DNA of 64,000 nucleotides, from the NCBI GenBank assembly GCA_938092135.1, contig CALLJL010000010.1, forward strand, positions 1 to 64,000. Direction: 5' to 3'. This DNA comes from an uncultured bacterium. GTDB taxonomy: Bacteria > Acidobacteriota > Aminicenantia > Aminicenantales > CALLJL01. Numbering within the stretch: position 1 is the first letter of the stretch; the number at the start of each line of letters is the position of its first letter. A program made the position numbers and the translations under genes. The notes below the pieces were generated by a model that had not been told where the DNA came from, searched no databases, and saw only the letters and a list, made by a program, of their open reading frames with translations. Shown in pieces: positions 1 through 64,000 of the stretch.

Positions 1-8
1 AGAATTCG

Positions 9-1049
9 CTAATTCCGGTAATAATCGATATTTTCGCGGGTAACGATATCAAGCTGCATGATTATTTTTTTCTCGACCGGTTCTTCGAGGACGACATGGC
101 GATAGAGGTTAATTATGCCTTCATAGCCCTGTCTTTCTGATTGCTGGCTGATCAGGAAATCAATCACCCCTTCTTTTAATAAACGGACATTATTTTCAAT
201 GACGTCATAACCAACAATCTTGATTCTATCGCCTGAGGATAGATTCAGATCTTTGACGGCTTCAGCGATTTTATGAGTGCTGGCGTTGGTGACAAAAATA
301 CCCTTGAGATCAGGATGATCGGCTAAAATTTTGTTGACCAGACGATCACAGGCTACCTTTTCAATATTGCCATGCATTTCATAGACAAAAACAGGAATAT
401 GGGGAAATTCTCGGAAATAGGCCAGGAAGCCATTTACCCTTTCTTCAATGTGATAATCTTCAGGTAAAACTTTAATGGCCACAACCGACGAGCCTGGCGG
501 AAGCAAAAGTTGCATCAATTTTCCCGAAAGAAGGCCACTCTGAAAACTATCCTGACCGATATAGGCCAGATAATTGGCCTCGGGAATAAAGGAGTCAAAG
601 AAAATGTAGGGAACCGAGTCCGGAATTTCATGAACAAATCGGTCGAAAACTCGGGAAAGGACAGGGGCGATGAGCAAACCATCGAGACTGGTATTAAGAA
701 CTTCAGCGGCGACAACCGGAAAAGTCCCCTGAGAATATTTATCGTAAAAGAAATACTTCAGTTCAATTTTATGGCCGGAAAGATGTTCCATAGCCCGATT
801 GATCCCACGAAGGGGCAAACTCCAGTAGCCACTGTCCTGAGAAGGCAAAGGCATGAGAACCCCGAAGGTAAAGGTCCGGCCAAGCTTTAGATTTTTGGCA
901 AACATATTGGGGCGATAACCGAGCTCTTCGATGACTTTCTTCACTTTTTTCTCAGTTTCAGGCGAGACTCTTCCCCGGTTATGAAGAACGCGATCGACAG
1001 TGCCGATAGAGACACCGGCTTTTTTGGCAATTTCTTTTATAGTAGCTAT
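9..1049 (-). CDS. LacI-family transcriptional regulator
   Basis: Sugar-responsive DNA-binding repressor, cytoplasmic. The N-terminal helix-turn-helix (residues about 2-47, with KEIAKKAGVSIGTVDRVL and the hinge-proximal ELGYRPN) is followed by a periplasmic-binding-protein-like effector domain of the Peripla_BP_4 kind (about 60-340, including VTNAS and IVGYDVIENN). The nearest standard start, GTG at 944, would delete the whole HTH. In-frame coding continues upstream to an ATA at 1049, exactly where relatives have the Met of M-A-T-I-K-E-I-A. A strong AAGGAGAG lies at 1057-1064, 9 bases before it, and a promoter lies further upstream. I therefore start at ATA 1049 (346 aa). The gene is divergent from the TonB receptor, which suggests control of that uptake gene. 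Family is certain; the start codon is unusual and the ligand unknown. Confidence 0.88.
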   Translation of the reverse strand: MATIKEIAKKAGVSIGTVDRVLHNRGRVSPETEKKVKKVIEELGYRPNMFAKNLKLGRTFTFGVLMPLPSQDSGYWSLPLRGINRAMEHLSGHKIELKYFFYDKYSQGTFPVVAAEVLNTSLDGLLIAPVLSRVFDRFVHEIPDSVPYIFFDSFIPEANYLAYIGQDSFQSGLLSGKLMQLLLPPGSSVVAIKVLPEDYHIEERVNGFLAYFREFPHIPVFVYEMHGNIEKVACDRLVNKILADHPDLKGIFVTNASTHKIAEAVKDLNLSSGDRIKIVGYDVIENNVRLLKEGVIDFLISQQSERQGYEGIINLYRHVVLEEPVEKKIIMQLDIVTRENIDYYRN

Positions 1050-1096
1050 TTTTTTTCTCTCCTTGTTTGATTTTTTTCTTTTGTATTTTAATCTAA

Positions 1097-1125
1097 AAAA
1101 TATAAGAGCAACTATTTCTTGTCAA
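1097..1125 (-). promoter_or_regulatory. Probable sigma70-type promoter of the LacI gene
   Basis: On the minus strand TTGACA (1125-1120) is followed after 17 bases by TATTTT (1102-1097). Transcription would begin near 1090, leaving a leader of about 40 bases that carries the AAGGAGAG ribosome site. This supports translation starting near 1049 rather than at 944. Confidence 0.5.
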
Positions 1126-1180
1126 GGTTGCCCAATGGTGAAAGTAGCCTTGACTTTTCTTTAATGCCTGTTAAAAGGAC

Positions 1181-1208
1181 GCGTTATCGTTAACTCAAAA
1201 TTAATTTA
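1181..1208. repeat. Intergenic repeat element, copy A
   Basis: GCGTTATCG followed directly by TTAACTCAAAATTAATTTA. A second copy at 31362-31393 has the same two blocks separated by four extra bases (CCAT), with 27 of 28 aligned positions identical. The TTTTCTTT-rich sequence just upstream is also loosely similar in both copies. Both lie in divergent intergenic regions. Function unknown. Confidence 0.5.
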
Positions 1209-1360
1209 TTTTTTTATGTCCAAAAAAGTTTCTTTGGTCGCTATTCTTCATTGCTTTCCTCGCCTCCCCTTATAATTTCTCAAGTTGATCACCGAAAGAA
1301 GTCCTCTCCGGCGTATTCCTTGAAAATGAAAGTAGCCCTTTTGATTTTTAAAAAATTAAC

Positions 1361-1410
1361 TTGACTTTTTTAAAAAGGAAAATAAATTTTATATGTGTAC
1401 GTTAACGCAA
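1361..1410 (+). promoter_or_regulatory. Probable promoter and LacI-type operator of the TonB receptor
   Basis: TTGACT (1361-1366), a 16-base spacer and TAAATT (1383-1388) form a plausible promoter. The 8-bp palindrome CGTTAACG at 1400-1407 falls at the expected transcription start. It has the central symmetry typical of LacI-family operators. The related string CGTTAACTCAA occurs at 1188-1198, matching CGTTAACGCAA at 1400-1410. Assignment to the adjacent LacI protein is inference. Confidence 0.4.
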
Positions 1411-1484
1411 GGAAGCGATTAGTTAAATTACGCAAAATTTTTTTAAAAAATAAATTTAAGGAAAATCAAAGAGAGGAGGGCAAA

Positions 1485-4400
1485 ATGAAAAAGGGCCTGT
1501 TAGTGAGTGTTTTAATCCTAGTCCTTACCTATGGTGCTTTTAGTCAGGTGGCCAGACAGACGGGGGTTATCAGAGGTGTGATAACTGACCCTGAAGGTGC
1601 TCCGCTTCCAGGTGTGACAGTTACTGTTTCAGGTCCTTCCCTGTTAGGTAAGATTTCCGATGTTACGGCCGCTGATGGTTCCTATCGCTGTCCCGCTCTT
1701 CCTCCCGGGACATATACCCTTGTCGCTGAACTTGAGGGGTTCAAGACGGTGCGGCGGGAGAACATCGTTGTTCATGTCGGTATGATTGTCACCATCAATC
1801 TTCAAATGGAGCCTTCAGCCATTAAAGAAGAAATCGTGGTTACTGCAACCGCACCTACGGTCGACGTTCAATCGGTCAAATTATCCACTACCGCGACATC
1901 AGAAGTTCTTCAAAGATTGCCCATTAATCGAAGCCTGGTTTCTCTATGGAATACCATTCCTGGAGCAGTAGGTACAATTACTACCTATTCAGGTTCAGTC
2001 CATGGCGCCTACGCCACGACCGTCACCTATGAAATTGATGGAGTTAATGCCAATTGTCCCACTACCAACGGTCCCCTAATCACGCCTCAATTTGACGCCA
2101 TTGAGGAAGTGGAAATCGTTACGGGTGGTCTTCCCGCTCAGGTTTCAGTGGGTGCTTCCTTTATGAATATTGTTACTAAATCTGGCGGTAACAAATTCAG
2201 TGGCATGGCTCAAGCTTTTTACACCCATCAAAAGCTCAATGAAATTCTCTTTAATGACGATCAGCTCAAAGCTATGGGCTTTGGCAAACCAAGTTTTGAC
2301 AAGTACAATCTTGATACTTCCTTCCAGCTTGGTGGACCGATAATTAAAGACAAAATTTGGTTTTTTGGTGGCCTACGCTATCAAGGATCAAATCGCCTAA
2401 TTGATGTACTTCCCGATGCTCGCTATGGTATCACCTATACTTCCTATGATAATCCGGCGACAACAGTTTCTCCCTTCTTAAAAATAACAACTCAGCTTAG
2501 CCGGTCACTTCGCTTCTTTATGATGTTGACTGGAGATATTATTAACCGGGAACACTATGATCCTGGTTCCAGAAGGGCCAAAGAATCAACCTTTACTTTG
2601 AAGAATAATTGGGTTGCTGCTGCTACTGGAAATCTCACCTGGCTAGCTACTCCCAACACCTTCGTCGATTTTCGTGGCGGCTATGTTAATCGTTGGTTCC
2701 CCATTGAGGACAGGGATGAATACGCTAACAACATTTCCTATCAGGATTATTATACCGGCTATATTTGGAATGGTATTCACACCTGGCAAAGCTTTATTAC
2801 CCGCCGGACCATTCAGGGTTCAATCCGGATGACCCATTTCCAGGATAATTATCTTGGTGGCAACCACGAATTCGGCGCTGGCATTGAATATGTCTATGGT
2901 TTTGACCGCTATGGCTATGCTCGAGTTAATCCCTTGACTTGGTATTACTATAATGGTAGCCCCTATTATTACCGGGCTTATTATGGTTTGACTGGGCCTC
3001 ATCCGATTTATGGCGATGGTCGCATTTCTTTAACCAACTGTGGACCCAATAAAGGCGACAGTTGGAAAGATCTCTTAGAATACAGAATTGGCCTTTATTT
3101 TCAGGATGCCTTTACTATTCAAAACCGCCTGACGCTTAACTTGGGTGTTCGTTATGATTATTATAACGGCTGGGGAGGAGAGGCTAAAACTACTGGTTAT
3201 CCCACTGGCCTAGCCTTTGCCATCGGCCAAACACTTGAGCCCACTCTCGGCTTTAATCCCTTTGGCCCTTTTACCGTGCCGCCCATTAAAGATGTGATGA
3301 AATTTGGAGTTATTCAACCCAGAATTGGAGTTACCTATGATCTCTTTGGTACAGGAAAAACAGCGGTTAAATTGGCTGTTTCCCGTTATGCTGAAGCCGT
3401 GCCTGTAATGTGGTTTTCTGCTGTTTCTCCTGCGGTTATGGCCCAGTATCATTTCTGCTGGTGGGATCTGAATAACAATGGTCAGCCCGATATGCCCGGA
3501 ATCGATAAATATGCACCGCTGCCTGGAACAGTTTTCTCTCGGCCCGATGTGGAATACCTCAAAAGCACCGTTGACCCTAATAAGAAAGCTCCTACCTATT
3601 GGGAAGTAGTTGCTTCCCTTAATCATGAGCTTTTGCCCAATTTCGCTGTTCAGGTTCAGTACATTTTCCGACGGGCTTATAACTATCATGGTTCAGCTCG
3701 CTACGATAAAGCTACCGGCCGTTTCTGGTATAAACTTGAACAGGCACCTGAATGGTGGGTTCCTTTCAGAACAATAGTTCCTGCGATTGGTAATTATCCG
3801 GCTAAAGAAATTACCGTTTATTATCCGACCAATAATTCTCCCTGGGCAAGCCCATTCTATTTACAAACCAATCTACCTGATTCTAAGCGCGTTTATAATG
3901 CTCTCGAATTCGTCTTTAACAAACGCTATGCCCATGGGTGGGCTTTGGGTGGATCGATTGTCTTTTCTCGCTTGATGTATTTTGGAGGTGGTGGCTCCAC
4001 CCCAAACGATTACACCAATGGCTACGGCCGGGCCGGCGAAGATCGACCTATCGTGATAAAAGTTTATGGAACCATTGAGCTTCCTTATAAGTTTATTGCT
4101 TCCTTCTTTTTCACAGAGGGTAGTGGAGCCCCCTATGCTCGCAGTGTCTCCGTTATTCCTCCTGCTGATTGGTGCGCCAAAAATAATGTTTTCCAGACAT
4201 CAATGAGCGTTCTCCTTGAAGCTAATGGCAGCCGGAGAACTCCTGGTTTTATCCCTGACCTCGATCTGAGACTGGAAAAGGAATTTCCCCTTCCCTTTGG
4301 CAAGATCAGCCTTTTTGTGGATATTTACAATGCCCTTGCTCAGCGAACTTTCTCTTATGGCTATAATCCAGGCGGAACCTGGCGACCTACAGCTGAAGGT

Positions 4401-4499
4401 GTGGCGACAGGGACATACACCCCCGCCTATGATTATGGCCGCTTAACCGGAATGAGCGGTGTTCGAACCTATAAGTTGTCTTTCCGTTATTCCTTCTGA
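1485..4499 (+). CDS. TonB-dependent outer-membrane receptor, oar-like
   Basis: Outer-membrane transporter expected to import a bulky nutrient, perhaps a carbohydrate or peptide, using TonB energy. The 1004-residue protein starts with a signal peptide (MKKGLLVSVLILVLTYGAFSQ), then a carboxypeptidase-regulatory-like beta-sandwich (about 25-100, with GVITDPEGAPLPGVTV and LPPGTYTL), a plug domain (about 115-230) and a long aromatic-rich barrel ending in the outer-membrane-type residues SFRYSF. In-frame sequence extends 30 codons upstream, but GAGAGGAGGG sits just ahead of ATG 1485 and the signal peptide begins there, so I use that start. It is divergent from the LacI gene and closed by a strong terminator, so probably monocistronic. 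No SusD-like lipoprotein follows, unlike Bacteroidetes pairs. Substrate unknown. Confidence 0.92.
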   Translation: MKKGLLVSVLILVLTYGAFSQVARQTGVIRGVITDPEGAPLPGVTVTVSGPSLLGKISDVTAADGSYRCPALPPGTYTLVAELEGFKTVRRENIVVHVGMIVTINLQMEPSAIKEEIVVTATAPTVDVQSVKLSTTATSEVLQRLPINRSLVSLWNTIPGAVGTITTYSGSVHGAYATTVTYEIDGVNANCPTTNGPLITPQFDAIEEVEIVTGGLPAQVSVGASFMNIVTKSGGNKFSGMAQAFYTHQKLNEILFNDDQLKAMGFGKPSFDKYNLDTSFQLGGPIIKDKIWFFGGLRYQGSNRLIDVLPDARYGITYTSYDNPATTVSPFLKITTQLSRSLRFFMMLTGDIINREHYDPGSRRAKESTFTLKNNWVAAATGNLTWLATPNTFVDFRGGYVNRWFPIEDRDEYANNISYQDYYTGYIWNGIHTWQSFITRRTIQGSIRMTHFQDNYLGGNHEFGAGIEYVYGFDRYGYARVNPLTWYYYNGSPYYYRAYYGLTGPHPIYGDGRISLTNCGPNKGDSWKDLLEYRIGLYFQDAFTIQNRLTLNLGVRYDYYNGWGGEAKTTGYPTGLAFAIGQTLEPTLGFNPFGPFTVPPIKDVMKFGVIQPRIGVTYDLFGTGKTAVKLAVSRYAEAVPVMWFSAVSPAVMAQYHFCWWDLNNNGQPDMPGIDKYAPLPGTVFSRPDVEYLKSTVDPNKKAPTYWEVVASLNHELLPNFAVQVQYIFRRAYNYHGSARYDKATGRFWYKLEQAPEWWVPFRTIVPAIGNYPAKEITVYYPTNNSPWASPFYLQTNLPDSKRVYNALEFVFNKRYAHGWALGGSIVFSRLMYFGGGGSTPNDYTNGYGRAGEDRPIVIKVYGTIELPYKFIASFFFTEGSGAPYARSVSVIPPADWCAKNNVFQTSMSVLLEANGSRRTPGFIPDLDLRLEKEFPLPFGKISLFVDIYNALAQRTFSYGYNPGGTWRPTAEGVATGTYTPAYDYGRLTGMSGVRTYKLSFRYSF

Positions 4500-4508
4500 G
4501 AATTGAAA

Positions 4509-4543
4509 GAGAGAGGGAGATGGTTTATCTCCCTCTCTCCTTT
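4509..4543 (+). terminator. Rho-independent terminator after the TonB receptor
   Basis: A perfect 13-bp stem (GAGAGAGGGAGAT paired with ATCTCCCTCTCTC) closes a 5-base loop and is followed by CTTTT. It begins 10 bases after the receptor stop codon. Confidence 0.85.
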
Positions 4544-4952
4544 TAGCTTAAAAAATAGCTGTTAGAGCCAAAAGAAAATTAAATTTTTCTTATCAATAAA
4601 AGTATCCTATTTTCCTTTTTTCTTTGGCCTATTTTCTTTGAAAACAACCTTTGCTACTTTTGTTTGCTAAAATAAAAGAGCTCAAAATTAAAAAAATGTT
4701 TTGAAGAAAAAATTTGATCAGAGGGGAAAATTAGTTATTAACATAGTGTTATTTATTTCATGATGTTATAAAAATCACACAAGAAACTTTCTCTTTGAGC
4801 TTGAGGTGATAACCGATATTTTTTATTTTAGGGGGAAGAAAAGGGAATTCGCCTCGTCTAAATCAAGATGGAAAATAAAGATTTAAATAAAGATAAAGGA
4901 TATAAGAAATCATGAAGCTTATGAATTTAAAAAATTACCCTCAGGGGGAAAT
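4544..4952. other. AT-rich intergenic region, no gene seen
   Basis: About 400 bases between the receptor terminator and the efflux operon. It is very AT-rich with stops in all frames, and I recognise no RNA structure. It must hold the efflux operon promoter, but no convincing -35/-10 pair stands out. Confidence 0.5.
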
Positions 4953-6578
4953 ATGAAGAGAAAAATTTTATCTTTTTTAGTTTATATCGTCCTGGCCTTT
5001 GTGGTCTTTTTGCCTGTCGGCCTTGCCCGGTCCGCCCAAACAGAGAATATAGACTTTTATCAAGCGGGTCAGGGAGAGGGAGAAAGCGCCATAATTTTAG
5101 AACTTTCTCTAAATGACTGCATTTACAGGGCTCTCAAAAATAATCTTGGGCTGGCAGCCGAAATGATAGCTCCGGAAATAGCTACTCATACAGTTACTCT
5201 GGCTATGGAGAAGTTTTTTCCATCCATAAGCTTCAATTATAGCAAGCAGGATACCCGCAATGCTTCCTATTCTTTTCTTGATGCTTCCGACGTAGTTATT
5301 ACGCGCCAGAATGATTACACTGTTCAGTTGGCCCAGCAATTACCCACGGGCGGCTTTCTTTCTTTTAGTCTTTATAATTATGTCAATGATAGCAATCGTC
5401 GTTTTCAGACAATCAATCCCCGTTACGGGAGCACTGTTCGACTTAATTTCACTCAGCCACTGCTTAAGGATTTTGGCTTCCGTATTGGCCGGCGGGAAAT
5501 AATTGTGGCCAAATATAATCGAGATATTTCTGAGGAGAACTTTCAAAAGCAGCTCGAAGATCTTATTTACAGCGTCGAAAGCATCTATTGGAATCTGGTT
5601 TACAGTCGGGAGAACTTAAAAGTCAAACAGCAAGCTTTAAGACTGGCTCAGGAATTGCTGGAAAAAAATAAGATAGAAATAGAGGCAGGAACGCTGCCAC
5701 CCATCGAGCGCTTTACAGCCGAAGCAGAAGTTAGCACCAGGCAGGCTGATATTATTGAAGCTGAGGCTCTGGTAAGAAATTATGAAGATCAGCTAAAAAC
5801 CATTATAAATTTAGCAGCCGAATATAAAGATATAAGAAAAATCAAAATTATACCTACCGATTTACCTGAAACAGCCAAGAGAGAAGTAAGCCATGAAGAG
5901 GCTCTGATGATAGCTCTTCAGAAAAGGCCTGATTTGCAGGCTCTGAGAATTGATCTGGAAAATAGGCAATTTACTTTAAGTTATGCGAAAAATCAGCTTC
6001 TTCCTGACCTGCGTCTCCAATTTTCTTATTGGAGTCCAGGCATTTCTGGAGATCAGATTCTTTATAAAGACAATAATGCCTTAACTGGAATTATTGTTGG
6101 GCGCATTCCAGGGAAAAAAACAGATGCTTTAAAGGATGCTCTGAATTTTCGCTTTAAAAATTGGTCGGCGGCCGTGGTGGTGACTCTGCCCATCAATTCA
6201 GTTTTCACTCAAGCTTATTACGCTCAAGCCAAGTTGAGCCTTAAACAGGCTCAATTGAGATTGAAAAATCAGGAGCAGCTTATAAGTCTGGAGATAAGTA
6301 ATGCTGTTCGAGCCGTCGAAACCAATTACGAGAGAGCCCTGGCCTACCGGGCAGCCCGTGAGCTGGCTGAAAAGAAGCTCGAGGCTGAGCAGGAAAAACT
6401 TAAGGTCGGGCTGAGTACAAACTACCTTGTTCTTCAATATCAGCGGGATCTGGCCAATGCCATGACCATGGAACTAAAGGCGCTCATCGATTACAACCTT
6501 TCCCTGGCCAATCTGGACCGGGTTATGGGTATGGGAAGAGAAAGAAGAAATGTTAAGCTTATTGTTGGCGATGATTGA
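4953..6578 (+). CDS. TolC-family outer-membrane efflux protein
   Basis: Outer-membrane channel and periplasmic tunnel of a tripartite pump. The 541-residue protein has a signal peptide (about 1-28), then two long repeats rich in coiled coil with heptad-like Leu/Ala/Glu patterns (about 190-290 and 420-520), as in the OEP family. The motif LTQAYYAQAKLSLKQAQ-like segment near 415-430 marks the second repeat. ATG 4953 follows GGGGGAAAT. It is the first gene of a TolC, membrane-fusion and RND set; the 300-base gap before the adaptor suggests either a long mRNA linker or a second promoter. Substrate cannot be read from sequence. Confidence 0.9.
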   Translation: MKRKILSFLVYIVLAFVVFLPVGLARSAQTENIDFYQAGQGEGESAIILELSLNDCIYRALKNNLGLAAEMIAPEIATHTVTLAMEKFFPSISFNYSKQDTRNASYSFLDASDVVITRQNDYTVQLAQQLPTGGFLSFSLYNYVNDSNRRFQTINPRYGSTVRLNFTQPLLKDFGFRIGRREIIVAKYNRDISEENFQKQLEDLIYSVESIYWNLVYSRENLKVKQQALRLAQELLEKNKIEIEAGTLPPIERFTAEAEVSTRQADIIEAEALVRNYEDQLKTIINLAAEYKDIRKIKIIPTDLPETAKREVSHEEALMIALQKRPDLQALRIDLENRQFTLSYAKNQLLPDLRLQFSYWSPGISGDQILYKDNNALTGIIVGRIPGKKTDALKDALNFRFKNWSAAVVVTLPINSVFTQAYYAQAKLSLKQAQLRLKNQEQLISLEISNAVRAVETNYERALAYRAARELAEKKLEAEQEKLKVGLSTNYLVLQYQRDLANAMTMELKALIDYNLSLANLDRVMGMGRERRNVKLIVGDD

Positions 6579-6894
6579 ATTCAATGGATTAACCTTGGAG
6601 AAAATTAAACTTTCAAGTTTTATCCTGCCTGAATTTAATAGGGGCGAATTAATCGATTATGAATCAAGGGCTAAATAAGAAATAGCAAGGAAAGACAAGG
6701 GAACGGTTTTGTCCTTAAATTGGTTAAGAAAAGGAAATTGGTAAAATGAGTTTAGTGGACCATCTGGGCAAGCAAAATGAAAAAGGTGGCCCAAATATTC
6801 ATACAGAAAAATTAATATAATGGGTAAGCTGGTACCAATAAATGAAGGGTAAAAAAATGCTGGGACGAATAAGAGAGATAAGGAGATGAAAGAA
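6579..6894. other. Gap within the efflux cluster, no gene seen
   Basis: About 315 bases between the TolC-like gene and the adaptor. Only very short frames occur on the plus strand. A 100-codon reading frame on the minus strand overlaps the adaptor start and looks like antisense noise. No hairpin followed by a T run was found, so read-through transcription is possible. Confidence 0.4.
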
Positions 6895-8181
6895 ATGAAG
6901 GTTAAATTGAGACAAGTGCTCACTGGGCGAAATATTATTTTTCTTTTTGTTGCCGTCATTATGGGGCTATTTCTATGGAGACTTTATCTTCTTATTTTCA
7001 AAAAATCGGCCGATTTTCGTCAGAGACAGGCCACGGTGGCGGTTGAAATCAGGCCAGTGGAAATTGGAACGATCAGGGATTTAGGTCAATTTTCCGGAAG
7101 TCTTATTCCCCGATCTCAATTTAACATAGCGCCCAAAGTTTCAGGCAAACTCAAAAAATTATTTGTTGACATTGGTGATGCCATATATAATGGCCAGGTT
7201 ATTGCCCAGCTTGATGATGAAGAATATCAGCAACAAGTGGCCCAGGCTGAGGCTGACCTGAGAATGGCTAGAGCCAATCTTGAGGATGTTCAGAATTCCC
7301 TCGAACTGGCCCGCAAGGAACTCGAAAGAGCAGAGACCCTTTATAAAAAGGGGATTCTTTCAGACGCCCAGTTTGACTCGATCCGGGCTCAATTCAATGC
7401 CCAACAATCGAGATTCAAAGTGGCCTCGGCTCAAGTGGCGAACCGCGAGGCCGCTCTGGAAACAGCCAGGACGAGACTCTCCTATACTAAAATCATTGCC
7501 AGCTGGGAAAAGGGAAGTAAAATCCGCTATGTCGGTGAAAGATATGTAGATGAAGGAGCCTTGCTTTCAGTTAATTCTCCCATCATTTCGGTCATAGAAA
7601 TTCAGCCGATAATTGCGGTTATTTATGTCACCGATAAAGAATATTTTCGGATAAAGCCAGGTCAGCCAGTCCGAGTCAGTTCGAGTGCTTTTCCCGGCGA
7701 GTCTTTTACTGGCCGGGTGGCCCGGGTTGCCCCTCTGCTGAAAGAAACATCTCGGCAGGCCAGAATTGAAATTGAAATTGATAATGAAGAGGGTTTGCTT
7801 AAGCCAGGGATGTTTGTCAATACCGAAATTGAGTTTGCCCGAAGAGAAAAGACTACAATTGTTCCCTTCAGTTCCCTTGTGACAAGAGGAGGCGTCCAGG
7901 GAATTTTTTTGGTTAATTTACAGGAGAAAAAAGCTTATTTCCAGCCTGTCACACCTGGCATAATCGAAGGGGATAGGACAGAGATATTGGAACCTGACGA
8001 TCTTTCAGGTTATGTAGTCACCTTGGGCCAGCATCTCCTTCAAGATGGGATGTCAATCATTCTTCCCGAAGATAGAGCCCAGAGCGGAGAAAAGCCAAAA
8101 AAAGCTGGAATCAAACCTGAAGCTAAACCGGGATACAAGCCCGCAGGCAAACCCAGCTCTGATGAACCAAGAAAGAAATAA
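6895..8181 (+). CDS. RND efflux periplasmic adaptor (HlyD/AcrA family)
   Basis: Membrane-fusion protein linking the inner-membrane RND pump to the TolC-like channel. One N-terminal membrane anchor (about 12-32) is followed by the split lipoyl domain (first half around IAPKVSGKLKKLFVDIGD), a coiled-coil hairpin of alternating Ala/Glu/Arg residues (about 105-190), a beta-barrel (about 210-300) and a Lys/Pro-rich C-terminal tail (about 405-428) that is low complexity. An ATG at 6886 abuts TAAGGAG (6879-6885) with no spacer, whereas ATG 6895 lies 9 bases after it, so I start there (428 aa). The RND gene follows 33 bases downstream, consistent with one operon. Confidence 0.9.
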   Translation: MKVKLRQVLTGRNIIFLFVAVIMGLFLWRLYLLIFKKSADFRQRQATVAVEIRPVEIGTIRDLGQFSGSLIPRSQFNIAPKVSGKLKKLFVDIGDAIYNGQVIAQLDDEEYQQQVAQAEADLRMARANLEDVQNSLELARKELERAETLYKKGILSDAQFDSIRAQFNAQQSRFKVASAQVANREAALETARTRLSYTKIIASWEKGSKIRYVGERYVDEGALLSVNSPIISVIEIQPIIAVIYVTDKEYFRIKPGQPVRVSSSAFPGESFTGRVARVAPLLKETSRQARIEIEIDNEEGLLKPGMFVNTEIEFARREKTTIVPFSSLVTRGGVQGIFLVNLQEKKAYFQPVTPGIIEGDRTEILEPDDLSGYVVTLGQHLLQDGMSIILPEDRAQSGEKPKKAGIKPEAKPGYKPAGKPSSDEPRKK

Positions 8182-8214
8182 TGAAGGGTAATTTTATAAT
8201 TATTGGGGGAAAAA

Positions 8215-11200
8215 ATGAGTATATCTGAATTCTCCATTAAAAGGCCCATTTTTACCATAATGCTTACTCTGGTTATTGTTGTTTTGGGCCTGATTTCCTT
8301 AAGCCGTTTACCCATTGACCTGATGCCTGATATAACCTATCCCACCCTGAACATTTCTGCCTCATATCCCAATACCGCCCCGGAAGAAATGGAACAGCTG
8401 ATTACCAGGCCAATTGAAGAGGCCATGAGTGCTGTCCCCGGAGTTGAGGAAGTTTTTTCCACGTCTTCCCAAGGAAGCAGCACCGTCAGAGTAATGTTCG
8501 CCTGGGGAACCAACTTAGATGAAGCGGCCAATGAAGTCCGAGAAAGGCTCGATCGAGTTATCGGTCGGTTACCAGAGGGAGTAGCCCGACCAACGCTGCG
8601 AAAGTTCGATCCTGCTCAGATGCCTATATTGATGATCGGGATTGTGGCCAACCTGGATCCAATTCAACTCAGGCGAATCGTGGATGAACAGATTGCCTAT
8701 CGATTGGAGCGTGTTCCCGGAGTGGCCTCGGTGGATGTCTGGGGAGCTCTGGAAAGGGAAATCCAGATTAATCTTTATCCCGATAAAGTAAAAGCTCTGG
8801 GTCTTCCCCTTGATCTAATTATTAATCGTATTCGCCAAGAAAATATTGATATCCCTGCCGGGACAATTGAGAAAGGGAATTATGAACTTGTTGTCCGCAT
8901 TCCAGGAATTTACACAAGCCTTGAGGAAATAAGAAACACAATTGTTGCCCTTCGCGACGGGGCTACTATCAGGCTAAAGGATATTGCCAGTGTCGAGGAT
9001 ACGCATAGGCGAATAACCCGGGTGGCTAGGATCAATGGAGTTCCTGGCATCAGATTAATGGTTTATAAGCAATCAGGGAAGAATACCGTTAAGGTGGCTG
9101 AAGGGGTGAAAAAAGAATTAGAGCGTCTTCAAGAAGATTATCCACAGCTACAATTTATTATCATTAGAGACAGCTCAAAATTTATTAAATTCGCCATAAG
9201 TAATGTAGCCTCTTCGGCTCTCTATGGCGGTCTGCTGGCCATTTTTGTTCTTCTTTTCTTCTTGACTAGCATCAGGAGCACTTTGGTCATTGCTCTTTCG
9301 ATTCCTATCTCGATTATTGCTACTTTTTTTCTTATTTATTTCGGCGGTTTTACTCTCAATGTTATGACTCTCGGTGGCTTAGCCTTAGGAGTAGGCATGA
9401 TGGTTGATAGCTCAATTGTTGTTCTTGAGAACATTTTCCGATTGAAACAAACTGGTCTGCCCACCTATCAGGCCGCGGTCCAAGGATCGAAAGAAGTAAC
9501 GGCTGCGATCATTGCCAGTACTCTGACGACTATAATTGTCTTTCTTCCAATGATTTTTATTCGTGGGGCTTCAGGAATACTGTTCAAGCAATTAGCTTAC
9601 GTCGTTAGCTTTGCCCTAACCTGTTCGATTTTTGTGGCTTTAACCATCGTACCTATGCTTTCCCATATGATTCTCAGAGGGACTAAAGTAAATTCTGAAA
9701 CCAAGCATCCCTCCAAGATAGCCCTCTGGGCCAGAAATTCTTTTAGAAAGCTTGAAGAAAATTATAAAAAACTTCTTATTTATGCCCTTAATTATCGCTG
9801 GCAATCAGTAGTTGTGGCAGCCGCTCTTTTAATAATTAGTGTTTTTCTTATTAGATTCATTGGTCGAGAATATCTTCCCGAGACTGATGAGGGCGAAGTC
9901 AGTGTGACGGTAGAAATGGAGGTAGGAACAAGACTTTCAGTTATGGACGATAAGCTTAAGGAAGTAGCTGAACTGATAAAGCAATATGTTCCAGAAATGG
10001 AGAGCTTTGAAGAGGGAGCTGGCAGCGGTGGCTGGCGAGGCGGAGCGAATCAGGGATCAATAACCATCAGGTTAAAGCCTAAGGCTGAAAGAAGGAGATC
10101 AAGCCTAGAAATTGCTGCCGATTTGAGTCGGCATCTGGCCAATATTCCTGGGGTTATTATTAGAGCCCGAGCCTCCGGTGGTCAGATGATGTTTGGAATG
10201 AGAGGTGGCGGTGGGCAGGAAAGATTGCAGATAGAAATCAGGGGTTATAACCTTTCTGTTGGTCAGGCCCTGGCCGAGCAGGTCAGGCGAATCGTTGCCA
10301 ATGTAGAAGGTATCACCGATGTGCGGATAAGCCGGGAAGAAGGATCACCCGAACAGCATCTGCTCATTGATCGCCAAAAAGCAGCGGATATGAAGCTTAC
10401 CATGAATCAAATTGCTGGCTTCATTCAAACTGTTCTTATGGGCAATCAAGCCAGCCAGTTTCGAGAAGCCGGCCGAGAATACAGGATTCTGGTGAAAGTA
10501 AAAGATTCGGAGAGAATGGATATTAATGACCTTCTGGATATGACCATTACCAATTCTGAAGGTCAACAGATAAGCCTGCGCAATGTAATTCGAGTTCAGC
10601 CTCAGCGAGGTCCCACAAGAATTGAACGAAGAGATAGAGAGCGGGTGATAACTGTTTCAGCTGGAGTGGCTGGTCGTGATATGGGCTCAGTTATTGCTGA
10701 TGTTCGCCGCGCTTTAAGAAGTCTTCCTGTCCCGCGCGATTTTACCATTAGTTTTACTGGCGATTATGAAGAACAACAGAAAGCTTTTCGCGAGCTGTTG
10801 ATCAGTATTTTGTTGGCAATTTTTCTGGTTTACATGATTATGGCCATGCTTTATGAATCGCTTCGCCATCCGCTGATCGTTATGTTTTCTATTCCCTTGG
10901 CCGTAATTGGCGTTGTTCTCATTTTAATTCTTACGGGAACAACTTTTAATGTAGAAACCTATATCGGCTGCATAATGCTTGGAGGAATTGTCGTCAATAA
11001 TGCGATTTTGCTTGTTGATTACACCAATTTGCTTCGACGGCGAGATAAAATGGCGACCCGAGAGGCTATCATTGAGGCTGGTCGTAGAAGATTACGGCCA
11101 ATCCTTATGACCTCTTTAACCACAATTATGGCTATGATTCCTTTAGCCCTTGGGCTTAAAGAGGGAAGCGAGATTCAATCGCCTCTGGCCCGAACAGTTA

Positions 11201-11313
11201 TTGGCGGTCTTACTACCTCAACGCTAATTACCCTGGTGATAATTCCTGTAGTCTATTCTCTTTTCGAAGAAGGCTTTCATCTTCCTTGGAAGAAAAAAGC
11301 TCCCGTTAAATAA
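8215..11313 (+). CDS. RND efflux transporter, HAE1/AcrB-like
   Basis: Proton-driven inner-membrane pump of the AcrB/MexB superfamily, 1032 residues, normal length. TM1 starts right after MSISEFSIKRPIFTIM. Two periplasmic porter segments follow (about 35-335 and 570-850), with five further helices after each half. TM4 carries GMMVDSSIVVLENIF, retaining one of the two adjacent Asp residues of AcrB's proton relay. The second half has NNAILLVDYTN and the RRRLRPILMTSLTT loop typical of the family. A Gly-rich insertion with GWRGGANQ lies near residue 610 and another with GMRGGGG near 660. GGGGGA precedes ATG 8215. Substrate range (drugs, bile-like or lipid compounds) cannot be predicted. Confidence 0.94.
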   Translation: MSISEFSIKRPIFTIMLTLVIVVLGLISLSRLPIDLMPDITYPTLNISASYPNTAPEEMEQLITRPIEEAMSAVPGVEEVFSTSSQGSSTVRVMFAWGTNLDEAANEVRERLDRVIGRLPEGVARPTLRKFDPAQMPILMIGIVANLDPIQLRRIVDEQIAYRLERVPGVASVDVWGALEREIQINLYPDKVKALGLPLDLIINRIRQENIDIPAGTIEKGNYELVVRIPGIYTSLEEIRNTIVALRDGATIRLKDIASVEDTHRRITRVARINGVPGIRLMVYKQSGKNTVKVAEGVKKELERLQEDYPQLQFIIIRDSSKFIKFAISNVASSALYGGLLAIFVLLFFLTSIRSTLVIALSIPISIIATFFLIYFGGFTLNVMTLGGLALGVGMMVDSSIVVLENIFRLKQTGLPTYQAAVQGSKEVTAAIIASTLTTIIVFLPMIFIRGASGILFKQLAYVVSFALTCSIFVALTIVPMLSHMILRGTKVNSETKHPSKIALWARNSFRKLEENYKKLLIYALNYRWQSVVVAAALLIISVFLIRFIGREYLPETDEGEVSVTVEMEVGTRLSVMDDKLKEVAELIKQYVPEMESFEEGAGSGGWRGGANQGSITIRLKPKAERRRSSLEIAADLSRHLANIPGVIIRARASGGQMMFGMRGGGGQERLQIEIRGYNLSVGQALAEQVRRIVANVEGITDVRISREEGSPEQHLLIDRQKAADMKLTMNQIAGFIQTVLMGNQASQFREAGREYRILVKVKDSERMDINDLLDMTITNSEGQQISLRNVIRVQPQRGPTRIERRDRERVITVSAGVAGRDMGSVIADVRRALRSLPVPRDFTISFTGDYEEQQKAFRELLISILLAIFLVYMIMAMLYESLRHPLIVMFSIPLAVIGVVLILILTGTTFNVETYIGCIMLGGIVVNNAILLVDYTNLLRRRDKMATREAIIEAGRRRLRPILMTSLTTIMAMIPLALGLKEGSEIQSPLARTVIGGLTTSTLITLVIIPVVYSLFEEGFHLPWKKKAPVK

Positions 11314-11458
11314 AAAGTAGGGTTACTGAATATTACTTCAATTGATGATTAATTCCAGTCTCCTCTGGCAAAAAAGCAAATAAAATTTGATATGGCCGAA
11401 AAAAGGAAAATCATTTTTCAGATTTATCAATCTTTAAAATAGTAAAAAAGACCGAATT

Positions 11459-11498
11459 AGTTAAAAGAACTTTAAAATAGTTAAAAGAACTTTAAAAT
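11459..11498. repeat. Two-copy 20-bp tandem repeat
   Basis: AGTTAAAAGAACTTTAAAAT occurs twice head to tail with no mismatch, between the convergent RND and penicillin-acylase-like genes. It looks like a recent slippage duplication. It is not followed by a recognisable terminator. Confidence 0.75.
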
Positions 11499-11515
11499 CC
11501 AAAAAGGTGAGAGCA

Positions 11516-14086
11516 TTAAGAAGAAGGCTTTTTCGGCCTAATCATTAATCGATAGCGTGCTGATTGTTTTATTTTGTCTTCTGAAAAGAAATCTTGACGA
11601 TATTCCCCATTGAGATAAGGAAGTATTTGATCATCGTAGTGGGGACTCGAAGAGGAGCCACTCACCCCACCGGGAAGGATGGTAAGGGATTCGTCGAAGT
11701 TATGGAGGTCATAAATATGTCTCTGGGAAGGCCCGTGTTTAACCTGAAAGGAGGAGGAGGTATAACCAAAAGCGCAGACTGTGTGAAAGCTTCCACCAAC
11801 AGCGAAGGCTCCCCGATTCAATTTAAAAAGAAAGTCTAATAATCTGACATTGCCCAAAGGATGAATGAGGGTCAATTGATGAAGCTTTCCCCAATGCCAG
11901 GAATTAATATTCCTTCCCCTTGTCCTGATTAAATAATTGACGGTCGAGCGAAAGCTCCGCTCAAGAATATCCTCAACTGATTCAGTTTTGTCCTGAGTGG
12001 TAACATCGTCTGCCCAAGCCGAATTTCTTGACCTCAAGACTCCTTCAAGAAATCTAGGAAGGATGTTATTACTCCCAATGGATATAAGGCGGCGACTGAG
12101 CTCATCGCCAAGTTCATCGGCGATAAGTTGTCGGCCAAACTCAAAATAAAGAATTTCGAAAAGGGTAGGGGCCGGGTTCGAAGCTTCCATTGAGCCATCC
12201 CAGCTCCTCAGTAACTGTAAGGCTGTCGATTCCATTTCAGATAAATTCTTAAGATTTAATAAAATATTAACCATCATCGGCTTTAGCCGTAGCGCCAGTT
12301 TCGATTGAATGTCCTTTTGGAGAAGGCCCATATCTTGAGGGCTTAATTTATCTTTTTCGCTGAGAAATTCCTTTATTCTTTCTGCCCGAACAGGGGAAAG
12401 AAAGAAATAACTGATGGCATAGGGGTAATTCTCATCGACACTTTCGTTATTGGCTGAAACCACCAGATTGTCTGAGGGATTAAAAACAAAAGGAAGATCT
12501 TCAAAGGGGACAAGTCCAAGCCAATCAGAGCTGGCCCGTTCTCCAGAGAATAGATTCCAGCTTGATTCCTGACGCTTTGGAATGCCACCAGCCAGCTGAA
12601 GACCGATATTGCCTTCAATATCGGCATAGATTACGTTTTGGGCGAGCGAGCGGAAAAAAGACAGCGCTTGGCGAAATTCTGTCCAGTTACGAGCTTGATT
12701 CAAAAGGTAAACAGCGAGAAGCTCGTTGCTTTCCTCATAACCAGTCCAGCGCATGGAAATGACCCTATCCTTGATATTCTTAAATTCAGAAATAATTGGA
12801 CCACGATGGGTAAAGCGAAGTTCCCGCTGGCTTTCCTTTCCTCCCTTTATTTTAATTTTTTCCTTCCTCACCTCCATTGGCCTCCATTCGCCTTCAAAAA
12901 AGTAATAATTTGGCTTTTTAGGATCCACTTTCTCCAGATAAAAATCGATGTCGTCAGCCATTACATTGGTCATTCCCCAGGCGATATATTCATTGTGCCC
13001 AGCGACAATGAAGGGTTCTCCAGGAAGAGCTACTCCAGAAACCCTATATTTTCCCTCAAGGGTTTGATGAAGGGGATACCAGATGCTTGGAAGGTTCAGA
13101 GAAAGATGCATATCATTGGCTAAAATAGGTTTGCCTGTTGAACTTTTTTCTCCACTTATCGCCCAATTATTACTATTCATAGAAATCGTCAATCCCAGTT
13201 CCTTTAAAAGCATGGCGGAGTCAATTAAATTGCTTTTTTCTATTTTTCCTTGATCCTCGTCTTTGGCATTGCATAGTTCAAGGCCGGTAATGGAATTGAG
13301 CCAATTAATCTGTCTTTCCTGGCTTGCCTTTTCTTCAAGGCCATTATTTACTTGTTGTTTTCCCATTTTTTGAGTCAGGGAAAAATTGGAATAAACATAG
13401 ATTGGATTTATTGGCTTGGCCATAATTTCAGCCAATTTATCCTTCTGATCTTTCAACTTTTCCTGAAGTTGCCAGATAATCGATTCAATTGTCCAGGCAA
13501 AAGCAAGATCCCAGCCAATATAACCAATAAGCGAAGCTGAATGCTCTGGTTGCCATGGTTCAGGCTGATAGCGAAGGAGGCGGAATTCGAGGGGGAGACG
13601 ATTTTTATGAGTTTCAATAAAGGCATTAACTCCATCGGCAAAAGCTTTGACGGCCTGAAGGGCATTGGCCGGACTTGAAGCCAGGACTCGTTGGGCTTTT
13701 TCGGGGATGCGCAGAGCCCGGAGAAGAAGATCAGTCTCGACAAAGGGCTGACCAAAAATTTCAGCCAGTCGCCCTGAGGTAATCCGCCGAATGAGGTCCA
13801 TTTGCCAGAGACGATCTTGGGCCATAATATAACCAGTTGCCCGGTAAAGGTCAGTTTCATGGCGGGCAAAAAGATGGGGAACACCAAAACGATCCCTGAT
13901 TACCTCAACTGGCTCAATTAAACCTGGAATTTCCTCCTGGCCGCTATAAATAGGCCGGCTGCTCAATTGAAGCTGACGCCAAAAATAAAAGAGGATAATA
14001 AAAACAATACCAATTATGGCGAGTAGGACTAAACCTGCCAGGCCAATTTTTTTCTTTAACCTTTTATGAACGGCCTGCCCATTCAT
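11516..14086 (-). CDS. Penicillin acylase family Ntn-hydrolase, membrane anchored
   Basis: Predicted amidase that hydrolyses N-acyl amides, for example acyl-homoserine lactones, lipopeptides or beta-lactam side chains. It is made as a precursor that self-cleaves before a catalytic Ser. Residues 12-35 form one hydrophobic anchor, so the enzyme should face the periplasm. The alpha chain runs to about 304. Ser305 in N-S-N-N-W-A-I is the likely new N-terminus of the beta chain, followed by the family signatures GKPILANDMHL, ALPGEPFIVAGHN and WGMTNV. Total length of 856 residues is within the family range. ATG 14086 is preceded by GGAGG. The linker around 215-290 is long and charged, consistent with an excised spacer peptide. 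Confidence 0.9.
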   Translation of the reverse strand: MNGQAVHKRLKKKIGLAGLVLLAIIGIVFIILFYFWRQLQLSSRPIYSGQEEIPGLIEPVEVIRDRFGVPHLFARHETDLYRATGYIMAQDRLWQMDLIRRITSGRLAEIFGQPFVETDLLLRALRIPEKAQRVLASSPANALQAVKAFADGVNAFIETHKNRLPLEFRLLRYQPEPWQPEHSASLIGYIGWDLAFAWTIESIIWQLQEKLKDQKDKLAEIMAKPINPIYVYSNFSLTQKMGKQQVNNGLEEKASQERQINWLNSITGLELCNAKDEDQGKIEKSNLIDSAMLLKELGLTISMNSNNWAISGEKSSTGKPILANDMHLSLNLPSIWYPLHQTLEGKYRVSGVALPGEPFIVAGHNEYIAWGMTNVMADDIDFYLEKVDPKKPNYYFFEGEWRPMEVRKEKIKIKGGKESQRELRFTHRGPIISEFKNIKDRVISMRWTGYEESNELLAVYLLNQARNWTEFRQALSFFRSLAQNVIYADIEGNIGLQLAGGIPKRQESSWNLFSGERASSDWLGLVPFEDLPFVFNPSDNLVVSANNESVDENYPYAISYFFLSPVRAERIKEFLSEKDKLSPQDMGLLQKDIQSKLALRLKPMMVNILLNLKNLSEMESTALQLLRSWDGSMEASNPAPTLFEILYFEFGRQLIADELGDELSRRLISIGSNNILPRFLEGVLRSRNSAWADDVTTQDKTESVEDILERSFRSTVNYLIRTRGRNINSWHWGKLHQLTLIHPLGNVRLLDFLFKLNRGAFAVGGSFHTVCAFGYTSSSFQVKHGPSQRHIYDLHNFDESLTILPGGVSGSSSSPHYDDQILPYLNGEYRQDFFSEDKIKQSARYRLMIRPKKPSS

Positions 14087-14310
14087 TCTTTTCCTCCATC
14101 GCCTAAGTTAGAATTATCCAAAAGTTTTATTGCCTCTATTCAAATTAATAAAAAAATTTTAACCAAAAAATTAACCAAAAATAAGAGCATTTTAACTAAA
14201 TAAAAATTTCTTAAAATTTTCATATTCTTTAATACTTTGAGTTCGGCCACGATTTTCGATTTTTGAATAAGTAAGATTAAGATAAAGAATCCAGCTTAAC
14301 GAGCAGAAAA

Positions 14311-15516
14311 TTAAAATAGATAAGGGTTGAAATTGTATTTAAGCAGAGCCAAAGCTGTTCGAGGAGAAATCTTTCTCAAAAGGGAGGCGATTTGCTGTCT
14401 CTTTTCTTCTTCGATAGGCACCCTGGACAAGCACTTAGCTTTTATAGTTGCTTTAGAAAAGCGGGGCCTTAGGTCAGGTTTAAGCCAGATATCGAGAAGG
14501 CTGGAATTGGGATTAATGATAACAAAATTCAGACCAATTTCCTGGGCCCCTCTCTCCCAGAGAGGTATGGAATAGCCATAGTGAGTGCAATTTAGGCTGA
14601 GGATGACGGGTGGCCAGGGCTTAGGAATTTTGGCTATTGCCTCATTTAAAAAGGCTGAAATAAGTAGGGCGGTTTCTTCCCCTTCAGGGCTTTTTTCAAT
14701 GAAAAGTTCAAGTTCAGGGCACGCCTGGGTAAAAATTCGACTTGAGGCTATGCCCTGTTTTAAAAGGAGCTGTCGGTGAGTGTCCTCCTTTATGGTAATG
14801 GGCGTAGCCAAAATAATGACCACAGCTTCGCTGTTCTCTTTCAACTTTTCAGAGATGAGATTAATTCCTGGGGTGATAATATCGAAAACAGGAATTTTTG
14901 TTTGCTGGGCAAAGGCGGTTGAAGGATATAAGGTGGAGAGGGTATTACAGGCAAGGAGGATCAGATTAGGCTGGACCTTTTTCTCCAGTGAAGCCAGAAC
15001 CCGATCAAACATTTTGATTCTGGCCTCCCTTGTTGGAAGGGCATTATAGCCTCCCTCAGGAGAAAAAAGAGCATTAAAAAAGACAAGATTAACCTGACGA
15101 TAAATTTTTGCTCTTTCGAGCCTGTGGGCGGCTTCGGCCATAATTGACAATCCCCCGAGACCCGAATCAACGACAGCGACCGTGATCTTTTCTCGGTTGA
15201 TGATTTCATCTAATTGATGGGCCTTTTTTTTATCCTGTTGTTCGAATTTTTTTAAAGATTCGAATTTACTTAAAGGGGAAAAAGCTATTTTTATTCCACC
15301 TGAGAGCCAGCCGGAAAAAAATTTTATTCTTTCATTTTTTTCAAAGATAGGGAAGTGAGAGATTTTAGCCAAAGGAGCCTGAAAAGCTAAAGGAGCGCAA
15401 AAATTTATTGTTAATGGTGAAAATGTCTGGTTAAGACTGCAGCCTATTAAAATTAGAGTAATAAGCCAGACAAAAATTTGGCTAGCTAAAATTTTTCCTT
15501 TTCTGGTCGGCTTCAA
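14311..15516 (-). CDS. Glutamate racemase (Asp/Glu racemase) homologue, predicted lipoprotein
   Basis: The core is a MurI-type racemase fold: D-S-G-L-G-G near residue 118, first catalytic Cys in LACNTLS and second in NCTHYGYS. Both catalytic cysteines are thus present. MurI normally works in the cytoplasm making D-glutamate for peptidoglycan. Here the core is preceded by a basic n-region, a hydrophobic stretch (ASQIFVWLITLILIG) and Cys26, a good lipobox L-I-G-C. In-frame sequence runs upstream to 15606, but TAGGAG sits 10 bases before TTG 15516, and that start puts the signal exactly at the N-terminus (401 aa). Possible roles are a periplasmic racemase or a non-catalytic envelope protein. It lies 224 bases upstream of the penicillin-acylase-like gene on the same strand. 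Confidence 0.82.
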   Translation of the reverse strand: MKPTRKGKILASQIFVWLITLILIGCSLNQTFSPLTINFCAPLAFQAPLAKISHFPIFEKNERIKFFSGWLSGGIKIAFSPLSKFESLKKFEQQDKKKAHQLDEIINREKITVAVVDSGLGGLSIMAEAAHRLERAKIYRQVNLVFFNALFSPEGGYNALPTREARIKMFDRVLASLEKKVQPNLILLACNTLSTLYPSTAFAQQTKIPVFDIITPGINLISEKLKENSEAVVIILATPITIKEDTHRQLLLKQGIASSRIFTQACPELELFIEKSPEGEETALLISAFLNEAIAKIPKPWPPVILSLNCTHYGYSIPLWERGAQEIGLNFVIINPNSSLLDIWLKPDLRPRFSKATIKAKCLSRVPIEEEKRQQIASLLRKISPRTALALLKYNFNPYLF

Positions 15517-15773
15517 TTTTTGTTTTCTCCTACTAAATATAACAGAACAATTAAACATTTCCTGAAGTCTTCTAACTTTCTTTCCTATTATTTCCATCCA
15601 TAACAAGAAATATTTTAATAGAAGCTATTTTAATAAAAAACAGGCTTGGATAAAAATCATGAAGAGACAAGTTAAAAAATATTTTGAGAATAGATTCGAT
15701 TCTTCTTTGAGGAAGTTGAATTCTTTTTTAAGTCATGACAAAATAGCGCTCTTTAAAGAGGGAGAGAAAGAAC

Positions 15774-17747
15774 ATGATTCGCCTTGGCGTTGATACAGGA
15801 GGTACTTTTACTGACTTCGTTATGATGGACTCCAGCCAGCTTAAAGTCCATAAGGTTTTATCGACCCCGTCTAACCCAGCTTTGGCCGTTATTCAAGGGC
15901 TTCAAGATCTTGGGGTTTTGGGTAAAGAAGTGGATATCATTCATGGCAGTACTGTGGCCACTAATGCTTTACTCGAACGCCGGGGAGCCAGGCTGGCCTT
16001 GATTACCACCGCTGGCTTTGAAGATCTTTTAACGATTGGTCGACAGACAAGACGAGAGCTTTATAATATTATGGTTGAGGAAAGGAGGCCCCTCGTTGAT
16101 CGCCAATTTTGCTTTGGGCTTTCCGAGAGAATTGGTTATGATGGCCAAATAATTCTTTCCTTAGATCTTAAAGCTCTTGACCGTCTCATTCAAAAGCTCA
16201 AGCGAAATAAAATTGAATCAGTGGTTGTATGTTTTCTCCACTCCTATGCCAATCCCGCCCATGAAAGAAAAGTAGGAGAAAAATTAGCCCGGTCCAATAT
16301 TTATTTTTCTCTTTCTTCTGATGTGCTTCCAGAATACCGTGAATATGAAAGGGCCAGTACCACCGCTATCAATGCCTATGTGGCTCCCTTAATGGACCGG
16401 TATATTAATCATCTAGAAAAAGAATTAGGTGGCGCGAGCCTCAAAATAATGCAGTCAAATGGAGGTTGTCTTTCAGCGGCTGCTGCCCGGAAAAAACCTG
16501 TAACCACAATTCTTTCTGGACCGGCTGGTGGTGTGGTCGGGGCAAGTGCCATTGCCTTTCAGGCTGGTTTCCGTCGCCTTATTTCTTTTGATATGGGTGG
16601 GACTTCGACCGATGTTTCTCTCTGCGATGGAGCGATTATGACGACAACTGAGACCGAAATAAGTCATTTGCCCCTTAAATTGCCGGTGATTGATATTCAC
16701 TCCGTCGGCTCAGGGGGCGGATCAATTGCTTATCTTGATGAAGGAGGGGCTCTTAGGGTTGGCCCTCAAAGTGCTGGAGCCGATCCTGGCCCCATTTGCT
16801 ACGGAAAGGGAGAGGAAATTACCGTAACCGATGCCAATCTTGTCTTGGGTCGGCTTGATCCAGGGCATTTTCTCGGTGGGACAATGAAAATTTATCCGGA
16901 GAAAGCCCATAAAGCTATGGCAGAATTTGCCCGCAAGCTCAATTTAAAAGCTGAGGAACTAGCGGAGGGTATCATTAGGGTGGCCGATGCGACGATGGAA
17001 AGGGCCATCAGAGTTATTTCAGTTGAAAGAGGCTATGATCCTCGCGATTTCGCCTTAGTTTCCTTTGGAGGAGCCGGTGGAATGCACGCCTGTAGTTTAG
17101 CCTCAAGACTTCGAATTCCTGTGGTTATTGTACCCAAAAATGCGGGAGTTCTTTCCGCCCTTGGTATGCTTCTTTCCGATGTGGTTAAAGATTATTCCCG
17201 TTCAGTTCTTATCCGGAATGAAAAAATTTCCCTGGAGGAAATAAATAGGCTTTTCGAACCTTTAATAAATCAGGCCAGGCAGGATTTATTTAAGGAAGGT
17301 TTCACTTCTGGCCGCCTGAGATTGCTTCGCTTTCTTGACGTTCGCTATGTAGGTCAAAGTTATGAGCTTACAGTGCCAGTTTCCGCTCGCTTTCGCCATG
17401 ATTTTAACCGTCTTCATTTGCGTCGCTACGGTTATGCCGATGCAAGCCGACCCGTTGAAGTGGTCAATTTGAGAGTTAAAGCCATTGGTTTAACGGATAA
17501 ACCGCCTTTGCCCAAACTGGAGAAAAGAGGGAAGCCCTTATCTCAGGCCTTGTTGGATGAGCGATTGATGATATTTGAGGGCCAGAAATTTAAAGCCCGA
17601 ATTTATGATCGGCAGCATTTTGAGCCAGGTCATGAATTTGATGGTCCAGCTGTTATTGTTGATTATGAGTCGACAGCTGTTTTACCGCCTGGATGGCAGG
17701 CTCGAGTCGACAGATTCGGCCACTTAATTATGAGAACTAAAAAGTGA
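15774..17747 (+). CDS. Hydantoinase/oxoprolinase A subunit
   Basis: ATP-dependent amidase subunit of the N-methylhydantoinase / 5-oxoprolinase family, 657 residues, normal for HyuA. The N-terminal phosphate loop VDTGGTFTD (about 5-13) is followed by Hydant_A_N and Hydantoinase_A domains. DMGGTSTDVSL (about 277-287) is the second nucleotide-binding loop of the actin-like ATPase fold, and GSGGGSIA lies near 315. The B subunit follows on the same strand 237 bases downstream, then an MFS carrier. The three together suggest uptake and ATP-driven ring opening of a hydantoin or 5-oxoproline-like compound. Acetone/acetophenone carboxylases share this architecture and cannot be excluded, but no gamma subunit gene is present. 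Confidence 0.92.
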   Translation: MIRLGVDTGGTFTDFVMMDSSQLKVHKVLSTPSNPALAVIQGLQDLGVLGKEVDIIHGSTVATNALLERRGARLALITTAGFEDLLTIGRQTRRELYNIMVEERRPLVDRQFCFGLSERIGYDGQIILSLDLKALDRLIQKLKRNKIESVVVCFLHSYANPAHERKVGEKLARSNIYFSLSSDVLPEYREYERASTTAINAYVAPLMDRYINHLEKELGGASLKIMQSNGGCLSAAAARKKPVTTILSGPAGGVVGASAIAFQAGFRRLISFDMGGTSTDVSLCDGAIMTTTETEISHLPLKLPVIDIHSVGSGGGSIAYLDEGGALRVGPQSAGADPGPICYGKGEEITVTDANLVLGRLDPGHFLGGTMKIYPEKAHKAMAEFARKLNLKAEELAEGIIRVADATMERAIRVISVERGYDPRDFALVSFGGAGGMHACSLASRLRIPVVIVPKNAGVLSALGMLLSDVVKDYSRSVLIRNEKISLEEINRLFEPLINQARQDLFKEGFTSGRLRLLRFLDVRYVGQSYELTVPVSARFRHDFNRLHLRRYGYADASRPVEVVNLRVKAIGLTDKPPLPKLEKRGKPLSQALLDERLMIFEGQKFKARIYDRQHFEPGHEFDGPAVIVDYESTAVLPPGWQARVDRFGHLIMRTKK

Positions 17748-17984
17748 AAGCTAAAAAAAAGAATAAGCCGAAAAGAGGGGATTAGGAAATGGATTGAGAC
17801 TCTGGCCTTAAACCTGATAAAAAATAAGAAAGGTTTTTAGAAAAATATCTTTAGCTAAATAAAATTGGAAAATTAAAGATAGTAGCCAGAAAAGGTAAAA
17901 CAAGTGTTTTGGCTTTTTAAATTTAAGAGAAAAAAATATTTAGCTTTTTAAAGGCTTAAAATAAGGGAAGAGCTGGAAAAGAAG

Positions 17985-19628
17985 ATGAATAAAATCAATG
18001 GGGTCAAAAGAGAGGTCGAAGAAAGGTCGGTCTTCGATCCAGTAGAGCTTGAAATTTTTAAAAGCATTTTTATTTCCATTGCCGAGGAGATGGGGGTGGC
18101 CCTTATGCGATCTTCCTTTTCTCCCAATATCAAGGAAAGGAAGGATTTCTCCTGCGCTATTTTTGATGAGGATGGTGAAACTGTGGCTCAGGGCGACCAC
18201 CTGCCCGTTCATCTTGGGGCCATGCCTCTTTCCGTTAAAAGCGCAATTGAAGCTTCTGATCTTAATCCAGGCGATGTGGTTATCCTGAATGATCCCTATC
18301 GCGGGGGTACCCATTTGCCTGATATAACGCTGGTTTCTCCTGTTTTTGTTGCGGGTTTTGATCGACCTCTTTTCTATGTGGCCAATAGGGCCCATCATTC
18401 CGATGTTGGTGGTATCTCTCCAGGTTCTATGCCCGTGGCTAGAGAGATCTATCAGGAAGGAGTGATTATTCCTCCAGTTAAGCTTGTCCGTCGGGGCCGG
18501 ATTGATCGCGATCTTCTTCACTTTATTCTGGCCAATGTGCGAACTCCCGTTGAAAGAGAGGGTGATATAACCGCTCAGCTGGCGGCCAACCGAATAGGTG
18601 AAAAGCGCCTGCTTGAGGTTGTCAATAAATATGATGCGCCTCTTGTCCTCAAATATATGAAGCATTTGCAGGATTATACTGAAAGAATTATTCGAAAAAC
18701 CTTGCAGGCCATTCCTGACGGAAATTATAGCTTCGTGGATTTTCTTGATGATGACGGCCTTAAGGGCAAGCCAGTGCGAATTGGGGTCGAAGTGAGAATC
18801 AAAGGCGATGAGGCTGAAGTTGATTTCTCTTCCTCTGATCCCCAAGTTGAGGGTAGTGTTAATGCAAATTTGGCCATTACTCTTTCAGCTACACTTTATG
18901 TTTTTCGCTGCTTGGTTCGGGGGGATGTCCCATATAATGCTGGGCTTATGAGACCCCTTAAATTGATTGCGCCAGCCGGCACTGTGGTCAATGCTCGACC
19001 TCCGGCCGCGGTTGCGGGTGGGAATGTTGAAACTTCCCAGAGAATTACCGATGTTCTCCTCGGCGCCCTGGCCCAAGCCGTTCCTGACAGAATTCCAGCT
19101 GCCTCTTCTGGGACGATGAATAATATTACCTTTGGAGGCCTTGATCCTCGAACAGGAAAGCCTTTTGCTTATTATGAAACAATAGGTGGGGGTATGGGAG
19201 CAAGCCCGGAGAGGGATGGATTGAGTGGTGTTCATACCCACATGACCAATACCCGCAATACCCCCATCGAAGCTTTGGAGCATTATTTACCTATCCGTAT
19301 AAGACGCTATTGCCTGCGGCCAAAATCAGGCGGCCAGGGACGGTTTAAAGGTGGTGATGGGATTATCCGGGAATATGAGTTTTTAACCAGGATGCAGGTG
19401 AGTATTCTTTCCGAAAGAAGGAGCTTCTCTCCCTATGGTCTTCAGGGCGGACAACCTGGAAAAAAAGGGGAAAATATTCTGATATCTAGAGGGAGAAAAC
19501 GTCGGTTAGGGGGAAAAGTATCAATTGAAGTTAATCCGGGCGATATTCTGGTTATCGCTACCCCCGGTGGCGGTGGCTTTGGCCACTGCGAAACCAAAGT
19601 GAAAAGGAAGAAACAAAGTGAAAGTTAA
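17985..19628 (+). CDS. Hydantoinase/oxoprolinase B subunit
   Basis: Partner of the preceding HyuA-type ATPase, expected to form the hydrolytic complex in the cytoplasm. The 547 residues cover the whole Hydantoinase_B domain, with the family motifs RSSFSPNIKERKDFSCAIFD, NDPYRGGTHLPDI (about 97-109), ANRAHHSDVGG (about 129-139) and the C-terminal GGDGIIREYEF and TPGGGGFG. The His/Asp cluster in HLPDI and HHSDVGG is where metal binding is expected in this family. A weak ribosome site (GGGAAGAG) lies upstream of ATG 17985. The gene ends 63 bases before the MFS carrier, so co-transcription is likely. Confidence 0.92.
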   Translation: MNKINGVKREVEERSVFDPVELEIFKSIFISIAEEMGVALMRSSFSPNIKERKDFSCAIFDEDGETVAQGDHLPVHLGAMPLSVKSAIEASDLNPGDVVILNDPYRGGTHLPDITLVSPVFVAGFDRPLFYVANRAHHSDVGGISPGSMPVAREIYQEGVIIPPVKLVRRGRIDRDLLHFILANVRTPVEREGDITAQLAANRIGEKRLLEVVNKYDAPLVLKYMKHLQDYTERIIRKTLQAIPDGNYSFVDFLDDDGLKGKPVRIGVEVRIKGDEAEVDFSSSDPQVEGSVNANLAITLSATLYVFRCLVRGDVPYNAGLMRPLKLIAPAGTVVNARPPAAVAGGNVETSQRITDVLLGALAQAVPDRIPAASSGTMNNITFGGLDPRTGKPFAYYETIGGGMGASPERDGLSGVHTHMTNTRNTPIEALEHYLPIRIRRYCLRPKSGGQGRFKGGDGIIREYEFLTRMQVSILSERRSFSPYGLQGGQPGKKGENILISRGRKRRLGGKVSIEVNPGDILVIATPGGGGFGHCETKVKRKKQSES

Positions 19629-19691
19629 GAAATAAAATTTAAAGTCTGAATTTAGACCTTTGGTCTGTAAATAGGGAAAAAGGTTAATAAA

Positions 19692-21071
19692 TTGACCTCA
19701 GAAAAAGCTCGGCCCTGGTATAAATCAATTTCACCCGCGCAAAAGAGGGCTCTAATCTCCGCCTCTCTCGGCTGGATGCTCGACAGTTGCGATGTCATGC
19801 TTTATGCCATGGTCTTGGCACATTTGATGAAAGACCTGGGAATGGATAAGGCCACGGGCGGACTAATGGGCTCCTTAACTCTTTTAGCTTCCGCTGGAGG
19901 AGGGATAATTTTTGGCCTCATAGCGGATAGAATTGGCCGGGTCAAAGCCTTGATGATGACGATTTTAATTTATTCCTTTTTTACAGCTGCCTGCGGTTTG
20001 GCCCAGAATATCTGGCAGCTTGGAATTTTTAGAGTACTCCTTGGTTTAGGCATGGGAGGTGAATGGGCTACAGGAGCTTCGCTCGTAGCTGAAACCTGGC
20101 CTGATGAACACCGAGGTAAAGCCCTGGGCATAATGCAAAGTTCCTGGGCTATAGGCTATGCTCTCGCCGCTGGTATTACGGCTTTGGTTTTACCCCGTTG
20201 GGGATGGCGGGCTGTTTTCTTCTTTGGCATTTTACCTGCCCTTGTGACCTTGTGGATAAGAAAAAATGTGGAAGAGCCTGAAATCTGGCAGCGCTCAAGA
20301 TGGCGAGCCGACAGTAAGAGCTATGATGAAAAATTCTATAAAAGCAAAGGTAGCCTTGGCGCTTCTAATTCTCGGCTGGGTCAAAAAAAAGAGGGGAAAG
20401 AGTCTGGATTTAGAAAGGAAAAAGGAGAGGATAAAGCTTATTGGCCAGGCCAGGAGAGGAAACAAGGTCTGTCCGAAATTTTTAGACCACCTTTTTTCCG
20501 ATGGACAGTTATTACCAGCCTGATGAATACGGCCACCATGTTTGCCTGGTGGGGTCTTTTTACCTGGATTCCAGCTTATTTAGGCTTGCCCCGTTCTGAA
20601 GGGGGGATGGAACTTGATGTAGTGCGTACCTCAGCCTGGATTGTGGTCATGCAAATAGGTATGTGGTTTGGCTATGTCAGCTTTGGCTTCATCTGTGACC
20701 ACTTCGGCCGCAAAAAGACTTATATTTTCTTTTTATTGGCTGCAGCTTTCTTTGTCGTGGTCTATAGCAGTGTCCGGAGTAATCTGTCGCTTCTTCTGCT
20801 CGGTCCTTTTGTCGCCTTTTTTGGGACGGGATATTTTTCCGGTTTTGGAACGATTACAGCTGAAATCTTTCCCACTCGAATAAGAGCGACCGCTCAGGGG
20901 TTTACTTACAACATCGGCCGAGGGCTTAGTGCTTTAGCGCCTTTCACCATCGGGGCTCTGGCTAAGCTTCATGGTCTTTCCTTTGCCTTTTATTTATCGG
21001 CGGTTTTTTTTCTGGTAGCTGCTGGGCTAGCCGTGACTTTACCTGAAACAAAGGGGCGAAAGCTGGTATAG
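19692..21071 (+). CDS. MFS transporter, sugar/acid:proton symporter type
   Basis: Twelve-helix inner-membrane carrier, 459 residues. The helix 2-3 loop has the MFS signature GLIADRIGRVKALM, helix 4 carries RVLLGLGMGGEW, and the second half has the equivalent CDHFGRKKTY. This pattern is closest to the aromatic-acid/proton and sugar/proton symporter groups. The central loop (about 193-260) is unusually long and highly charged, rich in Lys/Glu/Ser. The best start is TTG 19692, preceded by AAAAAGG; no ATG occurs before the first helix in frame. Position directly after the hydantoinase subunits suggests it imports their substrate, which is inference. Confidence 0.87.
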   Translation: MTSEKARPWYKSISPAQKRALISASLGWMLDSCDVMLYAMVLAHLMKDLGMDKATGGLMGSLTLLASAGGGIIFGLIADRIGRVKALMMTILIYSFFTAACGLAQNIWQLGIFRVLLGLGMGGEWATGASLVAETWPDEHRGKALGIMQSSWAIGYALAAGITALVLPRWGWRAVFFFGILPALVTLWIRKNVEEPEIWQRSRWRADSKSYDEKFYKSKGSLGASNSRLGQKKEGKESGFRKEKGEDKAYWPGQERKQGLSEIFRPPFFRWTVITSLMNTATMFAWWGLFTWIPAYLGLPRSEGGMELDVVRTSAWIVVMQIGMWFGYVSFGFICDHFGRKKTYIFFLLAAAFFVVVYSSVRSNLSLLLLGPFVAFFGTGYFSGFGTITAEIFPTRIRATAQGFTYNIGRGLSALAPFTIGALAKLHGLSFAFYLSAVFFLVAAGLAVTLPETKGRKLV

Positions 21072-21379
21072 ATTTGGTCTTAGTAGGCAAAAAAAAGGTA
21101 TAATGTCAGATAAAGAAAACAATTTGAGATAAAAAGTAAAAAGCCGAAAAAAATAAATAGATAAATTAAATTGGTTTTCTATGGGGGAAAAGAATACACA
21201 AGAGGGAATTTAATATAGGCAAGCAGGAACTTAATATAAGCAAGTAGGAAGTTAATGTAGGAGAATAAAAGTTTGGGATAATAAAAGAGAGAGTAGAAAA
21301 AGGTAAACTAATAGGTAGATTCTTGGTTATTTGAAAGAGAAATAAAAAAAATAGGTAAATAGATAAGCAGGTACCTAAT
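21072..21379. other. Intergenic region with 21-bp imperfect repeats
   Basis: About 300 AT- and purine-rich bases with no reading frame of note. It contains two and a half copies of a 21-bp unit at 21210-21261. Confidence 0.5.
21210..21261. repeat. 21-bp imperfect tandem repeat, 2.5 copies
   Basis: Unit 1 (21210-21230) begins TTAATATAGGCAAGCAGG, unit 2 (21231-21251) begins TTAATATAAGCAAGTAGG, and a partial unit TTAATGTAGG follows. Degenerate further copies of GTAGRWW may continue to 21340. No known element is recognised. Confidence 0.65.
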
Positions 21380-22786
21380 ATGAGAAGGAGGGCGATGCTT
21401 CTTCAACCGCCCCTGGAAGATTTTTACACGACTCCCGTAAGACTTTATCCCTTAGGGTTGCTTTATGTGGCCAAAGTTCTTGAAATCTATGGCTTTGAAG
21501 TTGCAGTTTTTGACTGCCTTACACCCCTAAAAAAGAAAAAAATAGCTTTGCCTGAGAAGTGGGCCTATTTAAAGCCTTATCTCGATAATCCTTACTTTTT
21601 TAAGAATTATTATCGCTTCGGCTTGGAGAAGGAAAAAATAATTGAGGCCATAAAAAAATTTTCCCCTGATTTAATAGGTCTTAGCTGCTCCTTTGCCGCT
21701 TATTATCGATGTGTTGAGGAGTTGGCGGAAGTTATTAAAAAAAATTTTTCTTGCGTCCTCATTGTCGGTGGCAATCAGGCCTCTTGCTTCCCCGGGGAAA
21801 TAAAAGCCCGAACCCCGGCCATTGATGGGGTTGTTACTGGGCAAGCTGAAATTTCCTTGCCTTCTTTTTTGCAAAGTTATTTCCTGGAAGGAAATTCAAT
21901 CAAAGGAGATTCAGACCAGTTTTTACTAGAAGAGGTTGAAACTAAAGAAGAAAACATTTTTAGGACTGACAACAATTGCCTTGACTGGAAAAAAATCTGG
22001 CCAGCTCATCATCTGATCAACCCAAATTATTATCGCCTAGGCCAAAAAAATTATGCTTCCCTTCAGGCAAGCCGAGGTTGTCCCTATCATTGTGCCTTTT
22101 GCAACGTTCAAGTGGTTTTCGGTCATCAGCCTGATTACCGTCCGGTCAGGTCAGTAATAGAGGAAATGAAGTTTTTACTTAAAAAGCATCGAGTGCGAAT
22201 TTTCAATTTTGAAGATGACAATCTTTCTTTTAATCGAGACTGGTTTGAAGAATTTCTAAAAGAAGTGATAAAGGACGAAGATTTTAGGGGAATAGAGCTT
22301 TGCGCCATGAATGGACTCAATTATGATAGCCTAGATGAGGAAATATTGAGCCTTATGAAGCAGGCTGGTTTTCGGAAGCTTGATCTTCCTTTGGTGAGTG
22401 GTCAGCCTGAAATCAGGAAAAAGCTTAAACGCCCAGAAAGGAAGGGAAGTGATTATTTCTGGGACATAATTAGGTGGGCTAAAAGGCTCGGCTTTTTTAT
22501 TACCGCTTATCTTATTATTGGTTTGCCTGGGCAAACCGAGGAAGAAATCAGGGAAACAGCAGCAAAACTTTGGGCAGAAGGAGTCTTGGCAACGCCATCA
22601 ATCTTTTATCTTACTCCCGGTAGCGAGCTTTACCAGATAATGTCTGTTCCAGAAGAAATAAAAAATGACTGGGATATGTACCGATCGAGCGTCTTTGCCC
22701 TGGAGACAGAAAATCTTTCCCGCGAAAAACTCATCAATCTTTTTATTTATTTTCGTCAGCAAAACCTGGCCCGCCGTCCACCGTAG
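21380..22786 (+). CDS. B12-binding-domain radical SAM protein
   Basis: Radical SAM enzyme with an N-terminal cobalamin-binding-like Rossmann domain (about 1-180, with GLSCSFAAYYR and VIVGGNQAS-like strands) and a radical SAM domain starting at SRGCPYHCAFC (about 231-241), the CxxxCxxC that holds the 4Fe-4S cluster. A later FEDDNLSFNRDW and IIGLPGQTEEE agree with the Elp3/MiaB superfamily. The cobalamin motif DxHxxG is not obvious, so B12 binding is uncertain. Length 468. ATG 21380 is followed by a purine-rich AGAAGGAGG that could instead serve ATG 21395, though the spacing of only 3 bases argues against that. Substrate unknown. Confidence 0.85.
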   Translation: MRRRAMLLQPPLEDFYTTPVRLYPLGLLYVAKVLEIYGFEVAVFDCLTPLKKKKIALPEKWAYLKPYLDNPYFFKNYYRFGLEKEKIIEAIKKFSPDLIGLSCSFAAYYRCVEELAEVIKKNFSCVLIVGGNQASCFPGEIKARTPAIDGVVTGQAEISLPSFLQSYFLEGNSIKGDSDQFLLEEVETKEENIFRTDNNCLDWKKIWPAHHLINPNYYRLGQKNYASLQASRGCPYHCAFCNVQVVFGHQPDYRPVRSVIEEMKFLLKKHRVRIFNFEDDNLSFNRDWFEEFLKEVIKDEDFRGIELCAMNGLNYDSLDEEILSLMKQAGFRKLDLPLVSGQPEIRKKLKRPERKGSDYFWDIIRWAKRLGFFITAYLIIGLPGQTEEEIRETAAKLWAEGVLATPSIFYLTPGSELYQIMSVPEEIKNDWDMYRSSVFALETENLSREKLINLFIYFRQQNLARRPP

Positions 22787-22898
22787 ATTCCCTCCTTTCA
22801 TAAAGACAAATTGAAGGGCTCAAAGCGGGAGTTGCCTAATATTTTTAAGAAAAAGACTTTTCTCTTTGTTTAGCTTCAAATACAATAGGAAAAAGAAA

Positions 22899-23093
22899 AT
22901 GATGATTAAATTTTTACTCTGGCTAATTCTCTTCGTTCTTTGCTGGCCTTTGGCTCTTTTAGCTCTGATTCTTTATCCTCTAATTTGGCTGATTCTCCTT
23001 CCCTTTCGAATTCTTGGGATAGCAGTCGGGGCAATTCTCGATTTTCTTAAAGCCTTGCTGACTCTCCCAACCCGCCTTTTGCGCTCGCTCTGA
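22899..23093 (+). CDS. Small hydrophobic membrane protein
   Basis: A 64-residue protein with two closely spaced hydrophobic segments (about 3-30 and 33-48) joined by LLPFRILG, and a basic C-terminus (PTRLLRSL). Similar short WLILFVLCWPLALLAL-type proteins are, as far as I recall, widespread hypothetical proteins in several phyla. In-frame sequence extends upstream to a TTG, but AGGAAAAAGAAA just before ATG 22899 and the membrane start favour this codon. It stands alone between the radical SAM and amidohydrolase genes. Function unknown. Confidence 0.65.
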   Translation: MMIKFLLWLILFVLCWPLALLALILYPLIWLILLPFRILGIAVGAILDFLKALLTLPTRLLRSL

Positions 23094-23263
23094 CCAAGAC
23101 GATTTGCCTTATTTAGTTTTCTCGAAGCCGGCCATCAGATCATTGTTTTTTCTGAAAGATGAATTGCCTGTTAATTTTCTAAAAAAATTTCTGGACTTGA
23201 ATCCTGCCCAAAAAGGAAGTATAAAAGCAAAAAGTCGATAAAATTCAGTAAAGGAGAAAAAGA

Positions 23264-25003
23264 ATGACCGGAGGGAAAAGAAAAAATAGTTTTAAGCTGG
23301 CCCTTTTTCTTTTTTGCTTATCTATAATTATTAATTTTTCTTTTAATTCTGCTTGTAAAAGGATTGAACCAGCTGACCTCGTTTTAATGAATGGAAAAAT
23401 TATTACCGTTGACGAAGCTTTACCTCAGGCTGAGGCTTTGGCGGTAAGGGGGGATAGGATTGTGGCGATTGGCCAGAATAAGCAAATTCGCCGTTATATT
23501 GGGGATAAGACTCAAGTCTTCGATTTAACTGGTAAATTGGCTATTCCAGGCTTTATTGACAGTCATGGTCATTTCACAAGCCTTGGTGAATCCAAGATGG
23601 TGCTCGATCTGACTAAAGCTCAAAGTTGGGAAGAAATTGTGGCCATGGTGGCCGAAGCCGCTAAAAATGCCAAACCAGGAGAATGGATTGTTGGACGGGG
23701 ATGGCATCAGGAAAAGTGGGTAAAGGCGCCGGAGCCAAATGTGGCCGGTCTTCCCTTTCATTATGAGTTAAGCCGGGTCTCACCCCAGAATCCTGTAATT
23801 TTAACTCATGCCAGCGGCCATTCCTGTCTTGCCAATGCTAAAGCCATGGAACTGGCTAAAATAACAAGAGCTACTCAAGATCCGCCAGGAGGTCAGATTG
23901 TTCGAGATAAAAAAGGAAATCCCATTGGAGCTTTTATTGAAACAGCCCAGGCGCTTGTTCGACGGGCAATGAATGCGACTCAGGCCCAATTGAGTCCCGA
24001 AGAAAGGGAATCACGAATAATAAAGGCCATGGCTATGGCTGCTCAGGAATGTCTATCTAAGGGTGTCACCAGCTTTCATGATGCCGGAGTTTCTTGGCGA
24101 ACAATTGAACTCTATAAAAAACTTGCGGATGAAGGCCGGTTGCCAGTGCGAATCTATGCCATGATTAATGAAGGCAATGAAGTTTTAAGGGAAAAGCTTT
24201 CCGAATACCGGCTAATCGGCTATGCTAATAACCATTTAACCGTCAGGTCGATAAAGCGAGTCTTTGATGGTGCTTTAGGGGCTCATGGTGCCTGGCTCCT
24301 GGAGCCCTATTCTGATTTGCCCTCCACAAGCGGTCTTAACACCTATCCTCTAGAGGCTTTGCGAGAAACTGCTCGTTTGGCCATTGAAAATGATTTTCAA
24401 TTATGTGTTCATGCCATTGGCGATCGAGCCAACCGGGAAACTTTGAATATTTTTGAGGAAACCTTTAAAGCTTATCCAGATAAAAAAGATCTTCGTTGGC
24501 GAATTGAGCATGCTCAGCACCTCCATCCCGATGACATTGCCCGCTTTGGTCAACTTGGGGTCATCGCTTCTATGCAGGGAATCCATTGTACCTCCGATGG
24601 TCCTTGGGTTTTTAAAAGACTCGGTGAAAAAAGAGCGGAAGAAGGGGCCTATGTCTGGCAAAAGTTGATGAAATCAGGTGCAATAATTTGCAATGGCACT
24701 GATGCTCCAGTAGAGGATGTAAATCCTATAGCTTGTTTCTATGCTTCTGTCACCCGTAAATTGGCCGACGGAACCTTCTTTTTCCCTGATCAGCGAATGA
24801 GCCGGGAGGAAGCTCTCCGTTCTTATACTCTTAATGGTGCCTTTGCCGCTTTTCAGGAAGATCTCCTTGGCTCTCTTTCAGTGGGTAAACTTGCTGATAT
24901 TACCGTTCTTTCCCAAGATATAATGACAGTGCCTGAAGAAGAAATCCCTAAGACTCAGGTGGTTATGACGATTGTCGGCGGGAAGATCCTTTACCAGCGT
25001 TGA
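23264..25003 (+). CDS. Exported amidohydrolase, YtcJ-like
   Basis: Metal-dependent hydrolase of the amidohydrolase_3 family, 579 residues. A signal sequence (basic start, hydrophobic 12-30) ends in F-N-S-A-C, a weak lipobox, so it may be a lipoprotein or periplasmic. The beta-sandwich strand DLVLMNGKIITVDEALPQAEALAVRGDRI precedes the TIM barrel, which carries the metal-site DSHGHF (about 100-105), VHAIGDRANRE, RIEHAQH and NGTDAPVE. Substrates in the family are amides or formamides; no specific one is inferable. GGAGAAAAAGA precedes ATG 23264. Its 3' end overlaps the convergent HhH gene by 41 bases. Confidence 0.9.
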   Translation: MTGGKRKNSFKLALFLFCLSIIINFSFNSACKRIEPADLVLMNGKIITVDEALPQAEALAVRGDRIVAIGQNKQIRRYIGDKTQVFDLTGKLAIPGFIDSHGHFTSLGESKMVLDLTKAQSWEEIVAMVAEAAKNAKPGEWIVGRGWHQEKWVKAPEPNVAGLPFHYELSRVSPQNPVILTHASGHSCLANAKAMELAKITRATQDPPGGQIVRDKKGNPIGAFIETAQALVRRAMNATQAQLSPEERESRIIKAMAMAAQECLSKGVTSFHDAGVSWRTIELYKKLADEGRLPVRIYAMINEGNEVLREKLSEYRLIGYANNHLTVRSIKRVFDGALGAHGAWLLEPYSDLPSTSGLNTYPLEALRETARLAIENDFQLCVHAIGDRANRETLNIFEETFKAYPDKKDLRWRIEHAQHLHPDDIARFGQLGVIASMQGIHCTSDGPWVFKRLGEKRAEEGAYVWQKLMKSGAIICNGTDAPVEDVNPIACFYASVTRKLADGTFFFPDQRMSREEALRSYTLNGAFAAFQEDLLGSLSVGKLADITVLSQDIMTVPEEEIPKTQVVMTIVGGKILYQR

Positions 25004-25700
25004 TTCGAGCTGAGGGACATTCCTGCTGAAGGGGACAGAGAGAACAACGAGAATGCCGGCAATATTTCAGGCCAAGGCGAACTAAAGCTGCTTCTAAATC
25101 AGGAAAATCGCTGATCTTGAAGCCGCAGGATTTCCACAGAGCTTGAAGCTGCGAGAGATTTTTCTTCTTACCTTTAATTAGACCAAGATTTGAGGCAGCC
25201 TGTTGAGCAGCCTTCGAAAGATCGGGTTTAGCCTTGGGCCAGAGAAACCTCATTTCTCTTAAAAATATTTGTCTAGTTATTGGACCAATGCCTTTTCCAA
25301 GCTGTTTGAGTTTGTTTTCGAGATCAGCTTCATTACGAGCTTCTGCCTGAAGTTGATTAAAGTCACCTTTATATTGGGAGATTAGGTTCTGACAAATTTC
25401 CAGAAGACGACTGGCCGTCGAAAAGTCATAGCGAACATAGCCACCTTGATCCAAAACTTCCACAAGCTTATCCCAACCAGCAGCGAGAATTTTTTCTGGA
25501 CTGGTCAGATGATGGAGGATGAATTGCTCGTAAGTCCTTGAAGCAATATCGGCTGAAATGCGGGCCCCAAAAAGCTTGGCGGCTAAAAACCACTTGAAAA
25601 TTTCCTCCGATTTGCCCTGACTTAGATCAATTCCTAGTTGCTTTGAGAAGCGTCCGGGAAAAGAAGTTAATAATTTTTGAATTAAAAATCTTGTTCTCAT
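24963..25700 (-). CDS. Endonuclease III-like HhH/Fe-S DNA repair protein
   Basis: Probable DNA glycosylase/AP-lyase relative. The 245-residue protein has an alpha-helical core, a helix-hairpin-helix-like segment LGKGIGPITRQIFLREM (about 150-166) and a C-terminal cysteine cluster C-x4-C-x2-C-x5-C in YCRHSRCSLCPLQQEC, which resembles the 4Fe-4S loop of endonuclease III (C-x6-C-x2-C-x5-C) with a shorter first spacing. The EndoIII catalytic Lys/Asp pair is not evident, so activity is uncertain. It starts 28 bases after the DUF72 gene and is probably co-transcribed with it. The last 13 residues overlap the amidohydrolase gene on the other strand. Confidence 0.75.
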   Translation of the reverse strand: MRTRFLIQKLLTSFPGRFSKQLGIDLSQGKSEEIFKWFLAAKLFGARISADIASRTYEQFILHHLTSPEKILAAGWDKLVEVLDQGGYVRYDFSTASRLLEICQNLISQYKGDFNQLQAEARNEADLENKLKQLGKGIGPITRQIFLREMRFLWPKAKPDLSKAAQQAASNLGLIKGKKKNLSQLQALWKSCGFKISDFPDLEAALVRLGLKYCRHSRCSLCPLQQECPSARINAGKGSSRRQSS

Positions 25701-25728
25701 TGAGCCAACCCTAAGAACTTTTTAATTC

Positions 25729-26463
25729 TCACTGAGCTAACAACCCCTTTTTAGCCAGCATTTCCTTGAATCGATGGGCATCTTGATACATGTAAACGTT
25801 ATTAAACATGACATAGGCCTCTTTGCTTCCCTCAATCCAATCCAAAATTTTTTTTAAATCCTCATCCGAGTATTGATAGCGATAGCCACCTATTCCATGA
25901 AGCCGAAAATATTTGAGGCCCTCAGTAACTGCGGGGCGATGGAAGGGATCGACAACATCGATTAGTTTAAGCTCTTGGCAGAGCTCATAAATCTCTTCCT
26001 CTTTAATTTGCCCTCTCGATTCCCAGCCAAGAAGAAATTTGCCCCGATCCAGACGACTAAAAAATTCTCTCAAATTTTTTTTGTTCTCGGATGTAAGCTT
26101 AAAAGAAGCAGGCGATTGAAAAATTATTATTCTCGCCTTAAGAATTTCGGCTATTTCTTTTGTTTTTTGCCAAGCGCTCATAACCTCTGAGGTTGGCCTG
26201 AAGTTTCCATAGCAATCTTGCTTATCCTTCGGAATCGAATGTTTGAGTTTCTTATAGGTGGGGCTTATAGGGGTATGGGTAATAAGCTGCCAGGCTTTGA
26301 GGGTAAACTCAAAGTCTTCGGGAACTTCTTCGCGCCATTTTAGAGCTGTTTTAGCCTCAGGGGGCTCATAGAAGGTTTGCTGAATTTCCACAACGGAAAA
26401 AGTTTTAAAATAAGTTTTTTTGCTTACAGGAAATCCACAGCAGCCGATTTTTATTTTAGCCAT
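25729..26463 (-). CDS. DUF72 (YecE-like) protein
   Basis: TIM-barrel-fold protein of unknown function. It starts MAKIKIGCCGFPVSKKTYF, the family's usual IGxxGF beginning, and contains TLKAWQLITH, FQSPASFKL, WESRGQ and the C-terminal YVMFNNVYMYQDA, which matches the conserved V-Y-F-N-N motif of DUF72. Length 244. In-frame sequence extends to a TTG at 26496, but the family pattern begins at ATG 26463. No clear ribosome site is visible, so it may be leaderless. Downstream lies the HhH/Fe-S gene. The 300-base divergent gap to the tRNA holds no other gene that I can see. Confidence 0.85.
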   Translation of the reverse strand: MAKIKIGCCGFPVSKKTYFKTFSVVEIQQTFYEPPEAKTALKWREEVPEDFEFTLKAWQLITHTPISPTYKKLKHSIPKDKQDCYGNFRPTSEVMSAWQKTKEIAEILKARIIIFQSPASFKLTSENKKNLREFFSRLDRGKFLLGWESRGQIKEEEIYELCQELKLIDVVDPFHRPAVTEGLKYFRLHGIGGYRYQYSDEDLKKILDWIEGSKEAYVMFNNVYMYQDAHRFKEMLAKKGLLAQ

Positions 26464-26761
26464 GAAAGCTAAGTTAAATTTTATCAAAAAGACCAAATGG
26501 GGAAAAAGATATAAGCCCTTGGGGATAAAAGCATAGCTTAGCTGAGCTACTCAGCGCGAAGGACGATGGTAACTGCAGTTTTTTTCCAATTTTAAAAGAA
26601 CGGGGATATGGGAAGGCTCAATACCCTAAATTAAGTGACAAAAATTTTTAAAGCTTGGGGACTTAATTTTCCAAAAGTGGAAAAAAAGGCTTGAAAATGA
26701 TAAATTTATTAATGTTTTGCGTTCAAGTTGAGACAGAAATCTTCGGTTAGGATAAGAAGGT

Positions 26762-26837
26762 GGGCGGTTAGCTCAGCTGGGAGAGCGCGGCGTTCGCAAC
26801 GCTGAGGTCGGGGGTTCGAATCCCCTACCGTCCACCA
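26762..26837 (+). tRNA. tRNA-Ala (anticodon CGC)
   Basis: Complete cloverleaf of 76 bases: acceptor stem GGGCGGT paired with ACCGTCC (one G-T), D-arm GCTC/GAGC, anticodon stem CGGCG/CGCTG with loop TTCGCAA (anticodon CGC at 26795-26797, reading GCG), T-arm GGGGG-TTCGAAT-CCCCT, and an encoded CCA end. A T7 run follows immediately. Confidence 0.97.
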
Positions 26838-26849
26838 TTTTTTTGATCT

Positions 26850-27338
26850 ATGCGCTTTTTGGTTGATTGTATGCTCGGTAAGCTGGCCAAGTGGCTAAAA
26901 ATCCTTGGCTTTGATACCCTTTATTTTTCCAAGGCTAACGATGACCAGCTCTTCGAGATTGCCCGGCGACAGAGGCGTTTTCTTTTAACCCGCGACCATT
27001 CTTTGTTAAATAGACTCGGTAGCCAGAGAGCTCTTTTCATTGAAAGTGAAGATTGGAGAGAACAAATCCGCCAGGTTATAGTGAGTTTAAATCTTACTCC
27101 AAAAATTGCTCCTTTCAGTCGCTGTCTTAACTGTAATATTAAATTAAAAAGATTGAGTCGGGTCAATGCCCGCAACCTTGTTTCCCCTTATGTTTATGAG
27201 CGAGCCCGGCGCTTTGCCTTTTGTCCCCAGTGCGGTCGTGTTTTCTGGCAGGGGACTCACTTCAAGGCTATGGAAGAGGAGCTATCTTCTCTCTTCCAAA
27301 AAGTGAATGAGAAGAATCACACCAATTTATCAGGCTAA
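26850..27338 (+). CDS. Mut7-C RNase domain protein with zinc ribbon
   Basis: Predicted small ribonuclease of the Mut7-C (DUF82) family with a PIN-like fold: MRFLVDCMLGKLAKWLKILGFDT at the start supplies the acidic Asp, and LLTRDHSLL (about 45-53) the second. Two CxxC pairs, RCLNCNIK (about 90-97) and FCPQCGRVFW (about 124-133), make the zinc ribbon. Length 162. ATG 26850 lies only 12 bases after the tRNA CCA end, with no Shine-Dalgarno site. If transcribed together, tRNA processing would leave an almost leaderless mRNA. Biological substrate unknown. Confidence 0.85.
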   Translation: MRFLVDCMLGKLAKWLKILGFDTLYFSKANDDQLFEIARRQRRFLLTRDHSLLNRLGSQRALFIESEDWREQIRQVIVSLNLTPKIAPFSRCLNCNIKLKRLSRVNARNLVSPYVYERARRFAFCPQCGRVFWQGTHFKAMEEELSSLFQKVNEKNHTNLSG

Positions 27339-27407
27339 AGTGAACTGAGGAAATTAGAGGAAACTTTTAGCTAGATAATAAGTAAATTTTTAAAAAGGAG
27401 AAAGGGA

Positions 27408-27734
27408 ATGATCATTGCGACCACACCTTACCTTGAAGGTAAGAGGATAACCAAATACCTGGGCATAGTTAGCGGTGAGGCAATTTTGGGCGCTAATCTT
27501 TTTAAGGATATTTTTGCGGGCATCAGGGATATTGTGGGGGGACGATCGGCCGCTTATGAAAAAGAGTTAAAGAAAGCCAAAGAGATTGCCCTTAATGAAA
27601 TGGCTGAAAAGGCTCTTTTCCTTGGAGCCAATGCGGTTATAGGCGTAGATCTTGATTATGAAACCATAAATTTAGGCAGTGGCAATATGCTCATGGTCAG
27701 TGCCAGTGGCACAGCCGTTTATTCTGAGGAGTGA
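27408..27734 (+). CDS. YbjQ/UPF0145 family protein
   Basis: 108-residue heavy-metal-binding-like protein of the YbjQ family, which forms small oligomeric alpha/beta folds. Characteristic pieces are the start [20 protein letters not shown], the middle [14 protein letters not shown] (about 48-61), the [19 protein letters not shown] stretch and the final [18 protein letters not shown] lies before ATG 27408. The next gene starts 6 bases after this stop, so the two are an operon. Function in the family is not established. Confidence 0.9.
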
Positions 27735-27740
27735 ATTAAA

Positions 27741-28103
27741 ATGGACAGAAAGAATCAGGTTGATCTTGTCGGCTGGCTGTGGATTGTGGCTGGCCTCCTC
27801 AGTTTGTTTATCCTATTTATGGCTCTTTTAATTTTTCTCGGTGTTTCTTTTATTCCCGAAGTGGGGGAGTCGGTTCGTTTCATCCTAAGAATTATGGCCT
27901 TGGGATCTTGGATTCTGGCTGCTCTGCTTTCTTTGCCTCAAATTGTTGCTGGATTGGGCATTTTAAAACGACAGGAATGGGCTCGTATTTTAGGCATTGT
28001 TCTTTCTATTTTAGCGCTCTTTCGTTTTCCTTTGGGAACAGCCCTTGGAATTTTTTCCCTTTATGTTCTCACCCATAGGGAAACAACTTCTCTTTTTCAT
28101 TAA
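27741..28103 (+). CDS. Small integral membrane protein, unknown function
   Basis: 120 residues with an N-terminal helix (about 9-35), a second (about 48-72) and a third (about 83-112), joined by a short basic loop LKRQEWARI. The GLGILKRQEWARILGIVLSIL and PLGTALGIFSLYVL pattern resembles hypothetical membrane proteins in Acidobacteriota-like genomes. It follows the YbjQ gene by 6 bases and is likely translated from the same transcript. No catalytic motif seen. Confidence 0.75.
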   Translation: MDRKNQVDLVGWLWIVAGLLSLFILFMALLIFLGVSFIPEVGESVRFILRIMALGSWILAALLSLPQIVAGLGILKRQEWARILGIVLSILALFRFPLGTALGIFSLYVLTHRETTSLFH

Positions 28104-28130
28104 AGAAAAGAAAGCTTATTAAGTTAGAAA

Positions 28131-28149
28131 TCATGAATTTTATTCATGA
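28131..28149. terminator. Possible bidirectional terminator between convergent genes
   Basis: TCATGAAT and ATTCATGA form a perfect 8-bp stem with a TTT loop. It lies between the stops of the plus-strand membrane protein and the minus-strand GGDEF gene. The stem is AT-rich and the following T tract on the minus strand is short, so strength is doubtful. Confidence 0.4.
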
Positions 28150-28178
28150 ATAAAGATGACTGGAAAAAGCGGGTCAAT

Positions 28179-29477
28179 CTATTTCGAAGATTTACTGAGA
28201 CTAGAATAAAAGAAGAAGCAATTGCGACCCTTATCTTTGGCTGCGTAGAGAGCTAAATCAGCGTTGGTAATTAGGGAATCACGGTCATTACCATCCTCAG
28301 GAAAAAGGGCGATGCCAATACTTACGGTTATAAAAATGGGCAGACCGTTAATTTCAAAGGGCGAGCTTATCACTTCAAGAATCCTTTTAGCTATTTGGGA
28401 GGCATCAGAAGGAGTTTGTATTTCAGGCAGAAGGAGGACAAATTCGTCGCCACCGAAGCGGGCTACTGTATCGCTTGAACGGATGGCCACTTGAAGTCTA
28501 TGGCCTACTTCTTTAAGGAGAAGATCACCGACAGAATGTCCATAGGTATCGTTGATTTTTTTAAAATTATCAAGATCGAGCATGAGAATCGCCAGAAGAT
28601 GTCCATGACGGCGGGCCTGGGAAAGGGCCAAATTGAGCCGATCAAAAAAGAGAATCCGATTGGGTAACTGGGTCAAAGGATCATGAATTGCCAAAAGGCG
28701 CAATTGTTCCTCATGCTGTCGACGTTCAGTAATATCATGGAGAAGAATAACCAGACCAGCCGCAGCTCCATTCTCATCATGGATAATTGAAGCTTTAATT
28801 TCGATGGGCGTTTTCTTTTGGGGACTAATTATCCATAAATTAGGAATATTCTTGGGAAAACCGCCATGCTCAATTATTTCCTGAGGAGAAAGGGAAAAGG
28901 AAAATTCTTTATCGCCATCGTAGAGCAAGATTATATCTTCCACCCGACGACTAACACCACTCTGCGGTTTCCATCCAGTTAAAGCTAAAGCCACAGGATT
29001 CATAAAAGTAACGACGCCGTGAGCATCAGTGACAATTACCCCATCAGCAATGCCTTCGAGAATTGCTGAAAGCCACTCCTCTTTTTCTCGCAACTTCATT
29101 TCAATTTGGTGCTTATAAAGGGCCATTTCAATAGCGATTAAAAGTTCTTTTTGCTCCACGGGTTTATGAATAAAAGCTAAGGGATTGGTAATTTTAGCCC
29201 TTTGAAAGGTGGCTTCATCGGTATGAGCCGTCACGAAAATGATGGGCAGATGGTGATGGCGGCGAATTTCCTGGGCGGCCTTAATTCCATCAATTTTTCC
29301 CTGAAGGACAATGTCCATGATGATAAGATCAGGGCGCCTTGTCTTAATTAAGTTAAAAGCTTCCTCTCCAGTTGAACATATGCCAACCACGCGGTAGCCA
29401 AGATTGCGGAGCATTGATTCAAGATCACGAGCGACCAGCCCTTCATCCTCAACAATGAGGATTCTTGGCTTTTCCAT
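28179..29477 (-). CDS. Response regulator with PAS and GGDEF domains (diguanylate cyclase)
   Basis: Phosphorylation-controlled cyclase making c-di-GMP. Receiver domain at 1-120 with Asp55 in LIIMD as phosphoacceptor and Lys105 in HKP. PAS domain at about 132-250. GGDEF domain at about 265-425 with an intact active site FGGDEF (342-346) and an inhibitory I-site RSSD (333-336) five residues upstream, so product feedback is expected. Length 432. The kinase gene upstream ends three bases before this ATG, and the kinase stop lies inside the GGAATAA ribosome site, so translation is probably coupled. A functional pair with that kinase is a strong inference. Confidence 0.95.
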   Translation of the reverse strand: MEKPRILIVEDEGLVARDLESMLRNLGYRVVGICSTGEEAFNLIKTRRPDLIIMDIVLQGKIDGIKAAQEIRRHHHLPIIFVTAHTDEATFQRAKITNPLAFIHKPVEQKELLIAIEMALYKHQIEMKLREKEEWLSAILEGIADGVIVTDAHGVVTFMNPVALALTGWKPQSGVSRRVEDIILLYDGDKEFSFSLSPQEIIEHGGFPKNIPNLWIISPQKKTPIEIKASIIHDENGAAAGLVILLHDITERRQHEEQLRLLAIHDPLTQLPNRILFFDRLNLALSQARRHGHLLAILMLDLDNFKKINDTYGHSVGDLLLKEVGHRLQVAIRSSDTVARFGGDEFVLLLPEIQTPSDASQIAKRILEVISSPFEINGLPIFITVSIGIALFPEDGNDRDSLITNADLALYAAKDKGRNCFFFYSSLSKSSK

Positions 29478-29480
29478 CGT

Positions 29481-31265
29481 TTATTCCTTGGAAAAAGATT
29501 GTTCTTTAAAACTAATCTGAAATTCTGTTCCGCCATTTACTTTTACCTCAAGCTGACCGCCTATCTGATTGACTAGAATTGTCACAATTTCTAAACCTAG
29601 AGTGGCGGGTTCTTTGAGATTAATATTAGGGGGTAAACCACGGCCATTATCTTTTACTCTTAAGAGGTACTCGCCATTTTCTTTTTGATTTAAACTAACA
29701 ATAATTTCTCCCTTTTCATTAGGGGGGAAGGCATGCTTTAGAGCATTAGTTATGAGTTCGTTAACCATCAGGCCACAGGGGATAGCTGTATTTAGATTAA
29801 GAAAGGTTTTTTCGGCTTCAACTCTTATCTTGATCATATGGGCATCAACTTGATAGGCGCGGAAAAGATGGGCGGCCAAACTCCTTAGATAGCTTGAGAA
29901 TTCGATCTGGCTCAGGTCTTCTTGCTGATAAAATTGATCATGAATTAATGACATTGAGCGAATGCGCTCTTGACATTCTTTGAAAGCCTCACGAGCCATC
30001 GAATCGTCCAATTTTTGAGCCTGCAGGCTGAGAAGTGAAGAAATAACTTGCATGTTATTTTTAACTCGATGATGGATTTCCCTTAAAAGAACTTCTTTTT
30101 CTTCAAGGAGGGAACGAAGCTCAACCTCGACTTTTTTTCTTTCAGTAATATCGCGGCTAATACCTACAAGGCCAGTTATTGATCCGTCGGCGGCTAAAAC
30201 GGGCGATTTGATTGTTTCAAAAATTATTTTTTTCTTTCCCGATTGCCAGATTTCCTCTCTGATTATTATTTTCCGGTTGGCCAATATCTCTTCGTCACTT
30301 TGACTGCATTGGGCGGCTAGGTCAGCTGGTAAAACCTCCTCGTCGCGATGACCTAAAATTTCCGACTTTTTTATCCCCAGGGTTTGCTCAAAGGCACGAT
30401 TAATTATCAAATATTTTCTCTCATTATCTTTAAAATAAATTAAATCAGGAGCGGCATCAATCAAAGATTCGAGACGGGCCTGGCTTTCCATCAAAGCCCT
30501 TTCGGTTTCTTTTAATTGGGTAATATCTTGAACATGACCCTCGAAGTAAAGAATATTTCCGTTCTTATCTCGCACAGCGCGGGCATTTTCAAGAAGCCAG
30601 GTGGTCTGACCGTCGGGCCGGCGAACCTGAAAGACGAATCCTTTAACCTGGCCCGTTTCTTTCATTAATTTTGTATATTCCTCTCTCTTTTCTGGGTCAA
30701 CATAAGAAATTTTAGCTAATGGCTGAGGAGCTTTAATTAGGTCTAACGGTGATTGATAGCCAAGAATTCGGGCCATGGCTTGATTGGCCTTTAAAAAGCG
30801 GCCATCTGGAGTTGATTGAAAAAAGCCTTCGACCGCTTCATTAATAATTCTTCGATAATAGGTTTCTCTTTCTTTAAAAAGCAATTCGAGATTTTTTTCT
30901 TGGGTTACATTCTGGAGGAAACCGGTAATACGGGTAATTCTTTTTCCTTTTTTATTGAACTGGGGATGGCCAAAGGCTCTTATCCAGATTTTTTTATTTT
31001 TAGCTTCGAGATAACAAAAATCGCTAATGGCTGATTTTCCTTGAAGTAATTTGGTCCACCAGGCTTTAAATTGTCGGCGACTGCGGGGGTGAAGAGAAGT
31101 AGGTGGCTCAGGGGGGAAAGAGCGGGAGAAAAAGCCTAATTTTTCCATAAGACTTTCTTGGCCCCATTCTCTTTTAGCCCGTCCCTTCGAAGAGATGACG
31201 ATAGAAAAATGTCTTTCTGGAGCTATTAATTTTAAATTTAAAAAAGAGATTTTTGTTTCGTCCAT
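29481..31265 (-). CDS. PAS sensor histidine kinase, HisKA_2 type
   Basis: Sensor kinase without obvious membrane helices, so probably cytoplasmic. Three PAS/PAC units lie at about 40-125, 138-250 and 265-376. The HisKA_2 dimerisation domain follows with the phospho-His in REIHHRVKNNMQVI (His398 or His399), then an HATPase domain with NELITNALKHAF and DNGRGLP. This HWE/HisKA_2 class often partners with stand-alone regulators. ATG 31265 follows TAGGAAAAAG; an upstream in-frame TTG at 31301 would place a run of eight G inside the gene, so I prefer 31265 (594 aa). It is followed by the receiver-PAS-GGDEF gene. Confidence 0.93.
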   Translation of the reverse strand: MDETKISFLNLKLIAPERHFSIVISSKGRAKREWGQESLMEKLGFFSRSFPPEPPTSLHPRSRRQFKAWWTKLLQGKSAISDFCYLEAKNKKIWIRAFGHPQFNKKGKRITRITGFLQNVTQEKNLELLFKERETYYRRIINEAVEGFFQSTPDGRFLKANQAMARILGYQSPLDLIKAPQPLAKISYVDPEKREEYTKLMKETGQVKGFVFQVRRPDGQTTWLLENARAVRDKNGNILYFEGHVQDITQLKETERALMESQARLESLIDAAPDLIYFKDNERKYLIINRAFEQTLGIKKSEILGHRDEEVLPADLAAQCSQSDEEILANRKIIIREEIWQSGKKKIIFETIKSPVLAADGSITGLVGISRDITERKKVEVELRSLLEEKEVLLREIHHRVKNNMQVISSLLSLQAQKLDDSMAREAFKECQERIRSMSLIHDQFYQQEDLSQIEFSSYLRSLAAHLFRAYQVDAHMIKIRVEAEKTFLNLNTAIPCGLMVNELITNALKHAFPPNEKGEIIVSLNQKENGEYLLRVKDNGRGLPPNINLKEPATLGLEIVTILVNQIGGQLEVKVNGGTEFQISFKEQSFSKE

Positions 31266-31591
31266 CTTTTTCCTAAAGGTAGATTCCCCCCCCTTTATCA
31301 AAATTTTCTTCTTGAAATCGTAATTTTGTTATTTTTTCTTTGCTCCTTTTAGATTAATCCGGCGTTATCGCCATTTAACTCAAATTTAATTTAAAAAGAT
31401 ACGTCTGGACGATCAATCGCCGTAAGGGGTGAAAGCCGGGGGGATTTTTAAGATAGGATAAAGTTATTCCTATGCTCGCTCTAAAGTATTTTCTGATAGC
31501 TCCTTGTTTTAAGAGATTTATTTTAAGTTATTTTATGGGGATGGTTAGCGGGCCAATTGGCCAGAGATCATATTTTTTATATTATTAAGAG
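31266..31591. other. Divergent intergenic region upstream of the kinase and YgiQ genes
   Basis: About 325 bases. It holds a run of eight C at 31286-31293 and repeat copy B at 31362-31393, which includes the short palindrome GGCGTTATCGCC. Promoters for both directions must lie here, but none is clear. The sequence GGGGTGAAAGCCGGGG (about 31426-31441) was checked against FMN and cobalamin riboswitches and does not fit. Confidence 0.5.
31362..31393. repeat. Intergenic repeat element, copy B
   Basis: GCGTTATCG, CCAT, then TTAACTCAAATTTAATTTA. It is the partner of copy A at 1181-1208. The GCG and CGC around TTAT make a small hairpin in this copy only. Confidence 0.5.
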
Positions 31592-33217
31592 ATGTCGCTA
31601 ATTATCGAAGCTCGCGGGAGAAATTACCCTCCCCATAAGATTTGCGATTTCATTTTGATAAGCGGTGAACCCTATGCCGACCATCCCCTTTCAGGAGTAG
31701 GCCTAATTGCTCGGGTCCTAGCTAGTCAGGGCTGGCGGGTTGGAGTGATTGGCCGGCCAAACTGGCGCAGGCCTGAGGAATTTCAGCGACTTGGACGTCC
31801 AAGACTTGCCTTTGGCATAACTTCTGGTTCCATGGATAGTTTATTACGCAATTATACAGCTTTGAAAAGAGCCAGGGCCCGAGATCCCCATTCCCGTTAT
31901 TATTCGGGTATTCCTGATCGGGCTGTCATAGTTTATTCTAATATTCTCCGTCATCTATTTCCTGGCGTTCCCCTAATTATTGGTGGGGTGGAGGCCTCGT
32001 TGAGGCGACTCGCCCATTATGATTACTGGGAAAATAGAATTCGCCGGAGCATTCTTCTTGATTCGCGGGCTGATATCCTGGTTTATGGTCCTGGTGAGAT
32101 GCAGATTCTTGAGATCGCTCGTCGGCTGGAAGAGAAAAGGGAACTTGAGGGAATTGCCGGAACCTGTATTTTAAGCCGAAAGGTTCCAGAGGGTTTCACC
32201 CTTTTACCTTCCTTTGAACAGGTTCAGGAAGATAAAGAGGCTTTTCTGGCCATGCAGAGACTGATTTCGATAAGGCAAGGCTTAGCTCAACAGCATGGCA
32301 ATTTATATGTTTTGCAATTTCCTTTTCCCGATTATCGCCCTGAATTTCTTGATTGGATTTATAGTCTTCCCTTTAGTCGCACGATTCCGCCTGATTTTCC
32401 TGAACTCAAGTTGGCCCAGTTCTCCATTGTTTCTCACCGGGGCTGTATCGGCCAATGTTCGTTCTGTGCTCTTTCTCTTCATCAGGGAGACCGAATTATT
32501 TCTCGTAGTGAAGAAGCTATTATTGAAGAAGTCGACAAACTCACCCATCATCCTGATTTTAAAGGAATTATTGACGATGTAGGCGGTCCGACGGCAAATA
32601 TGTATGGAATGGATTGCCCCTTTCCTTGCTCTCAAGGGGAGTGCCTTAAATGTCCTAAACTTGACCGCAGTCATTCCCGATTGATTGATCTTCTCCGTCG
32701 ACTCCGCGAAAGACCTGGAATTAAAAAAGTTTTTGTTCGCAGCGGTATTAGATTTGATCTAGCTATGGCCAGCCTGGAATATTTGGAAGAGCTTATTAAC
32801 TATCATCTTTCGGGTCGGCTAAAAATAGCTCCTGAACATATTTCTCCTCAAGTCCTACGCTTGATGAATAAGCCCACATATAATCTTGATGAATTTCGGA
32901 GACTCTTTGAGAAGATAAATAAAGGTAAAAAGCAATATTTAAAATGTTATTTCATGGTGGCTCATCCTGGAACGACCAAAAAGGAAGCTGCCGAGCTGGC
33001 TGATTATTTAAATAAATGGCGTGGCCATGGCCCTGACCCAGTCGAGGGAGTGCAGATTTTCACTCCCACTCCCATGACTCGCTCAACGTGTATGTATTAT
33101 ACCGGGAAAGATCCTCTCACTGGAGAAAAAGTCTATGTACCCCGCAGTTATAAAGAAAAAAAGGAGCAGAAGAGGATGCTTTTAGCCATCAGGCGCAGCG
33201 GCTCCAACCGCAATTAG
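31592..33217 (+). CDS. YgiQ-type radical SAM protein
   Basis: UPF0313/YgiQ family radical SAM protein of unknown substrate, 541 residues, shorter than the roughly 740-residue E. coli form because the C-terminal extension is missing. Family blocks are FILISGEPYADHPLSGVGLIA-like start (about 20-40), GGVEASLRRLAHYDYW (about 131-146), the cluster motif HRGCIGQCSFCAL (about 281-293) and KCYFMVAHPGTT. ATG 31592 has no strong ribosome site. The 3' end overlaps the convergent nrdJ gene by 29 bases. Confidence 0.9.
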   Translation: MSLIIEARGRNYPPHKICDFILISGEPYADHPLSGVGLIARVLASQGWRVGVIGRPNWRRPEEFQRLGRPRLAFGITSGSMDSLLRNYTALKRARARDPHSRYYSGIPDRAVIVYSNILRHLFPGVPLIIGGVEASLRRLAHYDYWENRIRRSILLDSRADILVYGPGEMQILEIARRLEEKRELEGIAGTCILSRKVPEGFTLLPSFEQVQEDKEAFLAMQRLISIRQGLAQQHGNLYVLQFPFPDYRPEFLDWIYSLPFSRTIPPDFPELKLAQFSIVSHRGCIGQCSFCALSLHQGDRIISRSEEAIIEEVDKLTHHPDFKGIIDDVGGPTANMYGMDCPFPCSQGECLKCPKLDRSHSRLIDLLRRLRERPGIKKVFVRSGIRFDLAMASLEYLEELINYHLSGRLKIAPEHISPQVLRLMNKPTYNLDEFRRLFEKINKGKKQYLKCYFMVAHPGTTKKEAAELADYLNKWRGHGPDPVEGVQIFTPTPMTRSTCMYYTGKDPLTGEKVYVPRSYKEKKEQKRMLLAIRRSGSNRN

Positions 33218-35276
33218 GACAGGTTGGACATTTTTCGTCCGGGAGAGTGGCTCCACAAACCCGACAGTAGGTAGCATAAATATCCCTTTCGTTGTTCTGA
33301 ACAGGACCAAGATGTCTTTCGAGGACCTTAGCAATGGCGTCAGGAATTGACTGGACTAAGCCTCCTTCCGTAAAAATGGGCTCTGAGCCACCAATCCCTT
33401 TAAGCTGGCTGATAACTTCCTTGGCATCAACTCCGCTCCGTAGGGCTAAGGAAATAAGACGACCAATGGCTTCAGCGTCGGCCATCGTGGAATAGCCGCT
33501 TTTACCGATGCTGGTGAAGACTTCGAAGGGACGCTGATTATAAAAGGAAATGGTGACATAGAGATTGCCAAAGCCAGTTTTGATTTTATCCGTAACCGAA
33601 GGAAGGGAGCTCGGTCTGTCCTTAGGATAGAGACGCCTTTCAGTTTCAGCACGGTAAAGGACTTGTTCAGCTCTTGAACCGTCGCGATAGATGGTAATGC
33701 CTTTGGTGCCTAATTCATAGGCCAGCAGATAGGCCTTTTCGACGTCTTCTACGCTGGCTTTATTAGGGAAATTGATAGTCTTGGAAACTGAGTTATCCAC
33801 ATATTTCTGGAAAACAGCCTGCATTTTAACATGAGCTTCAGGTGAAATATCGTGGGCCGTGACGAAATAATCGGGAAGAGGCTCATCGGGATGGGATTCC
33901 CTCCATTCCTGGTAAATAGGGTTGATATCCTTTAATTCGCCATCGAGAATTTTAGAAGTAAATTCGAAGGCAAAGATGGGTTCAATTGAAGAGGAGCAGC
34001 CGGCGATCCGGGAAATGGTGCCTGTCGGAGCAATCGTCAGAACAGTGGCATTGCGCATCTTCTTGCCCTTGTAAATGGAGAAATTGATGTTGGGAAAATT
34101 ACCCCGTTCTTCAGCCAGTCGAGCTGATTCACGCATTGCCCTTTTCCTCATGAAACTGATAATCTTCTCCGCCAGAAGCAGAGCTTCAGGTGAGTCATAG
34201 CGAATTTTCATTAGCAGTAAAAGATCGGCCCAGCCCATTACTCCAAGCCCGATTCTTCGATTTTCCTTAGTTATTTTTTCTATTTGGGGCAAAGGATAAC
34301 GATTAACCTCAATGACATTATCTAAGAAGCGAACAGCAATGGCGATTGTATCAGCTAGGCGCTCATAATCGAACTGGTCCTTCTTTTTTGGGTCAAAGAA
34401 ATGGGCTAAATTTATTGACCCGAGATTACAGGATTCATAATCATGTAAAGGCTGTTCGCCACAGGGATTTGTAGCTCTGATGGGGCCAAGAGCTCGGGTG
34501 GGGTTCAGAGCGTTAATCCGGTCAATAAAGATTAGCCCCGGGTCACCCACGGCCCACGCAGCTTCACAAATCATGGCGAAAATTTCTCGGGCTTTTTTCT
34601 GGCCAACGACTTTTTGTTTATAGGGATCGTAAATATCATAGGTAGTGTCGTTTTTTACGGCTTCCATGAAAAGGTCGGTGGCGGCCACGGAGAGATTAAA
34701 ATTATTGACGCTTCGGCCGTCAATTTTCATTCGGATAAACTCCTCAATATCAGGATGATCTACTCGGAGAATTCCCATGTTCGCGCCCCGGCGGGTTCCC
34801 CCCTGTTTGACTGCCTCAGTAGCCGCATCGATAACCCTGAGAAAGGAAACAGGACCAGAGGCAATTCCTTGGGTTTTCCGGACGAAGCTTCCCTTAGGAC
34901 GAAGACGGCTGAAGTCAAAGCCAGTTCCACCCCCTTCTTTATGAACCAAGGCTGCATTTTTAACGGTCTCAAAAATACTTTCTAGGGAATCCTCAATGGG
35001 CAGAACAAAACAGGCGCTGAGACACATATCCCGGCCGGCACCGGTGAGCGTCGGGCTGTTGGGCATAAAATCGCGGTTCATCATCACCTTGAAAAAAGTC
35101 TCGGCCCATTTTTCCTGGTCTTTTTTGGTTTTTTCAGCCGAGGCAATGTACCTGGCTACTCGCCAGAAAAGATCAGCCGGTTCCTTGTCGATTAATTCGC
35201 CTTTTTCATTTCGCATGAAATAACGCGCCTTGAGAATTTTAAGGGCATTTTCGGAAAATCCCTTCTCTTTTAACAT
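33189..35276 (-). CDS. nrdJ: Adenosylcobalamin-dependent ribonucleotide reductase (class II)
   Basis: Reduces ribonucleotides to deoxyribonucleotides using an adenosylcobalamin radical, without oxygen. The 695-residue protein carries the RNR catalytic barrel: PNSPTLTGAG and LSACFVLP (first redox Cys), ALVHKEGGGTGFDFS, NPCGEQPL with the thiyl-radical Cys, NLGSINLAHF, and the phosphate-binding APTGTISRIAG. The C-terminal domain (about 545-650) and a final zinc-ribbon-like CRVCGATLPDEKCPTCPNCGW match the bacterial NrdJ form. GGAGGTAGTTCC precedes ATG 35276. I see no cobalamin riboswitch or clear NrdR boxes in the 380 bases upstream. It implies a B12-dependent, probably anaerobic DNA precursor supply. 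Confidence 0.95.
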   Translation of the reverse strand: MLKEKGFSENALKILKARYFMRNEKGELIDKEPADLFWRVARYIASAEKTKKDQEKWAETFFKVMMNRDFMPNSPTLTGAGRDMCLSACFVLPIEDSLESIFETVKNAALVHKEGGGTGFDFSRLRPKGSFVRKTQGIASGPVSFLRVIDAATEAVKQGGTRRGANMGILRVDHPDIEEFIRMKIDGRSVNNFNLSVAATDLFMEAVKNDTTYDIYDPYKQKVVGQKKAREIFAMICEAAWAVGDPGLIFIDRINALNPTRALGPIRATNPCGEQPLHDYESCNLGSINLAHFFDPKKKDQFDYERLADTIAIAVRFLDNVIEVNRYPLPQIEKITKENRRIGLGVMGWADLLLLMKIRYDSPEALLLAEKIISFMRKRAMRESARLAEERGNFPNINFSIYKGKKMRNATVLTIAPTGTISRIAGCSSSIEPIFAFEFTSKILDGELKDINPIYQEWRESHPDEPLPDYFVTAHDISPEAHVKMQAVFQKYVDNSVSKTINFPNKASVEDVEKAYLLAYELGTKGITIYRDGSRAEQVLYRAETERRLYPKDRPSSLPSVTDKIKTGFGNLYVTISFYNQRPFEVFTSIGKSGYSTMADAEAIGRLISLALRSGVDAKEVISQLKGIGGSEPIFTEGGLVQSIPDAIAKVLERHLGPVQNNERDIYATYCRVCGATLPDEKCPTCPNCGWSRCA

Positions 35277-35659
35277 GGAACTACCTCCTCTTTATTGACC
35301 AAAATGTTGTCAGAATAATATTTAATACCATAAAAAAGATGCGCTGAATTGAAAAATTCCTTCTTCTGAATCAGCCTTTTTTGATCCCTTTTTTTAGAAA
35401 ATTATACCTCATTTTCTTGCCTTAATTAAACCTGGGCGCAAAGAAGCTATGCTTCCTTTCAATCGAATTATATAACAAAAATTTTTTACTTCTAAATTAA
35501 TTATATAATATTTCATATAGATTGATTGGCAATAACATGGGCTTAAATGAAATCGTCATAAAATAAGTTCGCTTTTTCAATTCGCCAATAAAATTAGGGC
35601 GATAAAAAATCTCATTTTTTGAGTAAAACGGGAAAATATTAATTTATAAAATCCTTTGG
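35277..35659. other. AT-rich gap upstream of nrdJ, no gene seen
   Basis: About 380 bases, very AT-rich, between nrdJ and the thiamine-binding-like gene. It must contain the nrdJ promoter. No convincing RNA structure or conserved box was recognised. Confidence 0.45.
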
Positions 35660-35953
35660 TCAGCGTTTGCCAATAGCCTTGAGCTTAGAGGCTATAGTGG
35701 CCTCTTTATCGAGGCGGTGGTCTATTCTTAAGTCGATATGAATTCTTTTGACGCCCATTTTAACCAGAGTTTCATGGGCCTGTTTGATAACCTCAAAGAG
35801 GCGGTCAAGCGAAGGGGCTTCAATTGTTGTCGACATTCCACCAGTTTCGGAGTAGAGACCGGAATTCTCTATAACTCGCACCACTTCTTTAACAAAAGGG
35901 CTGACTGAAACTCCCTCGCTCGTGGGAAAGATGGCAAATTCAGCAATGATCAT
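35660..35953 (-). CDS. MTH1187-family thiamine-binding-like protein
   Basis: 97-residue protein of the DUF77/MTH1187 (YqgV) family, ferredoxin-like fold, usually a tetramer that binds thiamine-like ligands. Signature pieces are MIIAEFAIFPTSEG at the start, VSPFVKEVVRVIENSGL, GGMSTTIEA and KRIHIDLRIDHR. CAGGAGGAATGGA gives a strong ribosome site for ATG 35953. No thiamine genes are adjacent, so its ligand here is an assumption from family knowledge. Confidence 0.88.
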   Translation of the reverse strand: MIIAEFAIFPTSEGVSVSPFVKEVVRVIENSGLYSETGGMSTTIEAPSLDRLFEVIKQAHETLVKMGVKRIHIDLRIDHRLDKEATIASKLKAIGKR

Positions 35954-36226
35954 TCCATTCCTCCTGTTTTTAATATAATTTTATGAGGCCCAAAGGTCAA
36001 CGCCATCGATCTAACAATTGAGACTATAAGATAAAAAATTGATTTTTTGTTTTCTCCTTTATTTTTGACCTTATTCTCCCTTAATTTTCACTTTTTGGAA
36101 AAGGCGATGTGGCGGGGTTATTAGGGATGAAATTGAAGGAATTAATTTAAGCAATAGGTTTAAGTCTGATTTCAAGAATTTAGGGGGCCTAAGACCCAAA
36201 AGTGGTACTTTCTATTTTGGGTGAGG

Positions 36227-37471
36227 TTAAAATTGATGATTGTTGTTAGTCTGATTATCGAGAAAAAAAATGTTTGTGTCCCCATTTTGGAGGGAAAGGC
36301 GTTTGATGAACATGGTGGCATAGGAACCACGGCCAAGTTCAAAGGAAATGGTGATTTTTTTGTAACCTCGATAAATTTCATCCTCATCTGAATCGAGGAT
36401 ATGAAAATTAATGGGGAAAGCCGCTGCTGGTCGTAAATAGGAGCGAAATCTAACTAGACCGAGAACCCTTGTCCGGAAAGAAGCTGGCTTTAAACCCTTT
36501 TCCTTTAGTATTTCTAAAAAAAGAAATTTAATAGTCTCATCGGGAAATTCCATTTTGGAGGCGGCAGTGGGAAGCTGGAGTTGATGAAAATAATCTCTCA
36601 TTTTTTCATCGGGCAATTGCCAGAAGAGGTAATTTCCTTCCCGGCCAGGAGAACTTGCCCAACTAACTCCTTGAAAGAGAATTAGGCGGCGGAGAAGTTC
36701 ATTCCAGAGATGTGCCTGGTAGGCCGAATAAAGAAAGGCCACTTCAGGTGGAGGAATAAATTGGAGGGCCTTTTCAGGTTTATTGGGATTTTTCTTGAGG
36801 GCGTCAAAAATTTTTTTCTCTTCTGCTCTTTCGGCAATCTCATAACATTTTTCCCAGTTTCTCCAATTAGCCAAAAAAGCCTTTCGCCTTTCCTTCTCTC
36901 TTTTTTTCATACTTGGAGTAATGGAAGTGAGATAAACCTGAAGGGCGCCATTATAATGGCGAAGCAAAATTTTTTCGGCAAAGAAGCCGCGCGCAGGATC
37001 ATAGCTTCGAAAACGTTGATCATCAAAATAATTGGCATAACCTGAAATCTTGACTTCTTCAATCGCCTTAAGAATGGCCTCAAGATTTTTTATGCGGCGC
37101 AGGGTAATCTCAAAGTAATTGCCCTCAATCAAATCAGGTCCCATTGGCCGGTCCATGAAACCTACCGGCTCGAGCGAAAAATTTTTTTCTTCTAAGGAAA
37201 TTGGCTGGCCCTGAAAAATGGTAATAAATTGAGTGGTCAAACCATATTTATCCTTTCGTCCTCCCCAGGAAATGGCGGCAAGAGGGTAATTGAGATGGCG
37301 AGCTATCAGGCGGCAGGCCTGTTCTGTAGTCAAGTTCTTTTTGGTCAGGCGATAAACACAATAGGCACCGGAAGAGCATAGAGATAACTTAGCTTTTTCC
37401 TTTACCTTAAATTCCTCTGGCCTGACCTTCAAAATGGGGACACAAACATTTTTCTTTCCTTCTTTCATCAT
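36227..37471 (-). CDS. truD: tRNA pseudouridine(13) synthase TruD
   Basis: Isomerises U13 in tRNA(Glu) to pseudouridine. Conserved blocks are ILKVRPEEFKVKE near the start, GGRKDKYGLTTQ (about 70-81) whose Asp is the expected catalytic residue, NYFDDQRFRS (about 140-149) and a C-terminal GRGSYATMFIKRL. Length 414. The family core begins at the KVRPEEF block and ends near MFIKRL. The 13 extra N-terminal and about 20 extra C-terminal residues are encoded by the two arms of a perfect 24-bp inverted repeat and its flank. Start ATG 37471 is followed at once by a second ATG; the ribosome site is weak (TAGGG). Confidence 0.92.
   Translation of the reverse strand: MMKEGKKNVCVPILKVRPEEFKVKEKAKLSLCSSGAYCVYRLTKKNLTTEQACRLIARHLNYPLAAISWGGRKDKYGLTTQFITIFQGQPISLEEKNFSLEPVGFMDRPMGPDLIEGNYFEITLRRIKNLEAILKAIEEVKISGYANYFDDQRFRSYDPARGFFAEKILLRHYNGALQVYLTSITPSMKKREKERRKAFLANWRNWEKCYEIAERAEEKKIFDALKKNPNKPEKALQFIPPPEVAFLYSAYQAHLWNELLRRLILFQGVSWASSPGREGNYLFWQLPDEKMRDYFHQLQLPTAASKMEFPDETIKFLFLEILKEKGLKPASFRTRVLGLVRFRSYLRPAAAFPINFHILDSDEDEIYRGYKKITISFELGRGSYATMFIKRLSLQNGDTNIFFLDNQTNNNHQF
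36266..36289. repeat. 24-bp inverted repeat flanking truD, arm 1
   Basis: AAAAATGTTTGTGTCCCCAT plus TTTG. It is the exact reverse complement of 37430-37453 and lies within the 3' end of the truD coding sequence. Confidence 0.9.
37430..37453. repeat. 24-bp inverted repeat flanking truD, arm 2
   Basis: CAAAATGGGGACACAAACAT plus TTTT. It lies within the 5' end of truD, spanning codons 7-14, and is the perfect inverse of arm 1. Confidence 0.9.
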
Positions 37472-37821
37472 CCCTACAAAAGGGGGATAAAAACATTTTT
37501 CTCTATTGCTTCTTTTAACATATCAGCTATATTATGATCTTTTATCTAATTTACAATCTTTTATCTAAATTACGATTTTTCTACCTCTAATTTTACCAGA
37601 TTATTTTTCATGAAGAGGCTTCTTTTTTGCAAATAAATTCTTTTTAATAAAAAAAGACCGAAGAAAGAAGAGGAATTGAGAGGACATGGATAAATCGATT
37701 CCACCTTTAATCTCTGATTGCCCTCTTTATAATCGCCAGTTTTAATAGACGCCAATTTTGAGTTGCCAAAAAAGAACGCTTTTAGTTAATATCTTCCTAA
37801 GGTAAAGGAAGAGGAGGCCTC
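37472..37821. other. Divergent gap between truD and the DPP-IV-like gene
   Basis: About 350 AT-rich bases. It holds a two-copy 19-bp tandem repeat at 37537-37573. A 61-codon frame on the minus strand (37570-37755) has no ribosome site or protein-like character. No promoter is convincing. Confidence 0.45.
37537..37573. repeat. Two-copy 19-bp-period tandem repeat
   Basis: ATCTTTTATCTAATTTAC and ATCTTTTATCTAAATTAC, 17 of 18 identical, separated by one base. It lies upstream of truD on its coding strand. Confidence 0.55.
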
Positions 37822-40077
37822 ATGAGAAAAACCATTCTTTTCAGGTGTTTCCAATCAATAGCTTTTCCCTTTCTTTTAATTTCTTTCCTTTTTTTTACTT
37901 TGTCGGTCTTTTCCCTGGCTCAGGCTCCGCCCCGGGGCATTGAATTATATAAAAAGTTAGCTGACCCCAATCTGGTTAAATTTGAAGGCCTTCGGCGAGT
38001 TCAGTGGATGCCGGATGGGCAAAGCTATGTCCTTCAAGAGAAAGATACTTTCTTTCGGATTGAGGCCATGAGCGGCGAGTCTTATCCTCTCTTTGACGAC
38101 GCCAAAATTATTGCTGCCTATAATCGCCTAACAGGAAAAAATGTCGCTTCCCTGCCCTTTAAAAGCTTTTCTTTTATCGAAGGAGGCCGGCGCATAATGT
38201 TTACCGAAGAGGAAGGCCGCCTAGTTTATCTCTGCAATCCGGCAAGCGGTGATCTCGTTCGTTATGTTTTTCGCTATTTTGCCACTGGTGTCCGTGGCCG
38301 TCGGTATACTGAAGTTTTTTCGCCTGATTATAAATTCACGGCCTATGCCCGCGACTATAACCTTTATCTTCGTGACCTTGAAAAGGATCTGGAGATTCCT
38401 TTAACTACTGATGGTCGTGAAGAGCTTCGCAATGGCTGGCCTGACTGGGTTTATCCCGAAGAATTGAATCAATATGAAGCCTTCTGGTGGTCACCCGATG
38501 GCCAGATGATTGCTTTTATGCAATTTGATGAGCGACCGGTCGCTCTTTATCCAATTGTCCGGGATGCCTCAATTCCCACCAAGTTAGAGCTAATGCGCTA
38601 CCCTAAAGCTGGCGCGAACAATCCGATTATTCGCCTTTTTGTGATTGACGTAAAAACGAAAAAAATAGTTCAGCTCGATACAGGAATTGAAACTAATGTT
38701 TATATTTTCAAAGGTCAGTGGACCCCTGACGGCAAGGAATTTACTTTCCTCCGCTTAAATCGCCATCAAAACAAGCTGGAATTGTTAGCGGCTGATCCCA
38801 AAACAGGGCAGAGCCGAGTGATTCTCAAGGAGGAGGAGCCCTGCTATTTTAATGAAGATGTTCGACCTTTCTTTCTTCGGGATGGCCAGCGTTTTCTTTG
38901 GACTTCCGAAGTTACTGGTTGGAAGGAGATTTATCTTTACGATATGAAAGGCAAATTAATTAAGCAGCTGACCAATCTCAAACTGCCCGTCGGCAGTATT
39001 GTCGAAATTGATGAGACTGGAGGCTGGGTCTATTTTACCGGTTATGAAACCAGGGGGTGCGACCAGCATCTATATCGGGTAAAACTTGACGGCTCCGCCT
39101 TAACCAAGCTAACCACAAAACCCGGCTGGCACTCAGTTAGTGTTTCGCCGGGAGGATATTACTTTGTTGATGAGTTTTCCTCCTGGGATAACCCTCCTGA
39201 GGTTAATCTTTATGCGGGCAATGGCACCTTCCTCCGGCAGCTTGGCCGAACAGTTCTGACTGAAGAATTTAAGCAACTCAATCTCCTCAAGCCTGAACAT
39301 TTTATTTTTAAATCAGCCGACGGGAAGGATGATATTGATGGTATCATCTTTAAACCCGCTGATTTTGATCCAAACAAGAAATATCCTGTCTATTATGCCG
39401 TTTACGGAGGGCCGGGGGCTAGAATGATTCGTAATACCTGGCAAATGACGAGTCCCAACATGAGGATCGCCCAGCTTGGCTTCGTTGTGCTTCAAACAGA
39501 CCATAGCGGAGTTTCGCAGCGGGGCAAGGCTTTTCAGACCAAAAGCTATTTAAAGCTGGGCCAAGTAGAACTGGCCGATCATGTGGCCGCCATAAAACAC
39601 CTTAGTCAATACCCTTGGTTTGATGCCACTCGCGTTGGTATTACCGGCCACTCCTATGGAGGTTATCTAACCTGTATGGCTTTGCTCAAGGAGCCCGATG
39701 TCTTCCACGTGGGTGTAGCTGGTGCTCCTGTTACCGATTGGCGTAACTACGATTCAATTTACACCGAAAGATACATGAGGCGACCCGAGGATAATCCTGA
39801 AGGCTATGAAAAAGGTTCTTGCCTGAATTATGTCAAAAATTTCAAGGGCAAACTGCAGATTCATCATGGGACAGTGGATGATAATGTTCATCCGGCTAAT
39901 ACCATTCAGCTTGTCTATGCTTTGCTTCGTGAAGGCAAAAGAATTGACTGGAAAATGTATCCTGAACAGGACCATGGTATCAGATTTGCCCAGTACGGTC
40001 AGGATCGCCTCGATTTTATGATTCTCCACCTCAAGCCTGAAACTTGGGAGCAATGGTTTAAAGAACAGCAAAAATAA
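37822..40077 (+). CDS. Dipeptidyl peptidase IV-like S9 family peptidase
   Basis: Secreted or periplasmic serine exopeptidase expected to release N-terminal X-Pro or X-Ala dipeptides. Signal peptide at about 1-34 ending SLAQA. A beta-propeller (about 70-490) contains DWVYPEELNQYEAFWWSPDG, the DPP-IV double-Glu region that binds the substrate N-terminus. The alpha/beta-hydrolase domain has nucleophile Ser611 in GHSYGG, an Asp in DDNVHPANT and His in EQDHGI. Length 751, normal. GAAGAGGAGG precedes ATG 37822. With the amidases and glycosidases in the window it fits a life on proteinaceous and polymeric matter. Confidence 0.93.
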   Translation: MRKTILFRCFQSIAFPFLLISFLFFTLSVFSLAQAPPRGIELYKKLADPNLVKFEGLRRVQWMPDGQSYVLQEKDTFFRIEAMSGESYPLFDDAKIIAAYNRLTGKNVASLPFKSFSFIEGGRRIMFTEEEGRLVYLCNPASGDLVRYVFRYFATGVRGRRYTEVFSPDYKFTAYARDYNLYLRDLEKDLEIPLTTDGREELRNGWPDWVYPEELNQYEAFWWSPDGQMIAFMQFDERPVALYPIVRDASIPTKLELMRYPKAGANNPIIRLFVIDVKTKKIVQLDTGIETNVYIFKGQWTPDGKEFTFLRLNRHQNKLELLAADPKTGQSRVILKEEEPCYFNEDVRPFFLRDGQRFLWTSEVTGWKEIYLYDMKGKLIKQLTNLKLPVGSIVEIDETGGWVYFTGYETRGCDQHLYRVKLDGSALTKLTTKPGWHSVSVSPGGYYFVDEFSSWDNPPEVNLYAGNGTFLRQLGRTVLTEEFKQLNLLKPEHFIFKSADGKDDIDGIIFKPADFDPNKKYPVYYAVYGGPGARMIRNTWQMTSPNMRIAQLGFVVLQTDHSGVSQRGKAFQTKSYLKLGQVELADHVAAIKHLSQYPWFDATRVGITGHSYGGYLTCMALLKEPDVFHVGVAGAPVTDWRNYDSIYTERYMRRPEDNPEGYEKGSCLNYVKNFKGKLQIHHGTVDDNVHPANTIQLVYALLREGKRIDWKMYPEQDHGIRFAQYGQDRLDFMILHLKPETWEQWFKEQQK

Positions 40078-40181
40078 AAAAAATAAAAGTTCGGCAAATT
40101 TATTAAATTTGGCTGATATAGTATTTTAAATTAAAAATCAGGAAAAAAGGGTCTTGCTTTGATTAAAAGATTTTATTCCTT

Positions 40182-41189
40182 CTATTTAAAAAGCCAGCAG
40201 TGAGGATCAGGAGCTAAGGGATCACCGGTTAGAACATAGCTCATTGCCCGACAGCCGTAGCACAGACTAATCGGGCAATTATGGCAATGACCTTTCAATT
40301 TAGATTTATTTCTTAAATCCTGAAGAATTGGTGAATTTTCCCAAATTTCATAAAGGGGCTTAACCAATAAATTGCCCAGAGCTAAGGGGAACCGGCGACA
40401 GGGGAAAACAGTCCCATCGGGCATCAGCGCCAAACCATCTTGACCAACGACACAGCCAGCGCCGAAAACCTTGGGCTTCTCTTTATTCAGTTCAACTTTA
40501 ATTGCCCTGAAGGGAATTAACTCTTTGGCTTCGGCCTTTAACTGGAGGCGATCCAGAACTTGTTCCCAGAGAGAAAGAAAATCCTCAGCCCCGAGCACTT
40601 CATCAAAAGAATCCTTTCCCTGGCCGAGGGGGAAAAATCTTTCAATAATGAAGCCACGGGCGCCAATGATTTTAGCCAGTTCAAAAAGCCAGCCCACCTC
40701 ATGGTAATTTTTCTTCATAACGGTAAACATCAGGATAAAGGGAAGGTCTATTTCTTTTATTTTTCTTATTCCTTTAAGAACTTGCTCATAAGTGCCTTTG
40801 CCCCGGATTTCGTCATTGGTTTCAGCTTGGACTCCATCCAAAGAAATCCTTAATTCTTTAAATTTTTTTAATTTTTTAAGATCTTCCAACCAGCCAGGCA
40901 GAATAAGTCCGTTGGTGATGATACTTATGGCTTTCACTTCAGGAGATAAATTTAATGTTTCCAGAAGGGGTTTTAATTCTTTTTTCAAAAAGGGCTCGCC
41001 GCCCGTTAAAGCCACCTCGAGACTTGCCCGCCAGGTTCTCATGGTGGCCAGGAGGTTATTCAGGACAAGCTGGAGTTCAGACCAGGAAAGCTCGCTTTCA
41101 GAGGAAAAAGAATCCTGATAGCAATGGCGACAGCGCAAATTGCAGCGATCGAGGATGTGCCACTGAACGTAAAAACTTTTTCTGGACAT
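40182..41189 (-). CDS. Radical SAM protein with SPASM domain
   Basis: 335-residue radical SAM enzyme. CNLRCRHC (Cys16, 20, 23) binds the SAM cluster, TGGEPFL (about 63-69) is the GGEP motif, and a C-terminal SPASM-type cysteine set includes FGAGCVVGQDG, FPCRRFPLALGN, HCHNCPISLCYGCR. This resembles peptide-modifying or anaerobic sulfatase-maturase-like enzymes, including heme-biosynthesis and PqqE/MftC relatives. No small precursor peptide is obvious next to it, so a peptide substrate is only one option. ATG 41189 follows AAGG at 8 bases. It stands alone on the minus strand. Confidence 0.88.
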   Translation of the reverse strand: MSRKSFYVQWHILDRCNLRCRHCYQDSFSSESELSWSELQLVLNNLLATMRTWRASLEVALTGGEPFLKKELKPLLETLNLSPEVKAISIITNGLILPGWLEDLKKLKKFKELRISLDGVQAETNDEIRGKGTYEQVLKGIRKIKEIDLPFILMFTVMKKNYHEVGWLFELAKIIGARGFIIERFFPLGQGKDSFDEVLGAEDFLSLWEQVLDRLQLKAEAKELIPFRAIKVELNKEKPKVFGAGCVVGQDGLALMPDGTVFPCRRFPLALGNLLVKPLYEIWENSPILQDLRNKSKLKGHCHNCPISLCYGCRAMSYVLTGDPLAPDPHCWLFK

Positions 41190-41519
41190 GGATTAAACCT
41201 TATAAGCCTGAAAAAAATAAATCCTCTTTTTAAAATTAACCATACAATTCAAAAAATATTTTACCCTAATCTTTCAGGAAACAGAAAAAATATCTGAAGA
41301 AGAACTATTAATATAACGAATTAAGTATTCAGTTACGGTCTCATTGGTCATCAAAATGTCCTGATAGGCGAGATAAAGCGGAGAAGACTTAAAATAAGGC
41401 TTAGTTTTAGGTAAGGACAAAATAGAAGGCTAAATTAAAGGACAAGAATTCTTCAAAAAGAAGTCAAAACAATATTTAGAAATTTTTGGTTTAAGTAATT
41501 GACTGTTCTAATATTAAAA
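41190..41519. other. Intergenic region, no gene seen
   Basis: About 330 bases between two minus-strand genes. No reading frame with a ribosome site, no tRNA-like fold and no precursor-peptide-like frame beside the SPASM gene. Confidence 0.45.
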
Positions 41520-42470
41520 TCAAAAAAGATAGCCTAGGCTAAAAGAAAAAACTTTATTTTTTGTTTCCACTCCAGTTTCAGTCGATATAGAGGTCAGGCC
41601 AACAGTGTAGCGAAGATCACAAGAAAGTTTTCCCACTTGGAGAAAAGGAAGAGAGAAGTCGAAAGAGGCTCCAAGGATCAAGCCGGCGTCGGTCGATCTT
41701 AAATTTTCAATATCTCTTTCCGCTTTAATATCGCCCACCTGAGCTTTAGCCCGGCCGCTCATTTTTAAACCGACGTAGGAGCCGCCGTAAAGAGAAAAAC
41801 TGAAATCATTCTGAGAGGGAAGGTAAAATCTGAAGATGGCTGGAATTTCAAGATAAGCCAGGTTGATCCAGGCTTTAAATTTTTCTCCAAGAACTTCGCC
41901 CTCGGTTTTGGCACCTTTTTGAACATAATTAAATTCAGAGTGGAGAGCCAGAAAATTATTGAGATTGATAATAATAAAGCCGCCAAAATTCAAGCCTCCT
42001 TTAGTTTTCATTTCATATTGGAGATATTCCTCAAATTCCTCAATGTTTTCCCCATAAAGGGAAGCGCCACTGTAGCCCATTTTAACTCCTAAAGCCCGGA
42101 GTTTCCCCCGGTCCTTCTTTCTCGGTGGCAAGGATTTTTCAGAAACAGGGAGATGTTCTGGTTCCTTTATCTCTTTCGAAAGGTTGGTTTCCTTTGACTC
42201 AATGATATCGACCAAATCCTGATGAATATAACCGGTAACTGTCCCTTTATCCTTGGAGACGAAGGAGATCCTGTACCATTCTCCCTCCTTCCCGACAACA
42301 TTAAGGGTTGTTCCTTTAGTGACCACAGTGATAATAGGACTCTGTCGGTCAGGCTGGCTCCGAATATTGGCCCGATCGACTTTCACCGTAGCTTTTTGTT
42401 CAGCCAACAAAGAGGACAAGGCCAGGACCCCCAAGAGAAAGATGAAAATAATGATTGATCCTTTTTTCAT
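41520..42470 (-). CDS. SH3-domain outer-membrane beta-barrel protein
   Basis: 316-residue exported protein. Signal peptide (about 1-23, ending SLLAEQ), then a bacterial SH3 domain (about 27-90, with VDRANIRSQPDRQSPIITVV and GEWYRISF), a charged linker (about 90-125) and a C-terminal eight-strand-type barrel of the PF13568 kind (about 128-316) ending VFSFSLGYLF. The SH3 part may bind peptidoglycan while the barrel sits in the outer membrane, tethering the two. GGAGGGGACAA precedes ATG 42470. Function beyond this is unknown. Confidence 0.8.
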   Translation of the reverse strand: MKKGSIIIFIFLLGVLALSSLLAEQKATVKVDRANIRSQPDRQSPIITVVTKGTTLNVVGKEGEWYRISFVSKDKGTVTGYIHQDLVDIIESKETNLSKEIKEPEHLPVSEKSLPPRKKDRGKLRALGVKMGYSGASLYGENIEEFEEYLQYEMKTKGGLNFGGFIIINLNNFLALHSEFNYVQKGAKTEGEVLGEKFKAWINLAYLEIPAIFRFYLPSQNDFSFSLYGGSYVGLKMSGRAKAQVGDIKAERDIENLRSTDAGLILGASFDFSLPFLQVGKLSCDLRYTVGLTSISTETGVETKNKVFSFSLGYLF

Positions 42471-42611
42471 TTGTCCCCTCCTTGGACTTATTTTGAAAGT
42501 CTCTTTGACTCCTATTATTTTAAAATATTACTTTTCTTTTTTTTCATTTTCTTCATTAGATAATTATAATATAAACTTACTCGCTGCAATCAAGTTTCAG
42601 GAGGGATGACC

Positions 42612-43967
42612 ATGAAGATAGCCCTTCTTTCTTCCATTGCCAGAAAAACTCCCTCTTCTCATTATGAGCCTAAGGAGAAGCTGGTTTTGCTATTATCTGA
42701 AGCTTTGATCAAGAGGGGTTTGGAGGTAAGTCTTTTTGCCACCCGTGATTCAATTGAGACCAATCCGGAAGCTGTGGTTGACCGAGGCTATGAAGAGGAT
42801 ATAGATGAAGAGATCAGAGTGGCCGAATTTCTTCATCTGGCCAATCTGATGGAAAAAGCCGATCAATTTGATTTAATTCATAATAATTTGGATTTTTCAG
42901 CGCTCACCTATTCAGAACTTATCAAAACACCTCTTTTAACCACGATATACTCTCTTCCTTCCAAGAAAATTTTTCCAATCTATAAAAGATACAACCAAAA
43001 GACATTTTATGTAGCCTGCAGCCAAGCCGTTAAGCATCCTGAGCTTGATTATCTGGCTACAATTTACCCCGGCATCGATTTAAAGGAAGTTATATTCAAT
43101 GACAAGCCTGAAGATTATCTTCTTTTTTTTGGGCGAATTCATCCTGATGAAGGCGCGAGAGAGGCGATTGTAATTGCTCAAAAAACCGGCTTAAGATTGA
43201 TTCTGGCTGGAATTATTCAGGACCAAAATTATTTTGAAAGGGAAATTGCTCCCCAATTAGATGACCATAGAATTAGATATATTGGTGTTCCTAACTTTCC
43301 TGAAAAGGCTCAACTTCTCGCTTCAGCCTACGCACTTCTTTATCCTATTAATTACGAGAAGCCTTTCAGTTTCACTTTGCTTGAAGCCATGGCCTCAGGA
43401 ACGCCAGTGGTGGCCATGAATAGAGGGGCAGTGCCGGAAATTGTGATTGATGGCGAAACGGGCTTTGTGGTCCAAAATTTGGATGAGGCCATCGATAAGA
43501 TTAAAGAAGTAAAGTATTTGAGCCGCATTCACTGTCGACGATTGGTTGAAAGTAGATTCACCCTAGAAAGAATGGTTGATGAATATATTGAGATTTATCA
43601 GAAAATTGCTGAGGGTTCGTTGGGTAAAGGGTATCGGGGTTTAAGACCTTGGGGAAGATATATCGTTCTTGAAGAAAAGGAAAAGCATAAAGTTAAAAGG
43701 ATTGAGATACATGAAGGAATGAGATTAAGTTATCAACGGCATCGAAGAAGAAGTGAACACTGGTTTATTCTGCAGGGTAAAGCCCTCGTGACCATCGATG
43801 GGCGGGAGTATCTGCTTACTTCGGGAGAAGCAATTGACATTCCAGCATTTTCTCTCCATCGGATTGAAGCTAAAGAAGGAAAGGTAATTTTTATTGAAAT
43901 TCAGAGAGGAGATTATCTGGGCGAGGATGACGTTGAAAGAGTTGAAGACGATTTTGGCCGCTCATGA
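42612..43967 (+). CDS. GT4 glycosyltransferase fused to mannose-6-phosphate isomerase type II cupin
   Basis: Residues about 1-345 form a GT-B glycosyltransferase of family 4, with an N-terminal KIALLSSIARKTPPS-like start, the nucleotide-sugar site FGRIHPDEGAREAI, and the C-terminal E-x7-E region KPFSFTLLEAMASGTPVV. Residues about 345-451 are a complete cupin of the type II phosphomannose isomerase kind: RPWGRYIVLEE, LSYQRHRRRSEHW (metal His residues) and GDYLGEDDVERVEDDFGR. The nucleotidyltransferase domain usually linked to this cupin is absent. An AGGAGGG site is 7 bases from ATG 42612 but only 1 from ATG 42606, hence this start (451 aa). It may couple mannose supply to a glycan or glycolipid. 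Confidence 0.88.
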   Translation: MKIALLSSIARKTPSSHYEPKEKLVLLLSEALIKRGLEVSLFATRDSIETNPEAVVDRGYEEDIDEEIRVAEFLHLANLMEKADQFDLIHNNLDFSALTYSELIKTPLLTTIYSLPSKKIFPIYKRYNQKTFYVACSQAVKHPELDYLATIYPGIDLKEVIFNDKPEDYLLFFGRIHPDEGAREAIVIAQKTGLRLILAGIIQDQNYFEREIAPQLDDHRIRYIGVPNFPEKAQLLASAYALLYPINYEKPFSFTLLEAMASGTPVVAMNRGAVPEIVIDGETGFVVQNLDEAIDKIKEVKYLSRIHCRRLVESRFTLERMVDEYIEIYQKIAEGSLGKGYRGLRPWGRYIVLEEKEKHKVKRIEIHEGMRLSYQRHRRRSEHWFILQGKALVTIDGREYLLTSGEAIDIPAFSLHRIEAKEGKVIFIEIQRGDYLGEDDVERVEDDFGRS

Positions 43968-44244
43968 GTCAAATCTTAGCTTTTGGATAAAAGGGCTGGA
44001 CATTTTTTAGATGATTGAAAGCCAAGCCTATTTAATTAGGAAAGTGGTTTGAAAGTGGCTTGGAATAAAATTTTTTTATAGACAATAATTCAAAAAATTT
44101 TTGGAGAAGATATATATAATTTAAGAAAGTCTTTGGGCTAAAATGGACGAACAAAGGGCAATCGGCTCAATAGAATTTTCGTTTTATTTTAATTTGAGCT
44201 AAAATCAGGGATTAATTTTAATATATCGAAGCTTGAGGTGAAAG

Positions 44245-45249
44245 ATGATGAGGGAGATGGAATATCGATTTCTGGGGACAACAGGAATTAAAGTTTCATC
44301 ACTCTGTCTTGGCACCATGACTTTTGGGGGAGAAGCTGATGAAGCTGCGGCTACCGAAATGTTTAATCTGGCTCGAGAGTATGGCGTCAACTTTTTTGAT
44401 TGCGCCAATATTTACAATCAGGGGAGAGCCGAAGAAATTCTTGGTCGGCTGATCCGATCTTGCCGGGAAGAGGTTATTATTACCACCAAAGCCTATTTTC
44501 CTATGGGCGAAGATCCCAATGCTCGCGGGGCTTCGAGACGGCATCTCTTTCGGTCAGTTGAGGCCAGTTTAAAACGTCTCCAGACTGACTGGATTGATTT
44601 ATTTTTTATCCATCGCTTTGATGATTTTACCAGCCTGGAGGAGTCATTGCGGGCCCTGGATGATCTCGTTCATCAGGGAAAGATACTTTATATTGGTGCA
44701 AGCAATTTTGCCGCCTGGCAGGTAGAGAAGGCCCTGGGAATTTCCCAGAAAGAAGGGCTTGCGCCTTTTGTTTGCATCCAACCGATGTATAATTTAATAA
44801 AAAGACAGGCTGAAGTAGAAATTCTGCCGATGGCTCAGGCAGAGAGGCTGGGAGTCATCACCTACAGCCCATTGGCCGGCGGGTTGCTCACCGGAAAATA
44901 CAGCGGGCCTCAACAGCCGGAGCAGGGTCGCCTCCTTTCAAACAAAGTTTATGGAACTAGGTATGGTGAAAAATGGATGCACGAGGTGGCGGAAAAATTT
45001 GTTACTTTTGCTCGAGAAAATAATTATCATCCAGCGAGTCTGGCTGTAGCCTGGGTGAAAAGCCATCCAGCTGTGACCGCAGCTATTATCGGCGCCAGGA
45101 ATGCCGAACAGCTAAAAGCTTCTTTGGAAGCTGTCAAAATAAAAATGACTCCTGAATTGAGGAAGGCCATCTCCGCTTTATCGCCTGAGCCGCCGCCGGC
45201 TACTGATCGAACCGAGGAGCGAACCCCTTTCACCCTTGATAAACGCTGA
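44245..45249 (+). CDS. Aldo/keto reductase
   Basis: NAD(P)H-dependent carbonyl reductase, TIM barrel, 334 residues. The catalytic tetrad is visible: Asp and Tyr in FFDCANIY (about 49-56), Lys in TTKAY (about 82) and His in FFIHRFD (about 124). The cofactor pocket shows YSPLAGGLLTGKY and AIIGARNAEQL. The KVSSLCLGTMTFGG start is typical of the AKR7/AKR9/AKR11-like group. GAGGTGAAAG precedes ATG 44245. The physiological substrate is not inferable. The small gene downstream begins 12 bases after the stop. Confidence 0.93.
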   Translation: MMREMEYRFLGTTGIKVSSLCLGTMTFGGEADEAAATEMFNLAREYGVNFFDCANIYNQGRAEEILGRLIRSCREEVIITTKAYFPMGEDPNARGASRRHLFRSVEASLKRLQTDWIDLFFIHRFDDFTSLEESLRALDDLVHQGKILYIGASNFAAWQVEKALGISQKEGLAPFVCIQPMYNLIKRQAEVEILPMAQAERLGVITYSPLAGGLLTGKYSGPQQPEQGRLLSNKVYGTRYGEKWMHEVAEKFVTFARENNYHPASLAVAWVKSHPAVTAAIIGARNAEQLKASLEAVKIKMTPELRKAISALSPEPPPATDRTEERTPFTLDKR

Positions 45250-45261
45250 GCCTACCTGGAA

Positions 45262-45486
45262 TTGCCTTTGAGCAATTCACTGACGAATGATGTGTTTCCT
45301 TTGGACGGATATAAAGAAACGCCGGAAATGACCTGGTTTTTAATGAAGGATTCCTGGCGGGAAGCCTATATTGGTCCGATTAAAGGCTACTTTTTCTACC
45401 GAGAAGATTATATTAGGCTTAAAGCCCTGGCCTTCTTGGTTCATCGGGAAGCGGTGACTCCTTGGCTTGCCAAATTTAAGGAATAA
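45262..45486 (+). CDS. Small hypothetical protein
   Basis: A 74-residue frame starting at TTG just after the aldo/keto reductase gene. Codon choice matches neighbouring genes, and the segment KETPEMTWFLMKDSW through YFFYREDYIRLKALAFLVH looks like a real, mostly helical, Trp/Tyr-rich protein. There is no ATG before residue 24 and no good ribosome site, so it may be translated by coupling to the preceding gene, or it may be a remnant. No family recognised. Confidence 0.45.
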   Translation: MPLSNSLTNDVFPLDGYKETPEMTWFLMKDSWREAYIGPIKGYFFYREDYIRLKALAFLVHREAVTPWLAKFKE

Positions 45487-45580
45487 TAAAATTATTACCA
45501 GCGTAAATTGACAATTGAATTTAAGTTTATTAATTCAATTAAATTAATTTTTTCAGCCATGAAATTTTAATTCTGAAAAG

Positions 45581-45631
45581 TTGACAAAAAAACAATATAT
45601 TATATAATATTCTTATGATATTATTATCATA
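45581..45631 (+). promoter_or_regulatory. Near-consensus sigma70 promoter with ArsR-type operator
   Basis: TTGACA (45581-45586), a 16-base spacer and TATAAT (45603-45608). Expected transcription start is 45614-45615, which is the ATG of the ArsR gene. The perfect inverted repeat TATGATA-TTAT-TATCATA spans 45614-45631 and overlaps the start codon. Bound repressor there would block the polymerase, fitting autoregulation and relief by metal or metalloid. Confidence 0.7.
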
Positions 45632-45995
45632 TGAAAATAAATTAAATCAAATTTTGTCTCTTTTTGATTGCCTGTCAAATTCCTTGAGGCTTAAAGTCTT
45701 TCGTCTTTTGCTCGAGAACGATCTTTGTGTTTGTGAGCTTCAGATGCTTCTTCAGGTGGAACAATCGAGACTTTCCCATCAGTTACGGCTTCTTCGTCTT
45801 GGAGGCTTAATAGAGGCTAAAGGAGAGGGCCGGTGGTCAGTTTATTCGGTTAGGCCAGAATGGAAAGAGCATGCTCTAATTAAAGCCTTAAAGAATTCTT
45901 TGCCTCTTGGCGAGGATGAGAAGAAATCTCTCCTTCAATTAAGCCAGAGAAGCCCTCGTTTAAAGAGAAGTTTTTTCATTCAGAGGCGCTCGTAA
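45615..45995 (+). CDS. ArsR-family metal/metalloid-sensing repressor
   Basis: 126-residue winged-helix repressor. N-terminal helix then SNSLRLKVFRLLLEN and the sensor motif DLCVCELQ (about 36-43), matching the ELCVCDL motif that binds As(III)/Sb(III) or soft metals in ArsR. The recognition helix is QSRLSHQLRLLRLGGL. The start has no ribosome site and coincides with the predicted transcription start, so translation is probably leaderless. It heads an operon with a DUF318 permease, a thioredoxin and a CxC protein. The ligand is inferred from the motif only. Confidence 0.92.
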   Translation: MILLSYENKLNQILSLFDCLSNSLRLKVFRLLLENDLCVCELQMLLQVEQSRLSHQLRLLRLGGLIEAKGEGRWSVYSVRPEWKEHALIKALKNSLPLGEDEKKSLLQLSQRSPRLKRSFFIQRRS

Positions 45996-46050
45996 GAAAA
46001 AGAGGCTTGATTTAGGCTAAGATTGAGGCGAAAACAAAGGAGGCGAAACG

Positions 46051-47094
46051 ATGATTCTCGAAGTCTTGAAAGGTGGCTTTCAAGCTCTTGAAGATTATAT
46101 TGCCTATCATGTTCTCACCTGCCTCATTCCAGCCTTTCTCTTGGCTGGAGGCATGGTAAGTTTTGTTTCCAAAGAAGCCATTATCCGTTATTTAGGCGTG
46201 GCGGCTCGGCGAATTATTTCCTTCATTTTGGCAGCCTTCAGCAGTTTCTTCATTGCTGTTTGTTCCTGTACAGTTATTCCTGTTTCGAGCGGTCTTTATT
46301 ATCAAGGCGCTGGAGTAGGAGCGGCCTTTATTGTTCTCTGGGTGGCGCCGGCAGCTAACATTCTAGCTATAACCTATACAGGAGCTATCCTTGGCTATGA
46401 TCTGGCTTTGATTAGGATTGCGGCTGCTCTTCTCATGGCCTTGGTAGTTGGGGCGGTCATGAGTTCCTTTTTTTGGAAGGAAGAGAAGGGAAGGACTTTT
46501 GCTTTGGAGATAGAAGAAAAAAGAATTATGAAGAAGCAAGATGTAATTCTTCTTTTATTAATTGTTGCCACCTTATTAGCTCCCAATTATCTAATCAGAA
46601 AAGGTCCTTATCTCCATAAAATTTACGTCTGGCTTGTAGGAACGGTTATCATTGCTATTTTTGCTCTCCTAAACAAGAAAAAGGAAGAGATTATTGCCTG
46701 GCTGCGGGAAAGCTGGTGGTTTGTCAAAATAATTTTTCCCCTTCTCTTGGCTGGAGTTTTCATCGTAGGCATTATAGGTAAGATAGTTCCTCAAAGTTTC
46801 ATTGAAAGATGGCTGGCTGGCCGGGGCATTTTGCCTTCTTTTTTAGCGACCATTCTTGGCGCTTTTAGCTATTTTGCTACGATGACCGAAGCTCCCTTTG
46901 TGGATACTCTCATGAAACTCGGTATGGGTAAAGGACCGGCATTGGCTTTGCTTTTGACTGGACCAGGCTTGAGTCTGCCCAGCATGCTGGCTATAATTAG
47001 AGTTTTTAGTTTCAAAAAAGCTTTGGTTTATATTATAACCATAATTATTTTAGGCACTATGGTGGGCTGGCTGAGCAGCAATTTGATTTTTTGA
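46051..47094 (+). CDS. DUF318/ArsP-type permease
   Basis: Integral membrane permease of PF03773, 347 residues, about eight helices in two halves. The first half carries the conserved AVCSCTVIPVSSGLYYQGAG (about 70-89) with a Cys pair and LWVAPAAN; the second half repeats the topology with SYFATMTEAPFVDTLM and LLLTGPGLSLPSM. Members export methylarsenite/organoarsenicals or other soft-metal species. AAAGGAGG lies before ATG 46051. The gene lies between the ArsR repressor and the thioredoxin, which supports a metalloid role but does not prove it. Confidence 0.9.
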   Translation: MILEVLKGGFQALEDYIAYHVLTCLIPAFLLAGGMVSFVSKEAIIRYLGVAARRIISFILAAFSSFFIAVCSCTVIPVSSGLYYQGAGVGAAFIVLWVAPAANILAITYTGAILGYDLALIRIAAALLMALVVGAVMSSFFWKEEKGRTFALEIEEKRIMKKQDVILLLLIVATLLAPNYLIRKGPYLHKIYVWLVGTVIIAIFALLNKKKEEIIAWLRESWWFVKIIFPLLLAGVFIVGIIGKIVPQSFIERWLAGRGILPSFLATILGAFSYFATMTEAPFVDTLMKLGMGKGPALALLLTGPGLSLPSMLAIIRVFSFKKALVYIITIIILGTMVGWLSSNLIF

Positions 47095-47121
47095 TATAGA
47101 TCTTCTTTAAAGGAGGAAGCG

Positions 47122-47382
47122 ATGTTGCAAATCAGAATTTTAGGGCCAGGATGCCCTCGTTGTCATGAAGTAGAAAAAAGAACTTTAAATGCTCTGGCTG
47201 AGCTGAATATGGCAGCCGATGTGCAAAAGATTACTGATTTTAAACAAATTGTTCAATATAAAATTTTTAGCACACCGGCCCTGGTGATTAATGGTCGGGT
47301 CGTTTGTTCGGGGAGGATTCCTTCAGTTCAGGAAATTAAAGAATGGATTAAAAACGCCGCAGGGCAGTTGGTCGAAGCCTAA
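47122..47382 (+). CDS. Small thioredoxin-fold redox protein
   Basis: 86-residue thioredoxin/glutaredoxin-like protein of the redox-active disulfide protein 2 type. It starts LQIRILGPGCPRCHEVEK, where CPRC (about 11-14) is the active-site pair, and has cis-Pro in STPALVING (about 52-60). It starts 28 bases after the permease, with AAAGGAGG in front. In ArsR/permease operons such proteins are thought to supply electrons or hand over the metalloid. That role is inferred. Confidence 0.9.
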   Translation: MLQIRILGPGCPRCHEVEKRTLNALAELNMAADVQKITDFKQIVQYKIFSTPALVINGRVVCSGRIPSVQEIKEWIKNAAGQLVEA

Positions 47383-47434
47383 ATTCATCCTCAAGGCTTA
47401 GAAAATGAAAATTTCATGGAGTTAGTGGAAAAAA

Positions 47435-47818
47435 ATGCCCGAATGCAAGTGTGGTCAAATTCCAGCAAATGTAAAGATAATAAAAGTCGGGCCGAGCGAG
47501 GTGGGTATACCTGATCTTAATCGAATTGTCAGAGATGTTTATTTTAAAAGGCTTTCAGATGAGGCTAGAATTAAAGAGGAATTGCTTAATCGGGTAAGGG
47601 AGATAATTATCATTCCTGAGGAAAGAAGAAATTTATATGCAGAAGCCCTATTTCAGGAATATCTTCGCTTTGCCGAGCGAGTGGGAAAAAGAATGGCCGG
47701 GCAACAGTCTCCTTCAGGGGGAACTTTTAAGTTAGAAAAGAGTCAAAAGTCAGGGAAGTCAGAGCTCAAGAAAAAGTTTAATTTGTTCCGGTGGCTGAAA
47801 ATGACTAGGGGAAAATAG
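47435..47818 (+). CDS. Small CxC-motif protein of the ArsR/permease operon
   Basis: 127-residue protein. It opens with MPECKCGQIPANVKIIKVGP, two cysteines spaced by one residue, followed by SEVGIPDLNRIVRDVYF and two helices (about 35-90) with EERRNLYAEALFQEYLRF. The last 40 residues are Lys/Ser-rich. Similar CKCGQ proteins occur, as I recall, next to permease/thioredoxin pairs. A metal- or metalloid-carrying role is possible but not established. Starts 52 bases after the thioredoxin gene. Confidence 0.7.
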   Translation: MPECKCGQIPANVKIIKVGPSEVGIPDLNRIVRDVYFKRLSDEARIKEELLNRVREIIIIPEERRNLYAEALFQEYLRFAERVGKRMAGQQSPSGGTFKLEKSQKSGKSELKKKFNLFRWLKMTRGK

Positions 47819-47884
47819 GTAAGATTAATTTAGAACAGGAAAGGGTAAAACAAAAGGTAAAAAGAGAAACAGGAGAAGCCAGAA

Positions 47885-48298
47885 ATGGAGGACGAGGCTA
47901 AAGAAGCTATTGAAATTTTGAAAAATTCTAAGATATTTGCGGTTGTCGGGGCCACTTCCAATCCTGAAAAATACGGTTACAAGATTTTTGAAGCCCTGAA
48001 AGAAGCCAAATATCAGGTCTTTCCCGTTAATCCTAAGTATGAAGCGATTAATGATGTTGCCTGTTTTCCAACGTTACGGCTTTTGCCTGAAAAGCCAGAA
48101 TTGGTGGTGACGGTAGTCCCCCCCGAAGTCACTTTAAAAACTGTGGAGGATTGTTACGAATTGGCTATTCCGGCCGTCTGGATGCCACCCGGTTCTTGGT
48201 CAGAGGAGGCTGTGGCTAAAGCCCGCCTCTATGGGCTTAAAGTTATTTATGATCGTTGCCTTATTATCACCTTGAAGATTCTAGCCAAAATAAATTAA
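47885..48298 (+). CDS. CoA-binding domain protein, YccU-like
   Basis: 137-residue Rossmann-fold protein of the CoA_binding_2 family. FAVVGATSNPEKYGYKIFEAL (about 18-38) is the nucleotide loop, with FPVNPKYE and DCYELAIPAVWMPPGSWSE following. The C-terminal YDRCLII matches family members. AGGAG lies upstream of ATG 47885. It is downstream of the metalloid cluster with a 66-base gap; a functional link is unclear. Confidence 0.9.
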   Translation: MEDEAKEAIEILKNSKIFAVVGATSNPEKYGYKIFEALKEAKYQVFPVNPKYEAINDVACFPTLRLLPEKPELVVTVVPPEVTLKTVEDCYELAIPAVWMPPGSWSEEAVAKARLYGLKVIYDRCLIITLKILAKIN

Positions 48299-48386
48299 TT
48301 CTTCTTCGGCTTTGTTCCCCTTATTATCCTATTCCTCTTCTGACAATTCCATGACCGCTGGGGTTTATACTCAAAGGTGATGGCCT

Positions 48387-48560
48387 ATGGCCAAACAGAG
48401 AAGAGCCGAAGATTTTTTCCTGGCCTTTACCTGGAAAATTGATGATAACCTCTCGCTTAAGCTTGGGTCGCACCTCCTGGAAGGCGGGGCTGATGTTGAG
48501 GAAGTTTATAATTTCGCTCTTTTGCATTACCTAACCGCCGGCTTGATTTATATTTTTTGA
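48387..48560 (+). CDS. Candidate small protein, 57 residues
   Basis: Short frame beginning MAKQRRAEDFFLAFTWKIDD and ending LLHYLTAGLIYIF. AAAGGTGAT, a close match to the anti-Shine-Dalgarno complement, sits about 7 bases before ATG 48387. Base composition in the frame is like coding sequence of the neighbours and richer in GC than the flanks. No family recognised; a non-coding explanation is possible. Confidence 0.35.
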   Translation: MAKQRRAEDFFLAFTWKIDDNLSLKLGSHLLEGGADVEEVYNFALLHYLTAGLIYIF

Positions 48561-48985
48561 ATTGGCTTTTATAGGCCGCTTCCAACTAAGTAAATTAGAA
48601 AATTTAAATTATGCCCTGGACTTGGAGCCAAACAAAGTAAATTTTTTTCTTTTTTTCTTCTTTTTTCCTTATCTTTAAAATGAAGTGCTCGATCTATTTT
48701 TCATTTCCCTCCATAATAATTAATTTGATTGATGATAAAAAATTTATCTAATTATAACCCGAGTTGGAACGAGGTGGAAGGCGTCCTCTTTTTTGATGAT
48801 GGTTTCAGCCCCCTTTTTCCAGCCTCTTTGTATTTCAGGCGAGTTCACTTCAGATATATTTAAAAATAAAGGCCTGAGGATAAATGTTATTGGCAATAAT
48901 ATAAATAGGCAAAAGTAAATTGTGGTTTAATCAAAAAAGAAAATATAATATCGGCGCTTATAATAATTAAGCTATGGAGTTAAAG
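48561..48985. other. Intergenic region, no gene seen
   Basis: About 425 AT-rich bases ahead of the glycosidase gene. No reading frame with a ribosome site, and no clear hairpin terminator or riboswitch. Confidence 0.45.
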
Positions 48986-51700
48986 ATGAAAAGAAAAGGT
49001 TTAAGGATTTGCTTTTTAATTTTATTTTCTATTTTAGCTCAGAATAGATTGGGGGCTTTATACTCTGAATCTCAAATTAAAGGATATTGGCCATCTTTTT
49101 CCCTTATTTTGAATGATCTTAAACTGGAGCGCCTGGCCCAGCCTTTTTCACCCTGGGATAAAGTCGGCCGACGGTTTGCCTTTATTGGCTATGAGGGTGG
49201 AAGTTTTGAAGCCTGGGCTTATCCTCTGAAACTTATCCGCAATTTTGAACTTTCCTTTTTAACCGGTTCCAGCACCCAACCCCTTCGGAGCCGCGACCTT
49301 GTCCGCCGAATTATGGTTACACCCGCGGCGACCATTTTTACTTATACCTATCAATCATTCACGGTTAAGGCTATCTATGTGGCCTCTATCAGTGAACCTG
49401 GAGGCATAATTCTTCTTGATATTTCAACCGACGAGCCCCTGACCGTTGTCGTTTCTTTCTTACCTGTCCTTCAACCGATGTGGCCAGCGGGTTTGGGCGG
49501 CCAGTATGCTTACTGGGATAAAGAACTTCGGGCTTATCTTCTTTCTGAGCCGACTCGAAGAAACCACGCCTTTGTGGGTTCACCCGTAGCTGAGGGAATC
49601 TCCTATACCCCAGCTCATATGTTAGCTGATAGCCCTTCAGAATTTTTAATTAAAATTGATGAACCCGGGAAAATAAAAAATAAATTCGTTCCTATAGCCA
49701 TTGCGGGGGGAAAGGGAGACCGGAAGGAAATCAGGCAAATTTATGAGAGACTCCTTTCTGATCCTGAGAAAGTCTACAGGGAGGCAGTTGACCACTACGA
49801 GAAGTTGCGAGCCCGTTCAATCGGCATCGAAACTCCCGTCAGGGAGCTTAATTTGGCCTTAGAGTGGGCCAAAATTTCCCTGGATAATCTTTTGGTGGAT
49901 AATCCAGATCTTGGTTATGGAATGGTGGCTGGTCTTGGGCCGTCAGGCACAAGTGGCCGACCTGGCTTTGGTTGGTTTTTTGGGGGCGATGCCTTTATCA
50001 ACAGCCTTGCCTTGAATAGCCTTGGAATGACCGAAGAAGCCAGAGCCTCCATAGCCTTCACGCAGAAATGGCAACGAAGCGATGGCAAAATGGCCCATGA
50101 ACTTTCCCAAGCAGCTGCTTATATCGATTGGTTTAAAGATTATCCCTATGCTTATATTCACGGCGATACAACTCCCTTTTATCTTGTGGCCATAGGGGAT
50201 TACTATGAACGAACCGGAGACCTTGATTTTCTCAAAAAAAGCTGGCCCTCCCTTCGTCGGGCCTTCGATTGGTGCCTGACAACTGACGAGGACGGCGATG
50301 GCCTGATGGATAATCGAAAAGCCGGTCTGGGCGCCCTCGAATACGGGGAGCTTACTGGTATTCAAACTGATATTTATCTGGCGTCTGTCTGGATCAAAGC
50401 GCTTCAAACTGTGGCCAAGTTGGCAGAGCTCCAAAAAGATAAGGCTTTAGCTCAAAAAGCCAATTCAATTTATGCCAAGGCTCTTGGCTCTTTCGAGAAA
50501 TTCTGGGATGATTCCTTAGAAAGCTATGTCTATGCTTTTAATACCAAGGGAGAAAGGGTTAAAGAATTAACACCCTGGCCGGCCTTCGCTTTAATTTGGT
50601 CAATAGGCCAGAAAGAGCGGTGCGAAAAAACCCTGCAAAAAATGTTTTCTTCAGAGCTGGCGACGGATTGGGGGGTAAGAACTTTATCCCCGGAAAGCAA
50701 ATTATACGGGCCTTTGAACTATAATTATGGAGCTATTTGGCCCTTTATCACCGGCTTTGTGAACTTAGCCGAATTTAATCATCATTTTGGGCTTCAAGCC
50801 GTGCCTCTTCTTATGGCTACAACCCGTCATTTCTTTGATAATTCTTTAGGACATGCCACCGAAGTCTTTTCCGGCTCCCGTTATCTCTGGCCTCAAGAAG
50901 CGGTTCCGCATCAAGGCTTTTCAGCGACTGGATTTGTTCTGCCTTTAATTCGAGGTCTTTTGGGGCTGGAAACTTCCTTCTCTGAAGGTTTTATAAAATT
51001 TTCGCCCAAGCTACCAGCCGATTGGAATAAGGTCAAAGTAATTAATTTTCGTTTCGGCCAGGAAGTTTTCGGTTTTGAATATGAACGAAAAGAAGGAAGA
51101 GTAAAACTTCAGGTTAAAGGAGTTGAAGAAAGCTTAAATCAAATAAATATAAGTCAAATAAGAAAAGACAAAATAAATACAAATGAAACCAATTCAGTGA
51201 AAAGTAAAAATCTGTCCGAGCCTTCTTTTAACTCCAGGCCTTTTAAATTTCTCTTTGAGCCAGTTTTTTCTCCTGGCCTGAAGGTAAAACAGGCCAAAGT
51301 TGATGGCCAGCCAGTTGAATTCAAGACGGAAGAAACTCCTTATGCTTCCTGGATAAAAATGGAAATTCCTCTTAAAGAAAAAATGATAGTTGAACTTGAC
51401 CTTGAGGAAACCGTTGAGATTTTGCCTTCACTGCCTTTGTCCTCAATCGGTGATGAGGATAAGGGGTTAAAGATATTGAGCTATGAACGCCGGGGAAAGG
51501 ATATCAAGCTTCTTGTTCAGGGTAGAAGAGGATTGAGCTATTGTTTAAAAATTTACCGAGCTGACCTTATTGCTTCGGTCAAGGGAGCTAAACTAGAATC
51601 GGACAATTTAATTATTGATTTTTCTTCCTTAAAAAATAGCGAATTTTTAATTAAAGAAATTATAATTAAATTGGTAGAAAGCAAAAATTATTTGGTTTAG
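48986..51700 (+). CDS. Exported (alpha/alpha)6-barrel glycoside hydrolase, glycogen-debranching-like
   Basis: Secreted 904-residue protein with a signal peptide (about 1-24). An N-terminal beta-sandwich (about 30-270) is followed by an (alpha/alpha)6 barrel (about 280-640) with GWFFGGDAFINSLALNSLGM, DTTPFYLVAIGDYYERTGDLDFL, TDEDGDGLMD and IWPFITGF, the pattern of amylo-alpha-1,6-glucosidase/GH63/GH15-like enzymes. A C-terminal beta domain (about 650-904) has a low-complexity Asn/Lys/Ser insertion near 715-745. Catalytic acids cannot be assigned confidently. GGAG is 8 bases from ATG 48986, favouring it over ATG 48974. Substrate is probably an alpha-glucan or related oligosaccharide. Confidence 0.82.
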   Translation: MKRKGLRICFLILFSILAQNRLGALYSESQIKGYWPSFSLILNDLKLERLAQPFSPWDKVGRRFAFIGYEGGSFEAWAYPLKLIRNFELSFLTGSSTQPLRSRDLVRRIMVTPAATIFTYTYQSFTVKAIYVASISEPGGIILLDISTDEPLTVVVSFLPVLQPMWPAGLGGQYAYWDKELRAYLLSEPTRRNHAFVGSPVAEGISYTPAHMLADSPSEFLIKIDEPGKIKNKFVPIAIAGGKGDRKEIRQIYERLLSDPEKVYREAVDHYEKLRARSIGIETPVRELNLALEWAKISLDNLLVDNPDLGYGMVAGLGPSGTSGRPGFGWFFGGDAFINSLALNSLGMTEEARASIAFTQKWQRSDGKMAHELSQAAAYIDWFKDYPYAYIHGDTTPFYLVAIGDYYERTGDLDFLKKSWPSLRRAFDWCLTTDEDGDGLMDNRKAGLGALEYGELTGIQTDIYLASVWIKALQTVAKLAELQKDKALAQKANSIYAKALGSFEKFWDDSLESYVYAFNTKGERVKELTPWPAFALIWSIGQKERCEKTLQKMFSSELATDWGVRTLSPESKLYGPLNYNYGAIWPFITGFVNLAEFNHHFGLQAVPLLMATTRHFFDNSLGHATEVFSGSRYLWPQEAVPHQGFSATGFVLPLIRGLLGLETSFSEGFIKFSPKLPADWNKVKVINFRFGQEVFGFEYERKEGRVKLQVKGVEESLNQINISQIRKDKINTNETNSVKSKNLSEPSFNSRPFKFLFEPVFSPGLKVKQAKVDGQPVEFKTEETPYASWIKMEIPLKEKMIVELDLEETVEILPSLPLSSIGDEDKGLKILSYERRGKDIKLLVQGRRGLSYCLKIYRADLIASVKGAKLESDNLIIDFSSLKNSEFLIKEIIIKLVESKNYLV

Positions 51701-51799
51701 ATGAGCTTCAAAAATTTAAAAAATTTATTTCAAAGGAATATATTTCATTCTGAACTATGGGTAAGGAAGGACTTAATAATTACCTGAAATGATAACCAA

Positions 51800-51825
51800 G
51801 GGGCGGGCCTGAAATGGCCCGCCCC
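51800..51825. terminator. GC-rich hairpin terminator between convergent genes
   Basis: GGGGCGGGCC and GGCCCGCCCC form a perfect 10-bp GC-only stem with a 6-base loop. It lies between the ends of the plus-strand glycosidase and the minus-strand lipoprotein gene and stands out in AT-rich sequence. Neither side has a long T tract, so it may act as a bidirectional stop or barrier. Confidence 0.65.
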
Positions 51826-51883
51826 CTAGCGACAATTAAGGAAACAATAGCTTTTTTAAATCAAACAAATTTTCTGACCCAAT

Positions 51884-53242
51884 TTAGTTACAGTGACCTG
51901 GTCCAATATACCCGTTATTATAATTATCAAGCGTCGTCATCCAAGTGAGAACAAGTTTCTGCTGGGTTTTGGATAAGGAACTCCAGTCACCCGAGCCGTA
52001 ATTGGCCAGGAAAGCATCAGCGGCCGCAATGGTGGCGGCTATAGCTGAAGCATCAGCTCCGTTGGCGATATTCAATTTGGCGGCCAGGAGCTGGGCATAA
52101 AGCTTATTGATGCCATTGGAAGCATTGCCACTAAAGCTCAAAATGGTGACGGCTTGAGCGGCACCTGTGACCTGAACGCTTTTGGCCCCGCCGGCTGTTC
52201 CTAACCAGATGGGTAAATAAGGGCTGACTCGATCGGGATTTTTGCCATGAAAGCCCGCATGGGTTTTCCAGTAGCCTATGGTCAGAGTGCAGCCATGAAG
52301 GCAAGGACAGGTATAAATTTCCACGCTGGCTGAATCATTACGAGTTGCTCCTGAATCTCCCTCGGTCAATGTGGCGGTGTTATTTAAAGAAAAATAGGAA
52401 TCACACAGGGCCGAAACATTCTTAATCGATTTGCTGAAAGTTACTGTCCCGCTATCGTTGAATGTCCAGGGACCAGAATCGCTCGCTTGACAGGTGAAGC
52501 CATCCGGGCAGGTTTGATTATCTTCAACTGTAGCCGTCTCATCTTCTTCAATGATAATTTCAGTATAAGTTTCAGGAAGGGAGAAATTGGCCTTAGGTTC
52601 AGGCCCAAATTCTTCTCCGAGATGACCGCTGTGATTGGTTATGGTGACTTTAACTGAATTTCGATAAACTGCTCCTGTAACGGGTGTGAATGTAATCTCA
52701 TAATCGTATGTACCTGTTTCACCGGGACCAAGCTGAGCTGAAGGAATGATTGTCTGGGAAGCACCGGGCAAGGGCTGAAATGGTCCAGCACCTGTTTTAT
52801 ATTCCACCTGGTCAACCAGCTTAAGATTTTCAGTTGGCCTGTCGCCGCCATTGGTCACAGTAATTGTTCCTCTGACGCCAATTTTGTCTGTAAAGTTAGT
52901 GGTGGTGAGGATCTTGGTGACATTTATTGTATAAGTGACTGAACTGGTTTGGCCTGATCAAATGTCTATTTGGGTAGGATTAACAGATTTGTCAATTGTC
53001 CAATCATAATATTTATACGTTGTCCTTTCCCAGAAACCCTGAGCTGTTTTTTCGGCGCTAAGAGTCGTTCCTGCTTGTCCATCCTGGGTACCAACTGTCT
53101 GACCTGTTGCGGCTTTGGTTTCACTAATAGGCTTAGAGGGAGCCATCGGACTTTCGATCCTGTTCTCCTTTGAACAGGCAGCAAAGCCTATAATCAATAG
53201 AATTGCGGCCAGACCAAAAACAAAGAATCTTTTCTCCGTCAA
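51884..53242 (-). pseudogene. Secreted lipoprotein gene interrupted by an in-frame TGA
   Basis: Reading frame of about 450 codons split by one TGA at 52960-52958, with homologous-looking sequence on both sides in the same frame. The upstream part has a lipoprotein signal (FGLAAILLIIGFAAC) and a short WTIDKSVNPTQ strand. The downstream part continues SGQTSSVTYTINVTKI, then a beta-sandwich repeat region rich in Thr/Asn, a Cys-rich stretch (YTCPCLHGC) and a C-terminal module with TIGYWKTHAGFHG and LLAAKLNIANGADA, a combination known from secreted surface proteins. GGAGG lies 5 bases before TTG 53242; ATG 53254 is the alternative. TGA ends other genes here, so it is not recoded. Nonsense mutation, sequencing error or read-through are all possible. 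Confidence 0.8.
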
Positions 53243-53254
53243 TTTAACCTCCAT

Positions 53255-53587
53255 TTTTAAATTTAAGAATTCCTCCCCTTTTGGGAAAGATGAATAAATA
53301 ATACTTTATATTTAAAAATAAACAATATCCTATTTAGATTACACCCAAAAGTGGCTATGAAAAAATGAATTTTCTTGACAATCCATACCCCTGGAAATAA
53401 ATTTAAAGCGTAAAGTAGAAATGATAGAAAGAAAAGAGGCGCCAGGTATCATCTTATTTAGATTTAAAAGTAAGAATCCTGAAGTTATTTTCAACGAAGA
53501 AGCAAAAAAATAATCGCTTTTTCTAAAAAAAGGGCAGTTAGCTTAAAGAGGGAAATCATCTCGCTTTGTAGAAAATGGCAAAAAATA
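53255..53587. other. Divergent intergenic region upstream of the LuxR gene
   Basis: About 330 bases between the interrupted lipoprotein gene and the LuxR regulator. A likely promoter is at 53375-53403; otherwise AT-rich with no gene. Confidence 0.5.
53375..53403 (+). promoter_or_regulatory. Probable sigma70-type promoter of the LuxR gene
   Basis: TTGACA (53375-53380), 17 bases, TAAATT (53398-53403). The start would lie near 53410, leaving a leader of roughly 180 bases. Confidence 0.45.
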
Positions 53588-54049
53588 TTGGACAGAAATA
53601 TCTTCCGAAAGGAGACGTCAAGGCTGGATGAGCCATCAAAGCCAGCCGGAAATATTATCTTTCTTGGAACTTACAGAAGCCTCCGGCGTCACTATGAAGT
53701 CTATGGTGAAAGAATTGAGAATATCCCAGGTTCTTCCGGGAATGCCTACATTTTCTTTTTGGAAAGGCCACAGGGAGGCTTCATATCTATGGAAAAAATA
53801 TTCCGGGAAAAGAAATTAACGCCGCAGCAAAGGAAAATAGTTAATTTGCTTATTCAAGGTTTAAGTAACAAAGAAATTGCCATGAGCCTAGGTCTTTCAA
53901 TTAATACAGTCAAAACTTATTTGAAAAATTTGGCGATGAAGCTCGGGGTTAAATCGAGATTAGAAATTGTTATGGCTTTGAGCCACCCAGCCCTTTCGGT
54001 GTCAAAAACAGACTTGCCCGCAGCTACCTTGAAAAGCCAGAAGAAGTAG
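53588..54049 (+). CDS. LuxR-type HTH transcriptional regulator
   Basis: 153-residue protein. The C-terminal GerE/LuxR helix-turn-helix (about 74-135) reads KKLTPQQRKIVNLLIQGLSN, KEIAMSLGLSINTVKTYLKN and AMKLGVKSRLE, fully conserved. The N-terminal 65 residues match no receiver or PAS domain that I recognise, so the input signal is unknown. The start TTG 53588 has a weak ribosome site. ATG 53790, right before the HTH and behind GGGAGG, is an alternative giving a minimal HTH protein. It sits between two glycosidase genes and may control them. Confidence 0.8.
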   Translation: MDRNIFRKETSRLDEPSKPAGNIIFLGTYRSLRRHYEVYGERIENIPGSSGNAYIFFLERPQGGFISMEKIFREKKLTPQQRKIVNLLIQGLSNKEIAMSLGLSINTVKTYLKNLAMKLGVKSRLEIVMALSHPALSVSKTDLPAATLKSQKK

Positions 54050-54092
54050 TTTTTCCTTAGCTGTTTAAGTGGCTATTAGAGGAAGCTATAAT

Positions 54093-56969
54093 TTAATTTC
54101 GAGCGGCTTTAATATTCCAGCCGCTAATAATTATTTCAGGTTCGTCGCCTTCAAGATCTTCAGTAAAGAAATAGCCGGTAATGGTTCTTTTTTCCCTGGG
54201 CAAAAGAGTGAAATAATTATCATTGAGAAAAACTGGCGCCACCGCTTTCTGGCGGAGTTTCTGTCTGATCGAAATTTCAACCAGGAAAGCTAGATTCGAA
54301 GAGGCATTTTCGAGATCGAGGGTGATAAAGGTTTTATCTTCTTTAACTGAGCTTTTACTTTTGAATTTTACTTCGGCCGGCGGCAAATTATTAAGCCAGG
54401 TCAGATCAGCATACTCTTTGACGGGAGTGACGAACCAATTGGCCTTTTCTTCATCAAGAAGATCCAGTTTTGGAGTCAGGCTATAAAAATTATGATCGAT
54501 AAGTTCACCCTTTGAGCCAAAGATTCTGAGATCAAGAAAATAGACCTGGCTCAGTCCTTTGATTTCAGGGAGACGGGTTAGAACAACCTTGCTGTCCGGG
54601 CCTAACTCAAGAGGCAATTCGATTTTGAATTTTTCGCTTAAATCAAAATTAAAAACTCTGATTAAGGCTTTTAATTTCCCGCTAGCTTGGCTGGTGAGAT
54701 TTGAGGCGATTATTTCATTAGTTTCATAATTATAAATTAAATGAAGGGGAGAACAGGCTTTTTTGGCTCCATAAAAGCCAGCCGTAGGCAGAAGGTAATA
54801 GTCATAAAGCTGCCACCACAATTTTGGCCAGGCGGAATTATACATCCACTGGATATGCCCGGTTGCCAGATATCTGTTGGCCACAAAAGCTTCAAAGGGG
54901 GCGCGCATAGACTCGTAATCCATATATCTTGCCTTGCGAAGAAATTCATCCAGATTTTTGGGCTCGCCGAGCCTATTCTTCATGGCTTCAAAATAACGGT
55001 CAAGATTAGAAAATCTTCCCCGACAGCAATGGAAATTCCAGATATCGTCGGGAGGCCAAAGTGAAGCTTCGGGGAAAATTTTTTTTAAAGTTTCCAGCTG
55101 AGGGATTTGAGGACCTGGCCCAGCTTCGGTATTAAAACCAAAGGCGCCACCTCGTTTTTTGTCCTCAAACCAGTAATTCGGCGGAACCCAATCATAGGGG
55201 CCATTCATTTTAACACCTGAGGGACCGCTGATTGAACTTGTCCGGGAAGATGCGGAAACAAGAAAAGGCCTTGTGGGGTCCTCTTCCCTTAAAATTTTTA
55301 AATATTCCTGTTCCAGCTCGGGCTTGGGCAGTAGATCGCTGGCCAGAAGCCAGACTAGAATACTCGGATGATTTCTCAGCCATCGCACCTGATCTCGGAA
55401 GGACTGGGAAATTAAAGCGATATCTTCAGAGCTGATAATTCCCCCATACTGGCGATCCGTGGGTTTACCCAAAAGATTTTCCCATTCCCACTGGCAGCTC
55501 CAGCCTACGAGCAATAAAATTCCATTTTCATCGCAAAGATCATAAAAAGTCTGGCCGGTTCCCCAAAAGCCCTCTAGGCGGAGGGCATTAAGGTTAAGAT
55601 GGCGAGCATAAAGGATTTCTTTAATCAGCTTTTTTGGCTTGACATTAAGGAAGATGTCATCCACCCAGCCACCCCCCCTTATCAGAATTGGCCGGCCATT
55701 AAGGCGGAAGCCCCGGTGTCCGGCTTCATTGAAATAACTTTCAACTTTTCTTATTCCGAAGCGAATAACCCGCCAATCAGAGGCAATTTCAAGTGGTCCG
55801 GCGAGGGGAAGGCGTTTGGGTTGGAATTGAGGCCCTAGTAAACTCACTTTTTCTTCCTTTTTGATCTTAGACGCCCAATCCTTTCTTTCTTGCCAATTAG
55901 CCAGCGACTCCGCTAACTCTAAATTTGATTCCTCTTTTTTTTCTTCTTCCTTTTCTTTTGGACGGGGAGGGGCGGCCATTTTAAAGGAAAGAACAAGAAA
56001 ATAAAGTTCAGGTGAACCCAAATCGTGGGTCCACCAAAGACGTGGATTTTTTATAATCAATTGAGGAAAAGATTCCGGTGAAAAAATAATTTTTTTTGAT
56101 TCTTTGGGCTCAAGTTTAACTTCTTGGGAAATCTTAATCGTTTCCACCTGAGCTTCTAGGCGGCCGCTCACGGGTCGATCAGTATTGTTTTTTAATTCGG
56201 CGGAGATGATAAGTCTGGCCTCTTTGAGGCTGGCTGTGTCCACGTCACTCTGGATGAAAGCATTCTTAATTGAAACGTCGCCAGCTAATCTTATTCTTGC
56301 TCCCCGCCAGAGCCCCATACTTCGGTCAGGAGGGGAAGGATTCCAATCAACAAAGCCAATAGTAGGTTCACCTTTAGCCGGAGGAATGACTTCAATGGCC
56401 AAAACATTTTTATCACCAAATTTAGCCATATTTGAAATATCAATTTCAAAGCGGCGAAAGGGTCCATAAATCTCAGTCGAATCAGCAACCTTCTGGCCAT
56501 TGAGCCAGATATTAGCTCGATAATTAACTCCATCAAGTTCGAGAAGGGCCGTTCTTTGCCAGGGTAATCTAGAAAGAAAAAATTCTGTTCGATACCACCA
56601 GGAGACACTGAAATCATTCTCAGGGATATTTTCCAGATTCCGAGCGAAGAAAACCTGTCGAAAGACATTGTTGTCTACAAGAGTGCCAATAATAGTTGAA
56701 GGAACTGTCGTGGGATACCAGCTTTCCATAGGAATTCCCGGCTGTGAAATCGTTTCGCCCCCCTGATTAAGACGGGCTGAAGATTGAAGAAACCAGTCAG
56801 TGAGGGCGATGGTGGTTTCGCCGAATTCAGCCGGCCTTTCTATCCTTGGTAAGCGCTGAAGCTGAGAACCAATAAGGAATAAAGAGAGGAAAAAGGTTAG
56901 AAATATCATTTTATAGGTAAAAATACTCAAAAAATGAGGATCAAAATTTTGCCTTCTTCTAGGATTCAT
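54093..56969 (-). CDS. Glycoside hydrolase family 2, exo-beta-D-glucosaminidase-like
   Basis: 958-residue secreted or membrane-anchored enzyme with an N-terminal hydrophobic segment (about 16-38). Sugar-binding domain (about 55-220), immunoglobulin-like domain (about 230-390, holding a charged Lys/Glu-rich insertion), TIM barrel (about 400-700) and a C-terminal beta domain. NGRPILIRGGGW and LNLNALRLEGFWG are GH2 landmarks. NHPSILVWLLASD carries the candidate acid/base Asp and FGFNTEAGPGPQIP the candidate nucleophile Glu, the arrangement seen in CsxA exo-glucosaminidase rather than classical beta-galactosidase. GGAGGA is 7 bases before ATG 56969, better than the upstream TTG. Exact substrate (chitosan, mannan or another beta-glycoside) unproven. 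Confidence 0.88.
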   Translation of the reverse strand: MNPRRRQNFDPHFLSIFTYKMIFLTFFLSLFLIGSQLQRLPRIERPAEFGETTIALTDWFLQSSARLNQGGETISQPGIPMESWYPTTVPSTIIGTLVDNNVFRQVFFARNLENIPENDFSVSWWYRTEFFLSRLPWQRTALLELDGVNYRANIWLNGQKVADSTEIYGPFRRFEIDISNMAKFGDKNVLAIEVIPPAKGEPTIGFVDWNPSPPDRSMGLWRGARIRLAGDVSIKNAFIQSDVDTASLKEARLIISAELKNNTDRPVSGRLEAQVETIKISQEVKLEPKESKKIIFSPESFPQLIIKNPRLWWTHDLGSPELYFLVLSFKMAAPPRPKEKEEEKKEESNLELAESLANWQERKDWASKIKKEEKVSLLGPQFQPKRLPLAGPLEIASDWRVIRFGIRKVESYFNEAGHRGFRLNGRPILIRGGGWVDDIFLNVKPKKLIKEILYARHLNLNALRLEGFWGTGQTFYDLCDENGILLLVGWSCQWEWENLLGKPTDRQYGGIISSEDIALISQSFRDQVRWLRNHPSILVWLLASDLLPKPELEQEYLKILREEDPTRPFLVSASSRTSSISGPSGVKMNGPYDWVPPNYWFEDKKRGGAFGFNTEAGPGPQIPQLETLKKIFPEASLWPPDDIWNFHCCRGRFSNLDRYFEAMKNRLGEPKNLDEFLRKARYMDYESMRAPFEAFVANRYLATGHIQWMYNSAWPKLWWQLYDYYLLPTAGFYGAKKACSPLHLIYNYETNEIIASNLTSQASGKLKALIRVFNFDLSEKFKIELPLELGPDSKVVLTRLPEIKGLSQVYFLDLRIFGSKGELIDHNFYSLTPKLDLLDEEKANWFVTPVKEYADLTWLNNLPPAEVKFKSKSSVKEDKTFITLDLENASSNLAFLVEISIRQKLRQKAVAPVFLNDNYFTLLPREKRTITGYFFTEDLEGDEPEIIISGWNIKAARN

Positions 56970-57199
56970 TATAGTCTCCTCCAAGTAAAATTATTTCCAT
57001 CAAAAAAAGTTTCTGACCCAATTAAAATTGATCTGTTTTCAAGTTTATTTCAAAATTAAAGGCATTAAAAGGCTGTTTTAATTTTATTTCTTTAAATTTT
57101 ATGGCGATAAAGGAAAAAAGAGAATAACATAAAGGGAATAGGAGGATAAAATAGCGGCCACGATAAAAAGATGGGAAGCTTAGAATTGGGAGTTTAGAT

Positions 57200-58612
57200 T
57201 TGAACATGAAAATGGAACCAAAAATTGAATCAGGGCCAACAATCGTTGAACGCCGCACAGCTCTGATTGTGGCTTGTCTGGCTTCTTTTGTTACTCCTTT
57301 TATGGGCTCAGCGACGAATATTGCTCTCCCTTCGATTGGCCGGCAATTTCAGGCCTCAGCCCTAGGACTTGGTTGGGTGGCTACAGCCTACAGTTTAATG
57401 GCGGCCATGGTGCTTGTTCCTATGGGCCGGGCGGCTGATATTTTTGGTCGAAAACGAATTTTCCTTATGGGTTTAAGCATCCATACCCTAGGTTCATGGC
57501 TAGCGAGTTTTTCTCCTTCGATGCTCCTTCTTCTTCTGGCGCGAGTTATACAGGGAATTGGCGCGGCCATGATCTTTAGTACTGGCGTAGCCATTTTAAC
57601 TTCGGTTTTCCCTTCAGGGGAAAGGGGAAGGGTCCTGGGAATAAATGTTTCCTCTACCTATCTCGGACTTACTCTGGGCCCAACTCTGGGAGGAGCGTTG
57701 ACCCATTATTTTGGCTGGCGAAGCATTTTTCTTTTTAATTCTTTAATTGGTCTGGTCGCTTTCGCTTTTGCTCTGGCTGGCTTAAGAGGGGAGTGGGCTG
57801 AAGCCCGGGGAGAAAAAATGGACTTTTCAGGATCACTCCTCTACGGTCTTTCCCTTGTTCTTATCATTTACGGTTTTTCCCACCTACCTGTTTCTTTAGG
57901 GTTCCTTTTAACGGCCGCTGGCTTTATTTGTCTTTTAGTTTTTATCTGGTGGGAAACAAAGGTAACTTCGCCTCTTTTGAATATCCAGCTATTCAGGCAA
58001 AATCGTCTTTTTGCCTTTTCTAATTTGGCCGCCCTGATTCATTATTCAGCCACTTTCGGAGTGGGTCTCCTTTTGAGTTTTTATTTACAATACATAAAAG
58101 ATCTTACTCCCAGATCAGCCGGATTTGTTCTTGTTGCTCAGCCAATCCTCATGGCCCTTTTTTCTCCTTTAGCTGGCCGAGCTTCAGATAGAATTGAGCC
58201 AAGGCTTGTTGCCTCGACAGGAATGGCTTTATCGAGCGTTGGCCTTTTTACTTTGATTTTCCTGGACGAGAACAGCTCACTCGCCGCTATTGTGGCCTCA
58301 CTATCTTTTCTAGGATTTGGCTTTGCTCTTTTTTCTTCTCCTAATACAAACGCCGTGATGGGTTCAGTAGAAAGAAAATTTTATGGTCTAGCTTCCTCGA
58401 CGGTGGCCACAATGCGTCTGGTGGGCCAGATGATGAGTCTCGGCATAGTGATGATTCTCTTTTCCCTTTTTATTGGCCATCGACCCATTGAACCTGATGT
58501 TTATCCGGCTTTCTTGCGAAGTGCCAGGGCCGGGTTTGTCGTTTTTTCTTTGCTCTGTGGAGCTGGGGTCGCTGCTTCTTTAGCCAGAGGGCGCCGTGGC
58601 AATCACTTCTAA
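57200..58612 (+). CDS. MFS drug-resistance-type transporter, DHA2/EmrB-like
   Basis: 470-residue proton-coupled exporter. The motif GRAADIFGRKRIFLMG (about 74-89) between helices 2 and 3 is the MFS signature; LGLTLGPTLGGALTHYFGWRSIFL in helix 5 is the antiporter motif C, arguing for export. Hydrophobicity suggests 13-14 helices, as in DHA2. GGGAG is 7 bases before TTG 57200; ATG 57206 or 57212 are alternatives. It is divergent from the GH2 gene. Substrate unknown. Confidence 0.88.
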   Translation: MNMKMEPKIESGPTIVERRTALIVACLASFVTPFMGSATNIALPSIGRQFQASALGLGWVATAYSLMAAMVLVPMGRAADIFGRKRIFLMGLSIHTLGSWLASFSPSMLLLLLARVIQGIGAAMIFSTGVAILTSVFPSGERGRVLGINVSSTYLGLTLGPTLGGALTHYFGWRSIFLFNSLIGLVAFAFALAGLRGEWAEARGEKMDFSGSLLYGLSLVLIIYGFSHLPVSLGFLLTAAGFICLLVFIWWETKVTSPLLNIQLFRQNRLFAFSNLAALIHYSATFGVGLLLSFYLQYIKDLTPRSAGFVLVAQPILMALFSPLAGRASDRIEPRLVASTGMALSSVGLFTLIFLDENSSLAAIVASLSFLGFGFALFSSPNTNAVMGSVERKFYGLASSTVATMRLVGQMMSLGIVMILFSLFIGHRPIEPDVYPAFLRSARAGFVVFSLLCGAGVAASLARGRRGNHF

Positions 58613-58685
58613 AAAATCTTCTTAATGCTGAGTTATGCTCTGAAATTAAAAACAAAAATTTTTATTTTTTAAAGTTTCTCTTGCC

Positions 58686-58712
58686 TTTTATTTTTGCCCA
58701 CAAAAAATAAAA
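58686..58712. terminator. AT-rich hairpin between convergent MFS and hydrolase genes
   Basis: TTTTATTTTT and AAAAATAAAA pair over 10 bp around a 7-base loop GCCCACA. It could serve both strands, since each arm supplies a T tract to one direction. Confidence 0.45.
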
Positions 58713-58743
58713 AGTTTTGAGTCGTTCTTTCCAGGGCCGATTA

Positions 58744-59823
58744 TCAACGATAAGCGGCTTTATCCATTTCGGCGACAGTTGTTATCGGTCGAGGAGGATT
58801 GAGATATTTAGCTAAAAATTTATGGATTTTCAAACGGATTTCCTTAGCCATTTTGGTATCCATACGGTCAAAAGAATGACCCCCTGGCAGATTCTGAAAA
58901 ACTTCATATTCAAATTGTTTCCCGGCCGCTTTAAGAGCTTGAATTAAATGTTCCACCTCTAGATAATTGACATCTTCGTCATTGGTATTGGTGTGAATTA
59001 AAAGAGGGGTCTGGAGTTTATGAACATTCCAGACTGGCGATCTCCTTTTATATTCAGCTACATTCTCTTCAGCGGTTTGACCAAGATGATAATCAGCGGA
59101 GAAAAGCTGACGATATGATTCACTTTTATATCCCATTCGGGCAATGAGATCAGAAACAGGTACCCCGGCAAAACAAACCTTATATTCTCGGGGATGATTA
59201 AAGACAGCCATCAGGGCAATCAAGCCGCCATGGCTCCAGCCAACAATGCCTACCCTATTGGCATCGACAAATTCATAATTTTCAATCATAAATTGACGAC
59301 TGGCGTCGACATCTTCAACCTCGAGTCCACCATAATCGATTTTCTCATAGAAAGACCGGCCATAGCCAGTACTGCCACGATAATCTGGAGCCACAACAAT
59401 GTAATGTTGGGCTAAAAACTCTTTAACTATATGCGTGTGATAGGTGGTAAAGCTGGCGTGGACCCCCCCATGGGGGAGTACAATTAGGGGATATTTTTTG
59501 CTCAAATCGATTCCCTTGGGAATAAAAACATAAGACCAGAACTTTACTGGATTACCTGCTCCCTGGGCCGTGGGATTTTTCTCTTTCCACAGAGGTGGTC
59601 CGGTTAGATAGACCTTATCCACAAAGGCGTAATTGCCGAGTCGCTCATACCAGAGAACATCATCAATCATTTTTTCGACCACATCAAGGCGATGCTGAAG
59701 CATCTCGTTAAGTCGGCGGAGTTCGCGAAGAGTTTCGTTTTCAGCGGATTGACTTTGGCCAAAAAGGAAAGAAATAAAAAGAATTAAAGGCAAAACAAAA
59801 AGAGCGATTCCTTTTTTTATCAT
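58744..59823 (-). CDS. Exported S9-type alpha/beta hydrolase
   Basis: 359-residue enzyme with a signal peptide (about 1-27) and a short coiled-coil-like segment (about 28-58, ETLRELRRLNEMLQHRLDVV). The hydrolase domain shows the oxyanion region PHGGVHAS, nucleophile Ser in VGWSHGGLIALM (about 195), Asp in NTNDEDVNYLE (about 285) and His in LPGGHSFDR (about 318). It resembles the catalytic domain of prolyl oligopeptidase-family peptidases without the propeller. GGAGGCAAA precedes ATG 59823. Confidence 0.88.
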   Translation of the reverse strand: MIKKGIALFVLPLILFISFLFGQSQSAENETLRELRRLNEMLQHRLDVVEKMIDDVLWYERLGNYAFVDKVYLTGPPLWKEKNPTAQGAGNPVKFWSYVFIPKGIDLSKKYPLIVLPHGGVHASFTTYHTHIVKEFLAQHYIVVAPDYRGSTGYGRSFYEKIDYGGLEVEDVDASRQFMIENYEFVDANRVGIVGWSHGGLIALMAVFNHPREYKVCFAGVPVSDLIARMGYKSESYRQLFSADYHLGQTAEENVAEYKRRSPVWNVHKLQTPLLIHTNTNDEDVNYLEVEHLIQALKAAGKQFEYEVFQNLPGGHSFDRMDTKMAKEIRLKIHKFLAKYLNPPRPITTVAEMDKAAYR

Positions 59824-59853
59824 TTTGCCTCCTTTTTGGTTTTAGCTTCGGGA

Positions 59854-59882
59854 TGTTAAAATAAATGAAAAAGGGCTGTCAA
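59854..59882 (-). promoter_or_regulatory. Possible promoter of the S9-type hydrolase gene
   Basis: Minus-strand TTGACA (59882-59877) is a perfect -35. The -10 at 17 bases (TTAACA) is poor, so the call rests mainly on the -35 and its position. Confidence 0.3.
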
Positions 59883-59953
59883 GGGAAGCGGTCTTTAAGC
59901 TTTCGGAATATTATCGATAAGATAAAAGATTATGATTTCCGATTTGACCGAAA

Positions 59954-60880
59954 ATGAAGGAAAGCTATCACCTAATTAAAGAGGCCAAAAGTCGTTGGCG
60001 TTTGATTTTTTTGCGGAAGCTTCTTCAGATTGGCCGATGGGGTCATCAGTTTATAAGTTTGAGACAGGCGAGATTTTATTTTGAGCTTGTCGGCCAATTT
60101 TTTTCTTTTTTGGAACCGGGATGGATAGAAAAAATTAGAATTAGCCAATTGGAAGCGGAAATTTTAAATCAAGATTTAAAAGAGGCCTCAAGATTGATTT
60201 TTTATCTCCATGGAGGAGCGTTTGTTAGTGGTTCCGCCCGAACCCATCGTCATCTGGCTATGCACCTGGCGAAAGAAGCGGAAGCAGCTGCCTTAGTTAT
60301 TAATTATCGCCTGGCACCAGAATTTTCCTATCCGGCCGCCCTTGAAGATAGCTTGAAGTCTTATTTATGGCTTCTTGAAAAAAATTTTCCGCCAGAAAGA
60401 ATTGCCTTGGTGGGAGATTCAGCTGGCGGCGGCCTAGCCGTAGCTTTAACCTTCAGATTAATTAAGGAAGGTTATCCCAAACCAGCTTGTCTGTGCCTTT
60501 TTTCTCCCTGGGTGGATCTAAGTTGTTCTTCTGCGGCTTATCAGGAAAGAAGTCATCGCGATCCCATGATCAGTCGCTCCCTGGCTATCGAAAGAGCTCG
60601 CTGGTATGCTGGCTCAAGAGAACTTACGACTCCTGAAATTTCACCTCTTTATGGCGATTTTGCCAGTTTCCCTTCAACTCTTATTTTTATTGGCAGCGAT
60701 GAAGTTTTATATGATGAGGCCGTTTCTCTAGCCAAGAAATTAAACCAGGCTCAAGTTGAAGTTACCTTAATTGAATGGTTAGGAATGTTTCATGTCTGGC
60801 CTTACCTTTTTCCTATCTTACCGGAAGGGCTTGAGGCCTGTCGACTCGCTGGAGAATATCTTCGCCTTCGCCTTGCCTAA
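59954..60880 (+). CDS. Alpha/beta hydrolase, hormone-sensitive-lipase family
   Basis: 308-residue esterase/lipase of the HSL (family IV) group. FYLHGGAFVSGSARTHRHL (about 79-97) is the oxyanion HGG motif, GDSAGGGLAVAL (about 153-164) holds nucleophile Ser155, and the Asp in GSDEVLYDEA and His in MFHVWPY complete the triad. YRLAPEFSYPAALED is the typical family link. No signal peptide, so cytoplasmic. Acts on short acyl esters in characterised relatives. Confidence 0.92.
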   Translation: MKESYHLIKEAKSRWRLIFLRKLLQIGRWGHQFISLRQARFYFELVGQFFSFLEPGWIEKIRISQLEAEILNQDLKEASRLIFYLHGGAFVSGSARTHRHLAMHLAKEAEAAALVINYRLAPEFSYPAALEDSLKSYLWLLEKNFPPERIALVGDSAGGGLAVALTFRLIKEGYPKPACLCLFSPWVDLSCSSAAYQERSHRDPMISRSLAIERARWYAGSRELTTPEISPLYGDFASFPSTLIFIGSDEVLYDEAVSLAKKLNQAQVEVTLIEWLGMFHVWPYLFPILPEGLEACRLAGEYLRLRLA

Positions 60881-61259
60881 AATAAATAATTTAGATTTAT
60901 CCATTTTTAAAGAGATAAAGAATAAAGAAAAAACGGAGTTCTCTAAAATTGACCGAAAAAATTAATCGTTAAAAAAGGGATTTCAAGATAAACCGATAAA
61001 AGCCATTAAGACTCTTTCGGTGCTGGCTAGTATGAACAAAGGAAGGCCAAAGGAGCTATCCAAAAAATTGGTATTACGGCGAAAAGGAGGTTAATATAGA
61101 TGAATTTGTCAATTATAAAAATTTTTTAAACCAAAAGAAGTTTCAACGAAAAAAGAATTTTTAAAAAAGAAATTTCTGGATTTTAAGAGGAGAAAAGATT
61201 AAGATAAAAGGAGAAGAATGCCCTGAGAGAGCTCAAGGCAAGTTTTAAAGGAGGAAGTA
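60881..61259. other. Intergenic region upstream of the TPR gene
   Basis: About 380 AT-rich bases. The only notable element is a nine-codon frame behind a perfect ribosome site at 61100-61129. No hairpin terminator or tRNA seen. Confidence 0.45.
61100..61129 (+). CDS. Candidate nine-residue leader peptide
   Basis: MNLSIIKIF followed by TAA. AAGGAGGT (61084-61091) is a perfect ribosome site with 9 bases between GGAGG and the ATG. It lies 130 bases before the TPR gene, which has its own AAAGGAGG. Could be a leader peptide or a chance site. Confidence 0.25.
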   Translation: MNLSIIKIF

Positions 61260-62198
61260 ATGTCACCTAAAAAAACAAAGAATGTGAAGGAAACGAACGC
61301 GACCGCCGTACCCAAGGATGTGCGGGCTTTGGAGAGAACAAGTTTTGAAATTAGCTTGCTTCTTCGCGATCATGAGTTTTCATCTACAGAAGAGGTTCGT
61401 CGGTATATTGAAAATTTACTTTCTTCAGGTCAACCCTTTAGCTTTGAAAAAAGAACTCCCCTGGAAAAAGCCCAGAGTTTAATGTATGACGCTTTTGAGG
61501 CGCAAGGCGAGGAAAGAATAAAATTAGCTCACGAAGCTCTGACCATCTGTCCCGATTGTGCTGACGCTTATGTGCTTTTGGCTGAAGAAACAGCCCAGAC
61601 TCTTCAGGAGGCAGCTTCACTTTATGAGCAGGGAGTCAAAGCTGGGGAAAGAGCCTTAGGCAAACAAATGTTTGAAGAAGAGGCCGGTCATTTCTGGAGT
61701 ATTATTGCTACCCGACCATACATGAGGGCAAGAGCCGGTCTGGCCCAATGCCTTTGGATGATGGGCGAAAGAGCTAAAGCCATTGAGCATTTTGAAGATT
61801 TACTCCGTCTCGATTCAGCCGATCATCTTGGGCTTCGCCATGCTCTTATCCATTGTCTTATCGAGGAAGGTCGCGATCAGGAAGCAATTAATCTTCTTGA
61901 CCGTTATCCTGAAGATAAATCGGCTACCTGGGCTTATTCGCATGCCCTGCTTCGTTATCGCCAGTCAAAAGAAAAAAGGGAAACAGAGCAATCCCTTCGC
62001 CAGGCCTTTGATACGAATCCCTATGTTCCTTTCTATCTTCTTGGTCTTTGGGAATTGCCTGATGAGCTGCCGACAACCATCAGCCGCGGAGACGAAAATG
62101 AGGCCATCATTTATGCTGTGGAAAGCTGGCGCTCCTGGGAAAAAACACCTGGGGCGCTGGAGTGGCTAGCCCGGACCTTAATGCAGCGGATTCAATAA
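61260..62198 (+). CDS. Tetratricopeptide repeat protein, ST7-like
   Basis: 312-residue soluble protein built from helical repeats. Residues about 70-95 carry AHEALTICPDCADAYVLLAE, a TPR unit, and ARAGLAQCLWMMGERAKAIE with HFEDLLRLDSADHLGLRHAL (about 160-200) another. The ETAQTLQEAASLYEQGVKAG and RPYMRARAGLAQ blocks match a bacterial family related to the ST7 domain. AAAGGAGGAAG precedes ATG 61260. Probably a protein-protein scaffold; partners unknown. The next gene starts 35 bases after its stop. Confidence 0.82.
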   Translation: MSPKKTKNVKETNATAVPKDVRALERTSFEISLLLRDHEFSSTEEVRRYIENLLSSGQPFSFEKRTPLEKAQSLMYDAFEAQGEERIKLAHEALTICPDCADAYVLLAEETAQTLQEAASLYEQGVKAGERALGKQMFEEEAGHFWSIIATRPYMRARAGLAQCLWMMGERAKAIEHFEDLLRLDSADHLGLRHALIHCLIEEGRDQEAINLLDRYPEDKSATWAYSHALLRYRQSKEKRETEQSLRQAFDTNPYVPFYLLGLWELPDELPTTISRGDENEAIIYAVESWRSWEKTPGALEWLARTLMQRIQ

Positions 62199-62233
62199 AA
62201 AGGACCGTTTAGGCCAGCGAGCTTTAGCCATTA

Positions 62234-62710
62234 ATGAAGCATCTTTTATTAATTTCTTTAATTATCTGTAACCTTCTTCTTTTAATTGCCGGCTGGACAA
62301 TGGCCATAATAGCCTATCCTCGTCTTCCCTCGTCCATTCTTCTCTGGATAAATTTTTTCCATCAATCTCCTCTTTGGGTTAACAAGAACAGATTTTTCTT
62401 TATTTATCCTCTGGCCCAGCTTTTTTTAGCTGCAGTTTTTTGTTTTGTTTCTTTGCGACCAAAAATTCCTAGAATTGATAATCAGCATCTGCAGCAACGG
62501 TTGAAGCATCTCTGGATAGAACAGGCTTGGACAGCCCTGATTTTTTTTAATTTAATCTTAATTCATTTGCAGAGAAGCTTAATTTTTCTTTCCCATGGTC
62601 TGAAGGAAGGAATTCAGCCTACTTATCTTTTAATTCTTTTTATGATCCTCTTTTTCCTTATTCCCGCTTACCGGTTAAGAATAAAAATGGAAATGTCCTT
62701 TTACCGCTAA
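62234..62710 (+). CDS. DUF1648-like membrane protein
   Basis: 158-residue membrane protein with helices at about 4-28, 56-76, 93-115 and 128-146. YPRLPSSILLWINFFHQSPLW (about 28-48) resembles the DUF1648 motif YPxLPxxIPxHF, found near the N-terminus of SdpI-like proteins, though the helix order is shorter. It follows the TPR gene by 35 bases and probably shares its transcript. Function unknown. Confidence 0.6.
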   Translation: MKHLLLISLIICNLLLLIAGWTMAIIAYPRLPSSILLWINFFHQSPLWVNKNRFFFIYPLAQLFLAAVFCFVSLRPKIPRIDNQHLQQRLKHLWIEQAWTALIFFNLILIHLQRSLIFLSHGLKEGIQPTYLLILFMILFFLIPAYRLRIKMEMSFYR

Positions 62711-62742
62711 TTTCGGCTTTAAGGGCAAAAAAATTATCCAAC

Positions 62743-64000
<1,258 letters not shown>

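Follow-up and report, generated by a model that had tools for sequence, protein, structure and literature searches.

The inverted repeat at the ends of a truD gene is best read as two REP-like insertions absorbed into the protein

The truD gene of the analysed window (the whole stretch of 64,000 nucleotides) carries an inverted repeat inside both ends of its own reading frame. This raises the question whether the gene was moved as a cassette between transposase-recognised ends, or whether repeats landed at both gene ends and joined the protein. The repeat itself is real: positions 36266-36289 (+) and 37430-37453 (-) are reverse complements at 24 of 24 positions, and an ungapped extension covers 31 nt (36263-36293 and 37426-37456) with 94% identity. 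At the window's composition, about 5e-7 perfect 24-nt inverted pairs no more than 1.3 kb apart are expected per 64 kb. With one mismatch or fewer, GTGTCCCCATTTT was found twice in the window versus 0.10 expected, and none of 100 shuffles gave two. The conserved TruD core was confirmed to lie almost exactly between the arms, which read KNVCVPIL (codons 7-14, if the start is 37471) and QNGDTNIF (codons 395-402), the codon numbers being assigned by hand. Candidate starts are ATG at 37471, ATG at 37468 or a TTG in the element end. The best NCBIfam match of the protein was NF002160 (5.9e-68, 229.8 bits, under its cut-off of 428). The best solved relative, 1z2z, aligns with TruD residues 17-264 and 360-391, and the ends lie outside the alignment. 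Our answer, to which we give a probability of about 0.83, is that the inverted repeat represents two separate REP-like insertions, mobilised in trans by a transposase encoded on contig C23 and absorbed into the protein.

Table 1. Positions of truD, its neighbours and the nearby element copies, and the element-coded gene starts judged by eye across the genome
Feature	Position	Strand	Evidence
truD, tRNA pseudouridine(13) synthase, 414-aa ORF, core residues 13-391	36227..37471	-	Pfam TruD 2.5e-54
Thiamine_BP-family gene, adjacent to truD on its downstream side (window and G001)	35660..35953	-	Pfam 1.4e-27
Divergent 751-aa ORF, adjacent to truD on its upstream side (window and G001)	37822..40077	+	ORF
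REP-like copy 1, AAAAATGTTTGTGTCCCCATTTT	36266..36288	+	R1 match, 29 bits (top score of R1 search); inverted-repeat arm
REP-like copy 2	37431..37453	-	R1 match, 29 bits; inverted-repeat arm
Copy 3, diverged, 20/23 to consensus	37478..37500	-	Inverted match, 87% over 30 nt
5' ends judged element-coded	C3:149385 (MFVSPFWEEID), C6:3077, truD, C13:241111, C19:102641, C19:112285, C23:215977, C23:244263		By eye

Both arms of the repeat are copies of a 23-bp element, AAAAATGTWTGTGTCCCYATTTT, that is dispersed through the genome. Copy 1 points its head into the 3' end of truD, and copy 2 is oriented as truD with its head toward the gene body. A third copy, unmentioned in the original prediction, lies directly upstream of the truD ORF start and is absent from the R1 matches at E 0.01. 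A search of the genome for TGTGTCCCCATTTT gave 37 exact and 32 one-mismatch matches (0 for the reversed-pattern control), so the repeat is not private to truD, and the outcome named in the original prediction as refuting it, a 24-mer confined to this gene, did not occur. The logo of 70 copies gave AAAAATGTWTGTGTCCCYATTTT with sharp ends over 23 nt; these copies were the ones with an A-rich tail and an intact core among 80 loosely matched sites in the fetched stretches, and 10 were dropped. R1, a sequence-only model from 33 distinct variants (E 0.01), matched 78 sites in the 2.84-Mb genome of the window; in G001, a genome of the same genus, it matched 4 (two near-consensus at 28.3 bits and two weaker), under strict search filters by which some weak matches were lost. 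Any R1 match was found in 9 of 59 genomes, the window's own included. Exact TGTGTCCCYATTTT was present at 51 sites here, 13 in G038, 6 in G021, 5 in G008 and 2 in G001, the lower counts being partly related repeats with only the head in common. At least one such site was found in 21 of the 59 genomes, own included (reversed control: 2 matches, in G005 and G053).

The REP-type character that had been proposed for the repeat is thus borne out by a dispersed 23-bp family with a linked Y1 transposase. With 78 matches, the family agrees with the short dispersed repeats of REP-like elements (20-40 bp, many copies). Its predicted hairpin has a 6-bp stem AAAATG/CATTTT (-2.1 kcal/mol, z -1.66), and 26 of 200 shuffles were equally good; a TA variant gave no fold, and the version of the repeat in G016 folds well (z -7.22). 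A GTAG or CGTC tag is absent from the 23-nt consensus and is unconserved in the flanks of the 70 copies. These flanks showed no longer common unit, only a G-rich head side beyond 23 nt. AAAAATGTWTGTGTCCCYATTTT is best read as REP-like and as belonging to a REP/RAYT system of the Aminicenantes lineage.

To compare the TruD termini, the window protein was aligned with 18 homologues (19 sequences) as stop-to-stop frames, and upstream residues were not called protein. L067 (much longer frame), L074 (beginning at query residue 41) and the G019 fragments L077 and L078 were left out. In all 18 homologues, read at the residue level, M or V precedes I-K-x-x-P-E/G-D/E-F; the window protein has I-L-K there. 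KNVCVPIL before the core was found in the window protein only. The C-terminal motif LQxGxTN was found only in the window protein (LQNGDTN) and that of G001 (LQKGNTN); the other 17 homologues end no more than about 17 residues past the core K-R/Y/M with unrelated tails. At both of its ends, the TruD reading frame has residues that are located in element sequence and absent from the aligned outgroup TruDs, and the claim that the terminal residues are repeat-encoded holds. LQKGNTN in G001 could be what is left of the same insertion, older there and decayed, or it could have arisen by chance. The left truD arm is a perfect consensus, whereas the homologous G001 tail is diverged.

The genome has two Y1_Tnp genes, on contigs C23 and C29. 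Copies at 234994 (-) and 236226 (+)/236252 (+) flank the C23 gene (L023:7302-8006), with tails toward the gene and heads outward. Its protein matches Y1_Tnp above the Pfam cut-off (3.7e-14), and its best NCBIfam match is REP_Tyr_transpos (1.7e-17, 63.7 bits versus a cut-off of 80). A G016 homologue, 42% identical, passes REP_Tyr_transpos at 81.4; it is one of eight Y1 proteins compared with that of C23, and the remaining seven are 58-64% identical to the C23 protein. The suggested REP-associated transposase thus has a candidate in C23, with element copies on both sides. A search with the C23 protein gave 24 named loci, titled Candidatus Aminicenantes or Saccharicenans (15), Acidobacteria(ota) (3), uncultured bacterium (3) and others (3), which would place the window in the Aminicenantes lineage. 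In G001 (94% complete), the genes flanking C23 start 86 nt apart with no Y1 gene between them. The only Y1_Tnp match found there is 80% identical to our C29 and 59% to our C23; a C23-type gene was not found in G001, which keeps its two near-consensus copies.

Other genomes offer parallel cases. Two Y1 genes of G038 are flanked on both sides by their own repeat families, beginning AAAAATAGGAAATATAGATTGTGTCCC and AAAAAATAGTGAAATTCTAGGGTGTCCCC, and AAAATAGGATGTGTCCCTATTT-like copies flank a Y1 gene in G016 (by eye); the Y1-flanking repeats of G038 and G016 have GTGTCCC in common. Y1_Tnp genes were found in 44 of 59 genomes versus 9 of 59 for the element, and the presence of a Y1 gene therefore does not by itself predict the element. 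From the linkage and the parallel cases, we infer that the element is mobile and that the C23 transposase may move it. Within L023 (C23:232700-245500), element copies form a dense cluster around the C23 transposase gene, and a spurious-looking ORF (L023:9749-10396) is rich in repeat-encoded words. A second repeat family (GGTACCGCCTTACTTATTTACC type, GGTACC-type) surrounds C29 and its G001 ortholog (L021, L080), and similar sequence adjoins GTGTCCC copies at C2:19541 and C21:10244.

The placement of the copies was scored by asking whether a frame probed 60 nt from either element end stays open for 150 codons or more. Among 69 scorable sites, a long frame was found on the head side only at 38, on the tail side only at 3, on both sides at 17 and on neither at 11. 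The 29 sites in the G038 stretches gave 24, 0, 2 and 3, respectively. Tandem copies and copies at one gene were scored apart, and the sites in these counts are not all independent. Copies at gene edges have the CCCCATTTT head toward the gene. The head is met by the 3' end of 23 of the 55 head-side ORFs and by the 5' end of the other 32. The 3' ends comprise 15 with TAA no more than 2 nt from the junction, 7 that enter the element (two of them one gene, C2:30937 and C2:30965) and 1 that leaves the stretch. An in-frame ATG, GTG or TTG in or upstream of the element was found at 18 of the 32 5' ends, and 8 of these 18 were judged by eye to be truly element-coded, from G001 orthologs, ribosome-binding sites or signal-peptide logic (Table 1). 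The gene at C3:149385 is presumably NadC-like; the N-terminal segment at C19:112285, a site without G001 comparison, ends in LGGC, which we take to be a lipobox. The 5' end at C19:102641 reads LKKIVCVPIFVLWAGSIYGHP versus IKLIYIPLLVFLLGLNLDGHP in G001. C13:42048 and C19:95899, among others, have a better start downstream. Copies open in frame at gene edges read VCVPIF, MFVSPF and GDTNIF.

The gene ends were compared with G001 by one chimeric query of 32 of the 53 gene-end pieces, and 30 loci of the 79 matches were read by eye. A decayed copy is recognisable in G001 at C17:177125 (R1 24.6 bits), C14:23167 and C3:149385; the majority of the remaining sites look empty there by eye, in intergenic DNA too diverged for certainty. 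At C2:262200, C19:515, C19:26210, C19:60347 and C23:238662 the protein is 2-4 codons shorter than that of G001, so the junction TAA at these five sites seems to have been created by the insertion. Four other sites, C8:190756, C14:23167, C17:177125 and C23:232711, have the stop at the same place in both genomes, and the copy there therefore follows a native stop.

Adjacent copies less than 700 nt apart were outward-facing in 4 cases, inward in 1 and tandem in 15 in this genome (70 copies), and 12, 1 and 0 in the G038 stretches. The interiors of the 12 outward pairs of G038 (105-433 nt) are unrelated except for one pair over 31 nt, and a MITE with a common interior was rejected. Several outward pairs in G038 (L083, L084, L082) have unequal heads, ATTTT versus TGTTT, and unrelated interiors. 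At one outward-pair site of G038 the same unit is present in G065 (84% identical); among eight other loci, six have 39-70 nt between the genes and two have 311 and 315 nt without a repeat. The head-toward-gene rule would follow if an outward pair inserts into a tight intergenic space and one arm is then lost; a G-rich target side is another possibility. The G fraction of the head flank was 0.45 at 20 3'-sites and 0.38 at 33 5'-sites, with controls of 0.23 and 0.27 (36 window ORFs). No strict target word was found in this flank, and its role as an insertion target is suggestive only.

Elsewhere in the genome, an esterase gene (PF00756) at G000:C6:3077-4496 (L031) lies between outward-facing copies, and its flanking genes are close together in G001. 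The homologues most similar to the esterase (75-79%) come from genus g12, whose TruD is about 46% identical; the best match in G001 reaches 30%. This suggests that the gene may have been gained horizontally. Esterase as REP cargo was not supported, with five homologous loci lacking GTGTCCC within about 1.5 kb.

An alternative explains the 23-mer as a signal in DNA or RNA (an operator, or a processing or termination signal) that is held at gene edges by selection and is not mobile. The gene-edge placement and orientation, the strong conservation between copies, and the several copies that directly precede ribosome-binding-site-like sequence (by eye) would all fit such a signal. However, many orthologous gene ends in G001 have no recognisable copy by eye, the numbers differ as 78 versus 4 within one genus, and copies are open in several frames of unrelated genes. 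The Y1 genes of other genomes also carry their own repeat versions, and Rfam gave no match at gathering score over 34000-39500. A signal is therefore considered rather improbable.

A mobilised truD cassette with transposase-recognised inverted-repeat ends is a far poorer candidate. It has in its favour the perfect 24-bp inverted pair that brackets the conserved core, but it is contradicted by synteny. Of the 59 genomes, 22 yielded a truD, the window's own included, and synteny was compared with G001, whose TruD is 70% identical. Both neighbours are conserved there, as read by eye from the letters of L057: the Thiamine_BP-family gene has the same coding start, and the 751-aa ORF, which we take to be peptidase-like, has a matching N-terminal coding sequence on the other strand (translated by eye). 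At the DNA level, the window reads ATGATG, then 36 nt that include the element, then AAGGTC, and the corresponding stretch of G001 is ATGATCAAGGTC (by eye). From the shared neighbours and ATGATCAAGGTC at the element position, truD was most likely in place before the repeats came. The heads also point into truD, in contrast to the outward heads around the C23 transposase gene, and outward pairs exceed inward ones both here (4 to 1) and in G038 (12 to 1). An assembly artefact, in which the arms come from a mis-joined repeat, is hardly credible, with copies of only 23 bp, an ORF open through both arms, a gene order that agrees with G001 and copies at unrelated genes that behave alike.

These comparisons favour repeats that landed at both gene ends and joined the reading frame, the second of the two origins first proposed. 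In the two-insertion reading, the RAYT-type Y1 transposase C23, encoded elsewhere in the genome, would move the 23-bp element in trans. One copy would have landed in frame within the first truD codons, giving MMKEGKKNVCVPILKVRPEEF where relatives have M/V-I-K-x-x-P-E/G-D/E-F. Another would have landed near codon 394, and the end would have become a tail of about 20 residues. The same course seems to have been taken at other genes, where a copy abuts TAA or is open in frame. Such insertions would be tolerated because the consensus has no stop codon in any frame of either strand. A bolder proposal, which we regard as unlikely, is that a REP/RAYT system of this Aminicenantes lineage acts as a generator of protein termini. 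Border-directed insertion in a fixed orientation, with stop-free frames and an internal ATG, would provide a portable start, signal-peptide segment or C-terminal tail that is repeatedly kept by selection. In the literature searched, no paper on a REP supplying a start codon or signal peptide was recognised by title.

Repeat insertion would explain the odd ends of TruD and of other predicted proteins in the lineage, and terminal motifs such as VCVPIF should not be read as functional. The two same-genus genomes, with and apparently without a matching transposase gene, form a natural test of repeat decay after transposase loss. The orientation rule gives a testable hint of how REPs choose gene borders.

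Among known systems, the available parts of PMC3116915 and PMC8049555 describe REPINs, in which RAYT replicates inverted pairs whose spacers are poorly conserved or highly diverse. The element here is likewise short, many-copy and Y1-transposase-linked, but it is AT-rich, with a weak hairpin and no GTAG tag, and only 4 outward pairs within 700 nt were found among 70 copies, with 15 tandem neighbours. In the portions available, PMC3733652 reports REPs close to ORF 3' ends and REP termini that provide the TAG stop codon; it also describes ORFs, N-termini included, with residues encoded by REPs, and REPs that interrupt the genes for tRNA pseudouridine synthases A and B. These GTAG/CGTC-tagged REPs resemble our element in their placement at ORF ends, stop supply, encoded residues and occurrence in pseudouridine synthase genes. 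In contrast, our element is untagged, its junction stop is TAA, the gene is truD and the lineage is another. The same portions of PMC3733652 mention Rickettsia palindromic elements (RPE) inside protein-coding genes, including a pseudouridine synthase B gene; the likeness is by description, and the phylum differs. No papers on REPs of the Aminicenantes lineage were recognised in the literature searched, which left subscription journals mostly outside. Since the supply of stops and protein residues by REPs is already in print, as far as the available parts of PMC3733652 describe it, the element is a new untagged family with known behaviour. The present analysis adds a family without tags from a different lineage, the linkage of that family to one of the two Y1 genes, and the example of truD.
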